Part shown: positions 1 through 64,000 of the stretch, in pieces
Position numbering within the stretch: position 1 is the first letter of the stretch
How the letters are laid out: every line of letters starts with the position of its first letter
Source: a virus
IMG/VR virus record: IMGVR_UViG_3300024257_000003
Span: 62,001 to 126,000 of that record
Strand: one strand, 5' to 3'
Length of the DNA: 64,000 nt
Translations under genes and position numbers: made by a program
Notes under the pieces: model-generated
What the model saw: the letters and a program-made list of their open reading frames with translations, nothing else
What the model was told of the DNA's origin: nothing
Database searches by the model: none

Positions 1-1852
1 TGAAGGAGTCATACATAGGAGTTAGAATCCAAGAGCTGCCTTTGTTTATTACTACCACCCTGCCATCTTCCAGGGCCGCAACTCTGTTGGGGCCCGAGAC
101 TGTAACCAGATGATCGATCTTATACTCTGCCAGGGCGTTATCGACCTGGTTGATGAAGACCTTCTTTACTGTCTCCGTCCCGCCACCCATGAACTCTGTG
201 TTCATCTCTAGGATGAAGGACCCCTCAACTGTTGATGTAAGCTCTCGTGTCCTTGGTGTAATGCCATAGTAAATCAAGGGGAGGGTATTATACTTCCACT
301 GAGGGGCCGTATGAACTGTGTTGAACTCTAGGTCCAGGTAGGTTCTGGTTCCGCTGGGCAGCACCATGCTCCAATACCATCTGCGGATAGTGTTTGCGCC
401 GCGAGGTGTGTCCATCTCAATGGGGATCACCCTCTCTCTCCCAGCTCCAGTGTCCTCTATGAAGTTGTATCCCTCCATGAAGAAGCTCTGCTCTGGAGTA
501 TTGGTGGCTGTGTTGAGTTCCTCTAGTCCTGTTGGTAGGACTTCCCTTCTGTCATAGACGTACAGCTTGGTTGCATCAACTGCATATAACCAGTTGCTGG
601 TAGGGTCAAGTGAGAAGTCCGTTATGGTCACATTTGTGCCAGCCACATCCCTTAGAGGCCTGCGTGCTACGGTCTGGAATGTATCCTCTAGCTTCACAAG
701 GTCGGACAGATATCCCTGACCTGAGCTCTGCTGGTCCAAGTAGGACCCAGCTAAATCTTCTCCGTAGGCCCACTGCATGGGCTCTTCGTCTGGAGATCGA
801 AATAAAGGATCCATCTTGTTTGAGATCCTCATGGGGAAGTTAAGAATGACAATCTCTCCAGTGGTATTCTCTAGGCCGTCTAAGAAGGAGATCTCTTCTA
901 CTCTCCCCCATGCTTTCATTGTGGGGATAGTTCCATTCCTTAGGAGGATGACCCTCTCTGTTTGGGCTAGGCCCTCAGGGCCTTCTCCCTTCAAGAGGAT
1001 TGAAGATGTGATCAGTACATCCCCAGCCTGAATCGCATTGGCGAGACTGTGTGTCCAGATGTAAAGAATCCCTGGAACAGGGACGTCGAAGGCTGGGATG
1101 ATTGAGACGTCGTGGAGTGAGGTTGATGCTGTTAGCTGAGTGTTTATTGTGCCCTGGTCTTCAGACGTGTATCGACTTGGCAAGGCGCCTCTCCAGAAGT
1201 CTACAAATGTATCCGTTCCAGTTAGAGCAAGCTTGTTCCAATCTTTGATTCCCCATACGCTGGGCAGTTCGTAGACCTCTTCTCCTCCCTCATCTATCCT
1301 TGTCGTGAACGCCTCCCCTGTGGAAAGGTAATACTGATACAACCAATCTGGATCTTTATAATCTGCCTTCTCTGCGTTTAGACTCACGTTCCTTAAGTGT
1401 AGCTTTAGTCTTGTGTTGTCAAGCTGGTCGCCGAGTGGGTTCATGAACTGTCTATAAAGAGAGTTCATCTCTCCTCGGGCCTTTGTGTGAGAAGGGAAGT
1501 ATCCTGCCAATACCTCTGTGTAGGGTGCGCGTCTTTGTAGGATTGTTGAGAAGGTTAGTGCTTCAGTCGTGACACTGAACGCCCAGTTCTTTGATACTGT
1601 CTCGTCCAGGTCTGTTGCTGTTGCTGTAACCTTTACATCTTGAGGTCCCATTAGGCTGACATCTAAATCAATTGTCCAAGTCCCTAGTGCGGTAGATGCA
1701 CCAAAGCCTGTGAATTCAATATCATTAATCCAAACCTGGAAGCTATCCTCGAAGGACGCAGGCTCATTGTTGCTTATAATATCTATTGTGATATTAATTG
1801 TACCAGGTGCCTGCGGGGCTAGTGGTGCTGTTATGTCAAAGGTTGTAATCAT
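1..1852 (-). CDS. Baseplate/tail appendage protein, 3' end cut by window
   Basis: Read from the ATG at 1852, the minus-strand frame stays open for about 617 codons to the window edge, so the C-terminus is missing. The first ~100 residues (start MITTFDITAPLAPQAP) are rich in Thr/Val/Ile and look like an Ig/cadherin-type beta-sandwich. A segment FSTILQRRAPYTEVLAGYF and a long beta-rich part without enzymatic motifs follow. Start and upstream stop overlap as ATGA, so the gene is coupled to the baseplate J-like gene. In contractile-tail phages the gene after J is usually another wedge protein or a fibre connector. The role is inferred from position and the family is not recognised. Confidence 0.75.
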   Translation of the reverse strand, partial: MITTFDITAPLAPQAPGTINITIDIISNNEPASFEDSFQVWINDIEFTGFGASTALGTWTIDLDVSLMGPQDVKVTATATDLDETVSKNWAFSVTTEALTFSTILQRRAPYTEVLAGYFPSHTKARGEMNSLYRQFMNPLGDQLDNTRLKLHLRNVSLNAEKADYKDPDWLYQYYLSTGEAFTTRIDEGGEEVYELPSVWGIKDWNKLALTGTDTFVDFWRGALPSRYTSEDQGTINTQLTASTSLHDVSIIPAFDVPVPGILYIWTHSLANAIQAGDVLITSSILLKGEGPEGLAQTERVILLRNGTIPTMKAWGRVEEISFLDGLENTTGEIVILNFPMRISNKMDPLFRSPDEEPMQWAYGEDLAGSYLDQQSSGQGYLSDLVKLEDTFQTVARRPLRDVAGTNVTITDFSLDPTSNWLYAVDATKLYVYDRREVLPTGLEELNTATNTPEQSFFMEGYNFIEDTGAGRERVIPIEMDTPRGANTIRRWYWSMVLPSGTRTYLDLEFNTVHTAPQWKYNTLPLIYYGITPRTRELTSTVEGSFILEMNTEFMGGGTETVKKVFINQVDNALAEYKIDHLVTVSGPNRVAALEDGRVVVINKGSSWILTPMYDSF

Positions 1853-3063
1853 TCTACAAACTTCACTGCATCAGTCAGACTTCCTTCCATCGTTAGGCGC
1901 TGATCGATCTTTAGTTCGATGTCCTTGTTCTGCTGAAGGCGCAGGGGAGCCCTCCCGCTAAGCTCACTGTCTCTCCATATAACCACCTCTTCAAGAGGTC
2001 TGTTTGGGCGGCCGATGTCAAGGATTGCCTCGTGTGCTGAGGTGGCAGCGAAGGCTATGTCGTTGACTAGCATGACACCACCAATCTCTATCTCTGCGAC
2101 AAGTCTTGCGATAGCATTTCTGACTGCACTTCTTGACTGGCTCTTTAGAGCTTCCGAAGTCCCGGAGGCGAACTTCAACTTAATGACAACCTCAAGGCCA
2201 ATCAAACGAGGAGCTCTTATCTGAATGTTCATGCCTACCGCAGACAGCCTAGAGATTTTGTCTTGCGCTTGGATGAGTGTAGTGTTTGAGACCTCGCCGC
2301 TCACGGTGTCGATTATCATATCTGCTGTTCCTATCCCTCTGAAGAGGTCTAGTGTTACAACATCCGAAACGGAAGGGAGCTGAAGGATGCCCAATCTGAT
2401 TGCGACAGCGTTTGCTGTCTCAGCTGAGAGAACTGCATTTTGGATTCTGAACCTATAGAAGTCATCCAGCTCCTCTTCTGTGCCGCTATCAATTGCAGAA
2501 ACATTCTCTACTACAAGCTCTAGCGATGGGTGGGCGGAGTATGCTGTGAAGTCTATCTCGGTAATGGTGCCTGCTGAGACGTTGCCGTCGATGCCTGAGT
2601 CCAACGCCCTTGCGCCTACGAAGTCCTCTGTGTCCGTTGGGACCAGAGTCAGCGAGCCGCTTGTTGAGTACTTGAACACGCCATCTGTGCTCTGTAGTAT
2701 CGTTCCACTTGGAATTGTGATTGGGGTTCCATTGTTCAAGTCGCTGAATGAGGTGCCTGATGGGGATGAGATCCTCATCGTTTGGCTGCCTGACGTGACC
2801 GCCGCTGAGGTGGATTGCTTTCTGGGAGCTCCTACAAGAGAGCCAAGAAAGTCTAGGTAGACTCCTTTGGCTCCGCTCAACAGGCTTAGCACTACGTTAG
2901 CTGAGACTATGTCTTCTAGTCTCTCTGCTTCTGCGGCCATGACAGACAAGAGGGACCGGGTCTTTGAACCAGGGGAGAAGCGTGTTAGCTGCGAGCTGTT
3001 GTCCAGTTGGTCTAGCGCGCGCTCGAGAATGTCGGACGCTCGTTCTGTTGTTAGGTCTGCCAT
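1849..3063 (-). CDS. Baseplate J-like wedge protein
   Basis: A 404-residue protein of typical length for the Mu gp47/P2 J family, a wedge component linking the baseplate hub to outer appendages. The N-terminus shows the expected opening (DLTTERASDILERALDQL, then SPGSKTRSLLSVMAAEAERL). A beta-rich middle with an Asp-rich segment and a C-terminal VTLDLFRGIGTADMIIDT-like part follow. It sits between a gp25-like gene and the next baseplate gene, the standard order W-J-I. Its start directly follows the stop of the gp25-like gene, and its stop overlaps the next ATG. Confidence 0.92.
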   Translation of the reverse strand: MADLTTERASDILERALDQLDNSSQLTRFSPGSKTRSLLSVMAAEAERLEDIVSANVVLSLLSGAKGVYLDFLGSLVGAPRKQSTSAAVTSGSQTMRISSPSGTSFSDLNNGTPITIPSGTILQSTDGVFKYSTSGSLTLVPTDTEDFVGARALDSGIDGNVSAGTITEIDFTAYSAHPSLELVVENVSAIDSGTEEELDDFYRFRIQNAVLSAETANAVAIRLGILQLPSVSDVVTLDLFRGIGTADMIIDTVSGEVSNTTLIQAQDKISRLSAVGMNIQIRAPRLIGLEVVIKLKFASGTSEALKSQSRSAVRNAIARLVAEIEIGGVMLVNDIAFAATSAHEAILDIGRPNRPLEEVVIWRDSELSGRAPLRLQQNKDIELKIDQRLTMEGSLTDAVKFVE

Positions 3064-3477
3064 TTAGTATCCTATGAAGCGCTGGGTGTCAGAGTCATAT
3101 CCAATCGTAACATCTAACTCACCTTCTGAAGTTGAAATGATTATTCTGAATAGGGCAATGCTCGTTCCTACTTGAATGGGAACGACTTCAAATTCGCCTG
3201 CCTGTAGCAGTCGGTCAAATGTTAGAGCGTCTTCTACTCGTCTTACGATCCTGTTTATGTGCTCTGCTGTTGCGGCGTCTCCTAAGAATGAAGCTAAGTT
3301 GGCTCCAATCGATGGAGCCAACTTCCAGTCACCTTGATCTGCCTTGAGCCTGTCTCTGATCTCTTGTATCACAGCCCGCCCATAGGTGGGCTTGGTATCC
3401 CTCAGGTCCCCAGATGAATCTATATCAAGATCTCCGATGTCTGAGAACCATAGGTCTACTTCTGTGTACTTGCTCAT
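3064..3477 (-). CDS. gp25/W-like baseplate wedge protein
   Basis: 137 residues. The segment DLRDTKPTYGRAVIQEIRD followed by a Trp-containing stretch (GDWKLAPSIGANLASFLGD) and a C-terminal beta hairpin ending in IGYD matches the small gp25-like (T4 gp25, P2 W, Mu gp46) wedge proteins that join hub and sheath. Position immediately before the J-like gene supports this. The stop abuts the J ATG and the start overlaps the previous stop by 4 nt (ATGA). Confidence 0.85.
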   Translation of the reverse strand: MSKYTEVDLWFSDIGDLDIDSSGDLRDTKPTYGRAVIQEIRDRLKADQGDWKLAPSIGANLASFLGDAATAEHINRIVRRVEDALTFDRLLQAGEFEVVPIQVGTSIALFRIIISTSEGELDVTIGYDSDTQRFIGY

Positions 3478-3914
3478 AGTAGTCCAGCCATTGCAGCGAC
3501 TACTGCTGTGGTCTTAACGTAGAGAGCGACAGCCTCAAGAGGGGGAGAGAATTGCATTACAGGGATGGGCGTCATGATTGTTGACGGTGCGGCCGAAAGT
3601 AGTAAATCATTGAGCACCCAGAGCCCTGCAATACGAATCGATGATGGTGAGTTTGTGAATCCTACTGGCCCTCTGAGTACGGTGCCAGTTCCTCCTACGA
3701 CCGAGACGCCGAGTGGCTCTGCATCTTCAGCCTCTGGAGTTGAGATGTCCACGATGTTTGTGCCGATGGCAACGCATCCCGTTGCTCCACTCCCACCCTT
3801 TAGAAGTCTTGTCCTGCGCCCTCTGGGGCGATTGCGAATCTTCACAAGCACGGCTAGCTGGTCTTCTGTCTCAGCAGACCTGGCTCTTTCCTCAAGGTTT
3901 TCTAAGACTGCCAT
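3474..3914 (-). CDS. Small baseplate-associated protein, unknown family
   Basis: 146 residues. It has a charged N-terminal helix (LENLEERARSAETEDQLAVL), a basic patch (RNRPRGRRTRLLKGG), a beta-rich middle and a hydrophobic Ala/Val-rich C-terminus. It lies between the OB-fold-like baseplate protein and the gp25-like protein, so it is probably a baseplate component. I do not recognise the family. It overlaps both neighbours by 1-4 nt, indicating translational coupling. Confidence 0.7.
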   Translation of the reverse strand: MAVLENLEERARSAETEDQLAVLVKIRNRPRGRRTRLLKGGSGATGCVAIGTNIVDISTPEAEDAEPLGVSVVGGTGTVLRGPVGFTNSPSSIRIAGLWVLNDLLLSAAPSTIMTPIPVMQFSPPLEAVALYVKTTAVVAAMAGLL

Positions 3915-4282
3915 TAGCTTACTGCCCAGGAGCCTCTAATGGGAACATAAGACATGGCCTCATCGCCACCCTCTTCGTGTCCCATCATTACGAACCCCTT
4001 TTTGTACTGTGATCCAATGAAGAAGATCATACCAGACTCTCCAGGCTGAGGGGCAATATCTTCCGCGCCTCTTCCTGGAAGCAGTAGGGGAAACTTTGTG
4101 TCCCCTACCTTTCCTTTTATGACCTCTCCTCCGTCGCCTATCGTATCCCCAGAGATAATGACCGTAACCATATTCTCCTTGGGGAACCATTCTTTTATTC
4201 TTATAGGCTTTGGTAGCTGCATGACCTGTTGCATAACAGAGCCGATAAGAGACTCGAGTCTTTTAATATGTCCCGCTATCAT
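3914..4282 (-). CDS. Baseplate spike/OB-fold-like protein
   Basis: 122 residues if translation begins at the ATG at 4282, which forms an ATGA overlap with the stop of the hub gene; an in-frame ATG at 4303 would add 7 residues. After a short helix the protein is mostly beta: IKEWFPKENMVTVIISGD, then KGKVGDTKFPLLLPG and PQPGESGMIFFIGSQYKKG. This resembles the OB-fold domain of gp5/gpV-type spike and hub proteins. It lies directly after the hub gene, as in many myoviruses. The assignment rests on pattern and position. Confidence 0.6.
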   Translation of the reverse strand: MIAGHIKRLESLIGSVMQQVMQLPKPIRIKEWFPKENMVTVIISGDTIGDGGEVIKGKVGDTKFPLLLPGRGAEDIAPQPGESGMIFFIGSQYKKGFVMMGHEEGGDEAMSYVPIRGSWAVS

Positions 4283-7200
4283 CTTGCCACCCAGTTGGCC
4301 CAACCCTGATCAGCGACCTTAACCGCTTCAGAAAGGCCATCCCCAAAGTACTTCCACTTTCTCGTTATAATTGCTCCAAGCGCCCTATCAGATGTCTCTT
4401 CGTCGGCGCTGAAGATGTCCTTCACAACAAGCCCATCGGACTCCATTCCCTCTACTCCTGCGATGAAGGGCTTTCCCTGCTTAATCAAAGGAACGATGAT
4501 TATGGGTTCTCTTGTGAGGTTGTACTTCAAGAACTTGTATAGAAGTGAGCCAGCGACAATCCCAGAGACTGCAACTGTGATGGGAAGGCCGGCTGTAGCA
4601 ACTACTCCTAACCCTCCTGCAATAACACCACCCACTCCAGATGTGAGACCAACTCCAGCTACAGCGCCAGATGCTGCGGCTGCAGCACCCGTAGCCGTAG
4701 CCGACACTGTGGCTCCCGCTAGCGCAGACGTTGCAAGAGCCCCTCCTCCAATAGCAGCTGTTCCTGCTCCAGATATGGCGGAGTTTGTGAAGTCCTTAAT
4801 AGTCTCAGTAAAGAAAGCGCCCATGGCGTCTGCCATGGTAACTGTAAGCCCCTCCTTTACTTCTACAATCATATTAGGCACAACCTCTGTAATGAAGCCT
4901 ACGTCTGAGGACAAGGTATGCACAACCTCCTCAATCTCCACAGGTCCAGCCATGTCTGAATAGTTATCATAGATCCATACATAATCATACGGCTTCAGCT
5001 TTGGCTTCCCTACGATAATGATATCTCCCTTATAGGTTCTCTTTAGTGAGTTGGCCATAAGCTGAGAAGCATACCTTCTTGCGAGGTTGCTTGTTGAGCA
5101 GTTTGGCCAACTCTCGATGACCCTTCTTATGTGATGCTCTTTGATATTGTCATCAGCATTTACGATAAGTGACTCGGCTGAGCCGCCGTCGTCAAAGTCG
5201 GCTAGATTGACATTATTGTCTGAGTATCTAAGCTCGACGCTGTTGAACGTGTCTCGATGGTCGCACCTTATGTTGTTGCTGATTATATCATGCATGCTCG
5301 TAACAAGCTCGTAGTTCCTGAAAGACCTCATCCTTCCCTCTTGATGATACATTGTCGACTTCCAGAACTTAGCATCAGGGATAGATTTTATGTCTCCCTC
5401 CTCTGTAAGGGCTGCCATCTCCTGGATTCTTTTGTACTGCTCCTTTGCATGAGGTTGATAAACTGCTAGGTCATCAACACTTTCGCCGAATCTGTTCCCG
5501 CTCGCAAGGACCCTTGTACCCTGAGAGAAGAGCTCTTTTCTAGACTGCTGGAGGAGGACGTCCTGCCCCTGGTCCGCCAGCTCCTGGCTGAGCGGACTCG
5601 ACTGAGAAGAGAGGGCATCCAGTTGCCGCTTCTGGGTGTCGTATCCAAGGCCAACGATGCTTTCCCTCTTGTCAAAATCCATCTTGTTTCCGAGCGCCTC
5701 GGCTTCTCGTTCTTGTGATGTTTTTGCGGGACGATATAGATATTCCATTGATGGATGGCCGAAGAACATTGTCATACGGGCGTCGATGCCGTCCCCATAG
5801 GGGACTGGATAAGCTATATAACCGGGGTGGCGGAGCTCTGCTTCCTTAAAAACATCCCACACCGTGGTGTCGAAGAAGACATACTCTAGGTCTCCCCAGA
5901 ATCTTTCCCATCCAGATGAATAGGTTTCGAAGTCAGGTATGAAGATGTTGTCATCTTGAGCGCCTGGCTTCCATGTCCAGACTCTTTTAGTCTGGCCATC
6001 TGGCCGAAGCTTCTCTGTCCCAAAGAGTGGACCGAGCAGGTCAATGTCCTTGAGGTGCCATCTTCCGAAGTGGCGAACTTCCTCTCTGTCCATGCAGTCA
6101 TGCAATAGATCTGATGTCTCTACGTTCCATTGGTCAGCATTCGCTGAGGGGTCTGTCCCAAAGCGATGCGAGACGAGCTCTGAGCCATAGCTCTGAGCAA
6201 TAATCTCTACCAAGTGAGAGCCGGACCATGAGGCAATCTGGCCGACGAACATTGTCTCTAGTTGAGCTGGGTCATTGCTGTATCCAAACTTGACTACGAC
6301 CTTCATTCCCTCTTTGATTACGGTATCCAAGAAAGGGTTTCTCGCTCCCTGAGACTTGGTCAGTCGATTACCGAATGCATCTCCTTCCTTTAGGTACTTC
6401 CTATTATAAAGAACTCCGTCGAGGTCCATGATCTGCATGACACAAACGTCCGCTGCCATAGTCTTGCTCTTAATGATGCGGACTTCCTTGACAGAGTTGA
6501 CTCCGTAGAAATCATCAAGGGCGTAGGATGTGAAGAGCTTGGCCTCGAGCTTGGTGTCCGAGTTGCGCGACTCCTCTCCGTTCTCTTCGACGAAGAATAC
6601 CTTGAATGTGGGGAAGCATCTTCTCGCTGTGTAATGGTCTGATTCGTATGAGGTGGCGAACTTCTGAAAGATCTTCTTATACTCACCCTCTTCAAATATG
6701 TGCATTGTCTTGTTCAAGTTGAAGGAGTCTTCTGTGAAGTCGGCCTTTGCAGGGGAGTTCTGCATATGCATGTTCAAGGACTTCTTTCTCTTGTAAGTCT
6801 TCTTTCCCTCTCTGTTCTTAAATCTTCTGTCGATGCCTTGGGTGGTTCTGCTTACTCCAGGTTGCCCCAGCTTTCCTCTGGCTCCAGAGATCATTGCTCC
6901 CTGAAGGTCAGGTCCTACTGGACCACCCCCTATTGCTGCTGTTACAAAGTCTTCACGGAATTGCTTCTGTCCGTTCACATACCCCTTGAACTCCCCTCCA
7001 TTCTGCTTAAGGTATGAGCCGTCTTGGCCTTCGTGGACGGGGCGAATGCCACCGTCCACTGCGGGGTCGACCCCGTAAGCGTGCCTGTGCCCTTGTACGG
7101 AATCGTCCATAGCTTTGAATGATTCCCTTATGCCTAGCTTCTTTGGCATTCCATTGACTGCTGATCCGTGCACAATCTCCAATAGGTTCGAGTTGCATAG

Positions 7201-10200
7201 CTTAACGTCAGACTCGTTGTACAAAAAGAAGTCTGGAGTCATGTCTATAGCAAGGCCTGTTATGGGGTTGGGCGGGAGGAGGAGGTCTGGGTACGCCTCG
7301 TGCTGTGGCTGGTATGCCCGCGCCTTTGTGATCTTCTTCAGGATCTTAGGGAAGGCTAGATCCCCAAGGCCGTCCTCTGCTGTTCCTGCGATTGTGATGA
7401 CTCTTCTTACAAGGGCCTTTAGTGTAGTGTGGTCCGGTCCTTCTGGCGAAGCCATTCCCAGATCTAAGCCAAAGTAATCCTTTAAAGATCTGCGCTTCTT
7501 GGATCCAAATAGAATGATCCATACAGCCTCTGGAAAATCTATGGCAACATACTGAGGTGGGATGTTTTTGCCATATGCCTTTGAATACTCTTCTCCGGAG
7601 ATTATACGGCGCCCTTCAAACGATCCGCTTAAGGAGATCCTTCTACTGGTGGCCACACTAGAGGATAGATCTGCTATGTCCTGCAGAGTTTTCCCAACCA
7701 CAGGAATCGAAGGATTGGCATTAAAAACGACAGCCCCTGCGCTGGCGTTGTTGGATGTCAACTGCTCAAAGAATTCTACTTTGTTCTGGGCTTCGAAGCG
7801 CAAAAGGTCCCAGCTCTTTTGCCCAATCCTAACGCCATTGTAGATGGCGTTAGGGCCCTTGGCTTCAATCTCTTGCAGCGCTGCCTTGGCTAGTTCTAGC
7901 TTAGGGTCTACTGACTTATTAGATACCGCCCCTTTCTTTGCGTGGGGTACTATCCAACCGTTCTGAAGGATCCTTATGAGGCCTTCATGGAAGATGGTGT
8001 CTAGATCTAGGCTATCCGTTCCGGTTAACAAGGGGCGTAGGGCTGGGTTAGTCGTGGCGTCGATTACCGATAGGTTGACGATCAGACCATTGGGGTTCCC
8101 AGGGACCGTGTCTACTGTGAGGTTCTCTATCATCACCTCTCTGAGGTTCATGGAGTTGAGGAGGGCGTTCTTTATGCGAATGCCCCTCTTGTCGGAGAAC
8201 TCTCTGAAGTAGATGGCCGCCTCTTCTGAAGAGTTAACTAGAGACTTCAGCTGAGAAAGGAACTCTCTGCCTGCCTCACCTTCGCATCTTAGTGAGATGG
8301 TCGCAGCTGTGTGCTGCCCTCCAGTGTACTGCACTGTCGGGAACCTGTGCCCCTCTAGTGGGATCATAGCTAGGTTGGTGGCAAAGCCAACGCTGATTGC
8401 CAAGGGGATCACTCCAACTGATTCGTCAGGAACTGCCAGTGTGATGCCCTTAATCATAGCAGGCTTCCCTGTGATGACATTCTTTCTTAAAAGCCATCCT
8501 GTTGAAGCTAGCTCGACTATGGCGTCGTAGACCTTTCTGGTTCCCTGGTCAATCTGAGGAGACTTGTTTAGTTGACGGCGGACCTCGGCGTTAAGAGCTG
8601 GTCCCTGAATGCCCTCCACGCCAAGGCCTTCGGCAATGATAGTTACAGCATCGTTCGGATCAATGTCTACAACCTCTTCCATCTTGGTCTTACTGGTGCT
8701 GACGTTCCCCTTTAGAAGCCTCTCTGCCTGCTGCTGCACACGCTCCTCTGTTGAACCTTTACCCTGACGATAGAACCTAACGGCACTAACGGCTTGTGTG
8801 ATCCCAAGGACCGTTAGCCTATTGGCCCCTCCCTTCTCCCACTTTGATCCGACCCTATCTGCTGAGGCGATCCTGTCATCTCTGGTCTTACCCTTCATGC
8901 TCAGGGGATGGATAAAGCTTGTAACTCCCTGCAGTGACTCTCCAGTTCTTCTTATGTCAAGTACTGCCTTGACCTGCTCTATCCTTGTGTCCAGCGTGGC
9001 CGCCTTGGGAACCCTAGCGCTGGAATACTTTCTTCTGCCACCCTGCTTTCCTGTTACGTTGCCAGGACCCACGGCATACCACCATACACTTCTGCCTTTT
9101 CTTAGGGCATTGTTGAATAGCGAATGGATGATGGCCTGCCTCTCTTCTAGAGATCCTCTAGGCTGCTCTGAGTTGAGAACAATAGCAGCAACAAGGATGT
9201 CCTCATGGACATTCAACTTCCTTGCCCAGGTGACTATGTCACCTTCCCTTAGGGTTCCCGAAGTGGTGCTAACGTCAAGACCCCTTGATCTTCTTTCTTT
9301 TCTCTCTTTCTCAAGCTGGACGTCTGCCTCAGCATCAGTGATCTTAATGATAGAATCTAGAACCTCTTTGGGAGGTGACTTTATTATGTCGAACCCAAAG
9401 GAGATATCCTTGTCAAAGGAGTCAAGAACATAGGGAGGGAACTGAAGAAGAGATGCAGCAGCTGAGGACTGGACGCCTCCCATCTTATCCCCAATATTTG
9501 TTGACTCGTATCTATACGGCCATAGGTACTCATGCAGGGGCCTGGCTTTATGGATGTCCTCTGAGTTAGTTCTTGCTGCAGCGGCATTGAAGGCCACTGA
9601 AGGGTGGCCATAGTTCTCAATGAACTTGGCCCTGCCTGGGTGCTCAGCTCTGTCCTTCTCTGTGCTGCCGTCCCAATATCTATCAGACATCCCTTTTACA
9701 ACACCCTTAGTTCCATCAGCCCACTCTGTCCTGAACTTTATCTTAGGCATGAAGGGGCGGTGGTTAAACCACACAAATTGAAACTCTGCTGTTATGGCAT
9801 TTGGCATGCCAGGTACAGTGCTGATGTTCACCGACTGAATGAAGGCTCCTATGTTCTCGCCTGTTAGCACCTCATAATCTGCATCGCCAAGCTTAACGAC
9901 CTTCTTGTAGGAAGCAATGGGAAGGTTTCTGCGCAGCAACTCGTTGTCCAGGAAGCACATGGGCATCTTCTTTAGACTGTAGAGGATAGGCATCAAGGTC
10001 TCGTTTAATGTTCTTAGAGCGCTTGCGCCACTTGTTGGCACTCGCGCTTCGCGCCCTGTGATGCCAGTAAAGATGGCTCTAACCGAGATGTTGATTCTGC
10101 TGTGGCCACTTCGTACCTTTGACGACTCTCTAGTTCTGAGAGTCTGATACTTGTGGTTAAAGTTCTCTTCTGAGATAGATATCCCCTGAGGATCTACTGG

Positions 10201-10356
10201 AAAGCGGATCCCATTGATTTCGAACTGACCGTGAAGCAGAGGTCCAGGCACAAGGGCTGTGCCATTCTGGTCTGTATGGTACACGACCCTTTGACTCTTC
10301 GAGACGCGGTTGAATTCTTCTGGGAGATTCCCAGCTTTAATCTGAAATTCTTTCAT
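4279..10356 (-). CDS. Giant baseplate hub protein with late-control-D-like part, putative cell-wall hydrolase and glycine-zipper tail
   Basis: 2025 residues. Residues ~30-220 and ~720-880 are two related beta domains; both carry a TVPGxPN motif (STVPGMPNAITAEF and DTVPGNPNGLIVNL). Around residues 375-480 the pattern LVAAIVLNSEQPRGSLEERQ (Glu397) resembles SleB/Hydrolase_2-type peptidoglycan hydrolases. Residues ~1290-1650 look like a gpD/gp27-type hub (KVVVKFGYSNDPAQLETMFVG, later GYIAYPVPYGDGIDARMTMF). Residues ~1848-1940 form a long Gly/Ala-rich hydrophobic stretch suited to membrane insertion. Genes overlap on both sides. The hub role is well supported by context; the hydrolase and pore-like roles are inference. 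Confidence 0.75.
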   Translation of the reverse strand: MKEFQIKAGNLPEEFNRVSKSQRVVYHTDQNGTALVPGPLLHGQFEINGIRFPVDPQGISISEENFNHKYQTLRTRESSKVRSGHSRINISVRAIFTGITGREARVPTSGASALRTLNETLMPILYSLKKMPMCFLDNELLRRNLPIASYKKVVKLGDADYEVLTGENIGAFIQSVNISTVPGMPNAITAEFQFVWFNHRPFMPKIKFRTEWADGTKGVVKGMSDRYWDGSTEKDRAEHPGRAKFIENYGHPSVAFNAAAARTNSEDIHKARPLHEYLWPYRYESTNIGDKMGGVQSSAAASLLQFPPYVLDSFDKDISFGFDIIKSPPKEVLDSIIKITDAEADVQLEKERKERRSRGLDVSTTSGTLREGDIVTWARKLNVHEDILVAAIVLNSEQPRGSLEERQAIIHSLFNNALRKGRSVWWYAVGPGNVTGKQGGRRKYSSARVPKAATLDTRIEQVKAVLDIRRTGESLQGVTSFIHPLSMKGKTRDDRIASADRVGSKWEKGGANRLTVLGITQAVSAVRFYRQGKGSTEERVQQQAERLLKGNVSTSKTKMEEVVDIDPNDAVTIIAEGLGVEGIQGPALNAEVRRQLNKSPQIDQGTRKVYDAIVELASTGWLLRKNVITGKPAMIKGITLAVPDESVGVIPLAISVGFATNLAMIPLEGHRFPTVQYTGGQHTAATISLRCEGEAGREFLSQLKSLVNSSEEAAIYFREFSDKRGIRIKNALLNSMNLREVMIENLTVDTVPGNPNGLIVNLSVIDATTNPALRPLLTGTDSLDLDTIFHEGLIRILQNGWIVPHAKKGAVSNKSVDPKLELAKAALQEIEAKGPNAIYNGVRIGQKSWDLLRFEAQNKVEFFEQLTSNNASAGAVVFNANPSIPVVGKTLQDIADLSSSVATSRRISLSGSFEGRRIISGEEYSKAYGKNIPPQYVAIDFPEAVWIILFGSKKRRSLKDYFGLDLGMASPEGPDHTTLKALVRRVITIAGTAEDGLGDLAFPKILKKITKARAYQPQHEAYPDLLLPPNPITGLAIDMTPDFFLYNESDVKLCNSNLLEIVHGSAVNGMPKKLGIRESFKAMDDSVQGHRHAYGVDPAVDGGIRPVHEGQDGSYLKQNGGEFKGYVNGQKQFREDFVTAAIGGGPVGPDLQGAMISGARGKLGQPGVSRTTQGIDRRFKNREGKKTYKRKKSLNMHMQNSPAKADFTEDSFNLNKTMHIFEEGEYKKIFQKFATSYESDHYTARRCFPTFKVFFVEENGEESRNSDTKLEAKLFTSYALDDFYGVNSVKEVRIIKSKTMAADVCVMQIMDLDGVLYNRKYLKEGDAFGNRLTKSQGARNPFLDTVIKEGMKVVVKFGYSNDPAQLETMFVGQIASWSGSHLVEIIAQSYGSELVSHRFGTDPSANADQWNVETSDLLHDCMDREEVRHFGRWHLKDIDLLGPLFGTEKLRPDGQTKRVWTWKPGAQDDNIFIPDFETYSSGWERFWGDLEYVFFDTTVWDVFKEAELRHPGYIAYPVPYGDGIDARMTMFFGHPSMEYLYRPAKTSQEREAEALGNKMDFDKRESIVGLGYDTQKRQLDALSSQSSPLSQELADQGQDVLLQQSRKELFSQGTRVLASGNRFGESVDDLAVYQPHAKEQYKRIQEMAALTEEGDIKSIPDAKFWKSTMYHQEGRMRSFRNYELVTSMHDIISNNIRCDHRDTFNSVELRYSDNNVNLADFDDGGSAESLIVNADDNIKEHHIRRVIESWPNCSTSNLARRYASQLMANSLKRTYKGDIIIVGKPKLKPYDYVWIYDNYSDMAGPVEIEEVVHTLSSDVGFITEVVPNMIVEVKEGLTVTMADAMGAFFTETIKDFTNSAISGAGTAAIGGGALATSALAGATVSATATGAAAAASGAVAGVGLTSGVGGVIAGGLGVVATAGLPITVAVSGIVAGSLLYKFLKYNLTREPIIIVPLIKQGKPFIAGVEGMESDGLVVKDIFSADEETSDRALGAIITRKWKYFGDGLSEAVKVADQGWANWVAR

Positions 10357-13300
10357 CGATTAAGCCTCTTCCTTAGGTACTCTTCATTGATTCGCTCTCT
10401 GTAGTCGTTCATTGTATATGAAACATTTGCTCCAGGGAAGCGTTCCTGCATCATTCTTGTTGCAGCACTTGTGTCAATGTCACCATTAGTTCTACCGCTT
10501 ATTCTGATGGACCTTCCAGGTCCTGCAGAAACTGGTGCTGATTCCCCAAAGCCTGGGCCATCTTCTGTTGGACGACCAGCGGAGTGACGAGCTCCGGCTT
10601 CATTGGCCATTTCTGCTGTTACATTACCAGGGGAGCTGAGTAGTAACGATGTGGCGACTGCCGCTGCCGCGCCTATGAGCGCTGGCCGCTTGTGCCTCTT
10701 GACCGCCGAAAGAAGATCCTTAAAGGTTCCTGCAGCTGTCTTCAGGTGTGACTTAGTGGCACCTGGTCCCTGAATGCCTATCTCTTCCATAGCCTTTCTG
10801 CCGAATGCAGAATGAGGAGAGGGGGTTGTAGCATCAAGAACTCTATCTGTCAGCCTCATCATGTCGACCCCTTCCCTTTTCTTCAGGGTCTTAGTGATGA
10901 TGTTCTCGTCTTCGTTTCCTGGGTTTGCAATTACAGCATCTATAACCTGTGGGATATACTCTAGCAGCTTTGGCACTAGCTTTGACGCCCCTCTTGGGTC
11001 GTGGATGTTCTTGAAGGCGTTGGTCATTGTGTCAATCTGTTCTTGCCTTGACAGCTTCCCAACTCCCCTTCCTGTCAAGATGTCATGCATCTGATCAATG
11101 GATTCTCCGATGGACTCTTTGAACTTCTCTCTGTATTCCATAAGTCCGCCAGCACCAGCCTGCTTTGCCTTAAGTGCTGTCTCCGGCATGATTCCCAAAA
11201 GCATTTCCGTGAAGAGCCTTCCCTCTGCCTTCTGTCCTGTTGTTGTAGCTCTGAGGTGCTCACGAACAAAGTCCGTTGCATTGGTCATGGAGCCGATGTA
11301 TCCCTTCTCCATCTCTGCCATCATTGCCATGCCTGCTTGCTGCTTTTTCCAGGCAGGGGACCCTCTTGTGACATCCGCTCTAGTTAGAGCGGGGATGTCT
11401 CTATCCTTTAGGCCCTTGTATAGCTCCCTCTGTCTGATCTTATAGACATAGTCTTCTGCTGCAAGCTTTTGCTCAGTTGTTGTGGCGCGGGCTATGGCTT
11501 CTTCTGCTGTGGCTCCTTCCGTGAGCATCTCTCCCATGAAGCCTGCGCGCTCCCTAAGTCGGGAGACGCCGCTTCTATCCTTGCCTAAGATTAGGTCAAG
11601 CTGGTCGTCGTCGAAGTCGGCGCCCAAGATTTGTTCCATCTGCTTAGGCAGCCATAGGGCATGCTTATCATACTGGCTAAGGAGACCTTCTGTGTACTGC
11701 CCCTTCCAGTAGTCCGCTGACCCCTTTAGTGTCTCAGCTTGGATGTTCGCCTGCTTAGCGGCCCAGCTGCCGTCGTCGATTGCTTTAATCTGCTTATGTA
11801 TTCTGTTCCTCTCTTTGGTGATACTCTTACTGCTTCTTTTCTTCCCCCCTTTCCTTTTCCTTCCAGATTCCTTAAGCGTTTTAAGGTCCTCCTCGAATCC
11901 GATTCTTCTTCCTCTTGCCTCTCTGATGGCCTGCTGATGGAACTCATCCCAGAGGTCTCCCCCCTCCAGCAATGCCTTTCTTGCTGTGTCATGCCTAGAC
12001 TTATCGAGAGAGAAGAACTCTCTTGAAATCTCACTAGCTGAAAGGCCGCTCATGCGCTGAGACGTATAGCGTCTCATTGCCTCATCGACTGAGAACATCT
12101 CTACAGAAGAGATACGGTGTAACTCTGTGCCTGGCTGCCTTGCCACCACGCCCGCAGCCTTGCCTTGGCGGAGAGCTGTCATACGCTCATCAAGCTGGCC
12201 GCCCCCTACTGCACCCATCTCTCCTAAGATTCGCTCGAACTGAGACTCTCTAATTCCAACCTTATGGGTGAACTCTTTCCCCATGAACTCTAAGACATCA
12301 TCTGCGATCTGAGCCCTCGCCTGCTGGCGGAGGGACCCCTGTAGTTTTCCTGAGTACATGGCAGAAGGGGCTTGCTTCTTCCCAAGGATGATGTCTTGAA
12401 CCCCTTCGTCGTATGCCGCTACCCCCTTAGCTACATCATCCACCTTGTCGTCCCAATGAGCTTTGGCAATATTCTTTGTAGCCTTATCTATTGGACTTGT
12501 GGTGATGTCCCCACCAGCAGTTCTGAATCCTCCTGTGTGTGTGCTTATCCCTTCGGGGTGGAAGATTTGCCTCCCGTCCCCTAGATCAAACAGGAGGTGG
12601 CCTGATGTGTTGACTCCAAACTTTTTTCTTACTACTTCGAAGGCATTGCTACGCTCTTTTTGGTTCCTCCCGAATAGAGAAGACAGGACGGTATCACCGG
12701 GCCCTCCAAAGGCCTTCCCAAAGGCCTTCATGTCTATGGTGGATTTGGCAGCGGATTCTCCGACCCCCTTATAGAACGCACCCATCCTCTTGTAGACATC
12801 CTTTGCCTCAGCCGTCTTGTCTCCTGTCAGTCTCCCTGCGAACTCAATCCCAAGGTCTGCCATTACCCCGCCCTGGGCTTGCATGTGCTTCATCATGGGG
12901 AGGTTGAAGGAGCCGGCCTTGCCTGAGCCTACGGTCAGGGTTGGGCTTTGGTTTGCCGAGAAGGACATGTTCATAACGCCATACTGCATCTGACCTTGAA
13001 GGGAGGCTAACATCTTGTTCCTCATCCCCTCTTCACCGCGCAGCATCTTAAGCGCTTCGGCTCTTCTTTCTCCTGCGCTTAGATTGGCCTTAGCCTTAAA
13101 CATTGCCCTGGACGCTTCGTCAAACATCTCCTCGTTGACGCTCATATCTGTGAAGAGCTGCTTGGCCGACCAACGTCGCACCTTGTGGTGAGTGCCCTCA
13201 TGCATTGTCTCTTCGAGCAGTTGCTCGAAGCTCTCTACAATGTTGGTCTTAGTTTCATCAACAACGAACCTTCCATCTTGGAAGGTTACGCCACTCCTCG

Positions 13301-15824
13301 AGAGGGCGTCCTCAATGGCGGCACGCTCTGCCTGCCTTTTTATGACCTTGGTCCTTACCTTGTCTCTTCCTGGATACTCTGTCGCGCCTGGTGCAAATTC
13401 TTCCTCTCCTATGCTGGCCAGCTCCCTGGTTAGATTTGTATGCTCTGTTGCCAGCTCGCTGGCAAGGACCTCTGCTGTTTTTGCAAGAGACTTTGATCCA
13501 ATCTTCTTTAGTCCCTGAGTCTCAAGAGTTTGGACACCTCGAGCCTGCCTCAATGCGCTTTCCCAAGCTCCTCTCTTCACTCCCTTTGGCTTGAACTTGT
13601 GAAGTAAAGGCGCCCTTCCATCAGGGTTCTTCATCCATTCTTCCGCATGACCTATCCTAAACTCTTCTAGTGCCGCCGTGTACTTCTGGTGGCCTTCAGC
13701 GGTATCTTCCCATGGAGCTGCAATAGAGAGAGCTGCCATGAAGCGACCTTCTGACCTTCCTAGCTGTGCACCCGCGACTCTCTTCTGGTCAAACATCTTA
13801 GATCCGACGGTCAGTTCTTCTTCTGTGTGGCCCCTAAGAACAAGCTCTCCAACCCTGTCTTCCCCTGGACCCCCTCTTCTTTTTACGTAGTCCATACGGT
13901 CAAGGTTAAAGGTGCCCACCTTTGATGCGTGCTGCAGTCCGCCCTCGGCGAGCTCTCCTACGATAACATCTGGACCTATCTGCCTCCCCTCTCTTAATGC
14001 CTTTAGCTGCTCTTGGAGCCGGGTTCTAAGTCCATCTGGGAGATCCTCCGCCAACCTTGCTTCATGTCTGGCAATAGTCCCAGAGATTCCATCGGTTCTT
14101 GATGCCGATCTCCTCGCAAGCTCGCTCTCATCTCCTGTCAGAAGCTCTGACAAGAATTCCGTTACGGGAGAATCCCCTTGGATCCTTACTGTCTTGTGGG
14201 CCTTGATCCTGATGTTATCATCTATGAGAATATTGACGTCTTCATGCAGCCCTATATCAGGCCTGCTGGAACCTCTAAGCATTGCTCTCATAATGCCTTC
14301 AGGTGCAGCAGCTGTTCTGTTGTAGTTCCTTACATCTCCCATCTGCTCCTGGAGCATTCCCTGGATTGCTGTCACTCCTCTATTCCTGCTTGATACTACG
14401 GTTCCTCTTGTGGCCTGCGAAACGGTCTTGTTGTCGCCGACAAGGCCTCCAAATGCTCCTGTTCCTATCGTCCTATCTGATGGAAGTATGCCTACACCCG
14501 CAACCTCCTGCGAAGGAGAGATGCCAGTTGTGAAGCTGAGACCAAGCTCATGGGCGCGCTCGTTTATTGCTTTGATTCCGGTATCCGTCAGGCTTTCTCC
14601 AAGAGGGCTTCCCTTGAATCTGAATTGAGATGCATGCTTCTTGTTGAGCATAGGGTTGGCCGAATCAGAGATGATTAGGCCTCCCACCTCATCATGGTAG
14701 CTTGTCTGTATGCCTCTCATGAATTCTCTATGAGATTCAGATGTAAGCTTGCCAGCGGATAGCTTCTCTTTCACGCCTCGAAGAAGAGCCACATCTAGAG
14801 ATTCAGTAAGCGACTCGATCGGGACCCGCTCTCCTGCTGCAAACCTCGAGGCATTCTCAGTAAGAACTCGGCGAGCATAACCTCGGTCTTGTCCGTAGTA
14901 ACCAAGACGAACGCTGCCGTTCTCCTGGACAAGAGGGACGTCTATTGGGGAGCTGTATGGTACGTTTGACTTAATGCGGACTCCAGAGATTATCTCCCTT
15001 CCTCCTTGCTGTAGATACTGAAGTCTCATGCTCATGTTCATCTTTGAAGCTTCTTCAAAGAGCTCATGTGTCATGCTGACCAGGTCGCCCCGGTCGGCTC
15101 TATTTAGTCCACCCATCAGTTCTTGAATTTGATCAATGCCGGAGATCCTTACAGATCTGGATCTATTTGAAGCGCTTAGTGCGTTGTTTAATGCCTCGTC
15201 CGCCTTCATGAGTTCGCCTACAGTTTGTGTTGTCTTGAATGCTTCATTGGACCTGATGATTGAGGCGGCCGATGACTCTGCTCTCTGAGAGAGAGCTCGA
15301 CTTGTTAGTGGGTCGGTTGTGTCAATGTTTGTCAGACTGAGCATTCCAAAGCTTCTGGCCACCTTCTCAACATGGCGAACGTGCTTTGGGCTTATGTCTA
15401 GCAGCTTTCTAAAGGATCCATCAGGGCCACCGGTGATGGTCGAAGGGTCGCTGGTTATGCCGAGTCTTCGAGCTGCGTCGTGCAGTCCAAAGTTTTTAAT
15501 CAAACTTCTGGTAGCCCTGTCTCTTCCTGCTCCAAAGGCTTCTTTTACATCTGGATTGCTAAAGAAGGAGCTGGCCTCGGGGCTTGAGTATCTTCTTCCG
15601 GTGTCTAACCACATTTCTCTAGTAAGGTCAGCTGCAGTCATTTCATATCTGCCTTCCCTTGCTTCCTTTACTGCGGCGAGAAAAGTCTCTGTGGACTTCT
15701 GTGCGTCCCATCTTCTTGTGACAGTACCAGCTGCATTGATGTCGCGCAGAGCCCTGACACCAGACATGCCTACGCCAGTTGCTAGCATACCGGGAGCTAC
15801 GTACTCTCCAAAAAAATCAGACAT
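10353..15824 (-). CDS. Putative virion-borne RNA-polymerase-like protein (DxDxD), 1823 aa
   Basis: The motif GADFDDDQLDL (Asp1403, 1405, 1407) matches the catalytic NADFDGDQ loop of multisubunit RNA polymerase beta-prime and the DxDxD loop of QDE-1/YonO-type single-chain polymerases. About 170 residues upstream, VVARQPGTELHR (Arg1229, Pro1231, His1236, Arg1237) resembles the beta-prime NRAPTLHR motif that precedes the loop. The gap holds a Lys/Arg-rich coiled coil (RKRKGGKKRSSKS). K969 and K979 in a Gly-rich stretch could be the beta-like lysines, but I am not sure. A TM-like segment lies at ~1710-1730. The gene sits among tail genes, as do virion polymerases of crAss-like phages. A plain tape-measure or cargo protein is the alternative. 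Confidence 0.6.
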   Translation of the reverse strand: MSDFFGEYVAPGMLATGVGMSGVRALRDINAAGTVTRRWDAQKSTETFLAAVKEAREGRYEMTAADLTREMWLDTGRRYSSPEASSFFSNPDVKEAFGAGRDRATRSLIKNFGLHDAARRLGITSDPSTITGGPDGSFRKLLDISPKHVRHVEKVARSFGMLSLTNIDTTDPLTSRALSQRAESSAASIIRSNEAFKTTQTVGELMKADEALNNALSASNRSRSVRISGIDQIQELMGGLNRADRGDLVSMTHELFEEASKMNMSMRLQYLQQGGREIISGVRIKSNVPYSSPIDVPLVQENGSVRLGYYGQDRGYARRVLTENASRFAAGERVPIESLTESLDVALLRGVKEKLSAGKLTSESHREFMRGIQTSYHDEVGGLIISDSANPMLNKKHASQFRFKGSPLGESLTDTGIKAINERAHELGLSFTTGISPSQEVAGVGILPSDRTIGTGAFGGLVGDNKTVSQATRGTVVSSRNRGVTAIQGMLQEQMGDVRNYNRTAAAPEGIMRAMLRGSSRPDIGLHEDVNILIDDNIRIKAHKTVRIQGDSPVTEFLSELLTGDESELARRSASRTDGISGTIARHEARLAEDLPDGLRTRLQEQLKALREGRQIGPDVIVGELAEGGLQHASKVGTFNLDRMDYVKRRGGPGEDRVGELVLRGHTEEELTVGSKMFDQKRVAGAQLGRSEGRFMAALSIAAPWEDTAEGHQKYTAALEEFRIGHAEEWMKNPDGRAPLLHKFKPKGVKRGAWESALRQARGVQTLETQGLKKIGSKSLAKTAEVLASELATEHTNLTRELASIGEEEFAPGATEYPGRDKVRTKVIKRQAERAAIEDALSRSGVTFQDGRFVVDETKTNIVESFEQLLEETMHEGTHHKVRRWSAKQLFTDMSVNEEMFDEASRAMFKAKANLSAGERRAEALKMLRGEEGMRNKMLASLQGQMQYGVMNMSFSANQSPTLTVGSGKAGSFNLPMMKHMQAQGGVMADLGIEFAGRLTGDKTAEAKDVYKRMGAFYKGVGESAAKSTIDMKAFGKAFGGPGDTVLSSLFGRNQKERSNAFEVVRKKFGVNTSGHLLFDLGDGRQIFHPEGISTHTGGFRTAGGDITTSPIDKATKNIAKAHWDDKVDDVAKGVAAYDEGVQDIILGKKQAPSAMYSGKLQGSLRQQARAQIADDVLEFMGKEFTHKVGIRESQFERILGEMGAVGGGQLDERMTALRQGKAAGVVARQPGTELHRISSVEMFSVDEAMRRYTSQRMSGLSASEISREFFSLDKSRHDTARKALLEGGDLWDEFHQQAIREARGRRIGFEEDLKTLKESGRKRKGGKKRSSKSITKERNRIHKQIKAIDDGSWAAKQANIQAETLKGSADYWKGQYTEGLLSQYDKHALWLPKQMEQILGADFDDDQLDLILGKDRSGVSRLRERAGFMGEMLTEGATAEEAIARATTTEQKLAAEDYVYKIRQRELYKGLKDRDIPALTRADVTRGSPAWKKQQAGMAMMAEMEKGYIGSMTNATDFVREHLRATTTGQKAEGRLFTEMLLGIMPETALKAKQAGAGGLMEYREKFKESIGESIDQMHDILTGRGVGKLSRQEQIDTMTNAFKNIHDPRGASKLVPKLLEYIPQVIDAVIANPGNEDENIITKTLKKREGVDMMRLTDRVLDATTPSPHSAFGRKAMEEIGIQGPGATKSHLKTAAGTFKDLLSAVKRHKRPALIGAAAAVATSLLLSSPGNVTAEMANEAGARHSAGRPTEDGPGFGESAPVSAGPGRSIRISGRTNGDIDTSAATRMMQERFPGANVSYTMNDYRERINEEYLRKRLNR

Positions 15825-18800
15825 TATGTACCATACCTAACGCCGGCCCGTTCAAGGGCTGAGGCGAGTTGACCAGATCTATCTGCGTCAATGTCAAAAA
15901 CAATTCTTGTTTCATTACCACCAGTTGCGACTATTTGAACATCTAAGTTATGCAATTCCATTTGTTGCAAGGACTTTGTAATATAGTCTCTTTCTTCTGC
16001 CTTGCCTTGGAGCAGCTCTTCAGCAGCTACATCCAAGTAGGGCTTTCTTCTCGCCATAGCTACATCATCTTCCCAGATGTTGAAGTCATGATGGTCCAAT
16101 CCTAGATTCTCTACGACTCTAAGCTTTACATCATCCATTGCAATGGCAGGGTCATATCCAAGCCAGTCAGTTGGAGGCGCATCCAGTGGAGACTCATCGT
16201 CAAAGTATCCCCCTAGTCTCTTGCCTCTTATGAAGTCTGGGAATGTATTCGCACGAACTGACCCACTTGCTACTTCAGATTGATACTCTCCCCAAGTTGA
16301 TCTGGAAGAACTCTCTCCCTCTAGTGCTCGAGCTGCTTCAATCTGCTGAACCATTGAGACTTCATCACTACTTAGGTCTCCCTTTGCAGCTAAGGATGCA
16401 TGAATCTGCTTTTGCCACTGGCCAAGGTAGAACTTCTTTGTATACTCTGGAACAAGTTCTAGTATCCTACCCTTCTCTTCAGATGTTTCTGCGGCTATGA
16501 AGTCCTTAAAGAAAGGCTTCTCCTCTCTGGGCAGGGACTTCATGATGGAGTCTACTGTCCCATAGGGGTCGGCTCCATACATTGTGTACTCAGCTTTTCT
16601 GGCATATGCGAAAGCAGCGGAGCCATCGTCCTGCGCCCTCGCAGCTCCCTCAAGCTTCTTATACTTCATAAACTCGAGCTTATCGAAGTATCCAGTCAGC
16701 TCTCTCCGCTGAGACTCTGCCTGAGGAATGCCATCGTAGCCAAACATCCGGGCTGCATTCGTAACAGCCGGGGCGACGAAGTCGTCAAGTGGGTCTCCCC
16801 AGGAGGGGGATGCTACTGAATAGACGTTCTTCGACTCGTACTCAGAGATTGGATCCAGGGCTCCAGCAAACTTGTGTACTGGAGATAAGGGAATTAAATG
16901 CTCAACAGGATTGGCCCTACCAACCTTCTTAAGCATTTCCCAATAACCGCCAATGATCCCTTTGTGCTCTCCGAATGGAACCTTGCGGCTCTTCTCCTCT
17001 GTCTCGGCTCTTGTGGCACGGTACAGCATTTCATCTTGATCTGACAGCTGATTAGAATCAGCCATTGAATCCATTCTTTGACTTACGTCTTTAAACTGCT
17101 TGGAGTATGGAGCGACATCAGCAAGAATCCTGTACTTGTGGATGTCAGGATAGTCTTCTAATGAAGTGCCCTCTAGTTCAGGGAACCTGCTTTCATACCC
17201 TGAGCCTGGGAGTCTATACTCACCTTCTTGGATTGATGCGTATGGGTCTCCATGCTGGAAGTCGTTGAAGTACTCAGCGCCCGGCATCCAGTCTGGCATT
17301 TCATTTGCAATTGGGTTGACCTTCTGTAGTTGGAATCTTTCATTTGGAAAGATTCTTCTGAAGGCCTCTGTCGTTCCAAATCCACCACCAATGTTGAGGT
17401 CCCAATAGTTGTCTCCGACTGACCCCATCTGTGAGAAGGATTCCAATACTGGGTCTTCAGTTCCGAAGTCCTGTTCACCTGTTATCGCCTTTTTGATAGC
17501 AGTGAACACGAAGCCCGGCAGACCTGCCGCTTCTGTGGCCTTGTAGGCCGCCTCACCGCCCAGGAAGGAGGCAGAGTAGGGTGATGCAGCGGGTGTGGGT
17601 CCAAGGCCGCCTAAGGTACCTTCAGGCGCATCTGAGACGGATGTCCCATATTGGATAACTTCGCCATCGTCAGCTCCTTCGGTCCCACCTGAGCCAAGCT
17701 CATCTGTGTGCATGTATGCGGGGTTCTTTAGAACCCTTCCTACAGTGGCCCCCCATAGTGTACCAAGGGGGCCGAAGCCTGATGTCTCTGGTCCTGTTAC
17801 TGGATAGGGTCTCTCATAGTAGAACTTCTTTTCTCTCCAGTATGGATCGATGAGCCCCTTAATGAATCTAGAGAACGGCCTGTCGGCGTACTCGTCATGT
17901 TGCAGGTCACCGAAGGCGTCATCTTTGGCGCGGGCGAACCAGCCTGGACGATAGTAATCTATCCCCTCTCCCTCTATGTCTGTCCTGCCCATTTCCCAAT
18001 AGGCACCCTTACGTACTGCTACCTCAGTTTCACCAGACTGTTCTGCAAGGGTTTCATCGTAGCTCTTAGAAGAACCAAGTGAGCCCAATGCGAATGGGGC
18101 GGCTAGTAGGCCGCCCACTACTGCACCTATTGCTCCAAACCTTCCTCCTCTAGTCTTTGCTCCCTTAAACATATTGCCTATGAGAGGGGTATCCTCTAGG
18201 CGCTTAAGGGCTGAAGGTAGTTCATGGATCTCTTCTCTTGCGGCTCTCCAACCGAACTCCCCTGCTTCTTTTACTAGGGGCGCCGTAGCAGAAGCTACCA
18301 TGTGGCCAGTCAGGAAGCCAGATAGGCCAAAGCCTATGTGAGCCATCATCCTGCTAGAGCCGGGAGCTTGCTCCTCTTGATACTGTCCGAGAGCGGTTAG
18401 ACCTGTCAGGTCAGAGGTTGCGGCGTATGTTCTTTGTGCGGCGCCTACAACTTCTGCTCCTACTTGAGCAACATTCTTGTCAAGGAAGAGATTCGTTATA
18501 GCAGAGCCTGCCTCATAGCCTAAGGCCAGACCACCAGCCACTAGGCCTATCCTGCCAGCATGACGAGCCCAGAGGTCTATTACACTTCCAGAGTAGTCTC
18601 CTCCTGTCCCAAGGAGGTTCTTAAAGAAGCCATACGCAGAGGAGCTCTGAGCCTTCTTAAGCAACCCGCCTTCTGCTCCTGGCCCTCCATGAATTAACTC
18701 TTCATAGAACTCTAGAGGAGCGTCAAGGATGCGCATGTATCTTTCAGACATGCGCTTTGCAAATACATGTGCATCCCTAATGCCCTTATGAGCACCTTCA

Positions 18801-19636
18801 GGCAGGTTGGCTGAGAGCCTCTCTTCCATCTTTGTGACATCGCCAAAGGGCTCTAAGAATTCTCTTGTGATGCCTGTTATCTTTAAGTCGCCGCTTGCCT
18901 TGGAAACCATGAACCTAGCGGGGTTAGACTCTCCTATCTCTGCCCCACGAATCTTCGTTCCGCCCATGAACTCAGTGACAATATCTGCATCTCTGATTCT
19001 ATGGTTGAATCTATCTGGTGCGCCTTCTGGAGACCACCTTCTAACCTGGACATCCACATCACTTACTAATGGAGACGCCTCCAGTTCGCCGCTTGCTGTC
19101 TTTCCGAATAGCCCGAGCTTGCCTTGGTGCGGAGCAACCTCTAGTCCCCTTAGCATATCAGACGGCTTTAGCTTTTCTCCTGCATTCTCCATTAGAGCAC
19201 GATAGTGCGGCTCTGCCCCTAGAAGATCATCAGGGGAGATGGATAGGCGGGTCGCGGGGGAAGTAAATACATCTCGCGATGCATAGCCAAAGACCCCAAA
19301 GGTTCTGGGGATGCCGCCCAGAGTTTCCTCTGTTCGCTTAACCCCCTCGAGGAAGAAGTCCTTAAGGCGGACAGGGGCCTTGCCGTCTGAGTCTAGCTCA
19401 AGCCCGGCAACCTTCCACCACTCATTCCCTGGAGTTGATAGCCCCTCGTGAAGATAGCTAAGCTTGGAGGGATCGATCTTTATGTGTACGTTCTGCGCTG
19501 CGAACTGTACGCCCCTGAGTCCTAAAAAGCTAAGGGCCGCGTATGCTGCGGCCTTAGCAATCTTAGATTCAGTCTCCTGGTAGTTCTCAACTTCTACATA
19601 GGGCCTTCTATCAATCCCTCTGATTAGACTACCCAT
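15824..19636 (-). CDS. Tape-measure/tail-lumen protein with membrane segments, 1270 aa
   Basis: This gene directly follows the tail assembly chaperones, the usual place of the tape measure. Three Gly/Ala-rich hydrophobic segments are visible at roughly 355-385, 430-455 and 497-520, a pattern typical of tape-measure or ejected proteins that enter the host membrane. The C-terminal half is charged and helical with many Tyr/Pro/Gly turns (DIEGEGIDYYRPGWFARAKD). It starts 8 nt inside the chaperone gene and ends in a TAATG overlap with the polymerase-like gene. If it is the ruler, 1270 residues at about 0.15 nm each would mean a tail near 190 nm. The family is not recognised. Confidence 0.65.
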   Translation of the reverse strand: MGSLIRGIDRRPYVEVENYQETESKIAKAAAYAALSFLGLRGVQFAAQNVHIKIDPSKLSYLHEGLSTPGNEWWKVAGLELDSDGKAPVRLKDFFLEGVKRTEETLGGIPRTFGVFGYASRDVFTSPATRLSISPDDLLGAEPHYRALMENAGEKLKPSDMLRGLEVAPHQGKLGLFGKTASGELEASPLVSDVDVQVRRWSPEGAPDRFNHRIRDADIVTEFMGGTKIRGAEIGESNPARFMVSKASGDLKITGITREFLEPFGDVTKMEERLSANLPEGAHKGIRDAHVFAKRMSERYMRILDAPLEFYEELIHGGPGAEGGLLKKAQSSSAYGFFKNLLGTGGDYSGSVIDLWARHAGRIGLVAGGLALGYEAGSAITNLFLDKNVAQVGAEVVGAAQRTYAATSDLTGLTALGQYQEEQAPGSSRMMAHIGFGLSGFLTGHMVASATAPLVKEAGEFGWRAAREEIHELPSALKRLEDTPLIGNMFKGAKTRGGRFGAIGAVVGGLLAAPFALGSLGSSKSYDETLAEQSGETEVAVRKGAYWEMGRTDIEGEGIDYYRPGWFARAKDDAFGDLQHDEYADRPFSRFIKGLIDPYWREKKFYYERPYPVTGPETSGFGPLGTLWGATVGRVLKNPAYMHTDELGSGGTEGADDGEVIQYGTSVSDAPEGTLGGLGPTPAASPYSASFLGGEAAYKATEAAGLPGFVFTAIKKAITGEQDFGTEDPVLESFSQMGSVGDNYWDLNIGGGFGTTEAFRRIFPNERFQLQKVNPIANEMPDWMPGAEYFNDFQHGDPYASIQEGEYRLPGSGYESRFPELEGTSLEDYPDIHKYRILADVAPYSKQFKDVSQRMDSMADSNQLSDQDEMLYRATRAETEEKSRKVPFGEHKGIIGGYWEMLKKVGRANPVEHLIPLSPVHKFAGALDPISEYESKNVYSVASPSWGDPLDDFVAPAVTNAARMFGYDGIPQAESQRRELTGYFDKLEFMKYKKLEGAARAQDDGSAAFAYARKAEYTMYGADPYGTVDSIMKSLPREEKPFFKDFIAAETSEEKGRILELVPEYTKKFYLGQWQKQIHASLAAKGDLSSDEVSMVQQIEAARALEGESSSRSTWGEYQSEVASGSVRANTFPDFIRGKRLGGYFDDESPLDAPPTDWLGYDPAIAMDDVKLRVVENLGLDHHDFNIWEDDVAMARRKPYLDVAAEELLQGKAEERDYITKSLQQMELHNLDVQIVATGGNETRIVFDIDADRSGQLASALERAGVRYGT

Positions 19637-20339
19637 TGCCCCTGCTCCTAAGATACTCTTCCCTTAGCTTTCCCATCTCTGCTCTTCTCTCTGCTCCGGC
19701 TTCCGCCCTCTCCTGAGCCAATCTCTTTGTGCCTGTTATCTTCGTCTGCTCTCGGATCTCCTTCTCTAGGTTAAACTTCTGATCAGCTATTCGCTTCCTC
19801 TCTTCTGCCTCATGGTCGACAATCTCAAATCTGGTCCCCAAGATATTCTCAGCTTGTGCTGCCCTCTTCAGCAGCAGCTGCCAATCCATGGCCTCCACCT
19901 GTTCTGGAGTATATGCAGGGAAGGCCCTGCATATTGCAACGACAAGTTGGTCTTCAATGTTCTCTGCGTTGGGGCGGTGCTGGTCTAGTTGCTGTAATAT
20001 GGTGGGGCCATTGGTGGCCCCACTCGCGTACATGATGAGCTTAACTACAGTCGATATAACACCGGCTGGTTGCTCTTCTCTAGACTTCTCTTGCCAGAAC
20101 GGCGCGAGATCTTCTTCTAAATCAGGGGGTGGTGAGTCGTCGAATGAGGAGAAGATTACACAGCTGTTGAAAACTGACTCCTCTATCTCTAGGTCAACCT
20201 TAGAACCGAGGATGCCTCGGGCATCCCTGTACTTCCTATAGTCCCTCCACTGGAGGCACTTCCACACGACATAGCCGTCATCAAAGTCGGTTCTAAAAAG
20301 AGCTGTCTTTGATTCCAGCTTGTGGTCTAGGTAGTTCAT
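19629..20339 (-). CDS. Tail assembly chaperone-like protein 2
   Basis: 236 residues. It has an alpha-helical middle (ENIEDQLVVAICRAFPAYTP) and a long Glu/Arg-rich C-terminal coiled coil. The IEDQLxxxxxxAxxxxP stretch is shared with the protein of 20742-21224 (VEDQLHERVVQACILLPSD), so the two are probably distant paralogues. Location between the tube proteins and the tape-measure candidate is that of tail assembly chaperones. No slippery sequence was needed to link them; they are separate frames with an intervening gene. The start lies 3 nt after the stop of a possible 25-codon ORF. Confidence 0.65.
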   Translation of the reverse strand: MNYLDHKLESKTALFRTDFDDGYVVWKCLQWRDYRKYRDARGILGSKVDLEIEESVFNSCVIFSSFDDSPPPDLEEDLAPFWQEKSREEQPAGVISTVVKLIMYASGATNGPTILQQLDQHRPNAENIEDQLVVAICRAFPAYTPEQVEAMDWQLLLKRAAQAENILGTRFEIVDHEAEERKRIADQKFNLEKEIREQTKITGTKRLAQERAEAGAERRAEMGKLREEYLRSRGNG

Positions 20340-20342
20340 TGA

Positions 20343-20420
20343 TTACTTCTTTGGTATGATTGGGGTCCCTCTGTCGGGCTTGGGGATGCTTCCGTTGACG
20401 GGGATGGTTGCCTTAGGCAT
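20343..20420 (-). CDS. Possible 25-residue mini-gene
   Basis: An ATG at 20420 opens a 25-codon frame (MPKATIPVNGSIPKPDRG, then Lys-Lys and TAA). It overlaps the end of the preceding 106-aa gene by 8 nt and stops 3 nt before the ATG of the next chaperone gene. It fills an otherwise empty gap and could couple translation. There is no strong ribosome-binding site, so it may be spurious. Confidence 0.3.
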   Translation of the reverse strand: MPKATIPVNGSIPKPDRGTPIIPKK

Positions 20421-20733
20421 CGTCGATTGGCAAGGCGCCGACAAGATGCAGCCTAAACTCCGGAACAATGTCATCAGCTCTCAGACGGAGGTCAAACCCT
20501 GTGACGCTCTTTAGCGGCACCCATTCGTCTCCAGCCTTAACAAAGGCTCTGATGTCACCTGGGTTCTCGCCTTCGCCTACCAGCTTAAGGTCTGCGGTCT
20601 CCCAGTGAAACTTGAAGACAGGCCTATCCTCCATGGCCCTCTTCAGGCTGTCCAGGCCGCTCCCCTCCAGCCTTCCCGTTTCGGGATTGATGCTAATCGA
20701 TCCCTTAGCTACTTCAACTGTGTCTCTTTTCAT
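20413..20733 (-). CDS. Small tail-region protein, unknown function
   Basis: 106 residues from the ATG at 20733, which is preceded by AAGGAAC at good spacing; a longer frame upstream lies inside the previous gene and was rejected. The sequence is beta-rich (MKRDTVEVAKGSISINPETG, later VFKFHWETADLKLVGEG). Lying between the two chaperone-like genes, it may belong to the tail assembly module. Family not recognised. Confidence 0.7.
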   Translation of the reverse strand: MKRDTVEVAKGSISINPETGRLEGSGLDSLKRAMEDRPVFKFHWETADLKLVGEGENPGDIRAFVKAGDEWVPLKSVTGFDLRLRADDIVPEFRLHLVGALPIDDA

Positions 20734-20741
20734 ATTGTTCC

Positions 20742-21224
20742 TTATAGTCGGATGCAAGAAGCGAGGGCGCGTTCTGGTGCAACGAAGTGTGAGTGCTCCA
20801 TGATTAGGTTGAACAGAGTCCTGAACAGCCCGGCGGGTGCGTTGTTTAGCCTGTCGGCAGACATCAGATCTGAAGGAAGCAGAATGCAAGCCTGAACGAC
20901 TCTCTCGTGAAGCTGGTCTTCTACGATTGTAGGATCCTGCTCAGCTGATGCTGACTCCTGTAGCCTCTGCATGTCTCTGCTGATGTTTCGATGCTCCAGC
21001 CTCTTGAGCGAACGGAACATAAAGAACTCGTCTGCTGAGGGGATGTAGCAATTGACTCCACCGTACATTGCCTTCCATCCTTCAATTATGGATCTCTCGG
21101 GAATCAAATCTCCGAAGTCAAGCCTTAGAAGGTCCAGAGCATCCTGCTCCTCCTCGGGGGTCTCTACTTCTTCTACTGCTTCTTCTAGGGAACCCTTTGC
21201 GTTGGGGTTTAACAAGTTGCTCAT
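20742..21224 (-). CDS. Tail assembly chaperone-like protein 1
   Basis: 160 residues. An acidic N-terminus (SLEEAVEEVETPEEEQDALD) precedes helices (EGWKAMYGGVNCYIPSADEF and RNISRDMQRLQESASAEQD). The VEDQL motif is shared with the protein of 19629-20339. Size, acidic start and position after the tube genes fit tail assembly chaperones that coat the tape measure during assembly. AGGAGTAAGAT precedes the ATG. The assignment is by context and composition. Confidence 0.6.
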   Translation of the reverse strand: MSNLLNPNAKGSLEEAVEEVETPEEEQDALDLLRLDFGDLIPERSIIEGWKAMYGGVNCYIPSADEFFMFRSLKRLEHRNISRDMQRLQESASAEQDPTIVEDQLHERVVQACILLPSDLMSADRLNNAPAGLFRTLFNLIMEHSHFVAPERALASCIRL

Positions 21225-21242
21225 ATCTTACTCCTAATTTAT

Positions 21243-21992
21243 CTATTCTATGTCTCTAGCGATAAAGCTGAATTGCTCTTGTATCACTTCACCACTAGAG
21301 TTTACCACTTGTGCCTGTGCAGTTAAATAGACATCTATAATTTTTCTTAACGTATGGTTAGCGTTCGGGTCTGTTTCATCACCAAAGACAGCAAAGACAT
21401 CGAATGGTGGGATGTCGTAGAACATATCATGTTCTACTTCTATCACATTTAGTTCTTGTATTGCTGACTGTAGCTCTCTAAATTCTTTGTTGCCCAGCCC
21501 TCTTATCTGATTTAAAGCCTGAGTCAACTCGAAGGGGCTTAGGGCGCTGGGGTTGTTTGCTGCTTGGACTAGTGTTTGATCGCCTGCTGGGCGGAGCCGG
21601 CCGGCCCTTGACCTTTCTAACTCTGCCTTGTTGCCTTGAAGGTACTTTGAAAGGATGCTCATGTAGTTCGCATTAACAAAGTTTACAGTAAAGGAGCCTG
21701 TCACTAGAAGGTTGCCGTCAGCAACCGTATCGAATCTCTTTGAAGAGTATCCGTAGATGGGGGTCTTGTTTGTTACCGTCGAGAACTGCAAGGCAAAGAG
21801 TTCATCTATGAAGATGTCCTCCATGTAGATCTGAGCCTGACCTCCAGAGTAGTAGTATGTCTTATACTGGGAGACTGTCGGAGAAGGGGCTGGCCGGAAG
21901 TTGGCTACTTCATTTACTGTTGTGGCATCAACCAGCCTTTGTACAGCCCTAGTCTCTTCTCTTGTGAATCTAACTACGTCTTCGGTTGCCAT
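21243..21992 (-). CDS. Tail-tube-like paralogue 3
   Basis: 249 residues. It is more distant than the two preceding tube-like proteins but keeps the same signatures: YSGGQAQIYMEDIFIDEL, TPIYGYSSKRFDTVADGN, and DIPPFDVFAVFGDE, which corresponds to DQLPPFDIxxHxANEYG in the paralogues. A helical insertion (~125-185) is unique to this copy. Such extra tube-fold proteins can form the tail terminator, tube initiator or hub-proximal ring. Spacing to the preceding gene is 3 nt. Confidence 0.65.
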   Translation of the reverse strand: MATEDVVRFTREETRAVQRLVDATTVNEVANFRPAPSPTVSQYKTYYYSGGQAQIYMEDIFIDELFALQFSTVTNKTPIYGYSSKRFDTVADGNLLVTGSFTVNFVNANYMSILSKYLQGNKAELERSRAGRLRPAGDQTLVQAANNPSALSPFELTQALNQIRGLGNKEFRELQSAIQELNVIEVEHDMFYDIPPFDVFAVFGDETDPNANHTLRKIIDVYLTAQAQVVNSSGEVIQEQFSFIARDIE

Positions 21993-21995
21993 GTC

Positions 21996-22682
21996 TTACC
22001 TAAATGGGTTATGAGACTTTTCTACAAGAGTCTGAAGGTCGCCACTGTGCTTGCTTCTCATGATGCTTTCAAATGTCTTCTTGGAAGATCTTCCTGCAGG
22101 GGTCTCCACATAGGCCTCTAGGAATCCACCTGGTCTCATGATAGCAACATGTCTTGCTGTGTACTGCATGACATTCTCTGTGAGCATGTCCTGCACTGAG
22201 TGGACCTGGCCCTCTGAAGAGAACTCAACTCCAAAGAGCACGAGCTCTGAGAGACTTCCATACTCATTAGCAAAGTGGATGATGATATCAAAGGGAGGGA
22301 GCTGGTCGGGGTGGACGTAGGAAAGGTTGGCTAACCCGGTGGGGGTTACCGCATCTGCGGGAGCATCATTTGGGTGCAGTCTCATAAGGTCAAACATTGG
22401 ATGCCTGTCGAAGACTGTAAAGACAATAGAACCAGCAATGGTTCTAGTCCCTCTTGCTCTTCCCTTCTCTCCAACGAAGCCCAATGAGCGGGCGGCGGAC
22501 TTCTCTCTGAACACTGAGTATGACAGCGTCTGCACGTTGGTCATCACTCTTGTAATCGGAGGGGGATTCTCATTTTGTGATGTAGGGGCGGAGGGCATTG
22601 CAAACAGGATATTAACATCAGCTCCCGAGAAGGAGTTGTACTGCTTCAACAACGCTGCGGCCGTCTGGGGTTGGGATGCCAT
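21996..22682 (-). CDS. Tail-tube-like paralogue 2
   Basis: 228 residues from the ATG at 22682, preceded by AAGGAAATT; an upstream in-frame start lies in the terminator hairpin and was rejected. It shares with the protein of 22780-23406 the blocks KQYNSFSGADVNILFAMPS, RTIAGSIVFTVFDRHPMF and DQLPPFDIIIHFANEYG, so they arose by duplication. The C-terminal extension is basic. It is separated from the first tube gene by a strong intrinsic terminator, so it should be made in smaller amounts. Confidence 0.75.
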   Translation of the reverse strand: MASQPQTAAALLKQYNSFSGADVNILFAMPSAPTSQNENPPPITRVMTNVQTLSYSVFREKSAARSLGFVGEKGRARGTRTIAGSIVFTVFDRHPMFDLMRLHPNDAPADAVTPTGLANLSYVHPDQLPPFDIIIHFANEYGSLSELVLFGVEFSSEGQVHSVQDMLTENVMQYTARHVAIMRPGGFLEAYVETPAGRSSKKTFESIMRSKHSGDLQTLVEKSHNPFR

Positions 22683-22693
22683 AATTTCCTTGG

Positions 22694-22742
22694 ATAAAAT
22701 AAAAAAGGGAGGGCCCAGTCTACCATGACTGAGCTCTCCCTT
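22694..22742 (-). terminator. Intrinsic terminator after sheath-tube genes
   Basis: On the minus strand a 10-bp outer stem (AAGGGAGAGC pairing with GCCCTCCCTT, one G-U) and a 5-bp inner stem (CAGTC/GACTG) are followed directly by TTTTTTATTTT. This is a textbook rho-independent terminator. It would end transcripts carrying the highly expressed sheath and tube while letting some polymerase continue into the minor tube-like and chaperone genes. Confidence 0.85.
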
Positions 22743-22779
22743 CAATTACTCCAATTCAATTAGAACTGAAACCGTTGGA

Positions 22780-23406
22780 TCACGTGGCCTGTTCGAAGCC
22801 CTGTGAGTGCCAAGGTGTGATTGTTCGACAGACATAAGTCATCTGATGCTCGATTACGATGTCGTCAATGCTTACGCCTGATCCCTCGTTCAAGATTTCA
22901 ACACCATAGATTCTCATGATAGCCGCCGCTCCGTACTCATTTGCAGCATGGAGGGTGATATCGAAAGGAGGAAGCTGATCCACAAACCAAGCATCAGAGG
23001 AGATCTGATCGTCTCGAGGGTCTGTTACATTGCCAGAGAATGTCTCCTGTGTGAAGGCGGTGCTTGCTGTGGTCCGGTCGGATCTTCCGGCAGTGATAAT
23101 ATTGCCTGTTGAATCCTTGTCTGGACGAAGGGAATCCTTGTCTGACCAGAAGCGGGCATCGGCCATCTCTTGAGCGAGCGCGTGGCGGTCGAACTGGATG
23201 AAGACCATCGACCCTGCAATTCCTCTCTTTCCTCTTGCGAAGGCTCGAGGGTCGGGGTCGCCCATTGTATAAATAGGTGCCTTCTCACGGGTAACGCTCC
23301 AGGAGATGCCCTGGAGCGTTCCAACAACGCGGTCACCGAAGACCGCTCTGATGTCACACCCTGAGAAGGAGTTGTACGACTGAATGAATTCACTACTTAG
23401 TGCCAT
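22780..23406 (-). CDS. Major tail tube protein (tube-like paralogue 1)
   Basis: 208 residues, directly downstream of the sheath gene, the usual place of the tail tube. Blocks IQSYNSFSGCDIRAVFGD, KRGIAGSMVFIQFDRHAL and DQLPPFDITLHAANEYG recur in the next gene. Proteins of this kind stack as hexamers to form the tube inside the sheath. The ATG is preceded by AAGGAGTATTTGAAAG, and the strong terminator behind it supports high expression. Confidence 0.8.
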   Translation of the reverse strand: MALSSEFIQSYNSFSGCDIRAVFGDRVVGTLQGISWSVTREKAPIYTMGDPDPRAFARGKRGIAGSMVFIQFDRHALAQEMADARFWSDKDSLRPDKDSTGNIITAGRSDRTTASTAFTQETFSGNVTDPRDDQISSDAWFVDQLPPFDITLHAANEYGAAAIMRIYGVEILNEGSGVSIDDIVIEHQMTYVCRTITPWHSQGFEQAT

Positions 23407-23420
23407 CTTTCAAATACTCC

Positions 23421-26384
23421 TTATAGTGTCAATGCAACATCAAAGGTTAGCTTGCGCAACTCGTTGATGATTGACATGGAAACAGTCACCTTTGCGGTCC
23501 CTCTGACTCTGTCAAGAGGCGACTGTGTGACCCCAAGATTGAAGCTCTCAAGAGCCCCTCCCGAGGATCGTTGTAGTTCGTTAAGCTCAAACTTAAGCTT
23601 TGTTTCAAGAGCCGACTTGCGGATGGCATCAAGCGGGTCACCCAAGAACGGTCGTCCAGCATCACGCAATCTTGTGATTGCTTCTGCAACTAGACGCATG
23701 GTCATGTTGCGTGTGTAATCTGAGTCCGAGAGCGCTGCTGAAGGTCCATCTACAACTGTCACCTGACCTAGAGTCTCAGTGAAGAGTACGTAGTTGATGC
23801 CAGTCAGTGAGTTCAAGTGACGCTTGGCCAGTCTTGTGGGCAGACGAACATTCGATCCACCAATCGGCTTCGCTGTGGTGCCTCTCCAGGGCTCGAGTCC
23901 AGCTAGCAGACCAGAGTAAAGAGCAGCACCGGAAGCAATGTAACCAACACCAGATGAGTCACTTGCGTTTGTCATCGTCGGCCATGAGGCTACGAGGCTC
24001 AAGTACTTACCAAGATCCTTCTGGAATCCGTTGGTATCAAGCTCAGCGTCTACGTCATCAAGCTCTCCGCTTACAGTCGCCAGGAAGCCCGGGTCAAACT
24101 GGTTTGCAGCAAGGTAGATGTTGTTGAGGCCGCGTCCTGCAAGGAACTTGTTTCCAAGTAGTCCTGAACCGTTTAGGGTAACATCGCCATCTTCATCGTA
24201 TGAAGGGCTCTTGCCAATCCAAGTGGCAACTGCCGCTGGGTTGAAGTGGTTCGACGGAGGTCTCACCCCAATGCTACCAATAACAGTAGTTTCATTTTCT
24301 GTAAGATCGTGGCAGAGCTGACCAAGCTTGTAAGCAAAGTTTACTTCGCTGAAGGCATTCCCTTCCGGGTCGCTCTTAGCCGAGTACCAGAAGTGAGTAA
24401 GCTCTCCCTCGATCTCTTTCTCCCTGTGGAAGAAGAGAAGGTCGCTTGTGAAGACCTGGAATGCAGGCGCCTGAGCGACAACAATGGCACCGCCAACACC
24501 GTCCAGTGAGAAGCCGATGTCACGGTCGAAGTAAAGTGTCTGAGTAGTGCCGGCAGAACCTTCGGGGTTAACAACCACACCCCAGCCAGCTGGGATGGTT
24601 CCTATAAGTGGATTTGTTACATCCCCTCCGTCTCTCATTGTTAGAGTCGTGCTAGTCGCCTGAGCGGTCGCAATGACCCTTGCTGGGCTGGCATTAATGG
24701 CCGAAGTTGTGAGGATTGCAATGTCGGCAAGAATGTCTCCTGTATCGTAATCCACTTGAATTTCTGAGAATCCAGCTGGGGCAGGATCTACTCCTGTGCC
24801 AAGAGTTACATCATTGTGCCAAACATACCAATCTGTGGTTCCATCGCTGAATGTCCAATATTTGTTAAGAAGATCGTTTGGACCGGCCGCGTCTGGCATG
24901 AGTGTAACTACAGCTACCTCTGGCGCAGTGTTTTCCCAGTTGAGGACTCTCGCCATGCGGACGATCTCATCCTTCTCTCTGTTGTTGCCAAAGGCTGCTG
25001 CCTGTGGAGTGCTGAAGCGAATCCATGAGGAGCCTCTTCCCGCTGCTGAGAGTAGTGATGTCGCTAGAGTCCTGTGCGCCGCGTCTGCATACGTCAAGTC
25101 CAGGCGGTTGCCAACACTTGCGATTGTAGCAGGCGCAATGACCTTTGCTCCGTCTCCGGCAAGTGCGTTAGAAGCTGAGTCCAACATAAGACCCTGAGCG
25201 GCAGTTGTCGGAAGAAGAGTCTCTCCAGAGGTCTGACCGTCTAGGGCAGGGTCATCCATGTAGGCGTCCATCATGACTAGAACGTCAATGTCCGAAGCCT
25301 CTAGAATCAGAGCTGCATCCGATAGCCCCTCGAAGAGGTTCATCTTGTGAGGCTCTACCTCTTCTAGGGCTGCGTCAGCGACGTTGCCTGCCTCGGCCAA
25401 GACCAAAGGAAGACCGTTGAAGCTTGATCCAGGAGTCGCAAGGATCTCCGGCTGCAAACGAGGATGCGCTGCTGCAGCCAATCTGTTCAGGTTGATCTCA
25501 TCCATTCTCGCCCCTGCTGAGAGAGATACGAAGCGGATACGGTGGTGCGCGGGAGTGGCAACATTAATCGCTACTGAATACTTTATGGCCGCCCCAGCGG
25601 AGTTCGCGGTAAAGTAACCAGCGGCAACTGCTGCCGATAGAGTAACAGTCCCAGCCCCTACGTCGACAGATGCAACAGTCTCCTCAAACAATGTGGTTCC
25701 ATCGTTTGCACGAATCTGGCACATGATCGGAGTGCTGGTTGCATCAACAAATCCAAGCTTCCCAAGGTTAAGGCCAGTGCCTGCAACCATTGTGAAGACT
25801 GCAGTCTCTGCGCTTGTGCAGAGCTGTAGTGACTCGTCGTCCTGAACGGGAAGTGCCTTTCCAACTGAACCAAAGATCTGGTCAGTTACGGACTCATCAT
25901 TGACAGCCGAGCCAGTTACAGTAACGAGGCCGAGGTCTGTTGCTACGGTCGCACCAGTTGCGTCGTAGACAACTACGCCGCTGGCTACGTCATATACCTT
26001 TAGCTGATCTGTCTGCTGGTTGTAGAGTACGCTGTAAAGCTCCAGTGCATCCTCGCCTTCAACTACAGTCTCGATTGTGTACCCTGCTGCGCCTGTGGCG
26101 TCAGCAATGTGCTCGACCTTTCCTGTAGTTGTGAATAGACGAAGGCCCACTGCCTGTCGCGCTCCACCCTGGAATGCCTCTGCTAGGCCACGGCCTAGCG
26201 ATCCATCCGCTCCATACTTTGTAATAGCTGACGCGCCACTGAGGACGGCCGACTCATTTGTCGGACCCTTTTTAGCACTACCAAGTACTGCTACGATGTT
26301 TCCCGCCGGAGCAGCTTCTCTTAGCAATCTGCTCTCGTTGATAACAGCGGGCTGGCTTGGTAGATTGGAGAACTTATCTGCCAT
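23421..26384 (-). CDS. Giant tail sheath protein
   Basis: 987 residues, about twice the length of many sheath proteins. The C-terminal third has the family pattern: TRLAKRHLNSLTGINYVLF, a VVDGPSAALSDSDYTRNMTM stretch, then ITRLRDAGRPFLGDPLDAIR and a final strand KLTFDVALTL. The N-terminus (VAVLGSAKKGPTNESAVLSG) also fits. An inserted beta domain at roughly 510-625 (YWTFSDGTTDWYVWHN to FDRDIGF) resembles modules found in phage surface appendages and probably decorates the tail exterior. TAGGAGTCACAAA precedes the ATG. Confidence 0.9.
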   Translation of the reverse strand: MADKFSNLPSQPAVINESRLLREAAPAGNIVAVLGSAKKGPTNESAVLSGASAITKYGADGSLGRGLAEAFQGGARQAVGLRLFTTTGKVEHIADATGAAGYTIETVVEGEDALELYSVLYNQQTDQLKVYDVASGVVVYDATGATVATDLGLVTVTGSAVNDESVTDQIFGSVGKALPVQDDESLQLCTSAETAVFTMVAGTGLNLGKLGFVDATSTPIMCQIRANDGTTLFEETVASVDVGAGTVTLSAAVAAGYFTANSAGAAIKYSVAINVATPAHHRIRFVSLSAGARMDEINLNRLAAAAHPRLQPEILATPGSSFNGLPLVLAEAGNVADAALEEVEPHKMNLFEGLSDAALILEASDIDVLVMMDAYMDDPALDGQTSGETLLPTTAAQGLMLDSASNALAGDGAKVIAPATIASVGNRLDLTYADAAHRTLATSLLSAAGRGSSWIRFSTPQAAAFGNNREKDEIVRMARVLNWENTAPEVAVVTLMPDAAGPNDLLNKYWTFSDGTTDWYVWHNDVTLGTGVDPAPAGFSEIQVDYDTGDILADIAILTTSAINASPARVIATAQATSTTLTMRDGGDVTNPLIGTIPAGWGVVVNPEGSAGTTQTLYFDRDIGFSLDGVGGAIVVAQAPAFQVFTSDLLFFHREKEIEGELTHFWYSAKSDPEGNAFSEVNFAYKLGQLCHDLTENETTVIGSIGVRPPSNHFNPAAVATWIGKSPSYDEDGDVTLNGSGLLGNKFLAGRGLNNIYLAANQFDPGFLATVSGELDDVDAELDTNGFQKDLGKYLSLVASWPTMTNASDSSGVGYIASGAALYSGLLAGLEPWRGTTAKPIGGSNVRLPTRLAKRHLNSLTGINYVLFTETLGQVTVVDGPSAALSDSDYTRNMTMRLVAEAITRLRDAGRPFLGDPLDAIRKSALETKLKFELNELQRSSGGALESFNLGVTQSPLDRVRGTAKVTVSMSIINELRKLTFDVALTL

Positions 26385-26397
26385 TTTGTGACTCCTA

Positions 26398-27078
26398 TTA
26401 AGTCGACGAATCGACCACTAGACTTCGTAGAGAATACTCTCTAACTGTTGATACTTTTTCGGTCCTCACGTAGAAAGAAAGCGGTCGACAGACAAGCTTT
26501 CTATTTTCTGGGGAGAGGTGCATGTCTTCACCTCGTTCCTCAAAGTACACGTGCTTTACGCCACTTGCTTGAAAGAACCATCTCCATTCTTCAATGAGGC
26601 TCTCGAACCAAATGGCCCGCCTGTTGGCGGTCTTGTTTGTTTTAGCCCAGATCTTGAATAGGACAATATTGTCGTACTCTTGACCGTAGGTATAAATCTT
26701 CATCCCCGCGTTGTCTGGATCATCAAGAGCCTCTCGGAACATCTTGACTCTAGCTCTTGAACGACGCGGACTCATTGCCTGGGAGACAGGAACTTGTTCA
26801 AATACCCCTGGCTTCCTTTGCTTTACACAGTATGTAATTACTTCCCCTTCGATGTTATCATCCTTTTCGGGGAAGTCTTCTGAGTAAGTTAAAGGTTTTG
26901 TCACTCCTTCTACTTCTTGCTGCTTCTGAATGACCTGTCCAACTAGTCGGAAGAAGCCATCTATATCTGTTGCTGGCCTCGGCGATCGAAGCCTTGGACT
27001 TGTCTCAGCTTCCGTGGCATTAATAGCTAGCTCTTCTAGGTACTTACCAATGGCTGCCGTTATGAGTTCTTTGTCCAT
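26398..27078 (-). CDS. Tail terminator/completion-like protein
   Basis: 226 residues from the ATG at 27078 (MDKELITAAIGKYLEE); an in-frame ATG at 27096 would add six residues, and neither has a strong ribosome-binding site. The protein is mixed alpha/beta with KIYTYGQEYDNIVLFKIWAK and a Trp-rich helix (FESLIEEWRWFFQASG). Its place between the neck proteins and the sheath is that of the tail terminator or sheath completion protein. The family is inferred from position. Confidence 0.55.
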   Translation of the reverse strand: MDKELITAAIGKYLEELAINATEAETSPRLRSPRPATDIDGFFRLVGQVIQKQQEVEGVTKPLTYSEDFPEKDDNIEGEVITYCVKQRKPGVFEQVPVSQAMSPRRSRARVKMFREALDDPDNAGMKIYTYGQEYDNIVLFKIWAKTNKTANRRAIWFESLIEEWRWFFQASGVKHVYFEERGEDMHLSPENRKLVCRPLSFYVRTEKVSTVREYSLRSLVVDSST

Positions 27079-27130
27079 CTTTTCTACCAATAACATTTGA
27101 AGTGGGAGTGGTCAGGGTATTGAATTCTGA

Positions 27131-27679
27131 TTAGTCGGTCCAGCAACTGAGGCGCCAATACTCGACTCTTGAGTTGTCTGCCCTGAAGGCTTCGGCCATA
27201 TGAATGTTGTGCCTATGGAGGAGCTTAACAGGGGTGGTGATGTGGCCGTCGAGGTCGATTACAGGTTCAAGAATCTTGTCGAACCTAGAGATGGACTCAT
27301 GGTACTCCACATAGAAGAAGGACATTGCAACAGTGTTCTTCCCCCATGCGTGGTACTTCTCTACATCTTGGTACTCATATCTGTTTGTCTTGTATGCTGC
27401 TACTATCTCGTCATCGAAGAGATAGCCCTCTCCTTCACATATGTCACAGGGGTAGTCTTTGTCGGGTTCGTTCTCGAACCCGTTTGTTCTACACTCGCAT
27501 TCCTGTAGGTCCTCAGACCTTACAGGATAGATGATGCCATCTTGTAATCTCATGCGGCGAAGGATGTTGAACGCACCCTTTGGAATCTCATCTGCAGCCC
27601 CAAAGAATGTTCTGTTCAACTCCTTTCTTAGGTCCAACTCTTTAAGGCCAGACACTGGATAGGGCTTGAATGATTTCAT
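27131..27679 (-). CDS. Neck/head-closure-like protein with zinc-knuckle
   Basis: 182 residues if started at the ATG at 27679, which forms a TAATG overlap with the preceding stop; a GTG at 27706 would add nine residues. Cys61, Cys63, Cys78 and Cys81 (CECR ... CDICEGEGYL) form a zinc-binding knuckle resembling those in small neck proteins of other phages. The rest is beta-rich (MSFFYVEYHESISRFDKIL). Position after the capsid-surface genes and before the terminator candidate supports a head-tail joining role. Confidence 0.6.
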   Translation of the reverse strand: MKSFKPYPVSGLKELDLRKELNRTFFGAADEIPKGAFNILRRMRLQDGIIYPVRSEDLQECECRTNGFENEPDKDYPCDICEGEGYLFDDEIVAAYKTNRYEYQDVEKYHAWGKNTVAMSFFYVEYHESISRFDKILEPVIDLDGHITTPVKLLHRHNIHMAEAFRADNSRVEYWRLSCWTD

Positions 27680-28374
27680 TAGGATCTGCCCCAGGTCTTC
27701 TTCCACCTCTTCTGAGATCTGCCGTCAGAGGTTCGGTAGAATGGAGATCTGATGTTTGCTCCAGGGATGTTCCTGCTTGCGTGGGTGTCAGCTCTTGCAA
27801 AGAGCCGTCCGATGATAGGTGCATCGGGATGTCCTGAGCCCTTCGAAGTGGTCAGAGGAGAGCGTCCATAGTAGCCGCCATCCTCGAGCACTCCACAGAG
27901 CCATCCTAATTCGTCTCTCATGCTGTCTAGAAGGTCCCGTGCGGCTCCGTTACGCTTAACAGATAGGTCACCTAGCCTTTTGGACATGTCGGAGTTTATG
28001 GACGTGCCAGAGAGCAGCGTTACTATAGCAGCTGCTGTCACATATCGAGCCTTATAGTTGGTGTATGTGGTGGGGTTGACTGCCGAAGCATCGGGCACAT
28101 AGTTCTTGAGGTCGGCTTCTTTTGAATAATACCAGACCAGTTGATTTATTGTATCGTCTGGAACCTCTGTAAGGAACTCTCCCGCTATCAATCTCACTCT
28201 CATTGCGCTGGAATAGAATGGATTGAAGGAGGTTGTGTAGAAGGAAGTGATTGGGCCAGCCATAGTAGAGCCATCGACTGCGACGATGCCCTCTACGGTA
28301 ATATGAATGATCCTGTTCTCCACCGGACGGGCGGGAAGCATGATTGCATTTAGTCCGTGCTCATTAGTCGGCAT
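27679..28374 (-). CDS. Head-tail connector-region protein
   Basis: 231 residues. A beta-containing N-terminal part (IIHITVEGIVAVDGS) is followed by a helical region (MSKRLGDLSVKRNGAARDLL) and a basic tail ending in SQKRWKKTWGRS. It overlaps the neighbouring genes by 1 and 11 nt within the neck cluster. An adaptor or connector role is inferred from location and size. The family is not recognised. Confidence 0.55.
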   Translation of the reverse strand: MPTNEHGLNAIMLPARPVENRIIHITVEGIVAVDGSTMAGPITSFYTTSFNPFYSSAMRVRLIAGEFLTEVPDDTINQLVWYYSKEADLKNYVPDASAVNPTTYTNYKARYVTAAAIVTLLSGTSINSDMSKRLGDLSVKRNGAARDLLDSMRDELGWLCGVLEDGGYYGRSPLTTSKGSGHPDAPIIGRLFARADTHASRNIPGANIRSPFYRTSDGRSQKRWKKTWGRS

Positions 28375-28762
28375 CTGGCCACTCCTCTCTGTGGTACTTT
28401 AGGTCTTCTGTGATTATGTATTCATCATGGAAAGCAAAGAGATACTTTGTCTGGCCATCAATCAGAAATTCTAAAGCAGGGACAACCCTTGTGTTCCCTC
28501 TCAATAACTCTTGCTCTGTTCTCCTGAACTGCCTAACCAATCTTGGCCTCTTTGAGAACTGAACGAAGTGAACTATTGATTCCATCTGCTGAGACTCTGT
28601 GTCCATCAAGCTGAACTTCTGTCGATCTATTAGAGTCACAGACTCTACTACTATTCCCTCAATGTCTCTTATCTCTTTGAACTCAGGATGGGTTTCATTT
28701 AGCGTGAGGGACTCATCTCCCAATGAGAACGTTACATGCCACTCATAGAGGAGTTGGTGCAT
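28364..28762 (-). CDS. Neck-region structural protein, unknown family
   Basis: 132 residues, predominantly beta strands (HQLLYEWHVTFSLGDESLTL, KYLFAFHDEYIITED). The ATG at 28762 overlaps the preceding stop as TAATG and the stop overlaps the next gene by 11 nt. It is part of the same closely packed neck cluster. No specific homologue recognised. Confidence 0.6.
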   Translation of the reverse strand: MHQLLYEWHVTFSLGDESLTLNETHPEFKEIRDIEGIVVESVTLIDRQKFSLMDTESQQMESIVHFVQFSKRPRLVRQFRRTEQELLRGNTRVVPALEFLIDGQTKYLFAFHDEYIITEDLKYHREEWPDAD

Positions 28763-29301
28763 TAGGTTGTCTCGTCGTAACGGAGAACCATATTGAAGCT
28801 TGAGGAGGCCCCGGTACTAGCGGTGGGATACACTTCCATCTGTAAGACCAGGTGGTCGCCAACGTCGCCTGCGATAACGTAAGGCGTTGCACCATCGTCT
28901 AGAGATAGAGGTGCAGCCGAAGTATAGGTAAAGAGGTCTACCTTTGGCCCAACCATTGCACCGCCAGCATCATACCCTCCTGCTAGTGGAGGGGTATAAG
29001 CTGCCTCCTTCTTGGCATAGATGGCCGTTCCATCATCTGGAGCAGATCCGCTAATGAAGACCTCAATGTTTCGGATGTCGACAGAGGGAAGGGCAATGGC
29101 GTTGAGTCGCGTCTTAAGGTACTTCTCGTATGATCTAAAGACTCCAGCGTTAGGCTTTGTTAGGCCTTCTGTAACTACCGGCCAAACCTCAACTGCAGGA
29201 TTGTCTGCGCTCTTGAATTGGATAGTCTGCCCACCATTCTTTGCGGTGGGCGCACCCGCTCCCGGCCCATTCCATTCTTGTAAATAAACTGTAACTGCCA
29301 T
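28762..29301 (-). CDS. Structural protein, beta-rich
   Basis: 179 residues with low charge and many Gly/Ala/Thr, as in virion decoration or fibre-head proteins (MAVTVYLQEWNGPGAGAPTA). It lies between an Ig-like protein and the neck cluster. No enzyme motif is visible. A virion surface role is inferred from composition and neighbours. Confidence 0.55.
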   Translation of the reverse strand: MAVTVYLQEWNGPGAGAPTAKNGGQTIQFKSADNPAVEVWPVVTEGLTKPNAGVFRSYEKYLKTRLNAIALPSVDIRNIEVFISGSAPDDGTAIYAKKEAAYTPPLAGGYDAGGAMVGPKVDLFTYTSAAPLSLDDGATPYVIAGDVGDHLVLQMEVYPTASTGASSSFNMVLRYDETT

Positions 29302-29303
29302 GA

Positions 29304-30311
29304 TTATCCAGTAAAGGTTAAGGTTAGGGTTGACCCACTTACTGTGGGTGTGACCCTAAGAGCTGTTGAGGTTCTCTGACTCTCGTCCAGAGGAAGGCTT
29401 TCCATTAGGACTTCAATTGTTGCTGTCGTTAGACTTGCTGCATCAATAGGCTTATTGAAGGTCAGTATGATTGTGCGCCTGGAGGTAGGAACATTTGAAT
29501 CCTGTACGTCAGGTTCAATTGATACCAATGCCAATGTGCTGCTATCTACTGCCGGGACTTGATCGATCCTAAGGATCCCTTCTACTTCCCTCTCTTGTAT
29601 TCTTAGAGATGGAGTGTCCTCTGAGACTTCAACATGGGAGGATGATCCTGTGGCGAAAGAGAACTCGGTTATCGCGGCGAGGGCGGTCCCCGGCTGTGAT
29701 ACAAACACCCACTGATCTGCAACTACGAAGGTTCCAGCAGTGAAGTTAAGGAATACGCCATCCTCTAGTTCTACTGATCTATCTGTGGGGATAGCTTCTG
29801 AAGTAAGGCCTGTCGACGTTCTCGTATATGTGAACGTCGCTGTACCAAGTAGGCCGCCAGAGGCAATGTCTATTGTCCAGGTGTCTGGGTCAGCTGCTCC
29901 CGTGTAGGGGCCGACTGTAGTAAAGCTTCCCGTAGAGGTGTTACCACCATCAGGTGCGATTGCATTAATCGTCCTGCTGGTTAGCTTCGTTCCGAGGATT
30001 ACTCTATATGTCTTGTTTGGTTCTAGGTCTACGGTCGGAGTGAAGACAAATGTTAGCGAGTCACTTGTTGTGATCTCGCCTTCTATGAATCCAGTAAAGA
30101 CTTGAGAGTCTAGTAGGTCGTCGTCTGTTGGAGACCAGTCTTCAAATCCTGGGCCGCGAGAGGTGAGCTTATCGGCAGAAGAGACAACGACAAAGTTGCC
30201 GGCAGTAAGGATTGTATCTAAGTCAACCTCTTCATCGAAGACCACCGAAATGGTCTGCTCAAGAGGAATCCCCACATCGCCGTTGTCTGGAGTGGTATCG
30301 TTTATAACCAT
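29304..30311 (-). CDS. Ig-like (Big_5-type) virion surface protein
   Basis: 335 residues with two SbsA/Big_5-type Ig-like domains. The first runs from the N-terminus (DNGDVGIPLEQTISVVFDEE, then LEPNKTYRVILGTKLTS); the second covers roughly the last 90 residues (DVQDSNVPTSRRTIILTFNK, STLTLTF at the end). Such domains decorate phage capsids and tails and may bind cell-surface sugars weakly. It is in a run of appendage genes between capsid and neck genes. There is no strong ribosome-binding site. Confidence 0.75.
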   Translation of the reverse strand: MVINDTTPDNGDVGIPLEQTISVVFDEEVDLDTILTAGNFVVVSSADKLTSRGPGFEDWSPTDDDLLDSQVFTGFIEGEITTSDSLTFVFTPTVDLEPNKTYRVILGTKLTSRTINAIAPDGGNTSTGSFTTVGPYTGAADPDTWTIDIASGGLLGTATFTYTRTSTGLTSEAIPTDRSVELEDGVFLNFTAGTFVVADQWVFVSQPGTALAAITEFSFATGSSSHVEVSEDTPSLRIQEREVEGILRIDQVPAVDSSTLALVSIEPDVQDSNVPTSRRTIILTFNKPIDAASLTTATIEVLMESLPLDESQRTSTALRVTPTVSGSTLTLTFTG

Positions 30312-30317
30312 GTGTTA

Positions 30318-30638
30318 TCACTGATGCTTTTTGCGGATCTCCTCTACAACTTCATCTGGAGACTTCTCTTCTTCCCCCTCTCCTTTGACTCGAATGAATG
30401 CCCAATCTTCTTGGCTTAGTCGCCAGTTTTCTGGATCTTCAATTCCAAGTCGTGCAGCGAGGCCCTTAAAGAGGTTCTCCAATTCCGAGTTGAGGGATTC
30501 CATTTTGTTAAGAATTGCACCCTCAGCATGCAAATACTGCAGGCGCACCCTCGAGTGTGCCTGCACATATTGATCGCGCTGTAAGAGTACTGCTTGGACC
30601 AATTTACGGTCCGCTTCTGTTAATTGCTTCTCAGCCAT
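30318..30638 (-). CDS. Small coiled-coil protein
   Basis: 106 residues from the ATG at 30638, which has GGAGGAACAG directly upstream; an earlier TTG frame was rejected. It is nearly all helical (MAEKQLTEADRKLVQAVLLQ, LNSELENLFKGLAARLGIED) with an acidic C-terminus. A minor structural or assembly role is likely. It is preceded by a terminator hairpin and a promoter-like motif, suggesting its own transcription unit. Confidence 0.65.
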   Translation of the reverse strand: MAEKQLTEADRKLVQAVLLQRDQYVQAHSRVRLQYLHAEGAILNKMESLNSELENLFKGLAARLGIEDPENWRLSQEDWAFIRVKGEGEEEKSPDEVVEEIRKKHQ

Positions 30639-30668
30639 CTGTTCCTCCAATTACATAGAAAAGTAAAT

Positions 30669-30679
30669 GTGTAGGTAGA
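30669..30679 (-). promoter_or_regulatory. Promoter-like element TCTACCTACAC
   Basis: The minus-strand sequence TCTACCTACAC lies between the terminator at 30.7 kb and the gene starting at 30638. A 10-of-11 match (TCTACCTATAC) forms the -10 region of the promoter candidate at 31.93 kb. No matching -35 box is seen here, so this is weak. Confidence 0.3.
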
Positions 30680-30689
30680 TTCTACAATA

Positions 30690-30722
30690 AGAAAAGCCCA
30701 GGCACAAGGCCTGGGCTTCTTA
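30690..30722 (-). terminator. Intrinsic terminator
   Basis: A perfect 10-bp stem (AAGCCCAGGC pairing with GCCTGGGCTT) with a 5-nt loop. On the minus strand it is followed by TTTTCTTATT. It ends the transcript of the gene at 30740-31357 before the coiled-coil gene. Confidence 0.8.
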
Positions 30723-30739
30723 AATGAATAGATTGACTG

Positions 30740-31357
30740 TTAGATCTCTACAGTAAGTCCTGTGAATCTTTCACTCACTAACATCCGCTTGGTGTTGTGG
30801 ACTGAAATCTCTACCGCTCCGACGGCTGCATTCTTTGCCCCCCACTTTCTGGGCATGACTATCGTTGCTGTGATGGAAGCATTTCCAGGAGGTGCCGCAT
30901 CATCCAGGTTTGCAGATGCAGTGATGACCGTCGCAACTGGCATTCTGTTGTCGGCGATTCGCTTTCGGTTGTATGGAGCCGGACCATTAGCTGTGTCAGC
31001 TGGAAGGACGTGAGCAATAACCTGAATGTCACCTACGGCTGCACCGAAGGTGTTTCCAAGGATTGTTAGCGTAGTAGTTCCTGTAAGTCTGATCTCAGTA
31101 TTTGTTGGCTGGTCTGTGGTGATGGCAGTAATGGTGGGATCGTTTGTCAACTCCCAGGCATCCACTCTCACTAATTCCCCAGCTGCATCGAATCCTCGCC
31201 CACCGGTAAAGATTACGTCTGTGTCAGCGTCCGTTGGATCTCGAAGGAAAGTCTTAGTATCTACTACTGCAACCGCCTCCACTCCAAAGCCTGTTACGGC
31301 TAGAGCTGGCTCCTTAAGAAGAGATCCCATTTGTATGGTTTCATTAATTAGTGGCAT
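30740..31357 (-). CDS. Virion structural protein, beta-rich
   Basis: 205 residues, dominated by beta strands with many Thr/Ala/Val and few charges (TNTEIRLTGTTTLTILGNTF). It starts MPLINETIQMGSLLKEPALA and ends in a strand ERFTGLTVEI. It lies between an intrinsic terminator and a gene with its own promoter candidate, so it may be among the better expressed surface proteins. Family not recognised. Confidence 0.6.
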   Translation of the reverse strand: MPLINETIQMGSLLKEPALAVTGFGVEAVAVVDTKTFLRDPTDADTDVIFTGGRGFDAAGELVRVDAWELTNDPTITAITTDQPTNTEIRLTGTTTLTILGNTFGAAVGDIQVIAHVLPADTANGPAPYNRKRIADNRMPVATVITASANLDDAAPPGNASITATIVMPRKWGAKNAAVGAVEISVHNTKRMLVSERFTGLTVEI

Positions 31358-31366
31358 TTGCTTTCC

Positions 31367-31900
31367 TTAGTTTAATCTAGAGACTCTAGTCCTAGCGTTT
31401 CCGGCAGGTCGAGTTGTTGGCTCAACCTCTACCTCCAGTTCCAACTCTAGCTTCCCGCCATCATCATCTTCGATCTCTTGAATCGCATTATAGAATCTCT
31501 CTTCATCTGAAGATGAGATCTGGCGCAAGGCATATTCAATCATTTGAATAACAGAAGCTCGAGGGCGATCCTTCGCACCCTCTGCATCTCTTAGTGACTT
31601 AAGTCCCTTTCCGTCCTTAGCCATGATCATCTTTGAAACATAGCGCTTCTGAATTTCTGAAGCCGGGCGGGTTACGATGTAATCAACGCCGGCCTTTCCA
31701 AAGTTCTTCGGCACAAAGCCTGAGCTCACCTCGGTGATAACACCAGATTCCTTTCCAGCATTAAAGATCGCCATCTGCTCTGGTGAGAGATCCTTTAGCT
31801 CCTCTTCTTCCAATTCATAGAATGGGTGCGATCGAGTCAGAAGGATATCTGTGTCGGGAATAGCCCAAAATGGGCGAGGCGGATTTAGAAAAATGAACAT
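31367..31900 (-). CDS. Acidic protein of unknown function under a promoter/RBS switch
   Basis: 177 residues, mainly helical and acidic (HPFYELEEEELKDLSPEQM; a Glu-rich run LELELEVEVEP near the end), finishing with a basic tail (ARTRVSRLN). The ATG is preceded by AGGAG with an 8-nt spacer. That site lies in the 3' arm of a hairpin whose 5' arm is the -10 box of a promoter candidate. No family recognised; a capsid-accessory or regulatory role is possible. Confidence 0.65.
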   Translation of the reverse strand: MFIFLNPPRPFWAIPDTDILLTRSHPFYELEEEELKDLSPEQMAIFNAGKESGVITEVSSGFVPKNFGKAGVDYIVTRPASEIQKRYVSKMIMAKDGKGLKSLRDAEGAKDRPRASVIQMIEYALRQISSSDEERFYNAIQEIEDDDGGKLELELEVEVEPTTRPAGNARTRVSRLN

Positions 31901-31901
31901 A

Positions 31902-31939
31902 ACCTATACTCCTAGTCAATTGACAATGTAAGTATAGGT
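31902..31939 (-). promoter_or_regulatory. Hairpin masking the RBS of the 31900 gene
   Basis: On the minus strand, arms ACCTATACT and AGTATAGGT (9 bp, perfect) enclose the palindrome GTCAATTGAC and the ribosome-binding site AGGAG. RNA reading through from upstream would fold and hide the site. RNA started at the local promoter lacks the 5' arm. Confidence 0.6.
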
Positions 31940-31959
31940 AGAAATAACCGAAATGTCTA
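31931..31959 (-). promoter_or_regulatory. Sigma70-like promoter candidate
   Basis: On the minus strand, TAGACA (31959-31954) and TATACT (31936-31931) are separated by exactly 17 nt, with one and one mismatch to TTGACA and TATAAT. Transcription would start near 31924, just upstream of the ribosome-binding site of the gene starting at 31900. Confidence 0.55.
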
Positions 31960-32014
31960 GACTATTTAACTTCTGCTATGCACTCGCTCGATAAAAGTCA
32001 CACGAATTCCAAAC

Positions 32015-32725
32015 TTAGGCTACGCCGTATAACGTCTTGAGTCCAGCTTCTACCAGAGCGCGGTTGAAGTCTGATAGAGCCTCGCCGAAAACAACACAGT
32101 GGCCAATCTTGCCGTCAAACTGCTTGACGCTCACATTACCAGAGAGTCCAATGGCGAAGTTCTGCGAGCTTGGGGTGGCGTTGCCCGTGTTTGCAGTAGG
32201 GTTCGTAGTGGCTTGCACTACCCCATCGATCCAAATGTCAACGTCGGTGTCACCAGAAGTGTGCCTTACAGTGATGATGTACCACTGCCCTGCCACGGGT
32301 GCCCACGCGCTTGTCTGTGTGACGCTCCAGACCGCCGAATTGCCAAACTGAACCTCAAGGTAATCAGCCGCGCCCCCGTTAACCTCGATTTTGCACACCA
32401 GTAGGCTGTTGGCCGACCCGGAGACGTAGCTCCCCACGAAGAACTGGTCGTTAGCTGCGGAGAAGGCGTCGAACTTCACAGCAATCATCATCGTGTGACT
32501 GTCTGTGATGGCGACCTGGGCAGGGAGGTTGTGATACTCACCAACCGCGTAGTTGTAGACCCACTGCCCGCCAGCGTCTAGCTCGGCGTCAGGCGTGCCA
32601 ACCGCAGTAGCCAGAGTCTCAAACGGTACAACCTGTCGCTGGTTGTAGAGCCTGCCGATGGGCGGCTCCCAGAACAGAAGTGGCACCTTGGGAAGTAGGG
32701 GTAGAGGTAGGGGTGTATAGCTCAT
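32015..32725 (-). CDS. Concanavalin A/LamG-like virion protein A
   Basis: 236 residues. A short N-terminus MSYTPLPLPLLPK precedes a jelly-roll of the LamG/ConA type (SHTMMIAVKFDAFSAANDQF, QWYIITVRHTSGDTDVDIWI, then DGKIGHCVVFGEALSDFN). These folds bind sugars. It shares layout and the M[SG]YTPxPxP start with its upstream neighbour, so the pair arose by duplication. Likely a virion surface lectin for cell or environment binding. Confidence 0.75.
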   Translation of the reverse strand: MSYTPLPLPLLPKVPLLFWEPPIGRLYNQRQVVPFETLATAVGTPDAELDAGGQWVYNYAVGEYHNLPAQVAITDSHTMMIAVKFDAFSAANDQFFVGSYVSGSANSLLVCKIEVNGGAADYLEVQFGNSAVWSVTQTSAWAPVAGQWYIITVRHTSGDTDVDIWIDGVVQATTNPTANTGNATPSSQNFAIGLSGNVSVKQFDGKIGHCVVFGEALSDFNRALVEAGLKTLYGVA

Positions 32726-32727
32726 GG

Positions 32728-33432
32728 TTAACTCACAGGGTAGAAGCGTGCGCAGGCGGTTTCAAAGGCGAGGCGCTCTGCATCGGACAGCGGGCGATCC
32801 CACACTGCCAAACGGTACACGTCTCCGATCCAACGAAGACTGTTGTAAGCCCCGTCAGCACCAACAGACCAAGTGCCACCTGCGGGCGTGGACACGACCG
32901 GCTTGGTGCCGGTAGGACTTGGCGTGTTCGTTGTGACCTTCTTCGCGCCGTTCACCCACATATCACAGAAGTTGTCGCCTGTGGTGTACCGCGTTGTCAG
33001 GCAGTAGACGTTGTTCAGCGTGAAGTTGAAAGTCCCGGTGGTGATACATAGCACGCCATTCGTTCCGTCACCTACCTGCGACCCGTAGTTTGGCGGCGAG
33101 TTGTTGGTGGTTCGGATTGTCGCCCACTGATCCCGGTTGTTGGCACCAGAGTTGCAGTTACCACACAAGTAACGATTTTGTGTCGTCGCCTCGGCCACGG
33201 CGATGACCGTCCATTCGGCCGGAACGCCCAGCCCGGTCCCGTATCTCAAAGCAGCCCCGCCACCGAAGGTGACGTAGGGGATACCCCCACCGTTGCGAAC
33301 GAAGGTAGGGGTGCTGATGACCTCCGGAACCAGTGACACGCTCCCACTGTTGAACAGCGTGTTGACCATCGGGTTGAGGTCAAAGATCGGAGTCGCAGGT
33401 GCTATCGGCCATGGATCTGGTGTATAGCCCAT
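32728..33432 (-). CDS. Concanavalin A/LamG-like virion protein B
   Basis: 234 residues, paralogue of the protein at 32015-32725: start MGYTPDPWPIAPATPIFDLN, then EWTVIAVAEATTQNRYLCG, VYCLTTRYTTGDNFCDMWVN and GDVYRLAVWDRPLSDAERL, all in the order expected for a lectin-like jelly roll. The stop and the next ATG are 2 nt apart, and its start overlaps the preceding stop. Confidence 0.75.
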   Translation of the reverse strand: MGYTPDPWPIAPATPIFDLNPMVNTLFNSGSVSLVPEVISTPTFVRNGGGIPYVTFGGGAALRYGTGLGVPAEWTVIAVAEATTQNRYLCGNCNSGANNRDQWATIRTTNNSPPNYGSQVGDGTNGVLCITTGTFNFTLNNVYCLTTRYTTGDNFCDMWVNGAKKVTTNTPSPTGTKPVVSTPAGGTWSVGADGAYNSLRWIGDVYRLAVWDRPLSDAERLAFETACARFYPVS

Positions 33433-34706
33433 TACACCAGCCCCCAGTTCCCGTCCGCCTTCTTCCGCAGGGTAATCGACTGCCAGTTCTCGGTGAGCGT
33501 GTAACTCGCCGCCCCGTTGATCGTCTCCGCAGCGACTTGCTGTACGGTGATGTTCGCTGTGGTGGCAGATCCAGTCGAGTCCGCAACCTTGACCTCGTAG
33601 CCCGTGGGGGCAGCGGCATCGAGGGTGATGGTGATCACCCCGAGCAGGGCGTCACACCAGAACATTCCGTCCGTGGTCGAGTCGATTGTGTCGGTGGTCG
33701 GCCCGGTCAGGATCGTGTCGCCGTTTGGGGCTCCTCCGCCTGCGGCTGCAACATTTTCCCAGCGACTGTTAGCTGTGACATACGTTAAGACCTCTCCATC
33801 AAGAGGGGTGTCGATGTTGGCGTCATGAAGATCTTGGAGATGCCCTTGGTCATTGATATTGACCAATAGAATTCCCTGGGTAGCGTGGGCGTTTAGGACC
33901 CACCCTACAGCTGTGCCATGCGTGGGAGCGACTGGCAGAACGTTTGTTAAGACTCCCGGAGTAGACGAAAGGTAAAGCCTTTCTCCAGCAGCCCAGACTT
34001 CCCCTCCTCCTGTTGTATCCAGGCCCCTAACAAGGCCAATGTGAGTGATGAACCCCTCTTGGTTGTTCGCAATATCGGCCGTTGCTATGCCAATTGTTCC
34101 CTCGGAGGTTGATTCTAAGTCGGCGTCGGCGAGTTCAACTGTTGGTCTATTTCCTTGCGCGCCACTAGTATAAACTACCTGTCCGTCATTAATTTGAACA
34201 CCAGTCTTATTTAGGACTCTGATCACCACCTCTTGTCCGACTGAAATTGTTGACCCATCTGAAACGTCTACAGACAGCGCCTTCTCGGTGCTATCGTAGT
34301 AGACCTGACCCTCTGTGTGACCAGGGGCCGCTCCGGGTGTGAAGGTGGCGAGTGTCTGAGCGTTGCTTCCGTCTACGCGGACAATGTCCGTTTCGTCCAG
34401 TAGGGTTGCGTCACTTACCTTAGCATTAAGGTTGGCTAGCGTATCAGCTGTGTGAGTTGCACTGCCTAGAAGGTGTGCACCACCTCCACCTTGAGCTACT
34501 CCTCCGAGTGTTACTCCATCTCCGATCCAGAATGAATCTAGATCGGTATCGTAATACTGAGCTCCCTGAGCAGGAGTGAGTGTGAGGCGGACTGCTGTGG
34601 TGACATTAGTTGAGCCTCCTCCAGCTCCCTCTACGACAGTAACCCTGGCTTCTGTTGAGTCAAGAAGATCTCTGATCCCCTTGCTGCTTAGGTCTAGCTG
34701 TGCCAT
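33432..34706 (-). CDS. Fibre-like virion protein with DLS-type N-terminal anchor
   Basis: 424 residues. The first ~20 residues (MAQLDLSSKGIRDLLDSTEA) match the start of the neighbour at 34779-35231, suggesting a common attachment tag. The remainder is beta-rich and repetitive (TLTPAQGAQYYDTDLDSFWI, AAETINGAASYTLTENWQSI), as in fibre or spike shafts. TTAAGGAGTAAAACAA precedes the ATG. It sits near the capsid gene, so it may be a head fibre rather than a tail fibre. Confidence 0.7.
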   Translation of the reverse strand: MAQLDLSSKGIRDLLDSTEARVTVVEGAGGGSTNVTTAVRLTLTPAQGAQYYDTDLDSFWIGDGVTLGGVAQGGGGAHLLGSATHTADTLANLNAKVSDATLLDETDIVRVDGSNAQTLATFTPGAAPGHTEGQVYYDSTEKALSVDVSDGSTISVGQEVVIRVLNKTGVQINDGQVVYTSGAQGNRPTVELADADLESTSEGTIGIATADIANNQEGFITHIGLVRGLDTTGGGEVWAAGERLYLSSTPGVLTNVLPVAPTHGTAVGWVLNAHATQGILLVNINDQGHLQDLHDANIDTPLDGEVLTYVTANSRWENVAAAGGGAPNGDTILTGPTTDTIDSTTDGMFWCDALLGVITITLDAAAPTGYEVKVADSTGSATTANITVQQVAAETINGAASYTLTENWQSITLRKKADGNWGLV

Positions 34707-34720
34707 TTGTTTTACTCCTT

Positions 34721-34750
34721 AAAATAGAAAAGGGGACTAAAAAGCCCCCT
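34721..34750 (-). terminator. Intrinsic terminator
   Basis: On the minus strand a stem AGGGG/CCCCT plus inner AG/CT with a TTTT loop is followed by TTTTCTATTTT. It separates the small anchor-tagged gene from the fibre-like gene. Confidence 0.55.
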
Positions 34751-34778
34751 CCTCCACTTGATCAAAATACAGCGTGGC

Positions 34779-35231
34779 TTATACCACTATGCTAAAGTCA
34801 AGTACTGCTACTGCAGGTAGAGCCCCATTTGTGAGAAGCTCAAGTGTATAGACGTCGTCTTGGACTGGGCCCTGTTCGGTGAACGTTAGGACTAGTGCTC
34901 CGTTGACATCAGAGGTCGCGATACCCTCGTTGCTGATTATGCCAGCAACAATAGTGCCAGTTGTGGCAGCGGCTACAACTTCAGTCGAAGTGCTCAGCCC
35001 GCCCGCATCTGTGAATAGTCGCCAAGTGAAATTTGCTGTTCCAGCTACTGGAGCCGCAAGATAATCGCTTACCTGACAGGTCACAATAATCTCTTCAGCA
35101 AGACCTGCTCCTTCGATGCCAACCGCAACAGCAATGCTGTTGGGCATCGAGGCTGCAAGGTTTGTTGAGGCGGTCGACGCTGCGTCCGCAACGTCAGCAA
35201 TACCTGTCTTACTTAGGTCTCTTTGTGCCAT
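34779..35231 (-). CDS. Small capsid-proximal protein with DLS-type anchor
   Basis: 150 residues: N-terminal MAQRDLSKTGIADVADAAST, like the fibre-like protein, followed by one beta-sandwich-like domain (GTANFTWRLFTDAGGLSTST, DDVYTLELLTNGALPAVAVL). It lies directly after the capsid gene, where decoration proteins are common. The shared N-terminus suggests both proteins bind the same site on the virion. TAGGAGAATATA precedes the ATG. Confidence 0.65.
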   Translation of the reverse strand: MAQRDLSKTGIADVADAASTASTNLAASMPNSIAVAVGIEGAGLAEEIIVTCQVSDYLAAPVAGTANFTWRLFTDAGGLSTSTEVVAAATTGTIVAGIISNEGIATSDVNGALVLTFTEQGPVQDDVYTLELLTNGALPAVAVLDFSIVV

Positions 35232-35255
35232 TATATTCTCCTATTGGAAGATGGC

Positions 35256-35279
35256 GGGGAGGGGGTTTAGCCCCTCCCC
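35256..35279 (-). terminator. Strong hairpin after the capsid gene
   Basis: A perfect 9-bp stem GGGGAGGGG/CCCCTCCCC with a 6-nt loop sits 9 nt after the capsid stop codon. There is no T-tract on the minus strand, so it may act as a partial terminator or protect the 3' end of the capsid mRNA. Confidence 0.5.
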
Positions 35280-35287
35280 TTACCTAA

Positions 35288-36652
35288 TTAAGGTGTAGGT
35301 ACGACCTGGTTACGGTCTAGGGCGCCAATGCTACCACCAACATCAATTGTGCTCTGAGCAGGCAGGATGATCTGGTTTGCACCAACTACGACGTTCTTCG
35401 CTACTGCAATTCCCATTCCTCTGTTCTTCTCACGAAGGGTGAACCTCTCCTTCAACTTAATCTTGAGGATATCAGTCTCGGGGTCCGTCCACTCAGAAGT
35501 CATGATCGGGTGATCCTCTACGTAGAAGCCAAGCTCGTTGGAGTCTGCCATGAGGATTGTAGTAGTGTTGTTCAGCGCATCATAAGGCACGAAGGGGCTT
35601 ACGATTACGCGGAACGGAATTCCCAGATAGTTAGGCAACACAGGCGCAGAATTTAGGTTCTGGCTGAAGTCCAACGGGTTCTGGGTGATGACGTTACCAT
35701 GTCCATCCTGAGGCTCTTGGGCACCAGGAGCAGCCGGAACTGCCGGAACAGGCTGATGAGCAGGGTGCGAGCGATGGATACCACCGGCAACACCTTCACC
35801 ACCAAACGATGAAGCAAAGTCATTCTTCGCAGGCGATCCAGTCCACTGACTTCCGAAGAAGGCTCCCTGGTTCATCTGGGCGAAAGCGCGGAGCTGAGCG
35901 TCCTGAACGAACATTAGCCAGGTCAACGGGTGGAGCAGGAGCATGTCGGGAATGAATCCGTTGTGCATGATCGAGGCAAACATCTCGAAGATGTCGTCCA
36001 TTGTCAGGGTACCGTTCTGGGCACCTAGAAGATCACGTCCTGTAGTCGTACCGAAGTTCGAGGCAAGCGGGGTCTGGTTGTCGTGTGTGGTGTTCGCTAC
36101 GCTATACCACATGTTGAAGATCTTCTCTTCCTTGTTACGAGCCATTGCTCGGCCGGCCTGACGGACTGCCATTGTAACAACATCGAAAGTGGAGTAACGA
36201 AGTACTTCCTCGGTGAACTTTACAGCCACACCCTGCTTTCCGATCTTGCCAATCTCAGAACCCGGTCCGTACGCAACACGTAGCTCAGGAAGGGACTCTT
36301 CCTCGCCGACGTCGAAGTCGCCGTCAACGGCACCCATTACTGGGAGGTCAACCATTGTTCCAGGCTGATACGGGATTTTTTGTAGAAGAGAGGTCGCAAT
36401 CAACAGAGGCTCAACTGCTTCCTGTACGGCGTTGTTTACGACCTTGGGGATGAATAGCGGGGATTCCCACATTGCGAGCGCATCGCTAATTCTTCCTTCT
36501 TTGCCGAGCAACCTGCCGTCGGGGCGGACACCGCTGTTCTTCCAGGCGTACTCAAAGTCTCTAAACTTCTCTCCTGGCGCAGCAGAGGCATCAACCTCGC
36601 GGAAATCAGCGAACTTGAGCTGGCGTCTATTCTTTGAACGAATATCACTCAT
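35288..36652 (-). CDS. Major capsid protein (HK97-fold type)
   Basis: 454 residues, of usual length. Features of HK97-like capsid proteins of myoviruses are visible: ESPLFIPKVVNNAVQEAVEP, KIGKQGVAVKFTEEVLRYST, the long helix with RQAGRAMARNKEEKIFNMW, and PDMLLLHPLTWLMFVQDAQL. A His/Pro-rich insertion (~284-321, HRSHPAHQPVPAVPAAPGA) is unusual and probably surface exposed. It follows the protease-scaffold and a 391-aa structural gene. AAGGAGCTATAGTA precedes the ATG. Confidence 0.85.
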   Translation of the reverse strand: MSDIRSKNRRQLKFADFREVDASAAPGEKFRDFEYAWKNSGVRPDGRLLGKEGRISDALAMWESPLFIPKVVNNAVQEAVEPLLIATSLLQKIPYQPGTMVDLPVMGAVDGDFDVGEEESLPELRVAYGPGSEIGKIGKQGVAVKFTEEVLRYSTFDVVTMAVRQAGRAMARNKEEKIFNMWYSVANTTHDNQTPLASNFGTTTGRDLLGAQNGTLTMDDIFEMFASIMHNGFIPDMLLLHPLTWLMFVQDAQLRAFAQMNQGAFFGSQWTGSPAKNDFASSFGGEGVAGGIHRSHPAHQPVPAVPAAPGAQEPQDGHGNVITQNPLDFSQNLNSAPVLPNYLGIPFRVIVSPFVPYDALNNTTTILMADSNELGFYVEDHPIMTSEWTDPETDILKIKLKERFTLREKNRGMGIAVAKNVVVGANQIILPAQSTIDVGGSIGALDRNQVVPTP

Positions 36653-36664
36653 TACTATAGCTCC

Positions 36665-37840
36665 TTATCGCATTAGTGGGGAGATCTGGACAGTACCCAG
36701 AGTCGATCCCGCTGTGTGCATGTGCCAAGGGTATCCTGAGGTAGCTGTACCAGGCATACGATCTAGGCCATCAAATCCTTGAATTGAGGTCTCCCAACGA
36801 GTTCTTACCTTATCAAGGTATGAGCTTGGGTAGCGAGTACTCTTGCGAACAACCTGACCGACGATTCGGTTCATTAGGTCTAGCATTGCAATGCTTGCAA
36901 GGGCATCAGCGGCAGCGCCAACGGCTGACCAGTCAGGAGTTCCCTGCGATACAGCAAGGCAAGTGTTCGTAACCGGTACGATGTCTGACTCATGGTCAAA
37001 GGTAACATAGCCACCGTTTACAAAGTCTGCCATTGCACCAATCGCAATTACCTGACCTTCTAGTAGAACGCCTGTTCTGTCAGCTGCTACAGGGTATTCC
37101 ATGCACTCATTTGCAACGAGGACGGTGACCTTGTTCTGTAGCTCCCATGCGAGGTTACGCAACTGTGTGGGGCTGTAAGGCTTAAGGGCCTCAGGGCCAC
37201 TTGCTGCGGCTGGGTGAAGCTCGTTCTCATTTAGAGCACGCTCCATAACATCCGAAGCTGCACGAAGCATGCTGTAGGGGGCGAAGCCAATGTGACGACC
37301 AATGTCGAAGGTGCGAACTGGTGTTGGCGGGTTGTCGAGAGGAATCGCTGTTGAGGCTGCGCCAAGGGCGACAGACTCATCGTACTGGACTCTCTGCTGG
37401 ACCGCACCTGATAGCCATGTTATGAATGACAGGACTACTGGCTCATTTAGGGTGGCCACTTCACCGCGAGCATTTACCACACCATTGGCAACGTCTGTTG
37501 CATCATAGCGCCAAAGAAGATCAAGCTCCGGTGTGCGAGCTGTAGAAAGATCCATGGTAGCGCCAAGGCCTGCTTGGACCGCCATGTCATCTTCTAGGAT
37601 CTGCAGCTGATAAGCAAGTCCAGCGGGGACAATAAAGCCACGGTCGTCAAGGGCGACTACCTTACCTGTTAGGATAACGTAGAACTCATCATGCCGATCG
37701 TTCTCAAACTGGAGAGGCAAGTAAGGAGCCGGTCCAGTGTCGAGGCGCGGGCGCTCTGAGGGGCAAATTCGTACGTTAGGAATGACTCTTCCGAGATCTC
37801 TATCGTACTTCTTTACTGGGATATTTGCATCGTAGGACAT
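36665..37840 (-). CDS. Capsid-associated structural protein, unknown family
   Basis: 391 residues between scaffold and major capsid genes. It is mixed alpha/beta: MSYDANIPVKKYDRDLGRVI, VYVILTGKV-type strands (EFYVILTGKVVALDDRGF), then TGVLLEGQVIAIGAMADFVN. It could be a minor capsid, cement or portal-vertex protein. GGAGGAATTTTAGGAA precedes the ATG. Close spacing (12 nt) to the capsid gene indicates co-transcription. Confidence 0.65.
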   Translation of the reverse strand: MSYDANIPVKKYDRDLGRVIPNVRICPSERPRLDTGPAPYLPLQFENDRHDEFYVILTGKVVALDDRGFIVPAGLAYQLQILEDDMAVQAGLGATMDLSTARTPELDLLWRYDATDVANGVVNARGEVATLNEPVVLSFITWLSGAVQQRVQYDESVALGAASTAIPLDNPPTPVRTFDIGRHIGFAPYSMLRAASDVMERALNENELHPAAASGPEALKPYSPTQLRNLAWELQNKVTVLVANECMEYPVAADRTGVLLEGQVIAIGAMADFVNGGYVTFDHESDIVPVTNTCLAVSQGTPDWSAVGAAADALASIAMLDLMNRIVGQVVRKSTRYPSSYLDKVRTRWETSIQGFDGLDRMPGTATSGYPWHMHTAGSTLGTVQISPLMR

Positions 37841-37858
37841 TTCCTAAAATTCCTCCAA

Positions 37859-38731
37859 TTATGGGTTGATGTGGGCCGGCAGATAACCTCTGCGCTTCTG
37901 CTCTACCAAGAACATGTCTGCCGCACGCTGGCCACCAGGGCCAATGGATTTTTCGTAGTAACGGTCAAGGATAGCAGCATACGCTGAGGTATCCACTTCT
38001 TCTCTTTCAGGTGCTGCGCTATCTTGCTCGGCCCCTAGACCATCAAGCTTCTCGCCATCAGGCTTTCTAGCCATCCCATTCTCAGGCTCACTTTCAAGAT
38101 CTGAAAGTGAATCTCTTAGAGACTGGATGCTTCTTGTTGAGAGCTCGGTTAGCTTCTCTGTTCTATCAGTAACTCTAAGCCCCTTCTTGATCTGCGCATC
38201 TACAAGAGTTTCTGCCAACATCTGCTTCTGATCTTTCATCAGCTCGATGTTTGCTGCTTCTAGCTGTGAGATCTCATCCTTTAGGGATGTGACTCTTAGC
38301 TTAAGCATGTCTCTTGTTGCTGTCAGGTCATCAGTCTTAGCAGCCTTTTCTTTGAGGGCAGTTAGCTCCTCTTCTGAAATTTCTACCTTGTCTGAGACCT
38401 TCTCTTCCTCCGCAGCCGCTTCGGGCTCGGGAACTGCAGCGCTATCCGCTTCGGGCTCTTCTGGAGTAGGAGCTAGCTTGACTAGCTTCTCATCAAGGAT
38501 CTCAAGTAGAGTGGCCTTGGCGTCAGAATCTTCAACTGTCTCAAGCAGTCCCTTAATGGCTTCGCAGTGAGCGATGTCCTTAGCAGGGAAAGTCTTGTTA
38601 GGACCGATGAAAACACTATCTTCCAAACCAGTCAGCAAGTCACCTGTAAGGCGCGCTGCGTCTGACGGGAGGAACTTGAGAATCTCCTGGTAGTTGGACT
38701 CTGTGTCCTTAGTTAGATCGGCGAAATTCAT
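37859..38731 (-). CDS. Nested scaffold protein from internal start
   Basis: Inside the protease-scaffold gene, Met360 (ATG at 38731) is preceded by AAGGAA with a 5-nt spacer, as good as the sites of independent genes here. It would give a 290-residue protein (MNFADLTKDTESNYQEILKF) made of acidic linkers and coiled coil. Lambda C/Nu3 and several other phages use the same nested layout to supply excess scaffold. The site is seen; its use is inferred. Confidence 0.6.
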   Translation of the reverse strand: MNFADLTKDTESNYQEILKFLPSDAARLTGDLLTGLEDSVFIGPNKTFPAKDIAHCEAIKGLLETVEDSDAKATLLEILDEKLVKLAPTPEEPEADSAAVPEPEAAAEEEKVSDKVEISEEELTALKEKAAKTDDLTATRDMLKLRVTSLKDEISQLEAANIELMKDQKQMLAETLVDAQIKKGLRVTDRTEKLTELSTRSIQSLRDSLSDLESEPENGMARKPDGEKLDGLGAEQDSAAPEREEVDTSAYAAILDRYYEKSIGPGGQRAADMFLVEQKRRGYLPAHINP

Positions 38732-39808
38732 GGTATTTCCTTGCGAGGAGACTTCCTCACGTTGTTCATTTCTTCCAATTACTGCATCGGCCTTTTCCTC
38801 TGCGGGATTTTCGGGCGGTACAGAGGGGCTAGACTGTTGATTTTTTGAATCTTCTTGAAGAGCGTCTTGCTCTTTGCCTTCGCCCTTAGCATTAAGTGAA
38901 GTAGGAATCTCTACTTCTGTGGCATCGCTGATTCTATAACCCTTACTTGTTCCATCTTCAGACTTCTTTACCAGCACATGGCCTGAGAAGATTTGATGTG
39001 TCATAAGAGTCTGCAGACCTGAGGATGCATCTGCGAATGATAGGTTCTCTCCGAACTCTAAAATCTGTGCATGTGGGGCTGCGGGGTTGTTTACTGGAGA
39101 TACTTCTTCATAGTCGAATCCGAAAGGAACTGCAACGCATTCCTTTCCGTCATAGAAGCGACCTCTATCGTGACCGCAGTCCTCGTTACGCCAGTCTACT
39201 AGCTCTCCATCTAAAGCGCAAGTGGAACAGTGTGCACCCTTTGGCATAAATGAAGTTGATACTGTTAGGTATCTTCCATCTAGTACCTTCTGAATTGCAT
39301 CAGGGTCTGTGATGTTCCACAGTCCCTGGATGTGTCCTACTCCTCTGTAGCCATCTGTGCTGGATAGCTCCTGAAACAGGGGGACTGATTTGAGGCGGTT
39401 TTTCTTTGTGGTCTTTGCGTCCCTGAAGGGCGACATGGCGCTTTGCACTCGAGAGTCAACAAGGATCGCTTGGTTGGTTGTATCGATATAGCGAACGTCG
39501 ATTACTCTTCCTATTGGATCCTTGCCCTCATCGTGGTGCTTGAGGACGGGCTTGTTGAATGGGCTGACGAAGGATCGCGCCCCTCTAAACATCTCATCTG
39601 GCAGATAGATTGCCTTGTTCTTTGTGGTTAGCCCTGAGAAGGTCATTCGGACCTTCGCTCGGAGAGAGTGTCCTGTCAGTGATACTGAGTCTTTCGTCTC
39701 GAGCATCAGTCTCTTTCCGGGCTCTACAGCAATTGGTTCCGCGACCATGTGTGCATAGTCGCTTCTTGCAATTGGCTTTACCCAGTCTGCAAAACTATTA
39801 TCGGCCAT
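37859..39808 (-). CDS. Prohead protease fused to scaffold
   Basis: 649 residues. The N-terminal ~280 residues resemble prohead serine proteases of the S78/S80 type: NKPVLKHHDEGKDPIGRV supplies the catalytic His (91 or 92), and YLTVSTSFMP (Ser184/Ser186) the likely nucleophile. An inserted zinc knuckle (Cys194, Cys197, Cys211, Cys224) is unusual. The C-terminal ~290 residues are acidic and coiled-coil, as in scaffolds. A good internal start at 38731 would make the scaffold alone. It would mature the head by cleaving scaffold and perhaps cargo proteins. Confidence 0.8.
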   Translation of the reverse strand: MADNSFADWVKPIARSDYAHMVAEPIAVEPGKRLMLETKDSVSLTGHSLRAKVRMTFSGLTTKNKAIYLPDEMFRGARSFVSPFNKPVLKHHDEGKDPIGRVIDVRYIDTTNQAILVDSRVQSAMSPFRDAKTTKKNRLKSVPLFQELSSTDGYRGVGHIQGLWNITDPDAIQKVLDGRYLTVSTSFMPKGAHCSTCALDGELVDWRNEDCGHDRGRFYDGKECVAVPFGFDYEEVSPVNNPAAPHAQILEFGENLSFADASSGLQTLMTHQIFSGHVLVKKSEDGTSKGYRISDATEVEIPTSLNAKGEGKEQDALQEDSKNQQSSPSVPPENPAEEKADAVIGRNEQREEVSSQGNTMNFADLTKDTESNYQEILKFLPSDAARLTGDLLTGLEDSVFIGPNKTFPAKDIAHCEAIKGLLETVEDSDAKATLLEILDEKLVKLAPTPEEPEADSAAVPEPEAAAEEEKVSDKVEISEEELTALKEKAAKTDDLTATRDMLKLRVTSLKDEISQLEAANIELMKDQKQMLAETLVDAQIKKGLRVTDRTEKLTELSTRSIQSLRDSLSDLESEPENGMARKPDGEKLDGLGAEQDSAAPEREEVDTSAYAAILDRYYEKSIGPGGQRAADMFLVEQKRRGYLPAHINP

Positions 39809-41870
39809 TCTGAATTTCTCCTATGGGCTCTAGCTCACATCTGCAATTTGGATGGAACGGAGGAAGGTCTTCTTGTGTAACACTGTCTAATTCAATAACA
39901 ATGTTGTTCCATACGTCGAAGTCTTCTCCACCTGGAGTAGCCTTAATTACAGCTGTATCGAACCCACTGGCCTTCATTGCAGCAACCTTTGATAAGATTC
40001 TTGCTCTGTGTGTTAGAGTTCTCTCTATAAAGCGGATCCTATACTCTAGTCTGTCGATAGTCAAGTTATCTCTTCTGCCAACTGCCAGCTCTGCTGCAGT
40101 TCTTCCCGCAGTAGCTCTGAAGAGTCTTGTGACGTCTGTCTCAAACTGTCCATGAATTCTATCTGAAATATTACGGACTCTCTGCAACAGGGCACTGCTT
40201 GCGGAAAACCCTTGCAGGCCTGAGATGGATGCTCTGTCAATCGTTGTCTTGAAGCGCCTCTTTATCTGTCCTTCTGCAGCCATGAAGATTTGGCGGATGA
40301 AACCTAGGTTTATCTCCCCGCTTCTAACCTCCTTGAGGTCTCTCGCAAGAGAGCCATATATCTCTGCGGCCACACCGTCCTGAACTGAGCTCCTGGCCTT
40401 TGTAGGGCCGGTAGATGTGCCGTGCTGGTTAGAGGGTTGCTGCTTAGCTGTAGCGGCCCTGTTGGCCGCCTGAGCCCTACTGGTGGCCTCTGTCTTCTCC
40501 ACCTCCAGTTCCCCTTGCTTCTCCATCTTAGGAATCTCAACTACACACAAGGCACAGTCCTCTGATTCCTCTTCAGTCATAGCTTCCCAGCCGGATAGAC
40601 TTCTAGCTTCTGTCCTTGAGATTAGGTTGGATGTGAAGAGCAGCATGTAGTGGTTCTGCAGTTTGATCTGTGCTTCGTGATCAATCTCTGTAAAGCGGAG
40701 TTCTACATTGTTCTCTTCTGACAATGGGTCAAAGCCGAAGGTGCTCTCAAGTAAGAGCTCCCTTAGGATTTCAAAGTTGAATGAGTCTGCAAGACACTGC
40801 TGGTAGAACTTAACGTTACCGTGAGCCAGCTTAGACATTGAGTCTGCTGTTGCTCGGTTGGCCGTGTCTCCGTCGCCGAAGTCGAGCTGAGACATTCCTG
40901 AACCTGTGATGACCCTCTTCTTGAAGTGCTCAATGAAAGGCTCTGGTCTGATAGAACGACTCTCCGCGCCAAGTCCAGAAATCTCATGTCTCTCTGGGGT
41001 TACAAGCATTCCATCGGAAGGCATGTCTCTTACCATTGCCCTGACGATATCTACCTCTGTTACGCCGTCCTCATACCTTTGCATCGGTGCGCTTTCTGTT
41101 CCAACCTTATATTGAAACAGGGGGTATATGTGCTGGTAGACAAGGTTCTCTACATGCTCCTCTATCCTTCGTAGAGCTGTAACATCTTCTATAACTGGGT
41201 GCCACGGTGGGGTTGCAGTTAGGAAGTGAGGCTTCTTGTTCACAGAGATGAAGATTACATCTTCAGGTCTATAAATCTTAAACCTTCCATCTGGCATGAT
41301 GTGCTTGTAGGAAATGATTCTGTTGTTTGTGCCGGGCTTAACTCTCATAGTGTCTGGTGACACTACAAAGTATCCGGCGACGGGCTTCAACTTCCTCGTC
41401 CCAGCAGTCCTAACCTTACCCCCTGATTTATCCACACTCCTTGCTTTGATTATATAGCAGTTGTGGTATCTAAGTAGAGTTCCCATGATCTCGATTAAGA
41501 AGGACCTTAGTGTCTGGTCCTGTGCAACTTCAATCTGGCGGAAGCGTTCCTTGATGTACTTAATTGTTTCCTTGTTCTTTCCGACGAGGGTATGCCCTTC
41601 CTTCATGGCAAGAGCAAGCTTCTTTAGGTTCGCTTGGAAAATGTATGAGTCAGTATCCTCTGCCGCCCCGATGTCAATCAAAGGGTACTCAGACTCATGG
41701 TATCCATGGTCGTCTGCCCTAGCATTTGGAACGGGAGCGATGTATGTCATCGACTCCCTCTTAATTGTTCCAGGGATTCTCTTAATCAATCCTATTGAAG
41801 GAGGATTGGCGTCCTGCTCAGACTCCGGCATCTCTTCCGCAGAAAAGATTTTAATGTTTGTCTCTGTCAT
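39798..41870 (-). CDS. Portal protein with C-terminal MuF-like domain
   Basis: 690 residues. The N-terminal ~450 residues are portal-like: RFRQIEVAQDQTLRSFLIEI, VAGYFVVSPDTMRVKPG, YRPEDVIFISVNKKP, and KKRVITGSGMSQLDFGDGD, matching the clip/stem helix region. The C-terminus ends with DLPPFHPNCRCELEPIG (His673, Cys676, Cys678), the signature that closes Mu F/SPP1 gp7 head-morphogenesis domains. Portal and MuF are normally separate genes. The start overlaps the preceding stop (TAATG). Confidence 0.85.
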   Translation of the reverse strand: MTETNIKIFSAEEMPESEQDANPPSIGLIKRIPGTIKRESMTYIAPVPNARADDHGYHESEYPLIDIGAAEDTDSYIFQANLKKLALAMKEGHTLVGKNKETIKYIKERFRQIEVAQDQTLRSFLIEIMGTLLRYHNCYIIKARSVDKSGGKVRTAGTRKLKPVAGYFVVSPDTMRVKPGTNNRIISYKHIMPDGRFKIYRPEDVIFISVNKKPHFLTATPPWHPVIEDVTALRRIEEHVENLVYQHIYPLFQYKVGTESAPMQRYEDGVTEVDIVRAMVRDMPSDGMLVTPERHEISGLGAESRSIRPEPFIEHFKKRVITGSGMSQLDFGDGDTANRATADSMSKLAHGNVKFYQQCLADSFNFEILRELLLESTFGFDPLSEENNVELRFTEIDHEAQIKLQNHYMLLFTSNLISRTEARSLSGWEAMTEEESEDCALCVVEIPKMEKQGELEVEKTEATSRAQAANRAATAKQQPSNQHGTSTGPTKARSSVQDGVAAEIYGSLARDLKEVRSGEINLGFIRQIFMAAEGQIKRRFKTTIDRASISGLQGFSASSALLQRVRNISDRIHGQFETDVTRLFRATAGRTAAELAVGRRDNLTIDRLEYRIRFIERTLTHRARILSKVAAMKASGFDTAVIKATPGGEDFDVWNNIVIELDSVTQEDLPPFHPNCRCELEPIGEIQNGR

Positions 41871-43309
41871 TAACTTAGCTCACTCATCCATTGGCGAAGC
41901 TGATCTTCGCTCACACCGCTGGAGCGCTGGAGACACTGCGATAGAGAAATAGGAATCCTAACTCTAGCATTGCTTGCAGTGCGGTCCGCTGCTGTGCCAC
42001 CGGGGGTGGGTTGTTGGTTAGCTACCGGAGCCAACGGTCTATCATTGGCGTTCGGTGGAAGAGGGTCGGGGTCACCGTCTCCGCCTCCTGTATCAGAATC
42101 CTCTTCAATTACAATATCATCTGGGAATCTATCATTGGCCTCATCGACTACTCTTCTGACATTGTCTTCACTACAGAGTTCATCGATGTCACCTAGTGAC
42201 ACTATGATCTTCAAGATCTGAATTATTGTTAAAACGCTTCTCATCTGCTGAATGAAGGATATGTTCTTACTTGTAAGAAGCCACTCTCCTCCTAATAGAT
42301 CCATAACAGCATCTTGTGTTTTAATTACCTGAAGCTCAATCCAGTCTGTGACCTCTCTGATAATGCTAACCAAGTAGGCGGGGATATCATTGGCAATGAA
42401 GCTGGTCGCTTTCCTTGGTTCCTCTCTGATGGTCTTTCTTACCTTCTTGGTTAGGCCGGCGGTCTTATCAAGGAATTTATCTCCCCTGCCTGTGATTACA
42501 TCAGCTTCGAAGTGAAGGATGTCCGGACCTAATGTATTTGATACCTTCATGTCCCTCAGCCCCTCGGCGGAAACAATGATTGCATTCATTATACACTCTA
42601 TCTGATCTACATAGAACTGTATGTACATATTAAGGAAGTCTTCAAGCCCTGCGATGTAGGGCTTGAGTATCATACCTAGGATATCCTTTAGGATGCCTGA
42701 TGCATTAAACTTTATGCTCTCTATGGTCTTAACTAGCCAAGCAGTAAGTGCTGCTATTAGCACCAACAGGTCCTGTGGACATAGGTTTCTAAACATGTGG
42801 AGGAAGGCACAGAGTTGTTCTATTACTTCGTTTCCTATCAACATGTCTTCAATCTTTGTGAGCCATCCAAAGCGAGCCATTAGGTCTGCATTAAGAATAT
42901 CTTTTAGTCTGTCCCAATCAAAGTCCTTCCACTCCCAACTCTTATTGCAGGGGATACAATCTTCCAGGTTCTTAAAGAGGGAGTCACTATCTCCCCCTGT
43001 TCTTTCTGACGGCTGGAGGGCTGACCCTATGCGGCCGCCCTCTGCGAATAGAGGAGCTGTTGTAGATGAGACGACTGCATCCTGGGCGGGGTCGTGTGCA
43101 TCCTTCTGGGGGTCCTTTGTGACTCTGTCTGCTCGAGTTCTTCCTACTTCACTCATCCCTATTGTGCGGACAACATCTCTTGCGACAAACCCTTCTATTG
43201 CAAGGATTGAGTTATCTCCATTGAGCATCTGCCCCTGAAGATAATCCTCGTACCCCTTAATGATGGAGCCGAGGTTCTGCCTCATCTCTAATGCTAGGTC
43301 TCTATTCAT
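41870..43309 (-). CDS. Structural protein with hydrophobic helices, unknown family
   Basis: 479 residues. Residues ~130-250 hold several hydrophobic helices (LCPQDLLVLIAALTAWLVKT, LKDILGMILKPYIAGLEDFL), and the C-terminal ~100 residues are a Pro/Asp/Gly-rich linker followed by a small helical end. It may be a portal-associated or internal head protein. It overlaps both neighbours. No family recognised. Confidence 0.6.
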   Translation of the reverse strand: MNRDLALEMRQNLGSIIKGYEDYLQGQMLNGDNSILAIEGFVARDVVRTIGMSEVGRTRADRVTKDPQKDAHDPAQDAVVSSTTAPLFAEGGRIGSALQPSERTGGDSDSLFKNLEDCIPCNKSWEWKDFDWDRLKDILNADLMARFGWLTKIEDMLIGNEVIEQLCAFLHMFRNLCPQDLLVLIAALTAWLVKTIESIKFNASGILKDILGMILKPYIAGLEDFLNMYIQFYVDQIECIMNAIIVSAEGLRDMKVSNTLGPDILHFEADVITGRGDKFLDKTAGLTKKVRKTIREEPRKATSFIANDIPAYLVSIIREVTDWIELQVIKTQDAVMDLLGGEWLLTSKNISFIQQMRSVLTIIQILKIIVSLGDIDELCSEDNVRRVVDEANDRFPDDIVIEEDSDTGGGDGDPDPLPPNANDRPLAPVANQQPTPGGTAADRTASNARVRIPISLSQCLQRSSGVSEDQLRQWMSELS

Positions 43310-43716
43310 ACTGAGGGATCCAAAGGATTGATGGGAGGAATAGCAAGAGGGTTAGGGTCTATGCGACTCTCCTGGAAAGAGATACCGGCGCCAGTCGGTT
43401 GAGGTACACCTCCTCGTACAATAAGACTTTCTCCTATTGTCGGAGTTGGCTTAACTGTGGGAGATACCGGGAAGACGGGGAATGCAGAGGGTCCGGTAGA
43501 TACACCTGTAACCGGGTGGATGTGAAGCTGTAGGATTGCCTTAGTTTCTTGGAGCTCCGCAAGGACGGTGGCCATTGCTGCGTCCATGTCGCCCTTATGA
43601 TAGAAGTCTCCCACTATGTAGGGGTATAGCCTTAGGTACAACTTTTTAAATTGTTCCTTAGCTACATCCCCTGGAGATCTCGTTAGAGACGAGATCAGAC
43701 TATCTAATAATGCCAT
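43306..43716 (-). CDS. Small structural protein with HxH-TG motif
   Basis: 136 residues. An N-terminal helical part is followed by LQLHIHPVTGVSTGPSAFP and a Pro-rich C-terminus. The HxHP-TGxSTGP pattern is common in phage structural proteins, where histidines can bind metal at a trimer axis. Overlaps of 4 and 17 nt link it to its neighbours in the packaging/portal cluster. Confidence 0.6.
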   Translation of the reverse strand: MALLDSLISSLTRSPGDVAKEQFKKLYLRLYPYIVGDFYHKGDMDAAMATVLAELQETKAILQLHIHPVTGVSTGPSAFPVFPVSPTVKPTPTIGESLIVRGGVPQPTGAGISFQESRIDPNPLAIPPINPLDPSV

Positions 43717-44146
43717 TCTCTGCCTCTCCTATTTGGACTGCAATATCCTTGTCTAACTTTAGGGCGGCGACATACATCTTATAGTCGATGCGGTCGTTAA
43801 CGCCCTGGAAGATGGCAGCAACAGATTCAGAGAGTGCTGGGAATTCATTTGGGTCAAACTCAAACACAAGCTTATCATTTCTTTCAACGAGCTTATCTAG
43901 AATGCTATCGGCTCTGTCTATTAGTTCTGTATATCCCTCTGAGAGTTCGACTAAGGATAGGCTAACATCCTCTTCTTCTGCCACTGCGCTCTGTGCTGTC
44001 CCAACTGCTCCGGCTTCCTTAGACTTAGACTTGTCTACCTTAGGCTTGCGAAAGAGCGCTCCTCTATTGTCCTCGGATAGGCCCTTGGCTACTGCAGGAG
44101 AAGATACTGTTACCGCAATGTCAAACCTGGTAGTAATGATAGCCAT
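43700..44146 (-). CDS. Hypothetical protein in portal-terminase cluster
   Basis: 148 residues: a beta-like N-terminus (MAIITTRFDIAVTVSSPAVA), a Lys/Ser-rich linker and a helical C-terminal half (ELSEGYTELIDRADSILDKL). No recognised domain. Overlap with both neighbours indicates it belongs to the same transcription and translation unit. Confidence 0.6.
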   Translation of the reverse strand: MAIITTRFDIAVTVSSPAVAKGLSEDNRGALFRKPKVDKSKSKEAGAVGTAQSAVAEEEDVSLSLVELSEGYTELIDRADSILDKLVERNDKLVFEFDPNEFPALSESVAAIFQGVNDRIDYKMYVAALKLDKDIAVQIGEAENGIIR

Positions 44147-44616
44147 TAGACATTGCTCTCAGTGTGCGTCACCTGCAAGGAGAACTGCGACGTACCTATT
44201 GGGGCGGCCTTAGACATTGATACATAGATCCAGAAGGGGTAGTAAATCCTATCAGGGGATCCTACTGCTCCTAGCTCTGGTACGGTTGAGGTGTCCCCGT
44301 TGATCAGGGGAGATGCGAGCGTGGCTAGGGCGTTGCTTGGTGCGGCAGCCCACTCTGCATCGGTCGGCTTATTGTCTCCAGACAGGAGCTTGATGGAGAC
44401 TGTCCCATCGACAATGTCCGCGCCAGCGGTAGAGGTTGGCTTAATCTCAATGGCATCATACCACTTTGCCGCATCGTCATTCCTGAGGAATAGCTTCTTT
44501 ACGAAGCCCGTTCCTCCTGGACGAATCCCAACTGCTATCGGATCTCCAAAGGTTGTAGCCGTAACCTCTGTAAATAGGAGAGTAGACTCATCAAGCCTAT
44601 AGATCTTTACTGCCAT
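44146..44616 (-). CDS. Beta-sandwich structural protein
   Basis: 156 residues with alternating strands (MAVKIYRLDESTLLFTEVTA, PFWIYVSMSKAAPIGTSQFS) and a Gly/Ala/Asp-rich middle. It resembles small virion surface or base proteins seen near portal genes. Function unknown. It overlaps the terminase stop by 1 nt. Confidence 0.6.
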   Translation of the reverse strand: MAVKIYRLDESTLLFTEVTATTFGDPIAVGIRPGGTGFVKKLFLRNDDAAKWYDAIEIKPTSTAGADIVDGTVSIKLLSGDNKPTDAEWAAAPSNALATLASPLINGDTSTVPELGAVGSPDRIYYPFWIYVSMSKAAPIGTSQFSLQVTHTESNV

Positions 44617-46580
44617 TATCTTCTGCCTCTAAGTAAGTTTGATCTTCTAATCGGACCACGGCCTCCGGGCTTTGATCCATTTCTTCTCGCTATCTGTCCT
44701 CTTACGTGATCCACTGCTTCCTTTGTTGGCATGGCTCCACCGGAGGTTCGAATGTGAGAAGGAGGTATGTAACCCTTATCTGCTTCGGCCATCTCTTCTT
44801 TCTTATTGCTCATCGCTAGCTTATGGATAGCTCTAGATCTAGGCCTACTTGATTCAGGTACAGAGCTGATTGTATCGCTTCCTGGGTGTCCTGTAAATCT
44901 AACAATAGGAATAATCTCAGGATTCCCCATCTTTGTGAACTTCATAGCAAATGCAAAGAGGGCAAGAATGAACGCATCAAGGGCGTGGTCCGGCAAATCG
45001 TCTGAGACCATCTTGTAGGATGGTCTTCCGTTCATTCCAATCTTGTCGATTACATAACCTCTAAGCTGCCTCTCCAGGTCTGCGTCATACTTACTTAGCT
45101 GTATGTTCATCTCTTCGAAGGCTCTGATTGCATTCTCTACAATGGCAGGCTTTGCATAGACCTTATGCGTCTGCCCTGTGGTTGGGTGGCGGATTTCAAT
45201 CTTGCTGCCAAAGTCAATTGCCTCGACAATTGACTCTAGTCTCTTGTCTGCTGTATTGGGAGCTGCTGCTCTGCCGAACTCATTTAGATATTCGATCTGC
45301 ATTGAGCCTGCGCCGCGATCAACATAAATTGCGACAGGGTTCCACTTCCTGTTTAGCCTTATGAGCTCTTGGATAGCCTGATACTGCGTGTTGCCTTCTC
45401 TGAAGACCTGCCCCTTATCGACAACCTTCCACTGCTTAAAGTCTGCAGAGGGGTCTACTCCTATCACATAGCACTCTGTACCGTTGACTGGGTTCCAGTC
45501 AACTCCCATTGCATAGATCCACCCTGGAGTGAATACCTGATCACTGTAGAAGTAGTCTCCGTCATCAATGGCCACATCAATATGGCCATGCTGGAATACG
45601 CCCTCATTAAGCTCGCCGTACTCAGCAAGAATCTCATGAATGTACTTAACGCCTAAGTTCTCTCTCTTCTGTTCTATCTCCATGTCCTCATCCCAATTGG
45701 GACGACACATAGAAGGATAGTGGAAGGATCTAAACTTGGGGTTTAGGTCCCACTTCCAGAACTGCTCTCTCGCTCCTGAGGGAGTAGAGGACACGCACAT
45801 TACTGTGTCCTTGTGCTCTGAGAGGATTGCTACGATAGCAGAGAGGTCGCTTGTGGTTAGGTAGTCGCCCTCGTCGATAACAATCATATCTGCCGACTGG
45901 CCACGAATTGTTTCATTTCCCGATACGAAGCCTCTCATGAAGGATCCGTTGGCTAGCTTAAGAAACCTTTGGGGTGTCTTAACAAAGCGGTTACCAGGGG
46001 AGTCTAATGTGGAGGAGGTCTTGATGAACTCCATAGCGATGCTAAAGATGATGTCCAGCTGTGCGATGTTAGGAGTGATGACAAGGATTCTATATCCTTC
46101 CTCTGTGAACATCCGGTGGAGCATCTTCATTACAAGAGTCCAGGTCTTTCCACTTCGCCGGCCAATCCTATAGATCTGTCTACGGGCAGTGCATTTAACC
46201 ATCATCTCCTGATAGTAGATAGACGACGGATCTAGGTCATACCTTTCAACATTCTCACCCGAGGCTCCCTGAGGGAGCCAAGGGCCTCTTATCTTTGTCT
46301 CCATATCAGGGACAGTAATATTGTCCTCAGCCCAGAGCACTGGATCCTTAGTCCTGGCGTAGGTCTCCATTCCCCGCTGGCCAAGGGCCTGCTGAATAAT
46401 AGGGTCTGTAATCTGAACGACATGAGTCATAGGATCTGCTGGGATGCCGTCGCACTTAATCGCGAACTCACCCTTAGCAACTATGGTCTTGCCGCTCTCC
46501 TCATCAATTATATCAGAGGTAGCCTTATTTCTTTGGATGCACATTACACATCCGGGATGGAGATCTTTAGCTTCTATCAT
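44616..46580 (-). CDS. terL: Terminase large subunit
   Basis: 654 residues. ATPase: Walker A RIGRRSGKT (Lys145, Thr146), Walker B DMIVIDEGDYL (Asp236, Glu237), coupling motif CVSSTPSGA (~262-270). RNase H-like nuclease: MGVDWNPVNG (Asp361), IYVDRGAGS (Asp421) and a late DHALDAF acidic motif. An N-terminal ~100-residue extension begins with a CVMC knuckle (Cys11, Cys14). The enzyme cuts and pumps DNA into the prohead through the portal encoded downstream. AAGGAATTAA precedes the ATG. Confidence 0.95.
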   Translation of the reverse strand: MIEAKDLHPGCVMCIQRNKATSDIIDEESGKTIVAKGEFAIKCDGIPADPMTHVVQITDPIIQQALGQRGMETYARTKDPVLWAEDNITVPDMETKIRGPWLPQGASGENVERYDLDPSSIYYQEMMVKCTARRQIYRIGRRSGKTWTLVMKMLHRMFTEEGYRILVITPNIAQLDIIFSIAMEFIKTSSTLDSPGNRFVKTPQRFLKLANGSFMRGFVSGNETIRGQSADMIVIDEGDYLTTSDLSAIVAILSEHKDTVMCVSSTPSGAREQFWKWDLNPKFRSFHYPSMCRPNWDEDMEIEQKRENLGVKYIHEILAEYGELNEGVFQHGHIDVAIDDGDYFYSDQVFTPGWIYAMGVDWNPVNGTECYVIGVDPSADFKQWKVVDKGQVFREGNTQYQAIQELIRLNRKWNPVAIYVDRGAGSMQIEYLNEFGRAAAPNTADKRLESIVEAIDFGSKIEIRHPTTGQTHKVYAKPAIVENAIRAFEEMNIQLSKYDADLERQLRGYVIDKIGMNGRPSYKMVSDDLPDHALDAFILALFAFAMKFTKMGNPEIIPIVRFTGHPGSDTISSVPESSRPRSRAIHKLAMSNKKEEMAEADKGYIPPSHIRTSGGAMPTKEAVDHVRGQIARRNGSKPGGRGPIRRSNLLRGRR

Positions 46581-46588
46581 TTAATTCC

Positions 46589-47257
46589 TTAGATCAAGCC
46601 AGTCGGGATAGTTCCAAATGGACTGCGTCTTGCGCCGGCCTGATAGGACAACGTCCCCGGATCAGCTCGCACTGGCTTCCGCCTGTTTACAAAGCTTGAT
46701 GTGCCAGTTGACATGTCCGCTCTCGTTGGGAGTCGACTCCGCACATGACTTGGAGGTATATTCGCAGCCGACTGAAAGGGGTCTGCTGCTCTTATCATGC
46801 CATCTCCTGCATGTCTCTTGGCTGGTGGCGATCCGATGTTTCTTGATCTCTGAAAGGGATCTAAGGCTTGAAGGTCCGCCATTGGCCTGGGGGGAGCGCC
46901 TACGGCGCGAGCTGTCCGCCTGGAGTGATCCCTATACTTTGAGGTCTTGAATTTATTGCGTTGCACAGGTCCAATAAATGGCTGAGGTCCCATTGGCCCC
47001 TGGCCTCTGGCCCCTGCCATAAACTCGTCTCGAGCTGACCTAATTCCTGCGCCAGCACGGTGAGCCCTACGACGCGCAGCTGCGCCCTGTGCTCTTACTG
47101 CAGTCTTGCCTCTTGCGGCAGCCTTTGAAAAGCCTCTCATCCCCATTCTCATCATGCCAACGGCCATGACTGAGCCTGCACCATATGCTGCAATCTTTCC
47201 CCAGTTGACCCCAGGCTGCTCGTTGTACGAGCCGTTCATTTGATTATAGCCGCCCAT
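46589..47257 (-). CDS. Basic virion-internal protein candidate
   Basis: 222 residues, very rich in Arg/Gly/Ala. An N-terminal hydrophobic stretch (GKIAAYGAGSVMAVGMMRMG) is followed by a long basic region (GAAARRRAHRAGAGIRSARD). A short motif is repeated (ALDPFQRSRNIGSPPAKRH and AADPFQSAANIPPSHVRSR). Composition suits a DNA-bound or ejected protein. It is one of several such proteins upstream of terL. AAGGAGCTAGCG precedes the ATG. Confidence 0.6.
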   Translation of the reverse strand: MGGYNQMNGSYNEQPGVNWGKIAAYGAGSVMAVGMMRMGMRGFSKAAARGKTAVRAQGAAARRRAHRAGAGIRSARDEFMAGARGQGPMGPQPFIGPVQRNKFKTSKYRDHSRRTARAVGAPPRPMADLQALDPFQRSRNIGSPPAKRHAGDGMIRAADPFQSAANIPPSHVRSRLPTRADMSTGTSSFVNRRKPVRADPGTLSYQAGARRSPFGTIPTGLI

Positions 47258-47259
47258 CG

Positions 47260-47724
47260 CTAGCTCCTTGAGTTCAATGCAACCATACGATCGAATATAA
47301 AGTAGAACTTAGATTCATGTCGTGTGACCCTATCTTGATGACAGGACTTGCATAATGTTATACCATTTTTTACATCCAAAGTCTTCTCTGGAAATAAATA
47401 CTTCGGCCTAATGTGATGCACCTCTAGTTTCCCACCAAGGCGTCCACACATTTGACACTGGAAGCAATCTCTTTTCAGAATATACTCCCTCCAATCTGCA
47501 TACCAAGGTGTACCATACAAGGCTTTCGCCTCATCATAGTTTCTTGGAATCTTTCGTAGAGTCGCTGAAGCTGTCGAAGTCCTTGAGGTCCTTCTCTTCC
47601 TGCGAGGCTTCCTTGGAGAAGATTTAACAATCTTCGTACTCCTAGCCTTTCTTTTCTCTCGCTCTCTCTTCTTCCTCTCGAGCTCCTTTAGCTTCTTCTC
47701 TACTGCGTTACTCATACTTAACAT
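47260..47724 (-). CDS. HNH endonuclease
   Basis: 154 residues from the ATG at 47724 (a second ATG at 47715 is equally possible). A very basic N-terminal tail (~60 residues of Lys/Arg) precedes an HNH domain: Cys90-x2-Cys93, HH at 103-104 (KLEVHHIRPK), Asn120 and Cys125-x2-Cys128-His129 (NGITLCKSCHQ). HNH proteins beside terL often take part in DNA packaging cleavage; a homing endonuclease is the alternative. It overlaps the peptidase-like gene. Confidence 0.85.
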   Translation of the reverse strand: MLSMSNAVEKKLKELERKKREREKRKARSTKIVKSSPRKPRRKRRTSRTSTASATLRKIPRNYDEAKALYGTPWYADWREYILKRDCFQCQMCGRLGGKLEVHHIRPKYLFPEKTLDVKNGITLCKSCHQDRVTRHESKFYFIFDRMVALNSRS

Positions 47725-48295
47725 GAGACAAAAACTTCAAATCCTCTGTGGCGGTCGCGTAAGCGATCATAGTTCCCTTACTTGCCTTAACAAAAAAGAG
47801 TGCGGCCTCCTCCATTGAGGAGTAGTCCTTCTTAAGGCCCCAATTACAGAGCGTCCCGTACCTCTTCTCCTGATCTTCATTCATGTAGGAAAAGACACAG
47901 GTGTTGTGGCCTGACAAATCGCCAAAGGCGTCAACCCACCTAAGGGTCAAAACCTTAACGTCAAAGACGCCAGGAACGAACTGAAGCATCTTGGCCGCAT
48001 AGATGGCAAACTCATCGCAATCAGTCTGAAATTTCAATCCTGTCCTAATCTTTCTTTCTACCCATTCTGCTGATCTCATCCAGCCGTGCTTAATCTTTAG
48101 GCCAAAGGCCTCCACGACGTCCGCAGACCAAACCAGGAGGTTGAGGCGCTGGACTGCCTGGATGACAGTGCCGTAGCGAGGGACCGGCAGGCCTGGCCAG
48201 AGCGTATCGTGGACCTTATTCGCGACCCTGCTAACAAAATAAGTCAACCAAAAGCTAAGCTTGGTCGCCGACCACCATATGATAATCTTCTTCAT
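47708..48295 (-). CDS. Transglutaminase-like cysteine peptidase candidate
   Basis: 195 residues. A hydrophobic N-terminal segment (IIIWWSATKLSFWLTYFVS) may anchor it in a membrane. FQTDCDEFAIYAA (Cys93) and LSGHNTCVFSY (His130), followed by Asn151, fit the Cys-His-Asn/Asp arrangement of bacterial transglutaminase-like peptidases. Possible roles are processing of virion proteins or cell-wall peptide cleavage. The assignment rests on motif spacing only. Confidence 0.55.
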   Translation of the reverse strand: MKKIIIWWSATKLSFWLTYFVSRVANKVHDTLWPGLPVPRYGTVIQAVQRLNLLVWSADVVEAFGLKIKHGWMRSAEWVERKIRTGLKFQTDCDEFAIYAAKMLQFVPGVFDVKVLTLRWVDAFGDLSGHNTCVFSYMNEDQEKRYGTLCNWGLKKDYSSMEEAALFFVKASKGTMIAYATATEDLKFLSHVKYE

Positions 48296-48719
48296 TGCAA
48301 ACGTCCCTCCCTTTGCAGAACCTCACGACCTTTCTCATAACACCTGGCAGTTGTGTAATGGTATAGCTGCTGTAGTTCTCCATAAAGCTGTTACGTATCT
48401 CATTAATCCCGATAACATATGCACCAGAATTCTTTAAATCTAAAATTAGACAGTGTGTCTCACTGTACTCTTCTTCAAATCCTACGGCGATGACAAGATC
48501 TGTCTGATCTATTAGCAGTTCCCTCTCTTTCTTGGAGAGTGAGGCTATGTCTGCGCTACTTATTGACCTAATCTTTGAAGAATATGACAATCCTTTAGCC
48601 AATCCCAACGCTCTTGCGTGGTCATATGCCTCAGAGTTGGAAATTATTACAATACTTACTGCATGTTTGATACGACTATAGATTATCTTGGAGATCTGTT
48701 CGTCGTTTATTGATTTCAT
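48255..48719 (-). CDS. Rossmann-like protein, possibly Sir2-like
   Basis: 154 residues. SIVIISNSEAYDHARALG and DQTDLVIAVGFEEEYSETHC, followed by YVIGINEIRN, resemble the C-terminal half of Sir2/SIR2-like Rossmann folds (strand-loop-helix after an acidic residue). No complete NAD motif is visible. It overlaps the peptidase-like gene by 41 nt. The function is not assigned with confidence. Confidence 0.45.
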   Translation of the reverse strand: MKSINDEQISKIIYSRIKHAVSIVIISNSEAYDHARALGLAKGLSYSSKIRSISSADIASLSKKERELLIDQTDLVIAVGFEEEYSETHCLILDLKNSGAYVIGINEIRNSFMENYSSYTITQLPGVMRKVVRFCKGRDVCNEEDYHMVVGDQA

Positions 48720-49597
48720 GCGTGGTAAGCCAATGCCTCCTGGCCAAAGGCAGATCTTGCATTCATTTGGCTCCTTCTAATGGACTGCATCGCCCTCTGC
48801 CTCATTGTGGCAGCATAATCAGAGTCAATGAACTGACTCTTTCTGTTTACGGACCTGCGTCCATGTCTATTCCCGAACTCTGAGATCTTCCATACCCCTT
48901 CAGCGGCCATCATGCCAACTTCAGCTCCTATAAGGCCACCAGCCACAAGGCCGATGCCTCCTACAAGCATCCCACCCTTAGGAACCATCTTAATGGCGGC
49001 TGCGGCTCCAAGCCCAGCGCCAGTAATCGCTCCAGCCTCGGCACCAAGGTTGCTTGCAAGCTGCCTGGGCATCCCGTTTATGGGATCAAAGATATTATCA
49101 TCAGTCATCATGGCCGACAGACCTGCCGTGGCGCCAAGGCTGACCATGCTTTTCATCTGCCAAAGGTTATGTCCGACTCTGCCTAGGTGCTCTCCTGCTG
49201 ATCTGGCTCCGAATCGCCTAACAGCTTGACCTGTCTTGGGGTTAATCTGCTTCCCGTACTGCTTAACAAACTCTTCTGGCTCGTAGCCCATTGCTCTTGC
49301 ATAGTTTTGAGCTCCCATCCTATTGGGACCCATCTCTGCCATGGTGTCAGCAGTAGCCCTGAAGGCATTCATTTGGGACTGCTCGAACCTTCTGTGAGCT
49401 CGATAGCCCCCCACTCCGCTCCGTAGCCCTCCGCTTATTCCTGCAACGCCATGATAGCCAGCCTTGGCAATCGTGCTGGCACCAAGGAAGGCAGCAGTCC
49501 CTCCGAAGGCGGCACCGCGATAAACCGCATTCCCCATCTTCCCAACAATATTTCTTTGGGCCTCACTATGTGCTTTAAGCTTATCCCACCAATTCAT
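48716..49597 (-). CDS. Glycine-zipper virion-internal protein candidate
   Basis: 293 residues. Two Gly/Ala-rich hydrophobic regions (AAFGGTAAFLGASTIAKAGY; LVGGIGLVAGGLIGAEVGMM) can insert into membranes. The C-terminus (MRQRAMQSIRRSQMNARSAF) is basic and helical. Such proteins are typical of ejection or pilot proteins. It starts at a TAATG overlap with the preceding gene. Confidence 0.6.
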   Translation of the reverse strand: MNWWDKLKAHSEAQRNIVGKMGNAVYRGAAFGGTAAFLGASTIAKAGYHGVAGISGGLRSGVGGYRAHRRFEQSQMNAFRATADTMAEMGPNRMGAQNYARAMGYEPEEFVKQYGKQINPKTGQAVRRFGARSAGEHLGRVGHNLWQMKSMVSLGATAGLSAMMTDDNIFDPINGMPRQLASNLGAEAGAITGAGLGAAAAIKMVPKGGMLVGGIGLVAGGLIGAEVGMMAAEGVWKISEFGNRHGRRSVNRKSQFIDSDYAATMRQRAMQSIRRSQMNARSAFGQEALAYHA

Positions 49598-50199
49598 TAG
49601 TCATTCCAACCAAAGCCAAATGGGTTTACAAAGTCAGCTGCGGCCATGCCTCCATAGACCATGGCGCCTCTAGCGCCTACGGCTCCAGCACGAGCCCAAC
49701 CTCCTGGGCCGTTTGCCTTAGCTCCTAGCTCCGCTGCTGAGCCCCAATTCCAGGCACTTCTTGCCATCATCTTAGCCTCACCCCAGGCTTGTCCAGCCGC
49801 TCGACCTCCAGGACCGACTTCTTTCTGTCCGGATATCGCGAGGAGTGAGCTGGAGGGACCATGGGCAGACATAATATTCTCACGTGCCTTCCCGAACCTT
49901 CCTGGAGCAGCCTTAACCTGCCCAAGCCCAAACAAACTGCTCATGCCACCCTCGCCTTGAAATGGCTCTTTCATGGCCGTGAATCTGGTTGAGGCGGCGG
50001 TCCTTGTGGCGCCGGCTGCCCTTCTGGCGCGATCCCTTGCTTCTGCCGCCTTCCTCTTAACGGTTGGCCCGTGCGCCGCGCGTGCTTTCCTGGCCCTATT
50101 AAGCCCAGATCTACCACCTCTTCTGAGGCGCCGACCCTCGCGTACGGTCACCTCAGCGACATTGCCTACTAGATTCCCTGCCTTATTTGCTAGTCCCAT
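49597..50199 (-). CDS. Arg/Ala-rich virion-internal protein candidate
   Basis: 200 residues. The first ~75 are extremely basic (EGRRLRRGGRSGLNRARKAR), suitable for DNA binding. The rest is Gly/Ala-rich with a weakly hydrophobic end (AVGARGAMVYGGMAAADFVN). AGGGAATTAAC precedes the ATG. It forms a set with the neighbours at 46589 and 48716. No family recognised. Confidence 0.6.
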   Translation of the reverse strand: MGLANKAGNLVGNVAEVTVREGRRLRRGGRSGLNRARKARAAHGPTVKRKAAEARDRARRAAGATRTAASTRFTAMKEPFQGEGGMSSLFGLGQVKAAPGRFGKARENIMSAHGPSSSLLAISGQKEVGPGGRAAGQAWGEAKMMARSAWNWGSAAELGAKANGPGGWARAGAVGARGAMVYGGMAAADFVNPFGFGWND

Positions 50200-50200
50200 G

Positions 50201-53200
50201 TTAATTCCCTATATGGTGTTGAGTCCAATTTTCTGAATTCATCATCCTCTTACTCCAGCCGCGTGCAATCCTATTGCCTTCCATAAGGCCTCGCCTTGTG
50301 CGCGTGCTGCGCTTCACTGTATTAATAACCCCGTCTATTCGGTATCCAGACCCAAAGTCTCCAATGTTTGCTTGCCTGTTGGCTTGGGCCCATCCGTGTC
50401 TGAGTCCCTCCTGAATTGTGGAATCATCACGTCCTCCCGCAGCCTGCATTGCAGAAAGCTCAGTATCTGGATTCCGAATTCTGTGGACAATGCTCGAGGC
50501 CCTAAAATTTCCAAATAGTCTTTCCAGATCTGTAAACGCATTGTGCGTAATCTTTCTTTTCGCTCCCTTCTGGATATTGTGAGCCGCGCGCCAACCAGCA
50601 TCTGACCACATTCCAGTCTCAGATTCGACTGCTTCCTCCTGAGCTCTGTTAAAAGCACGCGCATCGAATATTCTGTCTGAAGCCTTTCCAAAAGGTAGAC
50701 TCGCCGCTGCCCCTTGGCGGACGAGCTGCAAGTTGAGGTTAACATTGTCATCGCCAAACAAAAGAGCGGGAGTACGACCATATGTAGATCCTGCGTTGGG
50801 ATCGAAGACGGCAGTCATCGAGCTCTGTGAGGCCATTAGCTCTTCGAGCATCTCCGTTGCTCTCTCACCATATGGCTGATCTTGGAATACTTTATTAGAT
50901 GCATACGCATCACCATGGGAGACCTCGGGAGCATCAATGCCGGCTAGACGTAAGGACATAGTATTCCCACCGCTAAGCATAAGCTTTACGGTGTCTGCAT
51001 CTTCTATCTCATAGTCTGTGACCTTCTGCTGCCCTATCTGACCTTCATACCTCCTGTTCAAAGCATGGTCTAGCCCCTGCCAAGGGGAACCGAAGTCGGT
51101 CTTTTTGCTTCTGGTGGCGTCGGCAACACCCCCTCCGTGAGCCATGCCCTCCTCTGGATTTAGAGCGCGGTTGGAGCGGACCTGTCTCTCATAGAGAGTG
51201 CTAACAACCTGCTTGTCGCGCTTCAGTGCAGCCTCTTCTGATATCGCTCTGATCTGACGGCCGCCGCCCTCCTTCCTTACGATCTCACCATGACGCTTTC
51301 CTTTGCCTGTCCATTGTCCCAATGGACTCCCGTAGTCAATAATGCCAATGCGCTTGGCGCCTCTCTGGTCCGCAGTTAAGACAATGTTGCCAAAGTTGAG
51401 ATCTCCATGACGCATCTGCTCGTGTAGTGTTGATACAGCTTCGTTTATGCGACCCAAGCCAACCTCTCTTAGCTCAGAAGGGGACAGGTCCTTCAAGGGA
51501 GACCCTTCAAAGTATTCCATGTCCATCTGTCCCTGGCGACCAGGACGGGCGGCATAAACATCTGGCCCAACTGAGGAGCTAGCCTTGCTTGTCAAGGCAA
51601 CCTCTGATTTAGGAATTCTCCCGGCCTTACGAACAAAATTGAATGACTGGCCTCTGAAATAGCCCTCCATGAGGTGAGCTTCGCCACTTGCTCCGGCACC
51701 AAGCCTCTTTACGCGAGTAGCAAGGGCGATGGCATCTTGGAAGCCAGGAGATCCTGTCATCTCAGCAAAGGTCTCTGCAGCTCTAGTCAATCCCCTGAGG
51801 GCATTCCAGCCAGAACCAAAGTCAGCAGTCTTCTTTCTTGCTGGCCCCTTAAAGCCTTCGTGCCTAAGTCCTTCGATGACGTTATAGGCATCATCCTTCC
51901 CAGAAATCTTTCCTGGCTCTATCTGCATCCCGGGATAATAGCCCTGAAACTTAGACATGCGCTGGTGAGCACGACCGGCGTCGGACATGTCAAGATATCT
52001 AACTTTTCCTGCAACAATATCATCTGCAGCAGCCTGTGTGTGCAATAGCCTCCCAGAGGATGCTTCTATGACCGCTTGGTTGGCAGTCATGTCTGTCCCC
52101 TTGAAGAATGAGGGAAGGTCCTTTTGTATTTGCACATCAAAGAAGCTTTGATGCTTGGCCATTGCCCCATATACCTTATCTAAGCCGATGTCTCCTGTAA
52201 CAAGAAGGTCAATGTCCTTAGACTGTCTTGTCCATTCGGGACGAAGACTTGACACCAGATGCTCTCTGGCCACCCCTCCCTTAACATATAGATTGCCCCC
52301 CATTCCTGCAATCTCATCTGCCAATGCACCAACGCCAGCAATAGCAGCAGGGTTGTTCGGGTCTGATAGGCCCGCAGCCTCTGCGTTTGAGAATGCTGCA
52401 GATATGCCACCTTCTTCCTTTACAATCTTTGTTGGTCGTCCAATGTGCGACGGGTTATAATCCTCCGTCGAAACTCCTTTCAGAACTCTTACTTCAACTT
52501 CTCCCCTTAACCGGCGCGTTCCGCGCCGCAAGCCCTCAACCTTCTTTTGATGGAAAAAGTCTCTTAGAACTCCGGTCGCGGAAAAGCCCTCCAACTCTCT
52601 CCTTTCTATGAAATCAGTTCGACTCAGGGTCACGGCGTCAGTCTTTGGATCGTAACTTCTGACAGCGTGCGGCTTGTCTGCGTGTCCGATTCTCGGCATC
52701 CGAAAATCTCTCGGCTTCATATCAGTCCGCAGAATCTTTTTTTCTGTGCTTTCGAATCGGATGCTTTGGTTACGAGTGTAGAGGTGTGCGCCCTCAGACA
52801 TATCTAATTTAGAGAGCTCTTTTTCAGGTATAAAGAAGAAGGTGCTATCAGATACAGAGCTGTTTCCAGTAGCGGAACTTTTCGCGTACGCAGACAGAAG
52901 CTCCTCACGGCTCCCCTTTTGCATTCGGCTTCCGTAAACGCCAACACTCCCTGCTTCATTCAAAGCATTGGAGCCTCCTGGAAGGAGTCGCTGCGTCTCG
53001 AGAATTGAATCGTGGGCGTAATTTGGAGCACCATGAGAGAACCCCGCTCCTAAATCTAAAGTGCTTTTTGGCGTCCATGTTTTTTCAGGCCCTGCGGCTC
53101 GTATATTAATCTTTTCTGCGGCTGCTTCGTATCGTTCAATTTCCGGTCTTGACTTCTTAAAGGCCGCCAGATTCTTTCTATAATTCCGCCCCCCTTTGCC

Positions 53201-54037
53201 CAAGAGCCCCTTTGCCGCCTTTAGCCCAAGACCTATCCCGGCTCCGCCGAGTGCAGCTGTAAGGGACGGGGTTATACTGCTATAGGCCGCCATTCCGCCG
53301 ACCGCCGCGCCCCATCCAGCTCCTCCGCTGCCAATATATGAGAAAGCCCTGTCAAGATCTAGGAGGGGGATCTCTCTCCTTAGTTCTCCATATCCATATT
53401 TTTTGGTTCTTGACCAAAGGTCCTTAGCCTTGGTTAAGGCCCCCCTCCAACCAGAACCAAAGTCAGTATTGTGCTTACGGGTTTGCCCAGCAAAACCCGC
53501 ATGCTTCATTCCCTCTATATAGTTATATTCATCATCAGAACCAGAAAAGAGTAGCCCAACGCCAGCAATAGCAGCTGCTCCTCCAGCTAGAAGTCTCCAG
53601 TTGCTTTTGATCCCACGCATGGCACGTGCGCTAGTGCCCTCTGGAGCCTCCTTAGCGGCTGTTGCAACCGAGGCGGTAGGGTTGGATGGATTAGGGGCAG
53701 AAGCCCCCACAGAGGGGGCTGTAGGGGCAGCAAGGGCCATATCATCGGGGTGCCATGGCAGACTTGTCTCAGCGGTTGGAACATGAGGAACATGAGCCCA
53801 TCCTCCTGGAGCTCTAGGGGCGTATACCTTGTGCTCTGGGGTGCCCCAAGCAGGAGCAGTTCCAGTGGTCTTATATATACTGTCTAGAACATCCCAAGCG
53901 GCCTGACCTCTTGCACCCTTTAGCTCGTCTGCAGAGAGTCCCCCCATGAGCTTAGAGACTCGCTTCGCATGAGCGCCCAGATCATTAGAGGCATCCCAAT
54001 TGGTTTTACCTGCTGCGAAGTCGTCTATGGCTGACAA
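50201..54037 (-). CDS. Multi-enzyme cargo protein: NTase-like, kinase-like and SNase modules with four repeated linkers
   Basis: 1278 residues. A linker of the form EG[ML]xHxGFxGxxRKxxxDFGSGW occurs four times (its Asp at 192, 739, 981, 1227). It separates: an N-terminal part with a TM helix (~148-165); a part with a nucleotidyltransferase-like motif (GGVAREHL, then DIDLLV, Asp608/Asp610); a kinase-fold module (HGDLNFGN 877-884, DYG at 901); and an SNase module (LRLAGIDAPE with Arg1030 and Glu1038, YGR with Arg1088). All key residues for kinase and SNase are present. Probably packaged and ejected; the linkers may be sorting or cleavage sites. Confidence 0.75.
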   Translation of the reverse strand: MSAIDDFAAGKTNWDASNDLGAHAKRVSKLMGGLSADELKGARGQAAWDVLDSIYKTTGTAPAWGTPEHKVYAPRAPGGWAHVPHVPTAETSLPWHPDDMALAAPTAPSVGASAPNPSNPTASVATAAKEAPEGTSARAMRGIKSNWRLLAGGAAAIAGVGLLFSGSDDEYNYIEGMKHAGFAGQTRKHNTDFGSGWRGALTKAKDLWSRTKKYGYGELRREIPLLDLDRAFSYIGSGGAGWGAAVGGMAAYSSITPSLTAALGGAGIGLGLKAAKGLLGKGGRNYRKNLAAFKKSRPEIERYEAAAEKINIRAAGPEKTWTPKSTLDLGAGFSHGAPNYAHDSILETQRLLPGGSNALNEAGSVGVYGSRMQKGSREELLSAYAKSSATGNSSVSDSTFFFIPEKELSKLDMSEGAHLYTRNQSIRFESTEKKILRTDMKPRDFRMPRIGHADKPHAVRSYDPKTDAVTLSRTDFIERRELEGFSATGVLRDFFHQKKVEGLRRGTRRLRGEVEVRVLKGVSTEDYNPSHIGRPTKIVKEEGGISAAFSNAEAAGLSDPNNPAAIAGVGALADEIAGMGGNLYVKGGVAREHLVSSLRPEWTRQSKDIDLLVTGDIGLDKVYGAMAKHQSFFDVQIQKDLPSFFKGTDMTANQAVIEASSGRLLHTQAAADDIVAGKVRYLDMSDAGRAHQRMSKFQGYYPGMQIEPGKISGKDDAYNVIEGLRHEGFKGPARKKTADFGSGWNALRGLTRAAETFAEMTGSPGFQDAIALATRVKRLGAGASGEAHLMEGYFRGQSFNFVRKAGRIPKSEVALTSKASSSVGPDVYAARPGRQGQMDMEYFEGSPLKDLSPSELREVGLGRINEAVSTLHEQMRHGDLNFGNIVLTADQRGAKRIGIIDYGSPLGQWTGKGKRHGEIVRKEGGGRQIRAISEEAALKRDKQVVSTLYERQVRSNRALNPEEGMAHGGGVADATRSKKTDFGSPWQGLDHALNRRYEGQIGQQKVTDYEIEDADTVKLMLSGGNTMSLRLAGIDAPEVSHGDAYASNKVFQDQPYGERATEMLEELMASQSSMTAVFDPNAGSTYGRTPALLFGDDNVNLNLQLVRQGAAASLPFGKASDRIFDARAFNRAQEEAVESETGMWSDAGWRAAHNIQKGAKRKITHNAFTDLERLFGNFRASSIVHRIRNPDTELSAMQAAGGRDDSTIQEGLRHGWAQANRQANIGDFGSGYRIDGVINTVKRSTRTRRGLMEGNRIARGWSKRMMNSENWTQHHIGN

Positions 54038-54040
54038 GTG

Positions 54041-54901
54041 CTACTCCTTTTCCTCAGTAATCTGTGCCTGTAGTTGCTTAACTCTCTTCATTAGTTCAGA
54101 CATGTGCACAGAAGCGTCCTTAACATTCTCACCCTCTCGAGCGGTCATGACTCTTTGTTCTCTTCTGGTCCCTACTAGTTCCTTACGAAGACGATCCTTC
54201 CGCGCCCACAACTTCTCCTTAATCTTCATAAGGTCAGCTACATCCTTTACATAGTTGTCTACAATGTCTCCCGCCTTAGTAGTTGTAGTACTAACAAGCT
54301 TCTCTTCTGTAAGTCCTTGCAGTTCAGGCTCCGACGCAAGCTTTGCGTTGACCCTGCTCTCTAATAGTTCTATCTCTGCAAGTTCTAGTATGAACCTTTG
54401 GTCTGTATACTCTTCCTCTCTTCCGGTCACATCAAACTCTATGGAAAGCTTTTGTACTGCATCATGTAGGATGTCTGTCTCTATTGGGCATGCCCTTCCT
54501 ATTGGAACAACCCGACGACTCTCCCCTGATCTATCTATCTCCTCTTGGAGGCTTACATAAGGACAGGTGCGGGCACGGGGACAAACCTCTGGGCCCCAGC
54601 AGGTCATGATCTGCTGTATAGAAGCACCAGTCTTCATACGCTGGTGAGCGGTCCTTAGGCCGCGAGCTTCTTCAGCTGTGAGTTGAATATCAGTATAGGC
54701 GCCAGAGGCAAGCTTCATCCCGTCGAACCAGTTGTGCCTTACAACATCCCCGCCTTCAGTTATCGCTGTCCCATTAAATGAGACAAGTGCCATCTTATCT
54801 CCTTTGGGAACCTTCTCTAGTATAGGGAGCTTCTTAGGAGAAGGCTTCTCTTGGTCTACTATAGGAAGACCATCTTCGTATTCTGGGATCCATTCATCCA
54901 T
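54041..54901 (-). CDS. Cysteine-cluster protein, possible terminase-associated factor
   Basis: 286 residues. Cys101, Cys107, Cys113 and Cys138 (CWGPEVCPRARTCPY and PIGRACPIE) form a conserved-looking metal-binding site I have seen in other phage proteins of unknown role. The C-terminal ~120 residues are a long coiled coil. It is at the start of the late gene set, where a terminase small subunit would be expected, but no helix-turn-helix is evident. GGAGAAGTTGTA precedes the ATG. Confidence 0.5.
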   Translation of the reverse strand: MDEWIPEYEDGLPIVDQEKPSPKKLPILEKVPKGDKMALVSFNGTAITEGGDVVRHNWFDGMKLASGAYTDIQLTAEEARGLRTAHQRMKTGASIQQIMTCWGPEVCPRARTCPYVSLQEEIDRSGESRRVVPIGRACPIETDILHDAVQKLSIEFDVTGREEEYTDQRFILELAEIELLESRVNAKLASEPELQGLTEEKLVSTTTTKAGDIVDNYVKDVADLMKIKEKLWARKDRLRKELVGTRREQRVMTAREGENVKDASVHMSELMKRVKQLQAQITEEKE

Positions 54902-55167
54902 TACAACTTCTCCGCTAGCATCTTAACTAGTTCCTTAAACCTTTGATATTCTTCAGGTTGCTTCAACCAATCAATTACACACCTTCTTACGTAGGTGCAA
55001 TCCATGGGGTCCTCTTTGGTCGTAGCTCGGAGCATGCCAGCGAACCTCTCTGCATAGAGAGGGCCTTCCATGAGTTTCTGTAGCTCGTGAATCAGGAGGA
55101 TGTTGTTTAGTATGTCTTGGAGGGAGGAGCCGAGTTCGGCTCTGCATCTGGCATCTAGTGCGCTCAT
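54901..55167 (-). CDS. Small helical protein
   Basis: 88 residues, all helical (LGSSLQDILNNILLIHELQK, PEEYQRFKELVKMLAEKL), with a DPMDCTYVRRCVIDW centre. GAGG lies at good distance before the ATG, and the stop overlaps the next start by 1 nt. A terminase-small-like or regulatory role is possible but not shown. Confidence 0.6.
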   Translation of the reverse strand: MSALDARCRAELGSSLQDILNNILLIHELQKLMEGPLYAERFAGMLRATTKEDPMDCTYVRRCVIDWLKQPEEYQRFKELVKMLAEKL

Positions 55168-55218
55168 AAGTGCCTCATAGGTTTTGTAAGGGATTACAAA
55201 TTATACCTTATTGCGGCG

Positions 55219-55650
55219 TTAGGAGGCAACTGTGCGGAGGGATCCTTGCTTTAATTCTTCTAGTTGCGCGGGTGAGAGATTCATCTCAATGATAGAAGAA
55301 GTCTTCTTGTCACCAGACTCTGGCGGGTCTGGTGCTATCCACTTAAAGGCCATGGAGACAAGTGCGGCGGCGATGAGAGAAGCGACAATAGATATGACCG
55401 CCCACTTCCCACTAAAGGTCGCGCCGGTGGTCTCTAGCTCCCTCAACCTCTTCTCTTGATCTACGTCCTTCGATTCCAATACGTTGACCTTTACTTTTAG
55501 TTTGGTCAACTCCTCGGGATGATAGCCTATCATCCTGCCCTTAAGTTCTTGTACGTCCCCGCTTATCTTTTCATAGTTATCATTTAATCTTTCTAGTTCT
55601 TTTAGCACATGGCGGGACCACTCATTCCACCCATTTTGATCATTGCTCAT
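55219..55650 (-). CDS. Coiled-coil protein with one membrane helix (XhlA-like layout)
   Basis: 143 residues: N-terminal coiled coil (~10-75), one transmembrane helix (~84-105, VISIVASLIAAALVSMAF), short charged C-terminus. This layout is that of XhlA-type holin accessory or haemolysin-like proteins, but other phage membrane proteins share it. GGGGAGATCTACA precedes the ATG; the stop of the PAS gene overlaps the start by 4 nt. Confidence 0.6.
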   Translation of the reverse strand: MSNDQNGWNEWSRHVLKELERLNDNYEKISGDVQELKGRMIGYHPEELTKLKVKVNVLESKDVDQEKRLRELETTGATFSGKWAVISIVASLIAAALVSMAFKWIAPDPPESGDKKTSSIIEMNLSPAQLEELKQGSLRTVAS

Positions 55651-56102
55651 TGTAGATCTCCCCGCTGTTTTTTGCTATTAGGGCAAATTTGACAAGGAGA
55701 GGGCCAGAGGCGACCAAAGGTATAGGTCTCACTCTCGTCATGCCTGGACCAGCTAGTCCAAAGAACTGTAACGTACTCCCCTTCTTTAGTCCTCAGCCGA
55801 TTAGAAGTCACAAAGTACCCCAACTCTTGTGGACTTCTTGCATGCATAACCCTTTCGATTTTTTCCCTATCCTCAGGATGAATGATATCGGAGATAGACC
55901 TCCCTTTAATTTCACTCTTTGAATACCCCAGTTCACGCAAGGCCCTGGGGTTGCAGTCTTCTATGATCAAATCGTTGAAGATAAAGATCATGTCAGGACA
56001 AGAGTTGTAGAAGTCCTCGAGCTGAGAATTCCTCTTTGCCAACTCATCGTCCCTTCTGTTCAAAGCTATCGTTAGCTTCTTCAGTTCGGTCAGTGTTTTC
56101 AT
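55647..56102 (-). CDS. PAS-domain protein
   Basis: 151 residues from the ATG at 56102 (a TTG at 56114 would add four). A short coiled coil precedes a PAS domain (~28-115): NSCPDMIFIFNDLIIEDCNP, LGYSKSEIKGRSISDIIHPE, RLRTKEGEYVTVLWTSWSR. PAS domains sense small molecules, redox or light, usually in kinases or regulators. Here it stands alone with a CQICPNS tail. It is the first gene of the leftward set and could be a sensor or partner of host signalling. Confidence 0.75.
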   Translation of the reverse strand: MKTLTELKKLTIALNRRDDELAKRNSQLEDFYNSCPDMIFIFNDLIIEDCNPRALRELGYSKSEIKGRSISDIIHPEDREKIERVMHARSPQELGYFVTSNRLRTKEGEYVTVLWTSWSRHDESETYTFGRLWPSPCQICPNSKKQRGDLQ

Positions 56103-56114
56103 GATTACATCCAA

Positions 56115-56442
56115 TAGGCGGGAGTACGGTTCAATAACAATAGAAAGCCCTTCCGGTGCGGGACGAGAATGGGTTCTAAAAAAATATGGGAAAGGGAGGG
56201 AAATATAGGGGAAAAATAAGGGAAGGCTGAAGGATTGAATATAGAGGAAAATAGGGAAAACATAGGAAAAATAAGGGAGGACCTAGTGTAAGTGTTGGGA
56301 GTAGTAGGGTACCTATCGGTGCGAGCCCCTACCCCGACGACTTGGATAGCATGTTGCTATCACACTGGGCATAACGTCCAACAACCAGAGAAGTAGCAGG
56401 CATATCGTCTGTCTTCTCTATGCATGACTTAGGAGTTATATC
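56115..56442. other. Divergent control region between leftward and rightward genes
   Basis: No gene. About 56176-56281 is a purine-rich, C-poor stretch on the plus strand with many GGG/AAAA runs. Near 56304-56332 and 56345-56361 are hairpins (GTAGGG/CCCTAC; GATAGC/GCTATC with loop ATGTT). Promoters in both directions are expected here, but I see no convincing -35/-10 pair. An origin or a transcription barrier are alternatives. Confidence 0.5.
56210..56278 (+). repeat. 14-nt direct repeat in purine tract
   Basis: GGAAAAATAAGGGA occurs at 56210-56223 and again at 56265-56278 (55-nt period). A third related segment (GGAAAATAGGGAAAA) lies between. Could be binding sites for a phage protein, an unwinding element, or simple low-complexity sequence. 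Confidence 0.55.
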
Positions 56443-57249
56443 ATGCAGTCCATCATCACCTCCATCATCGCCCTGTCCGATCACCTGTACCACGCCCTCA
56501 TCAACGCGATCGACACGCAGGATGCTGTGGCGCGCTGCTACGATGCGATCTGGTACTACCACGCACAGGTCCGCATCGACAACGGGCACAAGACCGAGAC
56601 CTTCACCCGTGAGGGTGACAGCGTCATGCGTGAGGTGGTGTACAACGCCTCCATCATGGGCAAGGCCAGTCGCAAGCTGGCTGTCACCGGTCACGCGCAG
56701 GTGCTCATGGATGTGAGCAAGCTGTCCTTCACCCACACCTATGCTCGTGAGCCCCAGGCACACACGAGTCAGGTGAAGGTCACCATCGTGTACCCTGCGG
56801 CCAAGGCTGAGCCCACTGACCTCGAGGTGCGCCTCGCCTACGAGGAGTGGATGAACATCCAGGGCCACCTGGAGCCCAAGGAGGAGGCCAAGGCTGAGGC
56901 TGATGCTGAGGTGGTGGAGGATGAGCACGTGGTGGAGGACTACTGGTACCTCATGGAGGACTACACCAAGGAGGATGCCCTCCACCTGGAGCGCAGCACG
57001 ATGGGCAAGGACCGTAAGGCGTGGGATAGGCCCAACCGGGTGCTGGAGGTGGCCATGGAGGCACAGGCCAAGGCCCGTGAGGAGGAGGCAGAGGCCCTGT
57101 ACCAGAGGGAGATGGCTGAGGCCAAGGCCCTCTGGGAGGCCAAGGTTGAGCTCTTCAAGAAGGTGAAGGGTGGCATGCCCAAGTACCCCCGAACCCACTA
57201 TGGTAAGCCCATGCCTCGGGCCTACTGGAAGGAGGTGTTCGGGGGCTAG
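56443..57249 (+). CDS. Charged protein of unknown function (first gene of rightward set)
   Basis: 268 residues. The N-terminal ~130 residues are mixed alpha/beta (LYHALINAIDTQDAVARCYD, VLMDVSKLSFTHTYA). The rest is Glu/Lys/Ala-rich helix (MEAQAKAREEEAEALYQREM). No known domain. AGGAGTTATATC precedes the ATG. Codon use (GAG, AAG, GCC, CGC) differs strongly from the leftward genes. Confidence 0.7.
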   Translation: MQSIITSIIALSDHLYHALINAIDTQDAVARCYDAIWYYHAQVRIDNGHKTETFTREGDSVMREVVYNASIMGKASRKLAVTGHAQVLMDVSKLSFTHTYAREPQAHTSQVKVTIVYPAAKAEPTDLEVRLAYEEWMNIQGHLEPKEEAKAEADAEVVEDEHVVEDYWYLMEDYTKEDALHLERSTMGKDRKAWDRPNRVLEVAMEAQAKAREEEAEALYQREMAEAKALWEAKVELFKKVKGGMPKYPRTHYGKPMPRAYWKEVFGG

Positions 57250-57267
57250 GTAGCATAGGTATGGTGA

Positions 57268-57480
57268 CCCCTCTTCGGAGGGGGCTCCATATGGGTACAT
57301 GTGGGGTGTATGGTGTATGCCATATGCTACTACGTGTACCCATATGGGGTACTGTATAGGTAGTAGGGTATAGCCCTGCTACTGGTACCACTGGGCATAC
57401 CACATGGGGTGGTGTGCTATAGCAGGGGGGTGTATAGCCCGAGCCCCCCTCTGTGTATAGTAGGGCATAGGGGTACTATA
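57268..57480 (+). promoter_or_regulatory. Hairpin array between the first two rightward genes
   Basis: Six stem-loops in a row: CCCCTC/GAGGGG with a TTCG tetraloop (57268-57283); a 13-bp perfect stem CCATATGGGTACA/TGTACCCATATGG, extendable to 15 (57287-57347); GTAGTAGGG/CCCTGCTAC with loop TATAG (57360-57382); CATACCAC/GTGGTGTG (57396-57416); GGGGGG/CCCCCC (57425-57449); TATAGTA/TACTATA (57456-57480). The last one holds the next gene's AGGGG in its loop and the A of its ATG in the stem. There is no T-tract, so these are not ordinary terminators. Confidence 0.6.
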
Positions 57481-57683
57481 TGTACGTCATCAAGACCGAG
57501 TGGGCCCGCTACGTGCGAGGGACGTTGAGGGACGTTGAGGTGCGCCTCAGCGTCGTGACCCACGAGGAGGCCAAGCGGCTTCTCCGCACTGAGGTCCCCC
57601 TCGTGGGGAGGTCCCTCCAGGGGATCTCCTCCCATGTGGGGGACCGACTGAGCGTCCCCACCTGGACGCTGGTCAGCGAGTAA
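57480..57683 (+). CDS. Small protein of unknown function
   Basis: 67 residues (MYVIKTEWARYVRGTLRDVE ... PTWTLVSE), mixed alpha/beta, no known domain. GC-rich codons support it being real. Its ribosome-binding site lies in the loop of a hairpin that ends at the start codon, so initiation may be regulated. Confidence 0.6.
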   Translation: MYVIKTEWARYVRGTLRDVEVRLSVVTHEEAKRLLRTEVPLVGRSLQGISSHVGDRLSVPTWTLVSE

Positions 57684-57693
57684 GGTGATGGGG

Positions 57694-57771
57694 CACACGA
57701 CTGTCGTGAGACAGCCGTGTGTTTAAACCACAGGACCGGTCCAAAGTCCGGTCCAAGCAGCCCCAAGGGGC
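57694..57771 (+). promoter_or_regulatory. Three-hairpin leader
   Basis: CACACG-CTGTC / GACAG-CGTGTG (11 bp with one A-C mismatch) capped by a GTGA (GNRA) tetraloop (57694-57721); GGACCGG/CCGGTCC with an 8-nt loop (57733-57754); GCCC/GGGC with loop CAAG (57760-57771). The next gene's AGGAG follows within 4 nt. Confidence 0.6.
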
Positions 57772-57783
57772 ATAGGAGTAGTC

Positions 57784-57969
57784 ATGATTGATTCCACCAA
57801 GCGGGTCACCCTCGATGAGGTGTTGGAGTTGTCGGGTGTGGAGGACCAGAGGGTCTTCGCCTGGGAGCAGTGGGTCGTCAAGGGCAAGGGGGTCCAGGTG
57901 ACCCTGGACGTCGACTTCGACGAGAAGACCCACAAGTACAAGGAGATCCACATCTTCATCGGGCGTTAG
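57784..57969 (+). CDS. Small protein of unknown function
   Basis: 61 residues (MIDSTKRVTLDEVLELSGVE ... KEIHIFIGR), helix-strand pattern with a beta hairpin at the end. AGGAGTAGTC precedes the ATG. Its stop codon TAG lies in the 4-nt loop of a perfect 9-bp hairpin. Confidence 0.65.
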   Translation: MIDSTKRVTLDEVLELSGVEDQRVFAWEQWVVKGKGVQVTLDVDFDEKTHKYKEIHIFIGR

Positions 57970-58118
57970 CGCCCGATGAGCCCTTCCCCACCGGGCTAAA
58001 GGTGGGTGTTCCACATAGGCGCATCAGGGGTAACACCTTGGATGCGTCTTATATGGGGCATAGGCACATGTTGTGCCACCCCTTGGTGCAGGTACGCACC
58101 ATACACGCCCTATTGGGC
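57957..58118 (+). promoter_or_regulatory. Structured leader A (stop-codon hairpin plus five-hairpin cassette)
   Basis: CATCGGGCG/CGCCCGATG around loop TTAG (57957-57978, contains the stop codon); CCCACC/GGTGGG with loop GGGCTAAA (57987-58006); CGCATC/GATGCG around AGGGGTAACACCTTG (58020-58046); GGCACA/TGTGCC inside GGGG/CCCC (58055-58082); TGGTGC/GCACCA (58084-58101); GCCC/GGGC with loop TATT (58107-58118). Order and loop sequences recur in leader B at 58446-58573. Confidence 0.65.
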
Positions 58119-58139
58119 ACATTAGATAGGAGCTCACCC

Positions 58140-58415
58140 ATGAGCAAGTCCAACGTCGGCAACGAGAGCCAGTTCATCAACTTCGTTAATGGTTTGTGCG
58201 CGGGAAGCCTGTTGCAGTTCGCCATCATCGGCCTCCACACGGCCGCCTGGAAGAAGGACCAGCTGGGGACTGCCAGGCTCCGGCAGTTGGGCCAGTACCA
58301 CGATGACACCACCAGCCGGTTGATCCTCTCCAACGGCGTCGTCGTGGACGTGGATTGGGGCTTCCAAAAGGGGCAGTCCGCCCATCGCCTCTGGTGGCGC
58401 GTGCGCTCTAACTAG
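58140..58415 (+). CDS. Small protein of unknown function
   Basis: 91 residues from the ATG at 58140, preceded by AGGAGCTCACCC; longer upstream frames run through the hairpin leader and were rejected. MSKSNVGNESQFINFVNGLC, then a hydrophobic stretch (SLLQFAIIGLHTAAW), then beta strands (LILSNGVVVDVDWGFQKG). No known domain. The stop codon overlaps the loop/stem junction of a GCTCT/AGAGC hairpin. Confidence 0.65.
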   Translation: MSKSNVGNESQFINFVNGLCAGSLLQFAIIGLHTAAWKKDQLGTARLRQLGQYHDDTTSRLILSNGVVVDVDWGFQKGQSAHRLWWRVRSN

Positions 58416-58573
58416 AGCAGCGCAGGCCGCCTGAATAAGCCCTCTCCCCCGTCGGGCTACAATAGACGGGGGATCACATGAGGACATCAGGGGTAGCACC
58501 TTGGCGTTCTGATGTGGTTTCTAGGGACATGCCGTCCCCATTGGGCAGTTTCGCCCATCACGCCCTATTGGGC
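58405..58573 (+). promoter_or_regulatory. Structured leader B, homologous to leader A
   Basis: GCTCT/AGAGC with loop AACT at the stop codon (58405-58418); CCCCCGTC/GACGGGGG with loop GGGCTACAATA (58446-58472); ACATCAG/CTGATGT around GGGTAGCACCTTGGCGTT (58484-58515); GGGAC/GTCCC (58524-58538); TGGGC/GCCCA (58542-58557); GCCC/GGGC with loop TATT (58562-58573). The 3' hairpin and its flanks (ACGCCCTATTGGGCA) are identical to leader A, while other stems differ but still pair. Confidence 0.65.
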
Positions 58574-58592
58574 ATACATGAAAGGCCATACC

Positions 58593-59180
58593 ATGGCTAC
58601 CTTCATTCGTTCCTCCCTCCTCCTCGCCCTCCTGTTCATCTGTGCCGGTTGCGGCACCAACCCGATGGCCTTCGGGCCGTTGGGGTGTTTCGTTTTCTCG
58701 TTCATCTTCCTCTTGGCGGGGCTGATGCCCACTAAGGCGGTGATCAAGGACGACGACGAGGAGACCGAGACGATGTCCTCCCCTGAGTGGGAGGTCCAGG
58801 AGTTCCCCGCTCTGGAGATCAAGGGGGAGGTGTGCTGGCCCGAGTGGCTGGAGATCTGCGAGGAGGCCTGGACCGAGCAGGCCAAGGCTGATGAGAACGC
58901 CCGTTTGGCGGCGTGGATCGAGCAGAGCAAGGCCACCATCAGGACCCGACAGGCCGAGTCCAAGCGGATCGGCAACTGGATTGAGCAGCAGCGCATCAAG
59001 CGGTGGGTCGCGGCCCAGGAGGAGAAGGCCGCCAAGAAGGCGTGGAAGGACGCTGAGTACGCCCGCCGCTGCAAGGCGGCGCGTCAGGCCTGCGTGCTCG
59101 CCGAGCAGGAGGCGCAGGATGAACCCCTCCTGGAAGAGAGGATCGAGGAGTTCCGAAAGGAGATCCTCTCCTCCCTCTAG
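58593..59180 (+). CDS. Membrane-anchored (possibly lipoprotein) charged protein
   Basis: 195 residues from the ATG at 58593 (GAAAGGCCATACC upstream). The N-terminus SSLLLALLFICAGCGTN looks like a signal peptide with a lipobox-like CAGC, but Cys at -3 is unusual. A second hydrophobic segment (GCFVFSFIFLLAGLMP) follows. The remaining ~145 residues are Glu/Lys/Arg/Ala-rich helices exposed on one side. It could be an envelope-located protein such as a superinfection-exclusion factor; this is inference. Confidence 0.65.
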   Translation: MATFIRSSLLLALLFICAGCGTNPMAFGPLGCFVFSFIFLLAGLMPTKAVIKDDDEETETMSSPEWEVQEFPALEIKGEVCWPEWLEICEEAWTEQAKADENARLAAWIEQSKATIRTRQAESKRIGNWIEQQRIKRWVAAQEEKAAKKAWKDAEYARRCKAARQACVLAEQEAQDEPLLEERIEEFRKEILSSL

Positions 59181-59184
59181 TTTA

Positions 59185-59301
59185 GAATCACGATTCGATA
59201 GTCGTCCTGAGAGCTGGGACGTTAAACTGCTCACATTAGCAGCAACCCATGGTGGGAAGCTGCTTAACTGGGGTAGCCAATCCCCAAGCCCCGTGATGGG
59301 G
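59185..59301 (+). promoter_or_regulatory. Structured leader C
   Basis: GAAT/ATTC with loop CACG (59185-59196); AGCAGC/GCTGCT around CCCA-TGG-TGGG (59238-59264); TGGGG/CCCCA with an 8-nt loop (59269-59286); CCCC/GGGG with loop GTGAT (59289-59301). AAAGGAG and a GTG start follow directly. Confidence 0.5.
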
Positions 59302-59315
59302 TAAAGGAGTATACC

Positions 59316-60365
59316 GTGAAGAACATTGCCAAGAAGATTGGTTTCGTCTTGGGTGCCGCGATCGGCATCATCATGTTGGCCGTGATCGCGAAGTTCGTGC
59401 TGGGCATCGTCCAGCACCTGGTCACCATGGCCCTCCTGGCCGGACCCCTCCTGTTCGCCTTCCCCGCCGCTCGGCGGCGGGTGTTGGTGCTGCTGAACAA
59501 GAAGGGCCAGAAGCTCAAGGAGGCCATCGAGGGGACGCCCGCCTGGAAGGGGCGGCAGGGCGTCAAGGACGCCATCCAGGCGGGGCTTGAGAAGCAGTGG
59601 GAGTCGTTCAAGTCGGCCGCCAAGGCCGACGTGGAGGGGGAGGAGACCCAGGAGTTGTGCGACGGGTGCGGGAACATCCCGTTCTCCTGCTCCTGCGCGA
59701 CGATGTCGCCGGAAGATGTGGCTGAGGCCGTCTGGCAGATGGAGGGGGAGCCTGCGCCCTGGCAGCCCACCCTAATCGAGGGTGGGCTGGGGGAGGCCGT
59801 GGAGCTGTGCCCGGTCTTCGGGGTGGCCAAGCACTCGTGCGCCGGTTGTGACAACGGGCAGCACGAGGACCCCAACTTCGTGGACGAGATGGTGGATGAT
59901 GACGGCATCCCCGCACCGAAGGACGGTCAAGTGGCGTGCTCCACCTGTGGGTGGCCCCATGGGCCGAATGGGTGTCGCAACTGTGACGACCCCATCTGCC
60001 TTGGCCGGGACGATGATATGTACGAGTACTGCGGCGGGTGTGGCGAGACTTTCGAGAGCTGCCACTGTTGTGGCGAGCATGAGGCGGTGAAGGTGGAGGT
60101 CAAGGTGGAGGAGAGGCAGTGCTCCTGTTGTGCCATCGAGGGCAACGCGAGGACGGAGGCGTACTGTTGGTTCCACTCCGAGCAGGAGCGGGAGGGGGCG
60201 CTCCTGTCGGTGGCGGAGGCCGAGGAGTTGGCCATCTGCGTGAAGGCCGCGCAGGACGCCGTGCGACTCCTGGACGACCGCTTGGAGTGGGCCGCCAAGG
60301 CCCACGCAGGGACCGACTTCGACGCCTGGTGGGCCTGCCGTCAGGGTTGGAAGGGGGAGAAGTGA
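59316..60365 (+). CDS. Membrane protein with several zinc-ribbon-like motifs
   Basis: 349 residues, GTG start after AAAGGAGTATACC. Two hydrophobic segments (~8-49, IGFVLGAAIGIIMLAVIAKF then MALLAGPLLFAF) precede a soluble part with repeated Cys pairs: 115/118/125/127, 165/175/178, 208/211/220/223, 239/242/249/251/252 and 269/271/272/284. These look like four or five zinc ribbons (CDGCG, CSTCG, CGGCGETFESCHCC). A helical C-terminus follows. It may tether zinc domains to the membrane, possibly to bind nucleic acid or host proteins. Confidence 0.65.
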   Translation: MKNIAKKIGFVLGAAIGIIMLAVIAKFVLGIVQHLVTMALLAGPLLFAFPAARRRVLVLLNKKGQKLKEAIEGTPAWKGRQGVKDAIQAGLEKQWESFKSAAKADVEGEETQELCDGCGNIPFSCSCATMSPEDVAEAVWQMEGEPAPWQPTLIEGGLGEAVELCPVFGVAKHSCAGCDNGQHEDPNFVDEMVDDDGIPAPKDGQVACSTCGWPHGPNGCRNCDDPICLGRDDDMYEYCGGCGETFESCHCCGEHEAVKVEVKVEERQCSCCAIEGNARTEAYCWFHSEQEREGALLSVAEAEELAICVKAAQDAVRLLDDRLEWAAKAHAGTDFDAWWACRQGWKGEK

Positions 60366-60553
60366 GGAAGCTGAGCTGCGAGAAGGCGGTCAGGCTTTTG
60401 GCCTGTGCCTCCACGGTGGCTGGCTACTACGGGCCTATCCCGCCGGTCAAGCGGGATGAACTGGTTCAGGCCCTCGGGGTGACGCCCGAGGAGATCGATG
60501 CCTGGTGGAACAACCAGATGAGCATCGAGTGGGACGGCGCCTCCAAGCACTAG
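60362..60553 (+). CDS. Small protein, translationally coupled
   Basis: 63 residues from a GTG at 60362 that overlaps the upstream stop as GTGA, with GGGGGAG upstream. MRKLSCEKAVRLLACASTVA, then DELVQALGVTPEEIDAWWN, a short helical unit resembling a helix-turn-helix or UBA-like bundle. Function unknown. Confidence 0.6.
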   Translation: MRKLSCEKAVRLLACASTVAGYYGPIPPVKRDELVQALGVTPEEIDAWWNNQMSIEWDGASKH

Positions 60554-60566
60554 TCCCACAGCCGTA

Positions 60567-60823
60567 CCTAGTCCGGCATTATAATAGACTAGGACTCCCT
60601 CCTGTTATCACGATCTCCTATCGTGGTATGAGAAGGGTGCTGAACAAGTGCCCTTACAATCTGTTCTCCATGGGTCATGGAGGGTCTAGTGTGTACCCAA
60701 CACACTCCCTGGCTCTAGGGTTACCAAGAGCTAGTATGCACAACCCCGGCCAAAAACAGGGGGAGGATAATGGCGTGTAACCGACGCTGCAAGTCCCGTA
60801 TGGGACTGTTGCCCGAAAGGGCA
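60567..60823 (+). promoter_or_regulatory. Structured leader D
   Basis: CCTAGTC/GACTAGG with a loop containing TATAAT (60567-60593); TATCACGAT/ATCGTGGTA with loop CTCCT (60606-60628); AAGGGTGC/GTGCCCTT with loop TGAACAA (60633-60655); CTCCATG/CATGGAG with loop GGT (60666-60682); AGTGTGT/ACACACT (60688-60706); GCTCT/AGAGC around AGGGTTACCA (60712-60731); CCCC/GGGG (60744-60762); AGTCCC/GGGACT with loop GTAT (60792-60807); TGCCC/GGGCA with a GAAA tetraloop (60810-60823). A ribosome-binding site GAAAGG follows. Confidence 0.65.
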
Positions 60824-60836
60824 GAAAGGCTCCAAC

Positions 60837-61817
60837 ATGAGCACCAAGAACTTCGACCTCGCTCAGATCCTCGCCGATGTCACCAGCATCAACTTGGAGG
60901 CGCTGGTCGCCTCCAAGAAGGCCAAGGAGGAGGCCGAGAAGGTCGCCTCGAAGGAGGCCAAGAAGGCCAGGGAGGAGGCCGCCGCTTGGGCGGCGGCCAA
61001 GGCCGAGGAGAAGGCCAAGGAGGAGGCCGAGAAGCGGGCCGACCTGGCCCGCCTCAACCGGGAGGAGGCGGCCAGGAAGGAGGCCGCCAAGAAGGAGGCC
61101 ATGAAGGCCCGCGCGCGGCTGGAGCACAGCTCCTACAGGCTCGGGCTGCTGGAGGGCCGGGTGGCCCTCCTGAGTCAGATCCAGGAGAACCTGGGGCGCA
61201 AGCTCCAGGGTATGCTGGAGGGGACGGCGGCCCAGCTGGCCGCCAAGGCCGAGGAGTTCCAGGCGGCGCGGGAGGACCTGATGGAGGCGACCAAGCGCCT
61301 CCAGGAGGAGAAGGACCTGGTGGAGGATCAGCGGATCTCCTTCGGGGAGGTGCTCCCCTTGCCCCGCCACCAGGAGGCCGGCCGTCGGGCCGCGCGGGTC
61401 GAAGGGGGCGGGGCCCTGAAGGAGATCCAGGAGGAGGCCTTCTTCGCGGCCATCGAGGCCAAGAAGGAGGCCAAGGTGGCGCAGGCCATCGAGGCCTCCG
61501 AGGAGCTGGAGGGGCTGCTGGCTCAGCTGTCCAGCCGGCCCCGGCGCTCCATCACCCGCGCCCTGAGCCGGGGGGACATCTCCCCCGCCAAGGCCGTGGA
61601 GGAGGCGAAGGCCGCCATCGAGGCGGCCAAGCGGGTCCACCAGTTCGAAAAGGTGGAGGTGGTGACGACCAAGGTCGGCAGGGCCTCCACCTTGAGGGAC
61701 CAGGACGCGGCCATCCGGATGGCCGCAAAGGGTAAGAAGCTCTCCAAGGAGGAGGGCAAGAGCTCCAACCCGAAGAAGATTGCGAAGCTGCGCCGTAAGG
61801 CCGCGCAGAAGAAGTAA
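60837..61817 (+). CDS. Long Ala/Glu/Lys coiled-coil protein
   Basis: 326 residues. The N-terminus MSTKNFDLAQILADVTSINL is related to that of the gene at 63326 (MSNKNFDFNASIV). Residues ~25-110 and 110-170 are near-continuous coiled coil rich in Glu-Glu-Ala and Lys-Ala pairs. The C-terminus is Lys/Arg-rich (KKIAKLRRKAAQKK). It could be a scaffold or nucleic-acid-bound architectural protein. GCAGAAAGGCTCCAAC precedes the ATG. The stop codon TAA lies in the loop of AGAAGA/TCTTCT. Confidence 0.7.
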   Translation: MSTKNFDLAQILADVTSINLEALVASKKAKEEAEKVASKEAKKAREEAAAWAAAKAEEKAKEEAEKRADLARLNREEAARKEAAKKEAMKARARLEHSSYRLGLLEGRVALLSQIQENLGRKLQGMLEGTAAQLAAKAEEFQAAREDLMEATKRLQEEKDLVEDQRISFGEVLPLPRHQEAGRRAARVEGGGALKEIQEEAFFAAIEAKKEAKVAQAIEASEELEGLLAQLSSRPRRSITRALSRGDISPAKAVEEAKAAIEAAKRVHQFEKVEVVTTKVGRASTLRDQDAAIRMAAKGKKLSKEEGKSSNPKKIAKLRRKAAQKK

Positions 61818-62139
61818 TCTTCTCTCTTGCCCCGCTGAATAAGCGGGGCGGTCCCCCTCGTGGGATCTAGGCTCATCACATAGGTGGTGGTCCTAGACGT
61901 CACGAGGGTAGCCGAATAGGTTGCCTCATGACAGGTGGCGCTGAACAAGCGCCGCCGCTTAGCTTTGTGCTGAATAAGCGCAGAGCTTTACATTTGGAAG
62001 CGCCCACCACCGGGGCGCATTAGTAAAATACCGGGGTTAGCGTTGCTAGAGCGCTAATTAAATGGCTTGCGTTGTGAGCCGCTGGCAAGGGGATACTCCC
62101 CACAACGGAGCAATCATGCTCCACTTTGGTCGCAAGACC
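61807..62139 (+). promoter_or_regulatory. Structured leader E
   Basis: In order: AGAAGA/TCTTCT at the stop codon (61807-61823); GCCCCGC/GCGGGGC with loop TGAATAA (61829-61849); the three-tier hairpin (61855-61908); GGTGGCGC/GCGCCGCC with loop TGAACAA (61934-61956); AGCTTTGTGC/GCGCAGAGCT with loop TGAATAA (61961-61987); GCGCCC/GGGCGC (62000-62018); TTAGCG/CGCTAA (62037-62057); GGGG/CCCC (62089-62101); GGAGC/GCTCC (62107-62122); GGTC/GACC with a GCAA tetraloop (62128-62139). Apart from these I see no gene in this 336-nt gap, only a possible 31-codon ORF from 61928. Confidence 0.65.
61855..61908 (+). ncRNA. Three-tier conserved RNA hairpin, copy 1
   Basis: Outer stem CCCTCGTG/CACGAGGG (8 bp); middle stem TCTAGG/CCTAGA; a small CT/GT internal loop; apical stem CATCAC/GTGGTG with loop ATAG. 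Copy 2 at 62989-63046 keeps all three stems while changing bases on both sides, so the pairing is probably real in RNA. Confidence 0.65.
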
Positions 62140-62153
62140 TGAAAGGCCACATC

Positions 62154-62951
62154 ATGGCCATCTTCAACACCATCAAGTCCTCCGCCTCCGCCACCGCCGA
62201 GAAGGGCTTGCTCGCCCTCGGGCGGGCCAGCTGCAGCCTCAACCTCCGGAGCCCCATGCTCCGGAAGTTGAACGCAGCGCCCTTGATGGCGGTGGCGCCC
62301 TCGCACATGCGGGGGGCGTGTGAGGAGCACATGGAGCGCATGAACAAGCGCTCCATGGAGGCCTGGGAGCAGGACTCCCTCGTGGGTATGGCGACTTACA
62401 TCGCCGAGAACCCGGAGCCCCGGAAGGAGCTGGAGGACTGGATGGCCTTCGCCTGCCGGGTGGCCGCCTACCGGGCGGCCCAGGTGGGCGACGTCACCCA
62501 GGCGCTCGCCGGGATGGCTTCCCGTGCAGGGCTGAGCCGCACGACGGCCAACCTCTGGGGCAAGACGCGGGGTCTTGATGACTTCGCCGATGCCCTGGAG
62601 GCCCACGCAACCGTGGGCGACTGCAAGTGGTGCCAGCCGCACCCCTGTGGTTGCCACGCCAAGGCGGGCACGTGCCGCACTTGCGACATCACCATCTTCA
62701 GCGACAACCGGGGGTACGACCGGTCCATCTGCGTGCACTGCGATGAGGACCGCGTCCGCATCGAGGCCGACGTCGAGGCGTGGCTGGAGATGGCCCAGGA
62801 GAGGTTCAGCTCCTCCTCGGCCCTGAGCGTGGGGGAGCAGCGGGAGTGGATGGAGATGATGGTGAACACCTTCATCCCCGGCCAGGTGGTGTTCACCTGG
62901 AGCGAGACGGTGGAGACGGGGGACGTCTACGAGGGTCCCATCCCCTTCTGA
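62154..62951 (+). CDS. Zinc-binding protein of unknown function
   Basis: 265 residues from the ATG at 62154 (GAAAGGCCACATC upstream). The first codons resemble those of the gene at 58593. A helical N-terminal half (ACEEHMERMNKRSMEAWEQD) is followed by Cys157/160/165/167 and Cys174/177/193/196 (CKWCQPHPCGC, CRTCDI, CVHCDED), a two-zinc ribbon or cross-brace pattern. The rest is acidic. It may bind nucleic acid or a host protein. No known family recognised. Confidence 0.65.
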   Translation: MAIFNTIKSSASATAEKGLLALGRASCSLNLRSPMLRKLNAAPLMAVAPSHMRGACEEHMERMNKRSMEAWEQDSLVGMATYIAENPEPRKELEDWMAFACRVAAYRAAQVGDVTQALAGMASRAGLSRTTANLWGKTRGLDDFADALEAHATVGDCKWCQPHPCGCHAKAGTCRTCDITIFSDNRGYDRSICVHCDEDRVRIEADVEAWLEMAQERFSSSSALSVGEQREWMEMMVNTFIPGQVVFTWSETVETGDVYEGPIPF

Positions 62952-62960
62952 TAGTATTTT

Positions 62961-63321
62961 GCCCCGCTGAATAAGCGGGGCGGGCTTAGCTCTTGCTGAG
63001 CTCTAGACTCATCCCTACGGGGGTGGCTCTAGACATTAGCAAGAGCCGCTGTGTAAGCGGTAGTAGCTGATGGTTGTGGCGCTGAGCAAGCGCCACTTTG
63101 GAGCCTTGCTGAATAAGCAGGGCTTTACATTTTGTGCCATGGGTCATGGCCGGCTTGGACTACCGTTTAGTCCAGGGCTTTGGTGGAGTAGCCCTAAACA
63201 CTCCACCCTCATGATACTGAGGTAGTATCAAACCTCTAACCGTAGGTAACGGTAAGTTGGTATTTATTATGTCCCCCGCTTGGTAAGCGGGTGCCAACGG
63301 ACACAATCCTCGAAAGGGATT
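62961..63321 (+). promoter_or_regulatory. Structured leader F, homologous to leader E
   Basis: In order: GCCCCGC/GCGGGGC with loop TGAATAA (62961-62981); three-tier hairpin (62989-63046); CCGC/GCGG with loop TGTGTAA (63046-63060); GTGGCGC/GCGCCAC with loop TGAGCAA (63076-63096); AGCCTTGC/GCAGGGCT with loop TGAATAA (63102-63124); GCCATG/CATGGC with loop GGT (63136-63150); TGGACTA/TAGTCCA (63156-63174); GGTGGAGT/ACTCCACC (63182-63207); TGATACT/AGTATCA (63212-63230); ACCGT/ACGGT (63239-63253); CCCGC/GCGGG with loop TTGGTAA (63275-63291); AATCC/GGATT holding the ribosome-binding site (63305-63321). No gene in this 374-nt gap, except a possible 51-codon ORF from 63069. Confidence 0.65.
62989..63046 (+). 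ncRNA. Three-tier conserved RNA hairpin, copy 2
   Basis: Outer stem GCTCTTGCT/AGCAAGAGC (9 bp); middle stem TCTAGA/TCTAGA; CT/GC internal loop; apical stem CATCCC/GGGGTG with a TACG (UNCG-type) loop. Compared with copy 1, a G-C pair became A-T in the middle stem and an A-T pair became C-G in the apical stem. Confidence 0.65.
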
Positions 63322-63325
63322 TACC

Positions 63326-64000
63326 ATGAGCAACAAGAACTTCGACTTCAACGCCAGCATCGTCAACCTCGCCAACCAGGAGGGTCTCCAGCCGGAGGCG
63401 TTGCTGGCCTTCGCCAACGGGGAGGGTCGCGACCTCTCCCGGATCAACGGGGGCAACTTCGCTCCCTACAGCCGGGCGCTGTTGGTGCGCTTCCAGAAGG
63501 CCCAGGAGGAGGCCAAGGTGAACCAGGAGAAGGAGGACGGGGCGCTCAGCGTCATCCTGGCCAGCTGCCTGGAGCTCCCGGTGGGCGAGACCGTCGGTGA
63601 GAAGGCCTTGGCCTACGTCCGCAAGGAGGTGGGTGAGACCTGGACCAAGGCGTCCGTGATGGAGGCCTTGAAGAAGAAGGAGGCGGAACTCCACGCGGCC
63701 CAGAAGGAGCAGGAGGAGCTGTTGTGGGACCTCCACCGCAAGGCCCTGAAGGCGCACGTCGCCGAGATCAAGGTCGATGCGAAGGATGGCCTGATCGATT
63801 GGCGCCACCTGTCGAAGGCCCTCGGTCGGATGATCGGCGACCGCGTGGTGAGCGAAGACTACGCCGCTGAGCTGGACCTCGCGGCCAACGTAGACATCGA
63901 TGCCTTCAACAACTTGATCGATGCCATGAATGTCCTGCTGAAGGGACAGAAGATCTCCGAGGGGGAAGGGAAGGAGATCATCATGGCCGTCCGAAAGGGC
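63326..64000 (+). CDS. Charged helical protein, 3' end cut by window
   Basis: Open from the ATG at 63326 (CGAAAGGGATTTACC upstream) to the window edge, 225 codons. MSNKNFDFNASIVNLANQEG is related to the start of the gene at 60837. The rest is Glu/Lys/Ala-rich helix (SRALLVRFQKAQEEAKVNQE, KKKEAELHAAQKEQEELLWD) with a more mixed part near the cut end (KDGLIDWRHLSKALGRMIGD). Function unknown; probably a paralogue of the coiled-coil protein upstream. Confidence 0.7.
   Translation, partial: MSNKNFDFNASIVNLANQEGLQPEALLAFANGEGRDLSRINGGNFAPYSRALLVRFQKAQEEAKVNQEKEDGALSVILASCLELPVGETVGEKALAYVRKEVGETWTKASVMEALKKKEAELHAAQKEQEELLWDLHRKALKAHVAEIKVDAKDGLIDWRHLSKALGRMIGDRVVSEDYAAELDLAANVDIDAFNNLIDAMNVLLKGQKISEGEGKEIIMAVRKG

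What the first reader, a model, noticed from the sequence alone, without database searches (positions are those of the whole stretch)
61855..63046. Duplicated three-tier RNA hairpin with visible compensatory changes
Copies at 61855-61908 and 62989-63046 share layout: outer stem of 8-9 bp (completely different sequences, both paired), TCTAGR/YCTAGA middle stem, CT internal loop, CATCMC/GKGGTG apical stem. Middle stem G-C to A-T and apical A-T to C-G are double changes that keep pairing. Both follow the same GCCCCGC-TGAATAA hairpin. This is a strong sign of selected RNA structure of unknown type.
Basis: seen in the sequence. Interest (0 to 1): 0.9.

Follow-up and report, generated by a model that had tools for sequence, protein, structure and literature searches.

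The report
Duplicated RNA hairpin array in phage
Two neighbouring gaps between genes of an uncultured virus of bacteria carry the same string of RNA hairpins, whose letters have drifted apart while the folds were kept, which points to an RNA element whose job is still unknown.

Summary
Both copies (61855-61908, 62989-63046) fold as one long interrupted hairpin and none of 22 compared pairs is broken. Double changes number 6 gap-free, or 4 plus one base pair gained or lost on both strands in the register with most identities. Wobble pairs favour the + strand RNA: 77/74 bits against 39/34.

The hairpin is not the unit. It is the second module of a five-hairpin array, duplicated with the spacers on either side of one gene. 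Neighbouring hairpins covary too, the longest open run is 5 nt, and small loops follow GNR-Y-A (9 of 14 pentaloops in three spacers, 19 of 687 elsewhere in the phage).

Cautions: the outer stems are diverged relatives, not "completely different"; in context the second copy is predicted to prefer three separate hairpins (-104.2 against -99.7 kcal/mol); and the comparative case rests on one duplication, since no convincing third copy was found in the ~204-kb phage or in the collections searched.

Best reading (0.38): a cis-acting RNA that keeps an untranslated spacer closed and protects the message. Antitermination, RNase III processing, weak termination and a DNA cassette remain open.

The parts
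61855..61908 (+). three-tier hairpin, copy 1 (9 + 6 + 7 pairs, 4-nt loop AUAG)
62989..63046 (+). three-tier hairpin, copy 2 (11 + 6 + 7 pairs, loop UACG)
61827..61851 (+). array 1, hairpin H1, loop GAAUA; begins 9 bases after the stop codon
61906..61926 (+). array 1, hairpin H3, loop GAAUA; its longest form overlaps the 3' end of the outer stem
61934..61956 (+). array 1, hairpin H4, loop GAACA
61961..61987 (+). array 1, hairpin H5, loop GAAUA
61986..61995 (+). shared CTTTACATTT at the end of array 1
   Evidence: 2 matches in the window, 0.05 expected
62958..62984 (+). array 2, hairpin H1, loop GAAUA
63045..63061 (+). array 2, hairpin H3, loop GUGUA
63076..63096 (+). array 2, hairpin H4, loop GAGCA
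63099..63127 (+). array 2, hairpin H5, loop GAAUA
63123..63132 (+). shared CTTTACATTT at the end of array 2
62982..63072 (+). stretch of copy 2 that can instead fold as three hairpins in a row
   Evidence: positions counted from the structure
61818..62153 (+). spacer G, holds array 1
62952..63325 (+). spacer H, holds array 2; about 70% identical to spacer G over 179 columns
60633..60655 (+). single hairpin of the same loop class (GAACA) in spacer F
62154..62951 (+). 265-aa ORF between the two arrays, no Pfam or PHROG match at E 0.1

Best explanation
The two three-tier hairpins are one module of a ~165-nt, five-hairpin cis-acting RNA array (H1, three-tier, H3, H4, H5, CUUUACAUUU) that lies just after the stop codons of two consecutive + strand genes and was copied with its spacer. 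Shown by computation: duplication, pairing kept through double changes and paired indels, preference for the + strand RNA, hardly any open stretch, a shared GNR-Y-A loop class. Inferred: genes and spacers are transcribed as one message; the untranslated spacer folds hairpin by hairpin as it emerges; whichever of its two predicted folds the three-tier region takes, it stays paired; Rho and single-strand nucleases therefore find no landing place and the message stays whole across an untranslated gap of 336-374 nt. The uniform loops may in addition be bound by a protein.
For: 22 of 22 pairs kept with 4-6 double changes. H3 keeps 6 of 6 pairs with 2 double and 3 one-sided changes. H5 has a double change and two base pairs missing on both strands of one copy. 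+ strand 77/74 bits, - strand 39/34. The ~190-nt parts fold at z -7.7 and -9.0, 0 of 200 shuffles as good. Longest open run over the five hairpins is 5 nt in both arrays; as short in 0 of 40 and 2 of 40 shuffles. The next start codon lies about 245 and 280 nt beyond the three-tier hairpin, so direct cover of a ribosome site is unlikely.
Against: No transcript data. Over the whole spacers G and H the longest open run (12 and 10 nt) is not shorter than in shuffles (as short in 25 and 14 of 40), so only the five-hairpin part is gapless. A plain shield does not explain the uniform GNR-Y-A loops. H4 of array 1 and H5 of both arrays are listed as terminator-like, the opposite effect. All comparative evidence comes from one duplication.
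Confidence: 0.38

Rival explanations
1. Antitermination or RNA-protein assembly site: a protein of the N-peptide kind, or the RNA itself as in the put sites of phage HK022 (recalled), uses the GNR-Y-A hairpins so that host RNA polymerase reads through the spacers.
For: 9 of 14 pentaloops on stems of 6 or more in spacers F, G, H are GNRYA, against 19 of 687 in the rest of the phage. GNRA-like pentaloops of phage boxB RNAs are bound by N peptides (passages of PMC12550061). No multi-subunit RNA polymerase beta family in the phage, found in 14 of 14 controls; single-subunit polymerases were not searched.
Against: No boxA-like sequence by a recalled pattern in 10 spacers, though array 2 holds a near miss AGCTCTTGC. 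No N36 family in the phage, but that model passes its cut-off in 0 of 14 controls, so the test is weak. In the cited passages the P22 boxB loop has its extra base at another place; a CRISPR RNA has the placing that fits GNR-Y-A. The arrays follow genes rather than a promoter.
Confidence: 0.22
2. RNase III-type processing site: the long imperfect helix is cut by host RNase III to separate messages, as in the early region of phage T7 (recalled).
For: Helix of 25-27 positions with two small internal loops just behind a stop codon. A Twister-P5 ribozyme directly behind another stop codon in the same gene run suggests cutting between genes.
Against: Stem length alone is not beyond shuffles: as long in 22 of 60 and 39 of 60 for spacers G and H. 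Copy 2 is predicted to fold as three short hairpins. No RNase III family in the phage; the host is unknown.
Confidence: 0.17
3. Weak or imperfect terminator: H5 with its U-rich tail ends or slows messages, and the hairpins before it trim or protect the 3' end.
For: H5 of both arrays and H4 of array 1 are among 9 terminator-like sites found in 55500-64000 (5.4 expected, sd 2.3). The tail CTTTACATTT is shared by both arrays.
Against: The tail is broken by ACA, and the three-tier hairpin has no U run behind it. The site count is within about 1.6 sd of chance.
Confidence: 0.1
4. DNA-level cassette: the spacer is a recombination or duplication unit like the PeSLs of T4-type phages, and its palindromes act as DNA.
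For: Spacers G and H flank one gene, and spacers C and D, also ~70% identical, flank another. PeSLs are reported to mediate gene shuffling in T4-like phages (passage of PMC4503421; the original papers were not held).
Against: Kept G.U pairs and the score gap between strands point to RNA. No promoter-like site on the + strand of 55500-64000.
Confidence: 0.07
5. A conserved two-state RNA switch between the long hairpin and three hairpins.
For: Copy 2 moves from long hairpin to three hairpins as the transcript grows in equilibrium folds; its alternative is as good in only 19 and 27 of 1500 flank shuffles. RNAalifold on the sequence alignment picks the downstream alternative helix rather than the outer stem.
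Against: In copy 1 the alternative is no better than flank shuffles (1095 and 557 of 1500), and with the alignment, 4 of 9 upstream and 2 of 7 downstream alternative pairs of copy 2 have no standard partner in copy 1.
Confidence: 0.06

Closest known systems
boxB hairpins of lambdoid nut sites
   Same: Short GC-rich stem with a GNRA-like pentaloop in phage RNA
   Different: Four such hairpins per array around a long hairpin, stems of 6-12 pairs, no boxA-like sequence or N36 family found
put RNA of phage HK022 (recalled)
   Same: Adjacent hairpins in phage RNA, one of them interrupted
   Different: No sequence relation known to me; direct action on RNA polymerase not tested
RNase III processing sites of phage T7 (recalled)
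   Same: Long imperfect hairpin between genes
   Different: Cleavage untested; small-hairpin array around it; stem length not beyond shuffles
PeSLs of T4-type phages
   Same: Repeated spacer with stem-loops next to exchangeable genes (passage)
   Different: No promoter-like site found; copies ~70% identical with compensatory changes
Twister-P5 ribozyme (Rfam RF02684) of the same gene run
   Same: Structured RNA directly behind a stop codon (57684-57751)
   Different: The three-tier hairpin matches no Rfam family

Membership tests
Any Rfam 15 family | match at the gathering score | tested here: not met
   Only Twister-P5 elsewhere in the window; weak matches up to E 5 in 57200-64000 do not touch the arrays
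lambdoid nut site | boxB-type GNRA-like pentaloop hairpin | tested here: met
   GNRYA loops by sequence, 9 of 14; the three-dimensional fold is not shown
lambdoid nut site | boxA upstream of boxB | tested here: not met
   No match to recalled boxA-like patterns in 10 spacers; a near miss in array 2
lambdoid nut site | N protein with boxB-binding peptide | tested here: inconclusive
   No N36 match, weak model: over its cut-off in 0 of 14 controls
RNase III site | double helix of about two turns | tested here: inconclusive
   25-27 positions if the long hairpin forms; copy 2 is predicted otherwise in context
RNase III site | cleavage by RNase III | not testable with these tools
   needs enzyme
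PeSL | repeated spacer with stem-loops | tested here: met
   spacers G/H
PeSL | early promoter in the unit | tested here: inconclusive
   No sigma-70-like site on the + strand of 55500-64000; other promoter types are not covered
intrinsic terminator | stem followed at once by a U run | tested here: inconclusive
   Not behind the three-tier hairpin; H5 of both arrays and H4 of array 1 are listed as terminator-like
CRISPR repeat of the Csy4 kind | Csy4 family protein in the same genome | tested here: not met
   no PF09618 match in the phage (over its cut-off in 1 of 14 controls)

The most novel reading that the evidence does not exclude
A new kind of phage RNA element: an array of GNR-Y-A hairpins around a covarying three-tier hairpin that assembles a ribonucleoprotein, or acts directly on the host polymerase, to carry messages through untranslated spacers, and that spreads within the genome by spacer duplication.
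Probability: 0.25. Interest if true: 0.75.

Novelty: new variant of a known kind. Interest (0 to 1): 0.5.

Why it matters
Phage spacers are mostly read for promoters and terminators. A duplicated spacer whose letters drift while a chain of helices is kept would show that the spacer RNA itself is selected, and its uniform loop class gives a handle on whatever protein or machine reads it. If it protects messages or antiterminates, it would be a compact natural part for holding multi-gene messages together.

Tried and rejected
Further copies. Model R1 over pieces covering the whole phage gave only the two copies and their reverse strands; the next hit had 15.4 bits, E 0.33. Unfiltered over 54000-64000 the next hit had 11.5 bits. 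In fetched loci of other records: 0 matches at E 1 in 69, 2 weak matches in 46 (L062 17.9 bits, E 0.11; L117 15.3 bits, E 0.64; read as chance), 0 in 83, 0 in 26 whole records, 10 of them found through the terminase and 16 look-alikes (no positive control among them). Core patterns in viral contigs found only this phage; in genome contigs one hit, L134, without the outer stem, read as chance. Metagenome contigs could not be searched.

Relatives. Besides the same phage, the terminase found 7 contigs at 29-40% identity and 5 phage records at about 30%; the head protein 4 records at 27-30%: too distant for covariation. The 265-aa ORF between the arrays found only the same phage.

Other arrays of this loop class. 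H1 pattern: 108 stretches. H5-plus-tail pattern: 16 other loci, none with more than one pair beyond C-G. Tandem pattern: 83 other loci, none with more than 2 further pairs on both hairpins. Clusters of 3 or more GNRYA hairpins within 400 nt: none in 217 loci from other records (1.9 Mb), present in 7 sources, all of this phage.

Ideas dropped. 'One long processing hairpin per spacer': stem length exceeds all shuffles only in spacers A and J (I: 2 of 60) and not in G or H. 'The core evolves more slowly than the outer stem': p 0.008 gap-free but 0.27 in the register with most identities, so not claimed. A CRISPR-repeat mimic: no Csy4 family, and stems differ between hairpins.

Literature searches. 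Searches returned nothing; from the listings of the others (titles and starts of abstracts) none describes such arrays. The library lacks most subscription journals. Papers seen: passages of PMC12550061, PMC4503421 and one reference-list passage of PMC4177764.

Full report
What is there. The window is part of an uncultured tailed phage: a terminase and a major head protein match phage families. Its 143,154-base record and IMGVR_UViG_3300024336_000005 (204,008 bases) are the same phage, 99.99-100% identical over the stretches compared. From about 56 kb the genes lie on the + strand with long spacers. The finding lies in two of them, spacer G (61818-62153) and spacer H (62952-63325), on either side of a 265-aa ORF with no Pfam or PHROG match.

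The hairpin. Alone, both copies fold into the described shape at -34.4 and -37.6 kcal/mol. All 22 compared pairs are standard in both. Gap-free there are 6 double changes (34 of 54 bases identical). In the register with more identities (38 of 54) there are 4 double changes, 2 one-sided changes to or from G.U, and one base pair present on both strands of copy 2 only. Random placement of the same number of substitutions keeps all pairs in 8 of 200,000, or 2 and 0 of 200,000 trials. With the changed positions fixed it is 4,757, and 363 and 374, of 200,000, so the evidence is good but comes from one duplication. The counting tool's shuffles reach the observed value in 6 of 500, and slid registers drop to 39-48% paired.

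Which strand. The model built from the two copies scores them at 77 and 74 bits on the + strand, 39 and 34 on the - strand. The difference comes from G.U pairs, two of which are kept in both copies. This favours + strand RNA over a DNA repeat; but the model was built from these sequences, and the - strand also folds beyond shuffles (z -6.2 and -5.1).

The larger unit. Spacers G and H are 70% identical over 179 columns. The shared part is a chain of hairpins H1, three-tier, H3, H4, H5 and then CUUUACAUUU, which occurs only at these two places in the window. H3 keeps 6 of 6 pairs with 2 double and 3 one-sided changes. H5 shows one double change, one one-sided change and two base pairs missing on both strands of one copy. 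H1 does not vary. The ~190-nt parts fold at z -7.7 and -9.0. Over the five hairpins the longest open run is 5 nt in both, as short in 0 of 40 and 2 of 40 shuffles; over the whole spacers this does not hold (25 and 14 of 40). In a scan of the phage (3,384 segment-strands of 120 nt) the one at 61801 + ranks second.

Loop class. In spacers F, G and H, 9 of 14 pentaloops on stems of six or more pairs are GNRYA; in the rest of the phage, both strands, 19 of 687 (Fisher p about 1e-10). I chose the class after seeing the loops, and hairpins within an array may descend from one another, so the p value overstates the case. boxB RNAs of lambdoid phages belong to the wider GNRA-like pentaloop class; in the passages seen the P22 boxB loop carries its extra base one place earlier, and a CRISPR RNA carries it where GNR-Y-A would (PMC12550061). 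No boxA-like pattern, N36 or Csy4 family was found.

A competing fold. In context the outer strands can pair with their outer neighbours instead. For copy 2 this three-hairpin fold is preferred (-104.2 against -99.7 kcal/mol); for copy 1 the two are close (-99.7 against -98.6; in a shorter stretch the long hairpin wins, -44.1 against -39.2). Shuffled flanks support the alternative only in copy 2 (19 and 27 of 1500; copy 1: 1095 and 557 of 1500). RNAalifold on the plain sequence alignment also picks the alternative downstream helix, not the outer stem. I therefore do not claim a conserved switch, and I lower my confidence that the outer stem is the main form of copy 2.

Distribution. No convincing third copy was found in the phage, in viral contigs by core pattern, in 198 fetched loci (two weak hits), in 26 whole records, or in species genomes apart from one chance-like pattern hit. 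Patterns and a two-sequence model can miss diverged copies, and metagenome contigs could not be searched.

How it may work. The arrays lie just behind one gene and about 245-280 nt before the next start, have no U run behind the three-tier hairpin, and leave almost nothing open. I read them as cis-acting RNA that keeps part of an untranslated spacer closed and so protects the message or its elongation, perhaps with a protein on the loops (0.38). A nut- or put-like antitermination array (0.22) and an RNase III site (0.17) are serious rivals. The terminator-like listing of H5 and of H4 in array 1 is against a pure read-through role and is kept as a rival (0.1). A DNA cassette (0.07) explains the duplication but not the compensatory changes. 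A Twister-P5 ribozyme starting on the base after another stop codon in the same gene run (57684) shows that events at the RNA level between genes are plausible in this phage.

Known or new. No Rfam family covers it, and the literature searches listed no description, in a library that lacks most subscription journals. It resembles boxB in its loops, PeSLs in its repetition and T7 processing sites in its long helix (the last recalled), and was not shown to meet the full definition of any.

Noticed in passing
57684-57751: Twister-P5 ribozyme (50.7 bits) that starts on the base after the stop codon of a 67-residue ORF (57480-57683) in the same gene run.
   Followed up: partly
57967-58139 and 58416-58592: A second pair of duplicated spacers, 70% identical over 168 columns, with a long hairpin whose apical part CATCAGGGGTARCACCTTGG is kept while the outer stem changes.
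   Followed up: partly
57279-57355: A hairpin of 34 pairs in spacer A, longer than in any of 60 shuffles.
   Followed up: no
60837, 63326, 58593, 62154: Gene starts look re-used: MSTKNFD and MSNKNFD, MATF and MAIF, with similar bases before the start codons; seen by eye.
   Followed up: no
58593-59180: ORF with a weak match to phrog_6271 'toxin' (E 0.0013, 20 bits).
   Followed up: no
L019:7870-8491: tmRNA match (83.5 bits) spanning 622 bases for a 374-position model, so with extra sequence inside.
   Followed up: no
L019, L020, L021: 32 tRNA genes by ARAGORN (6, 18 and 8), one with a four-base anticodon call (L020:14982-15069); a further tRNA match 130 bases long at L021:3566-3695.
   Followed up: no
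L014:1872-1927 (-): Pistol ribozyme (53.4 bits) in a contig whose terminase is a distant relative.
   Followed up: no
G000 and G001: The two records are the same phage; from the offsets the ends of the 204-kb record overlap by about 127 bases, which suggests a complete circular or permuted genome.
   Followed up: partly
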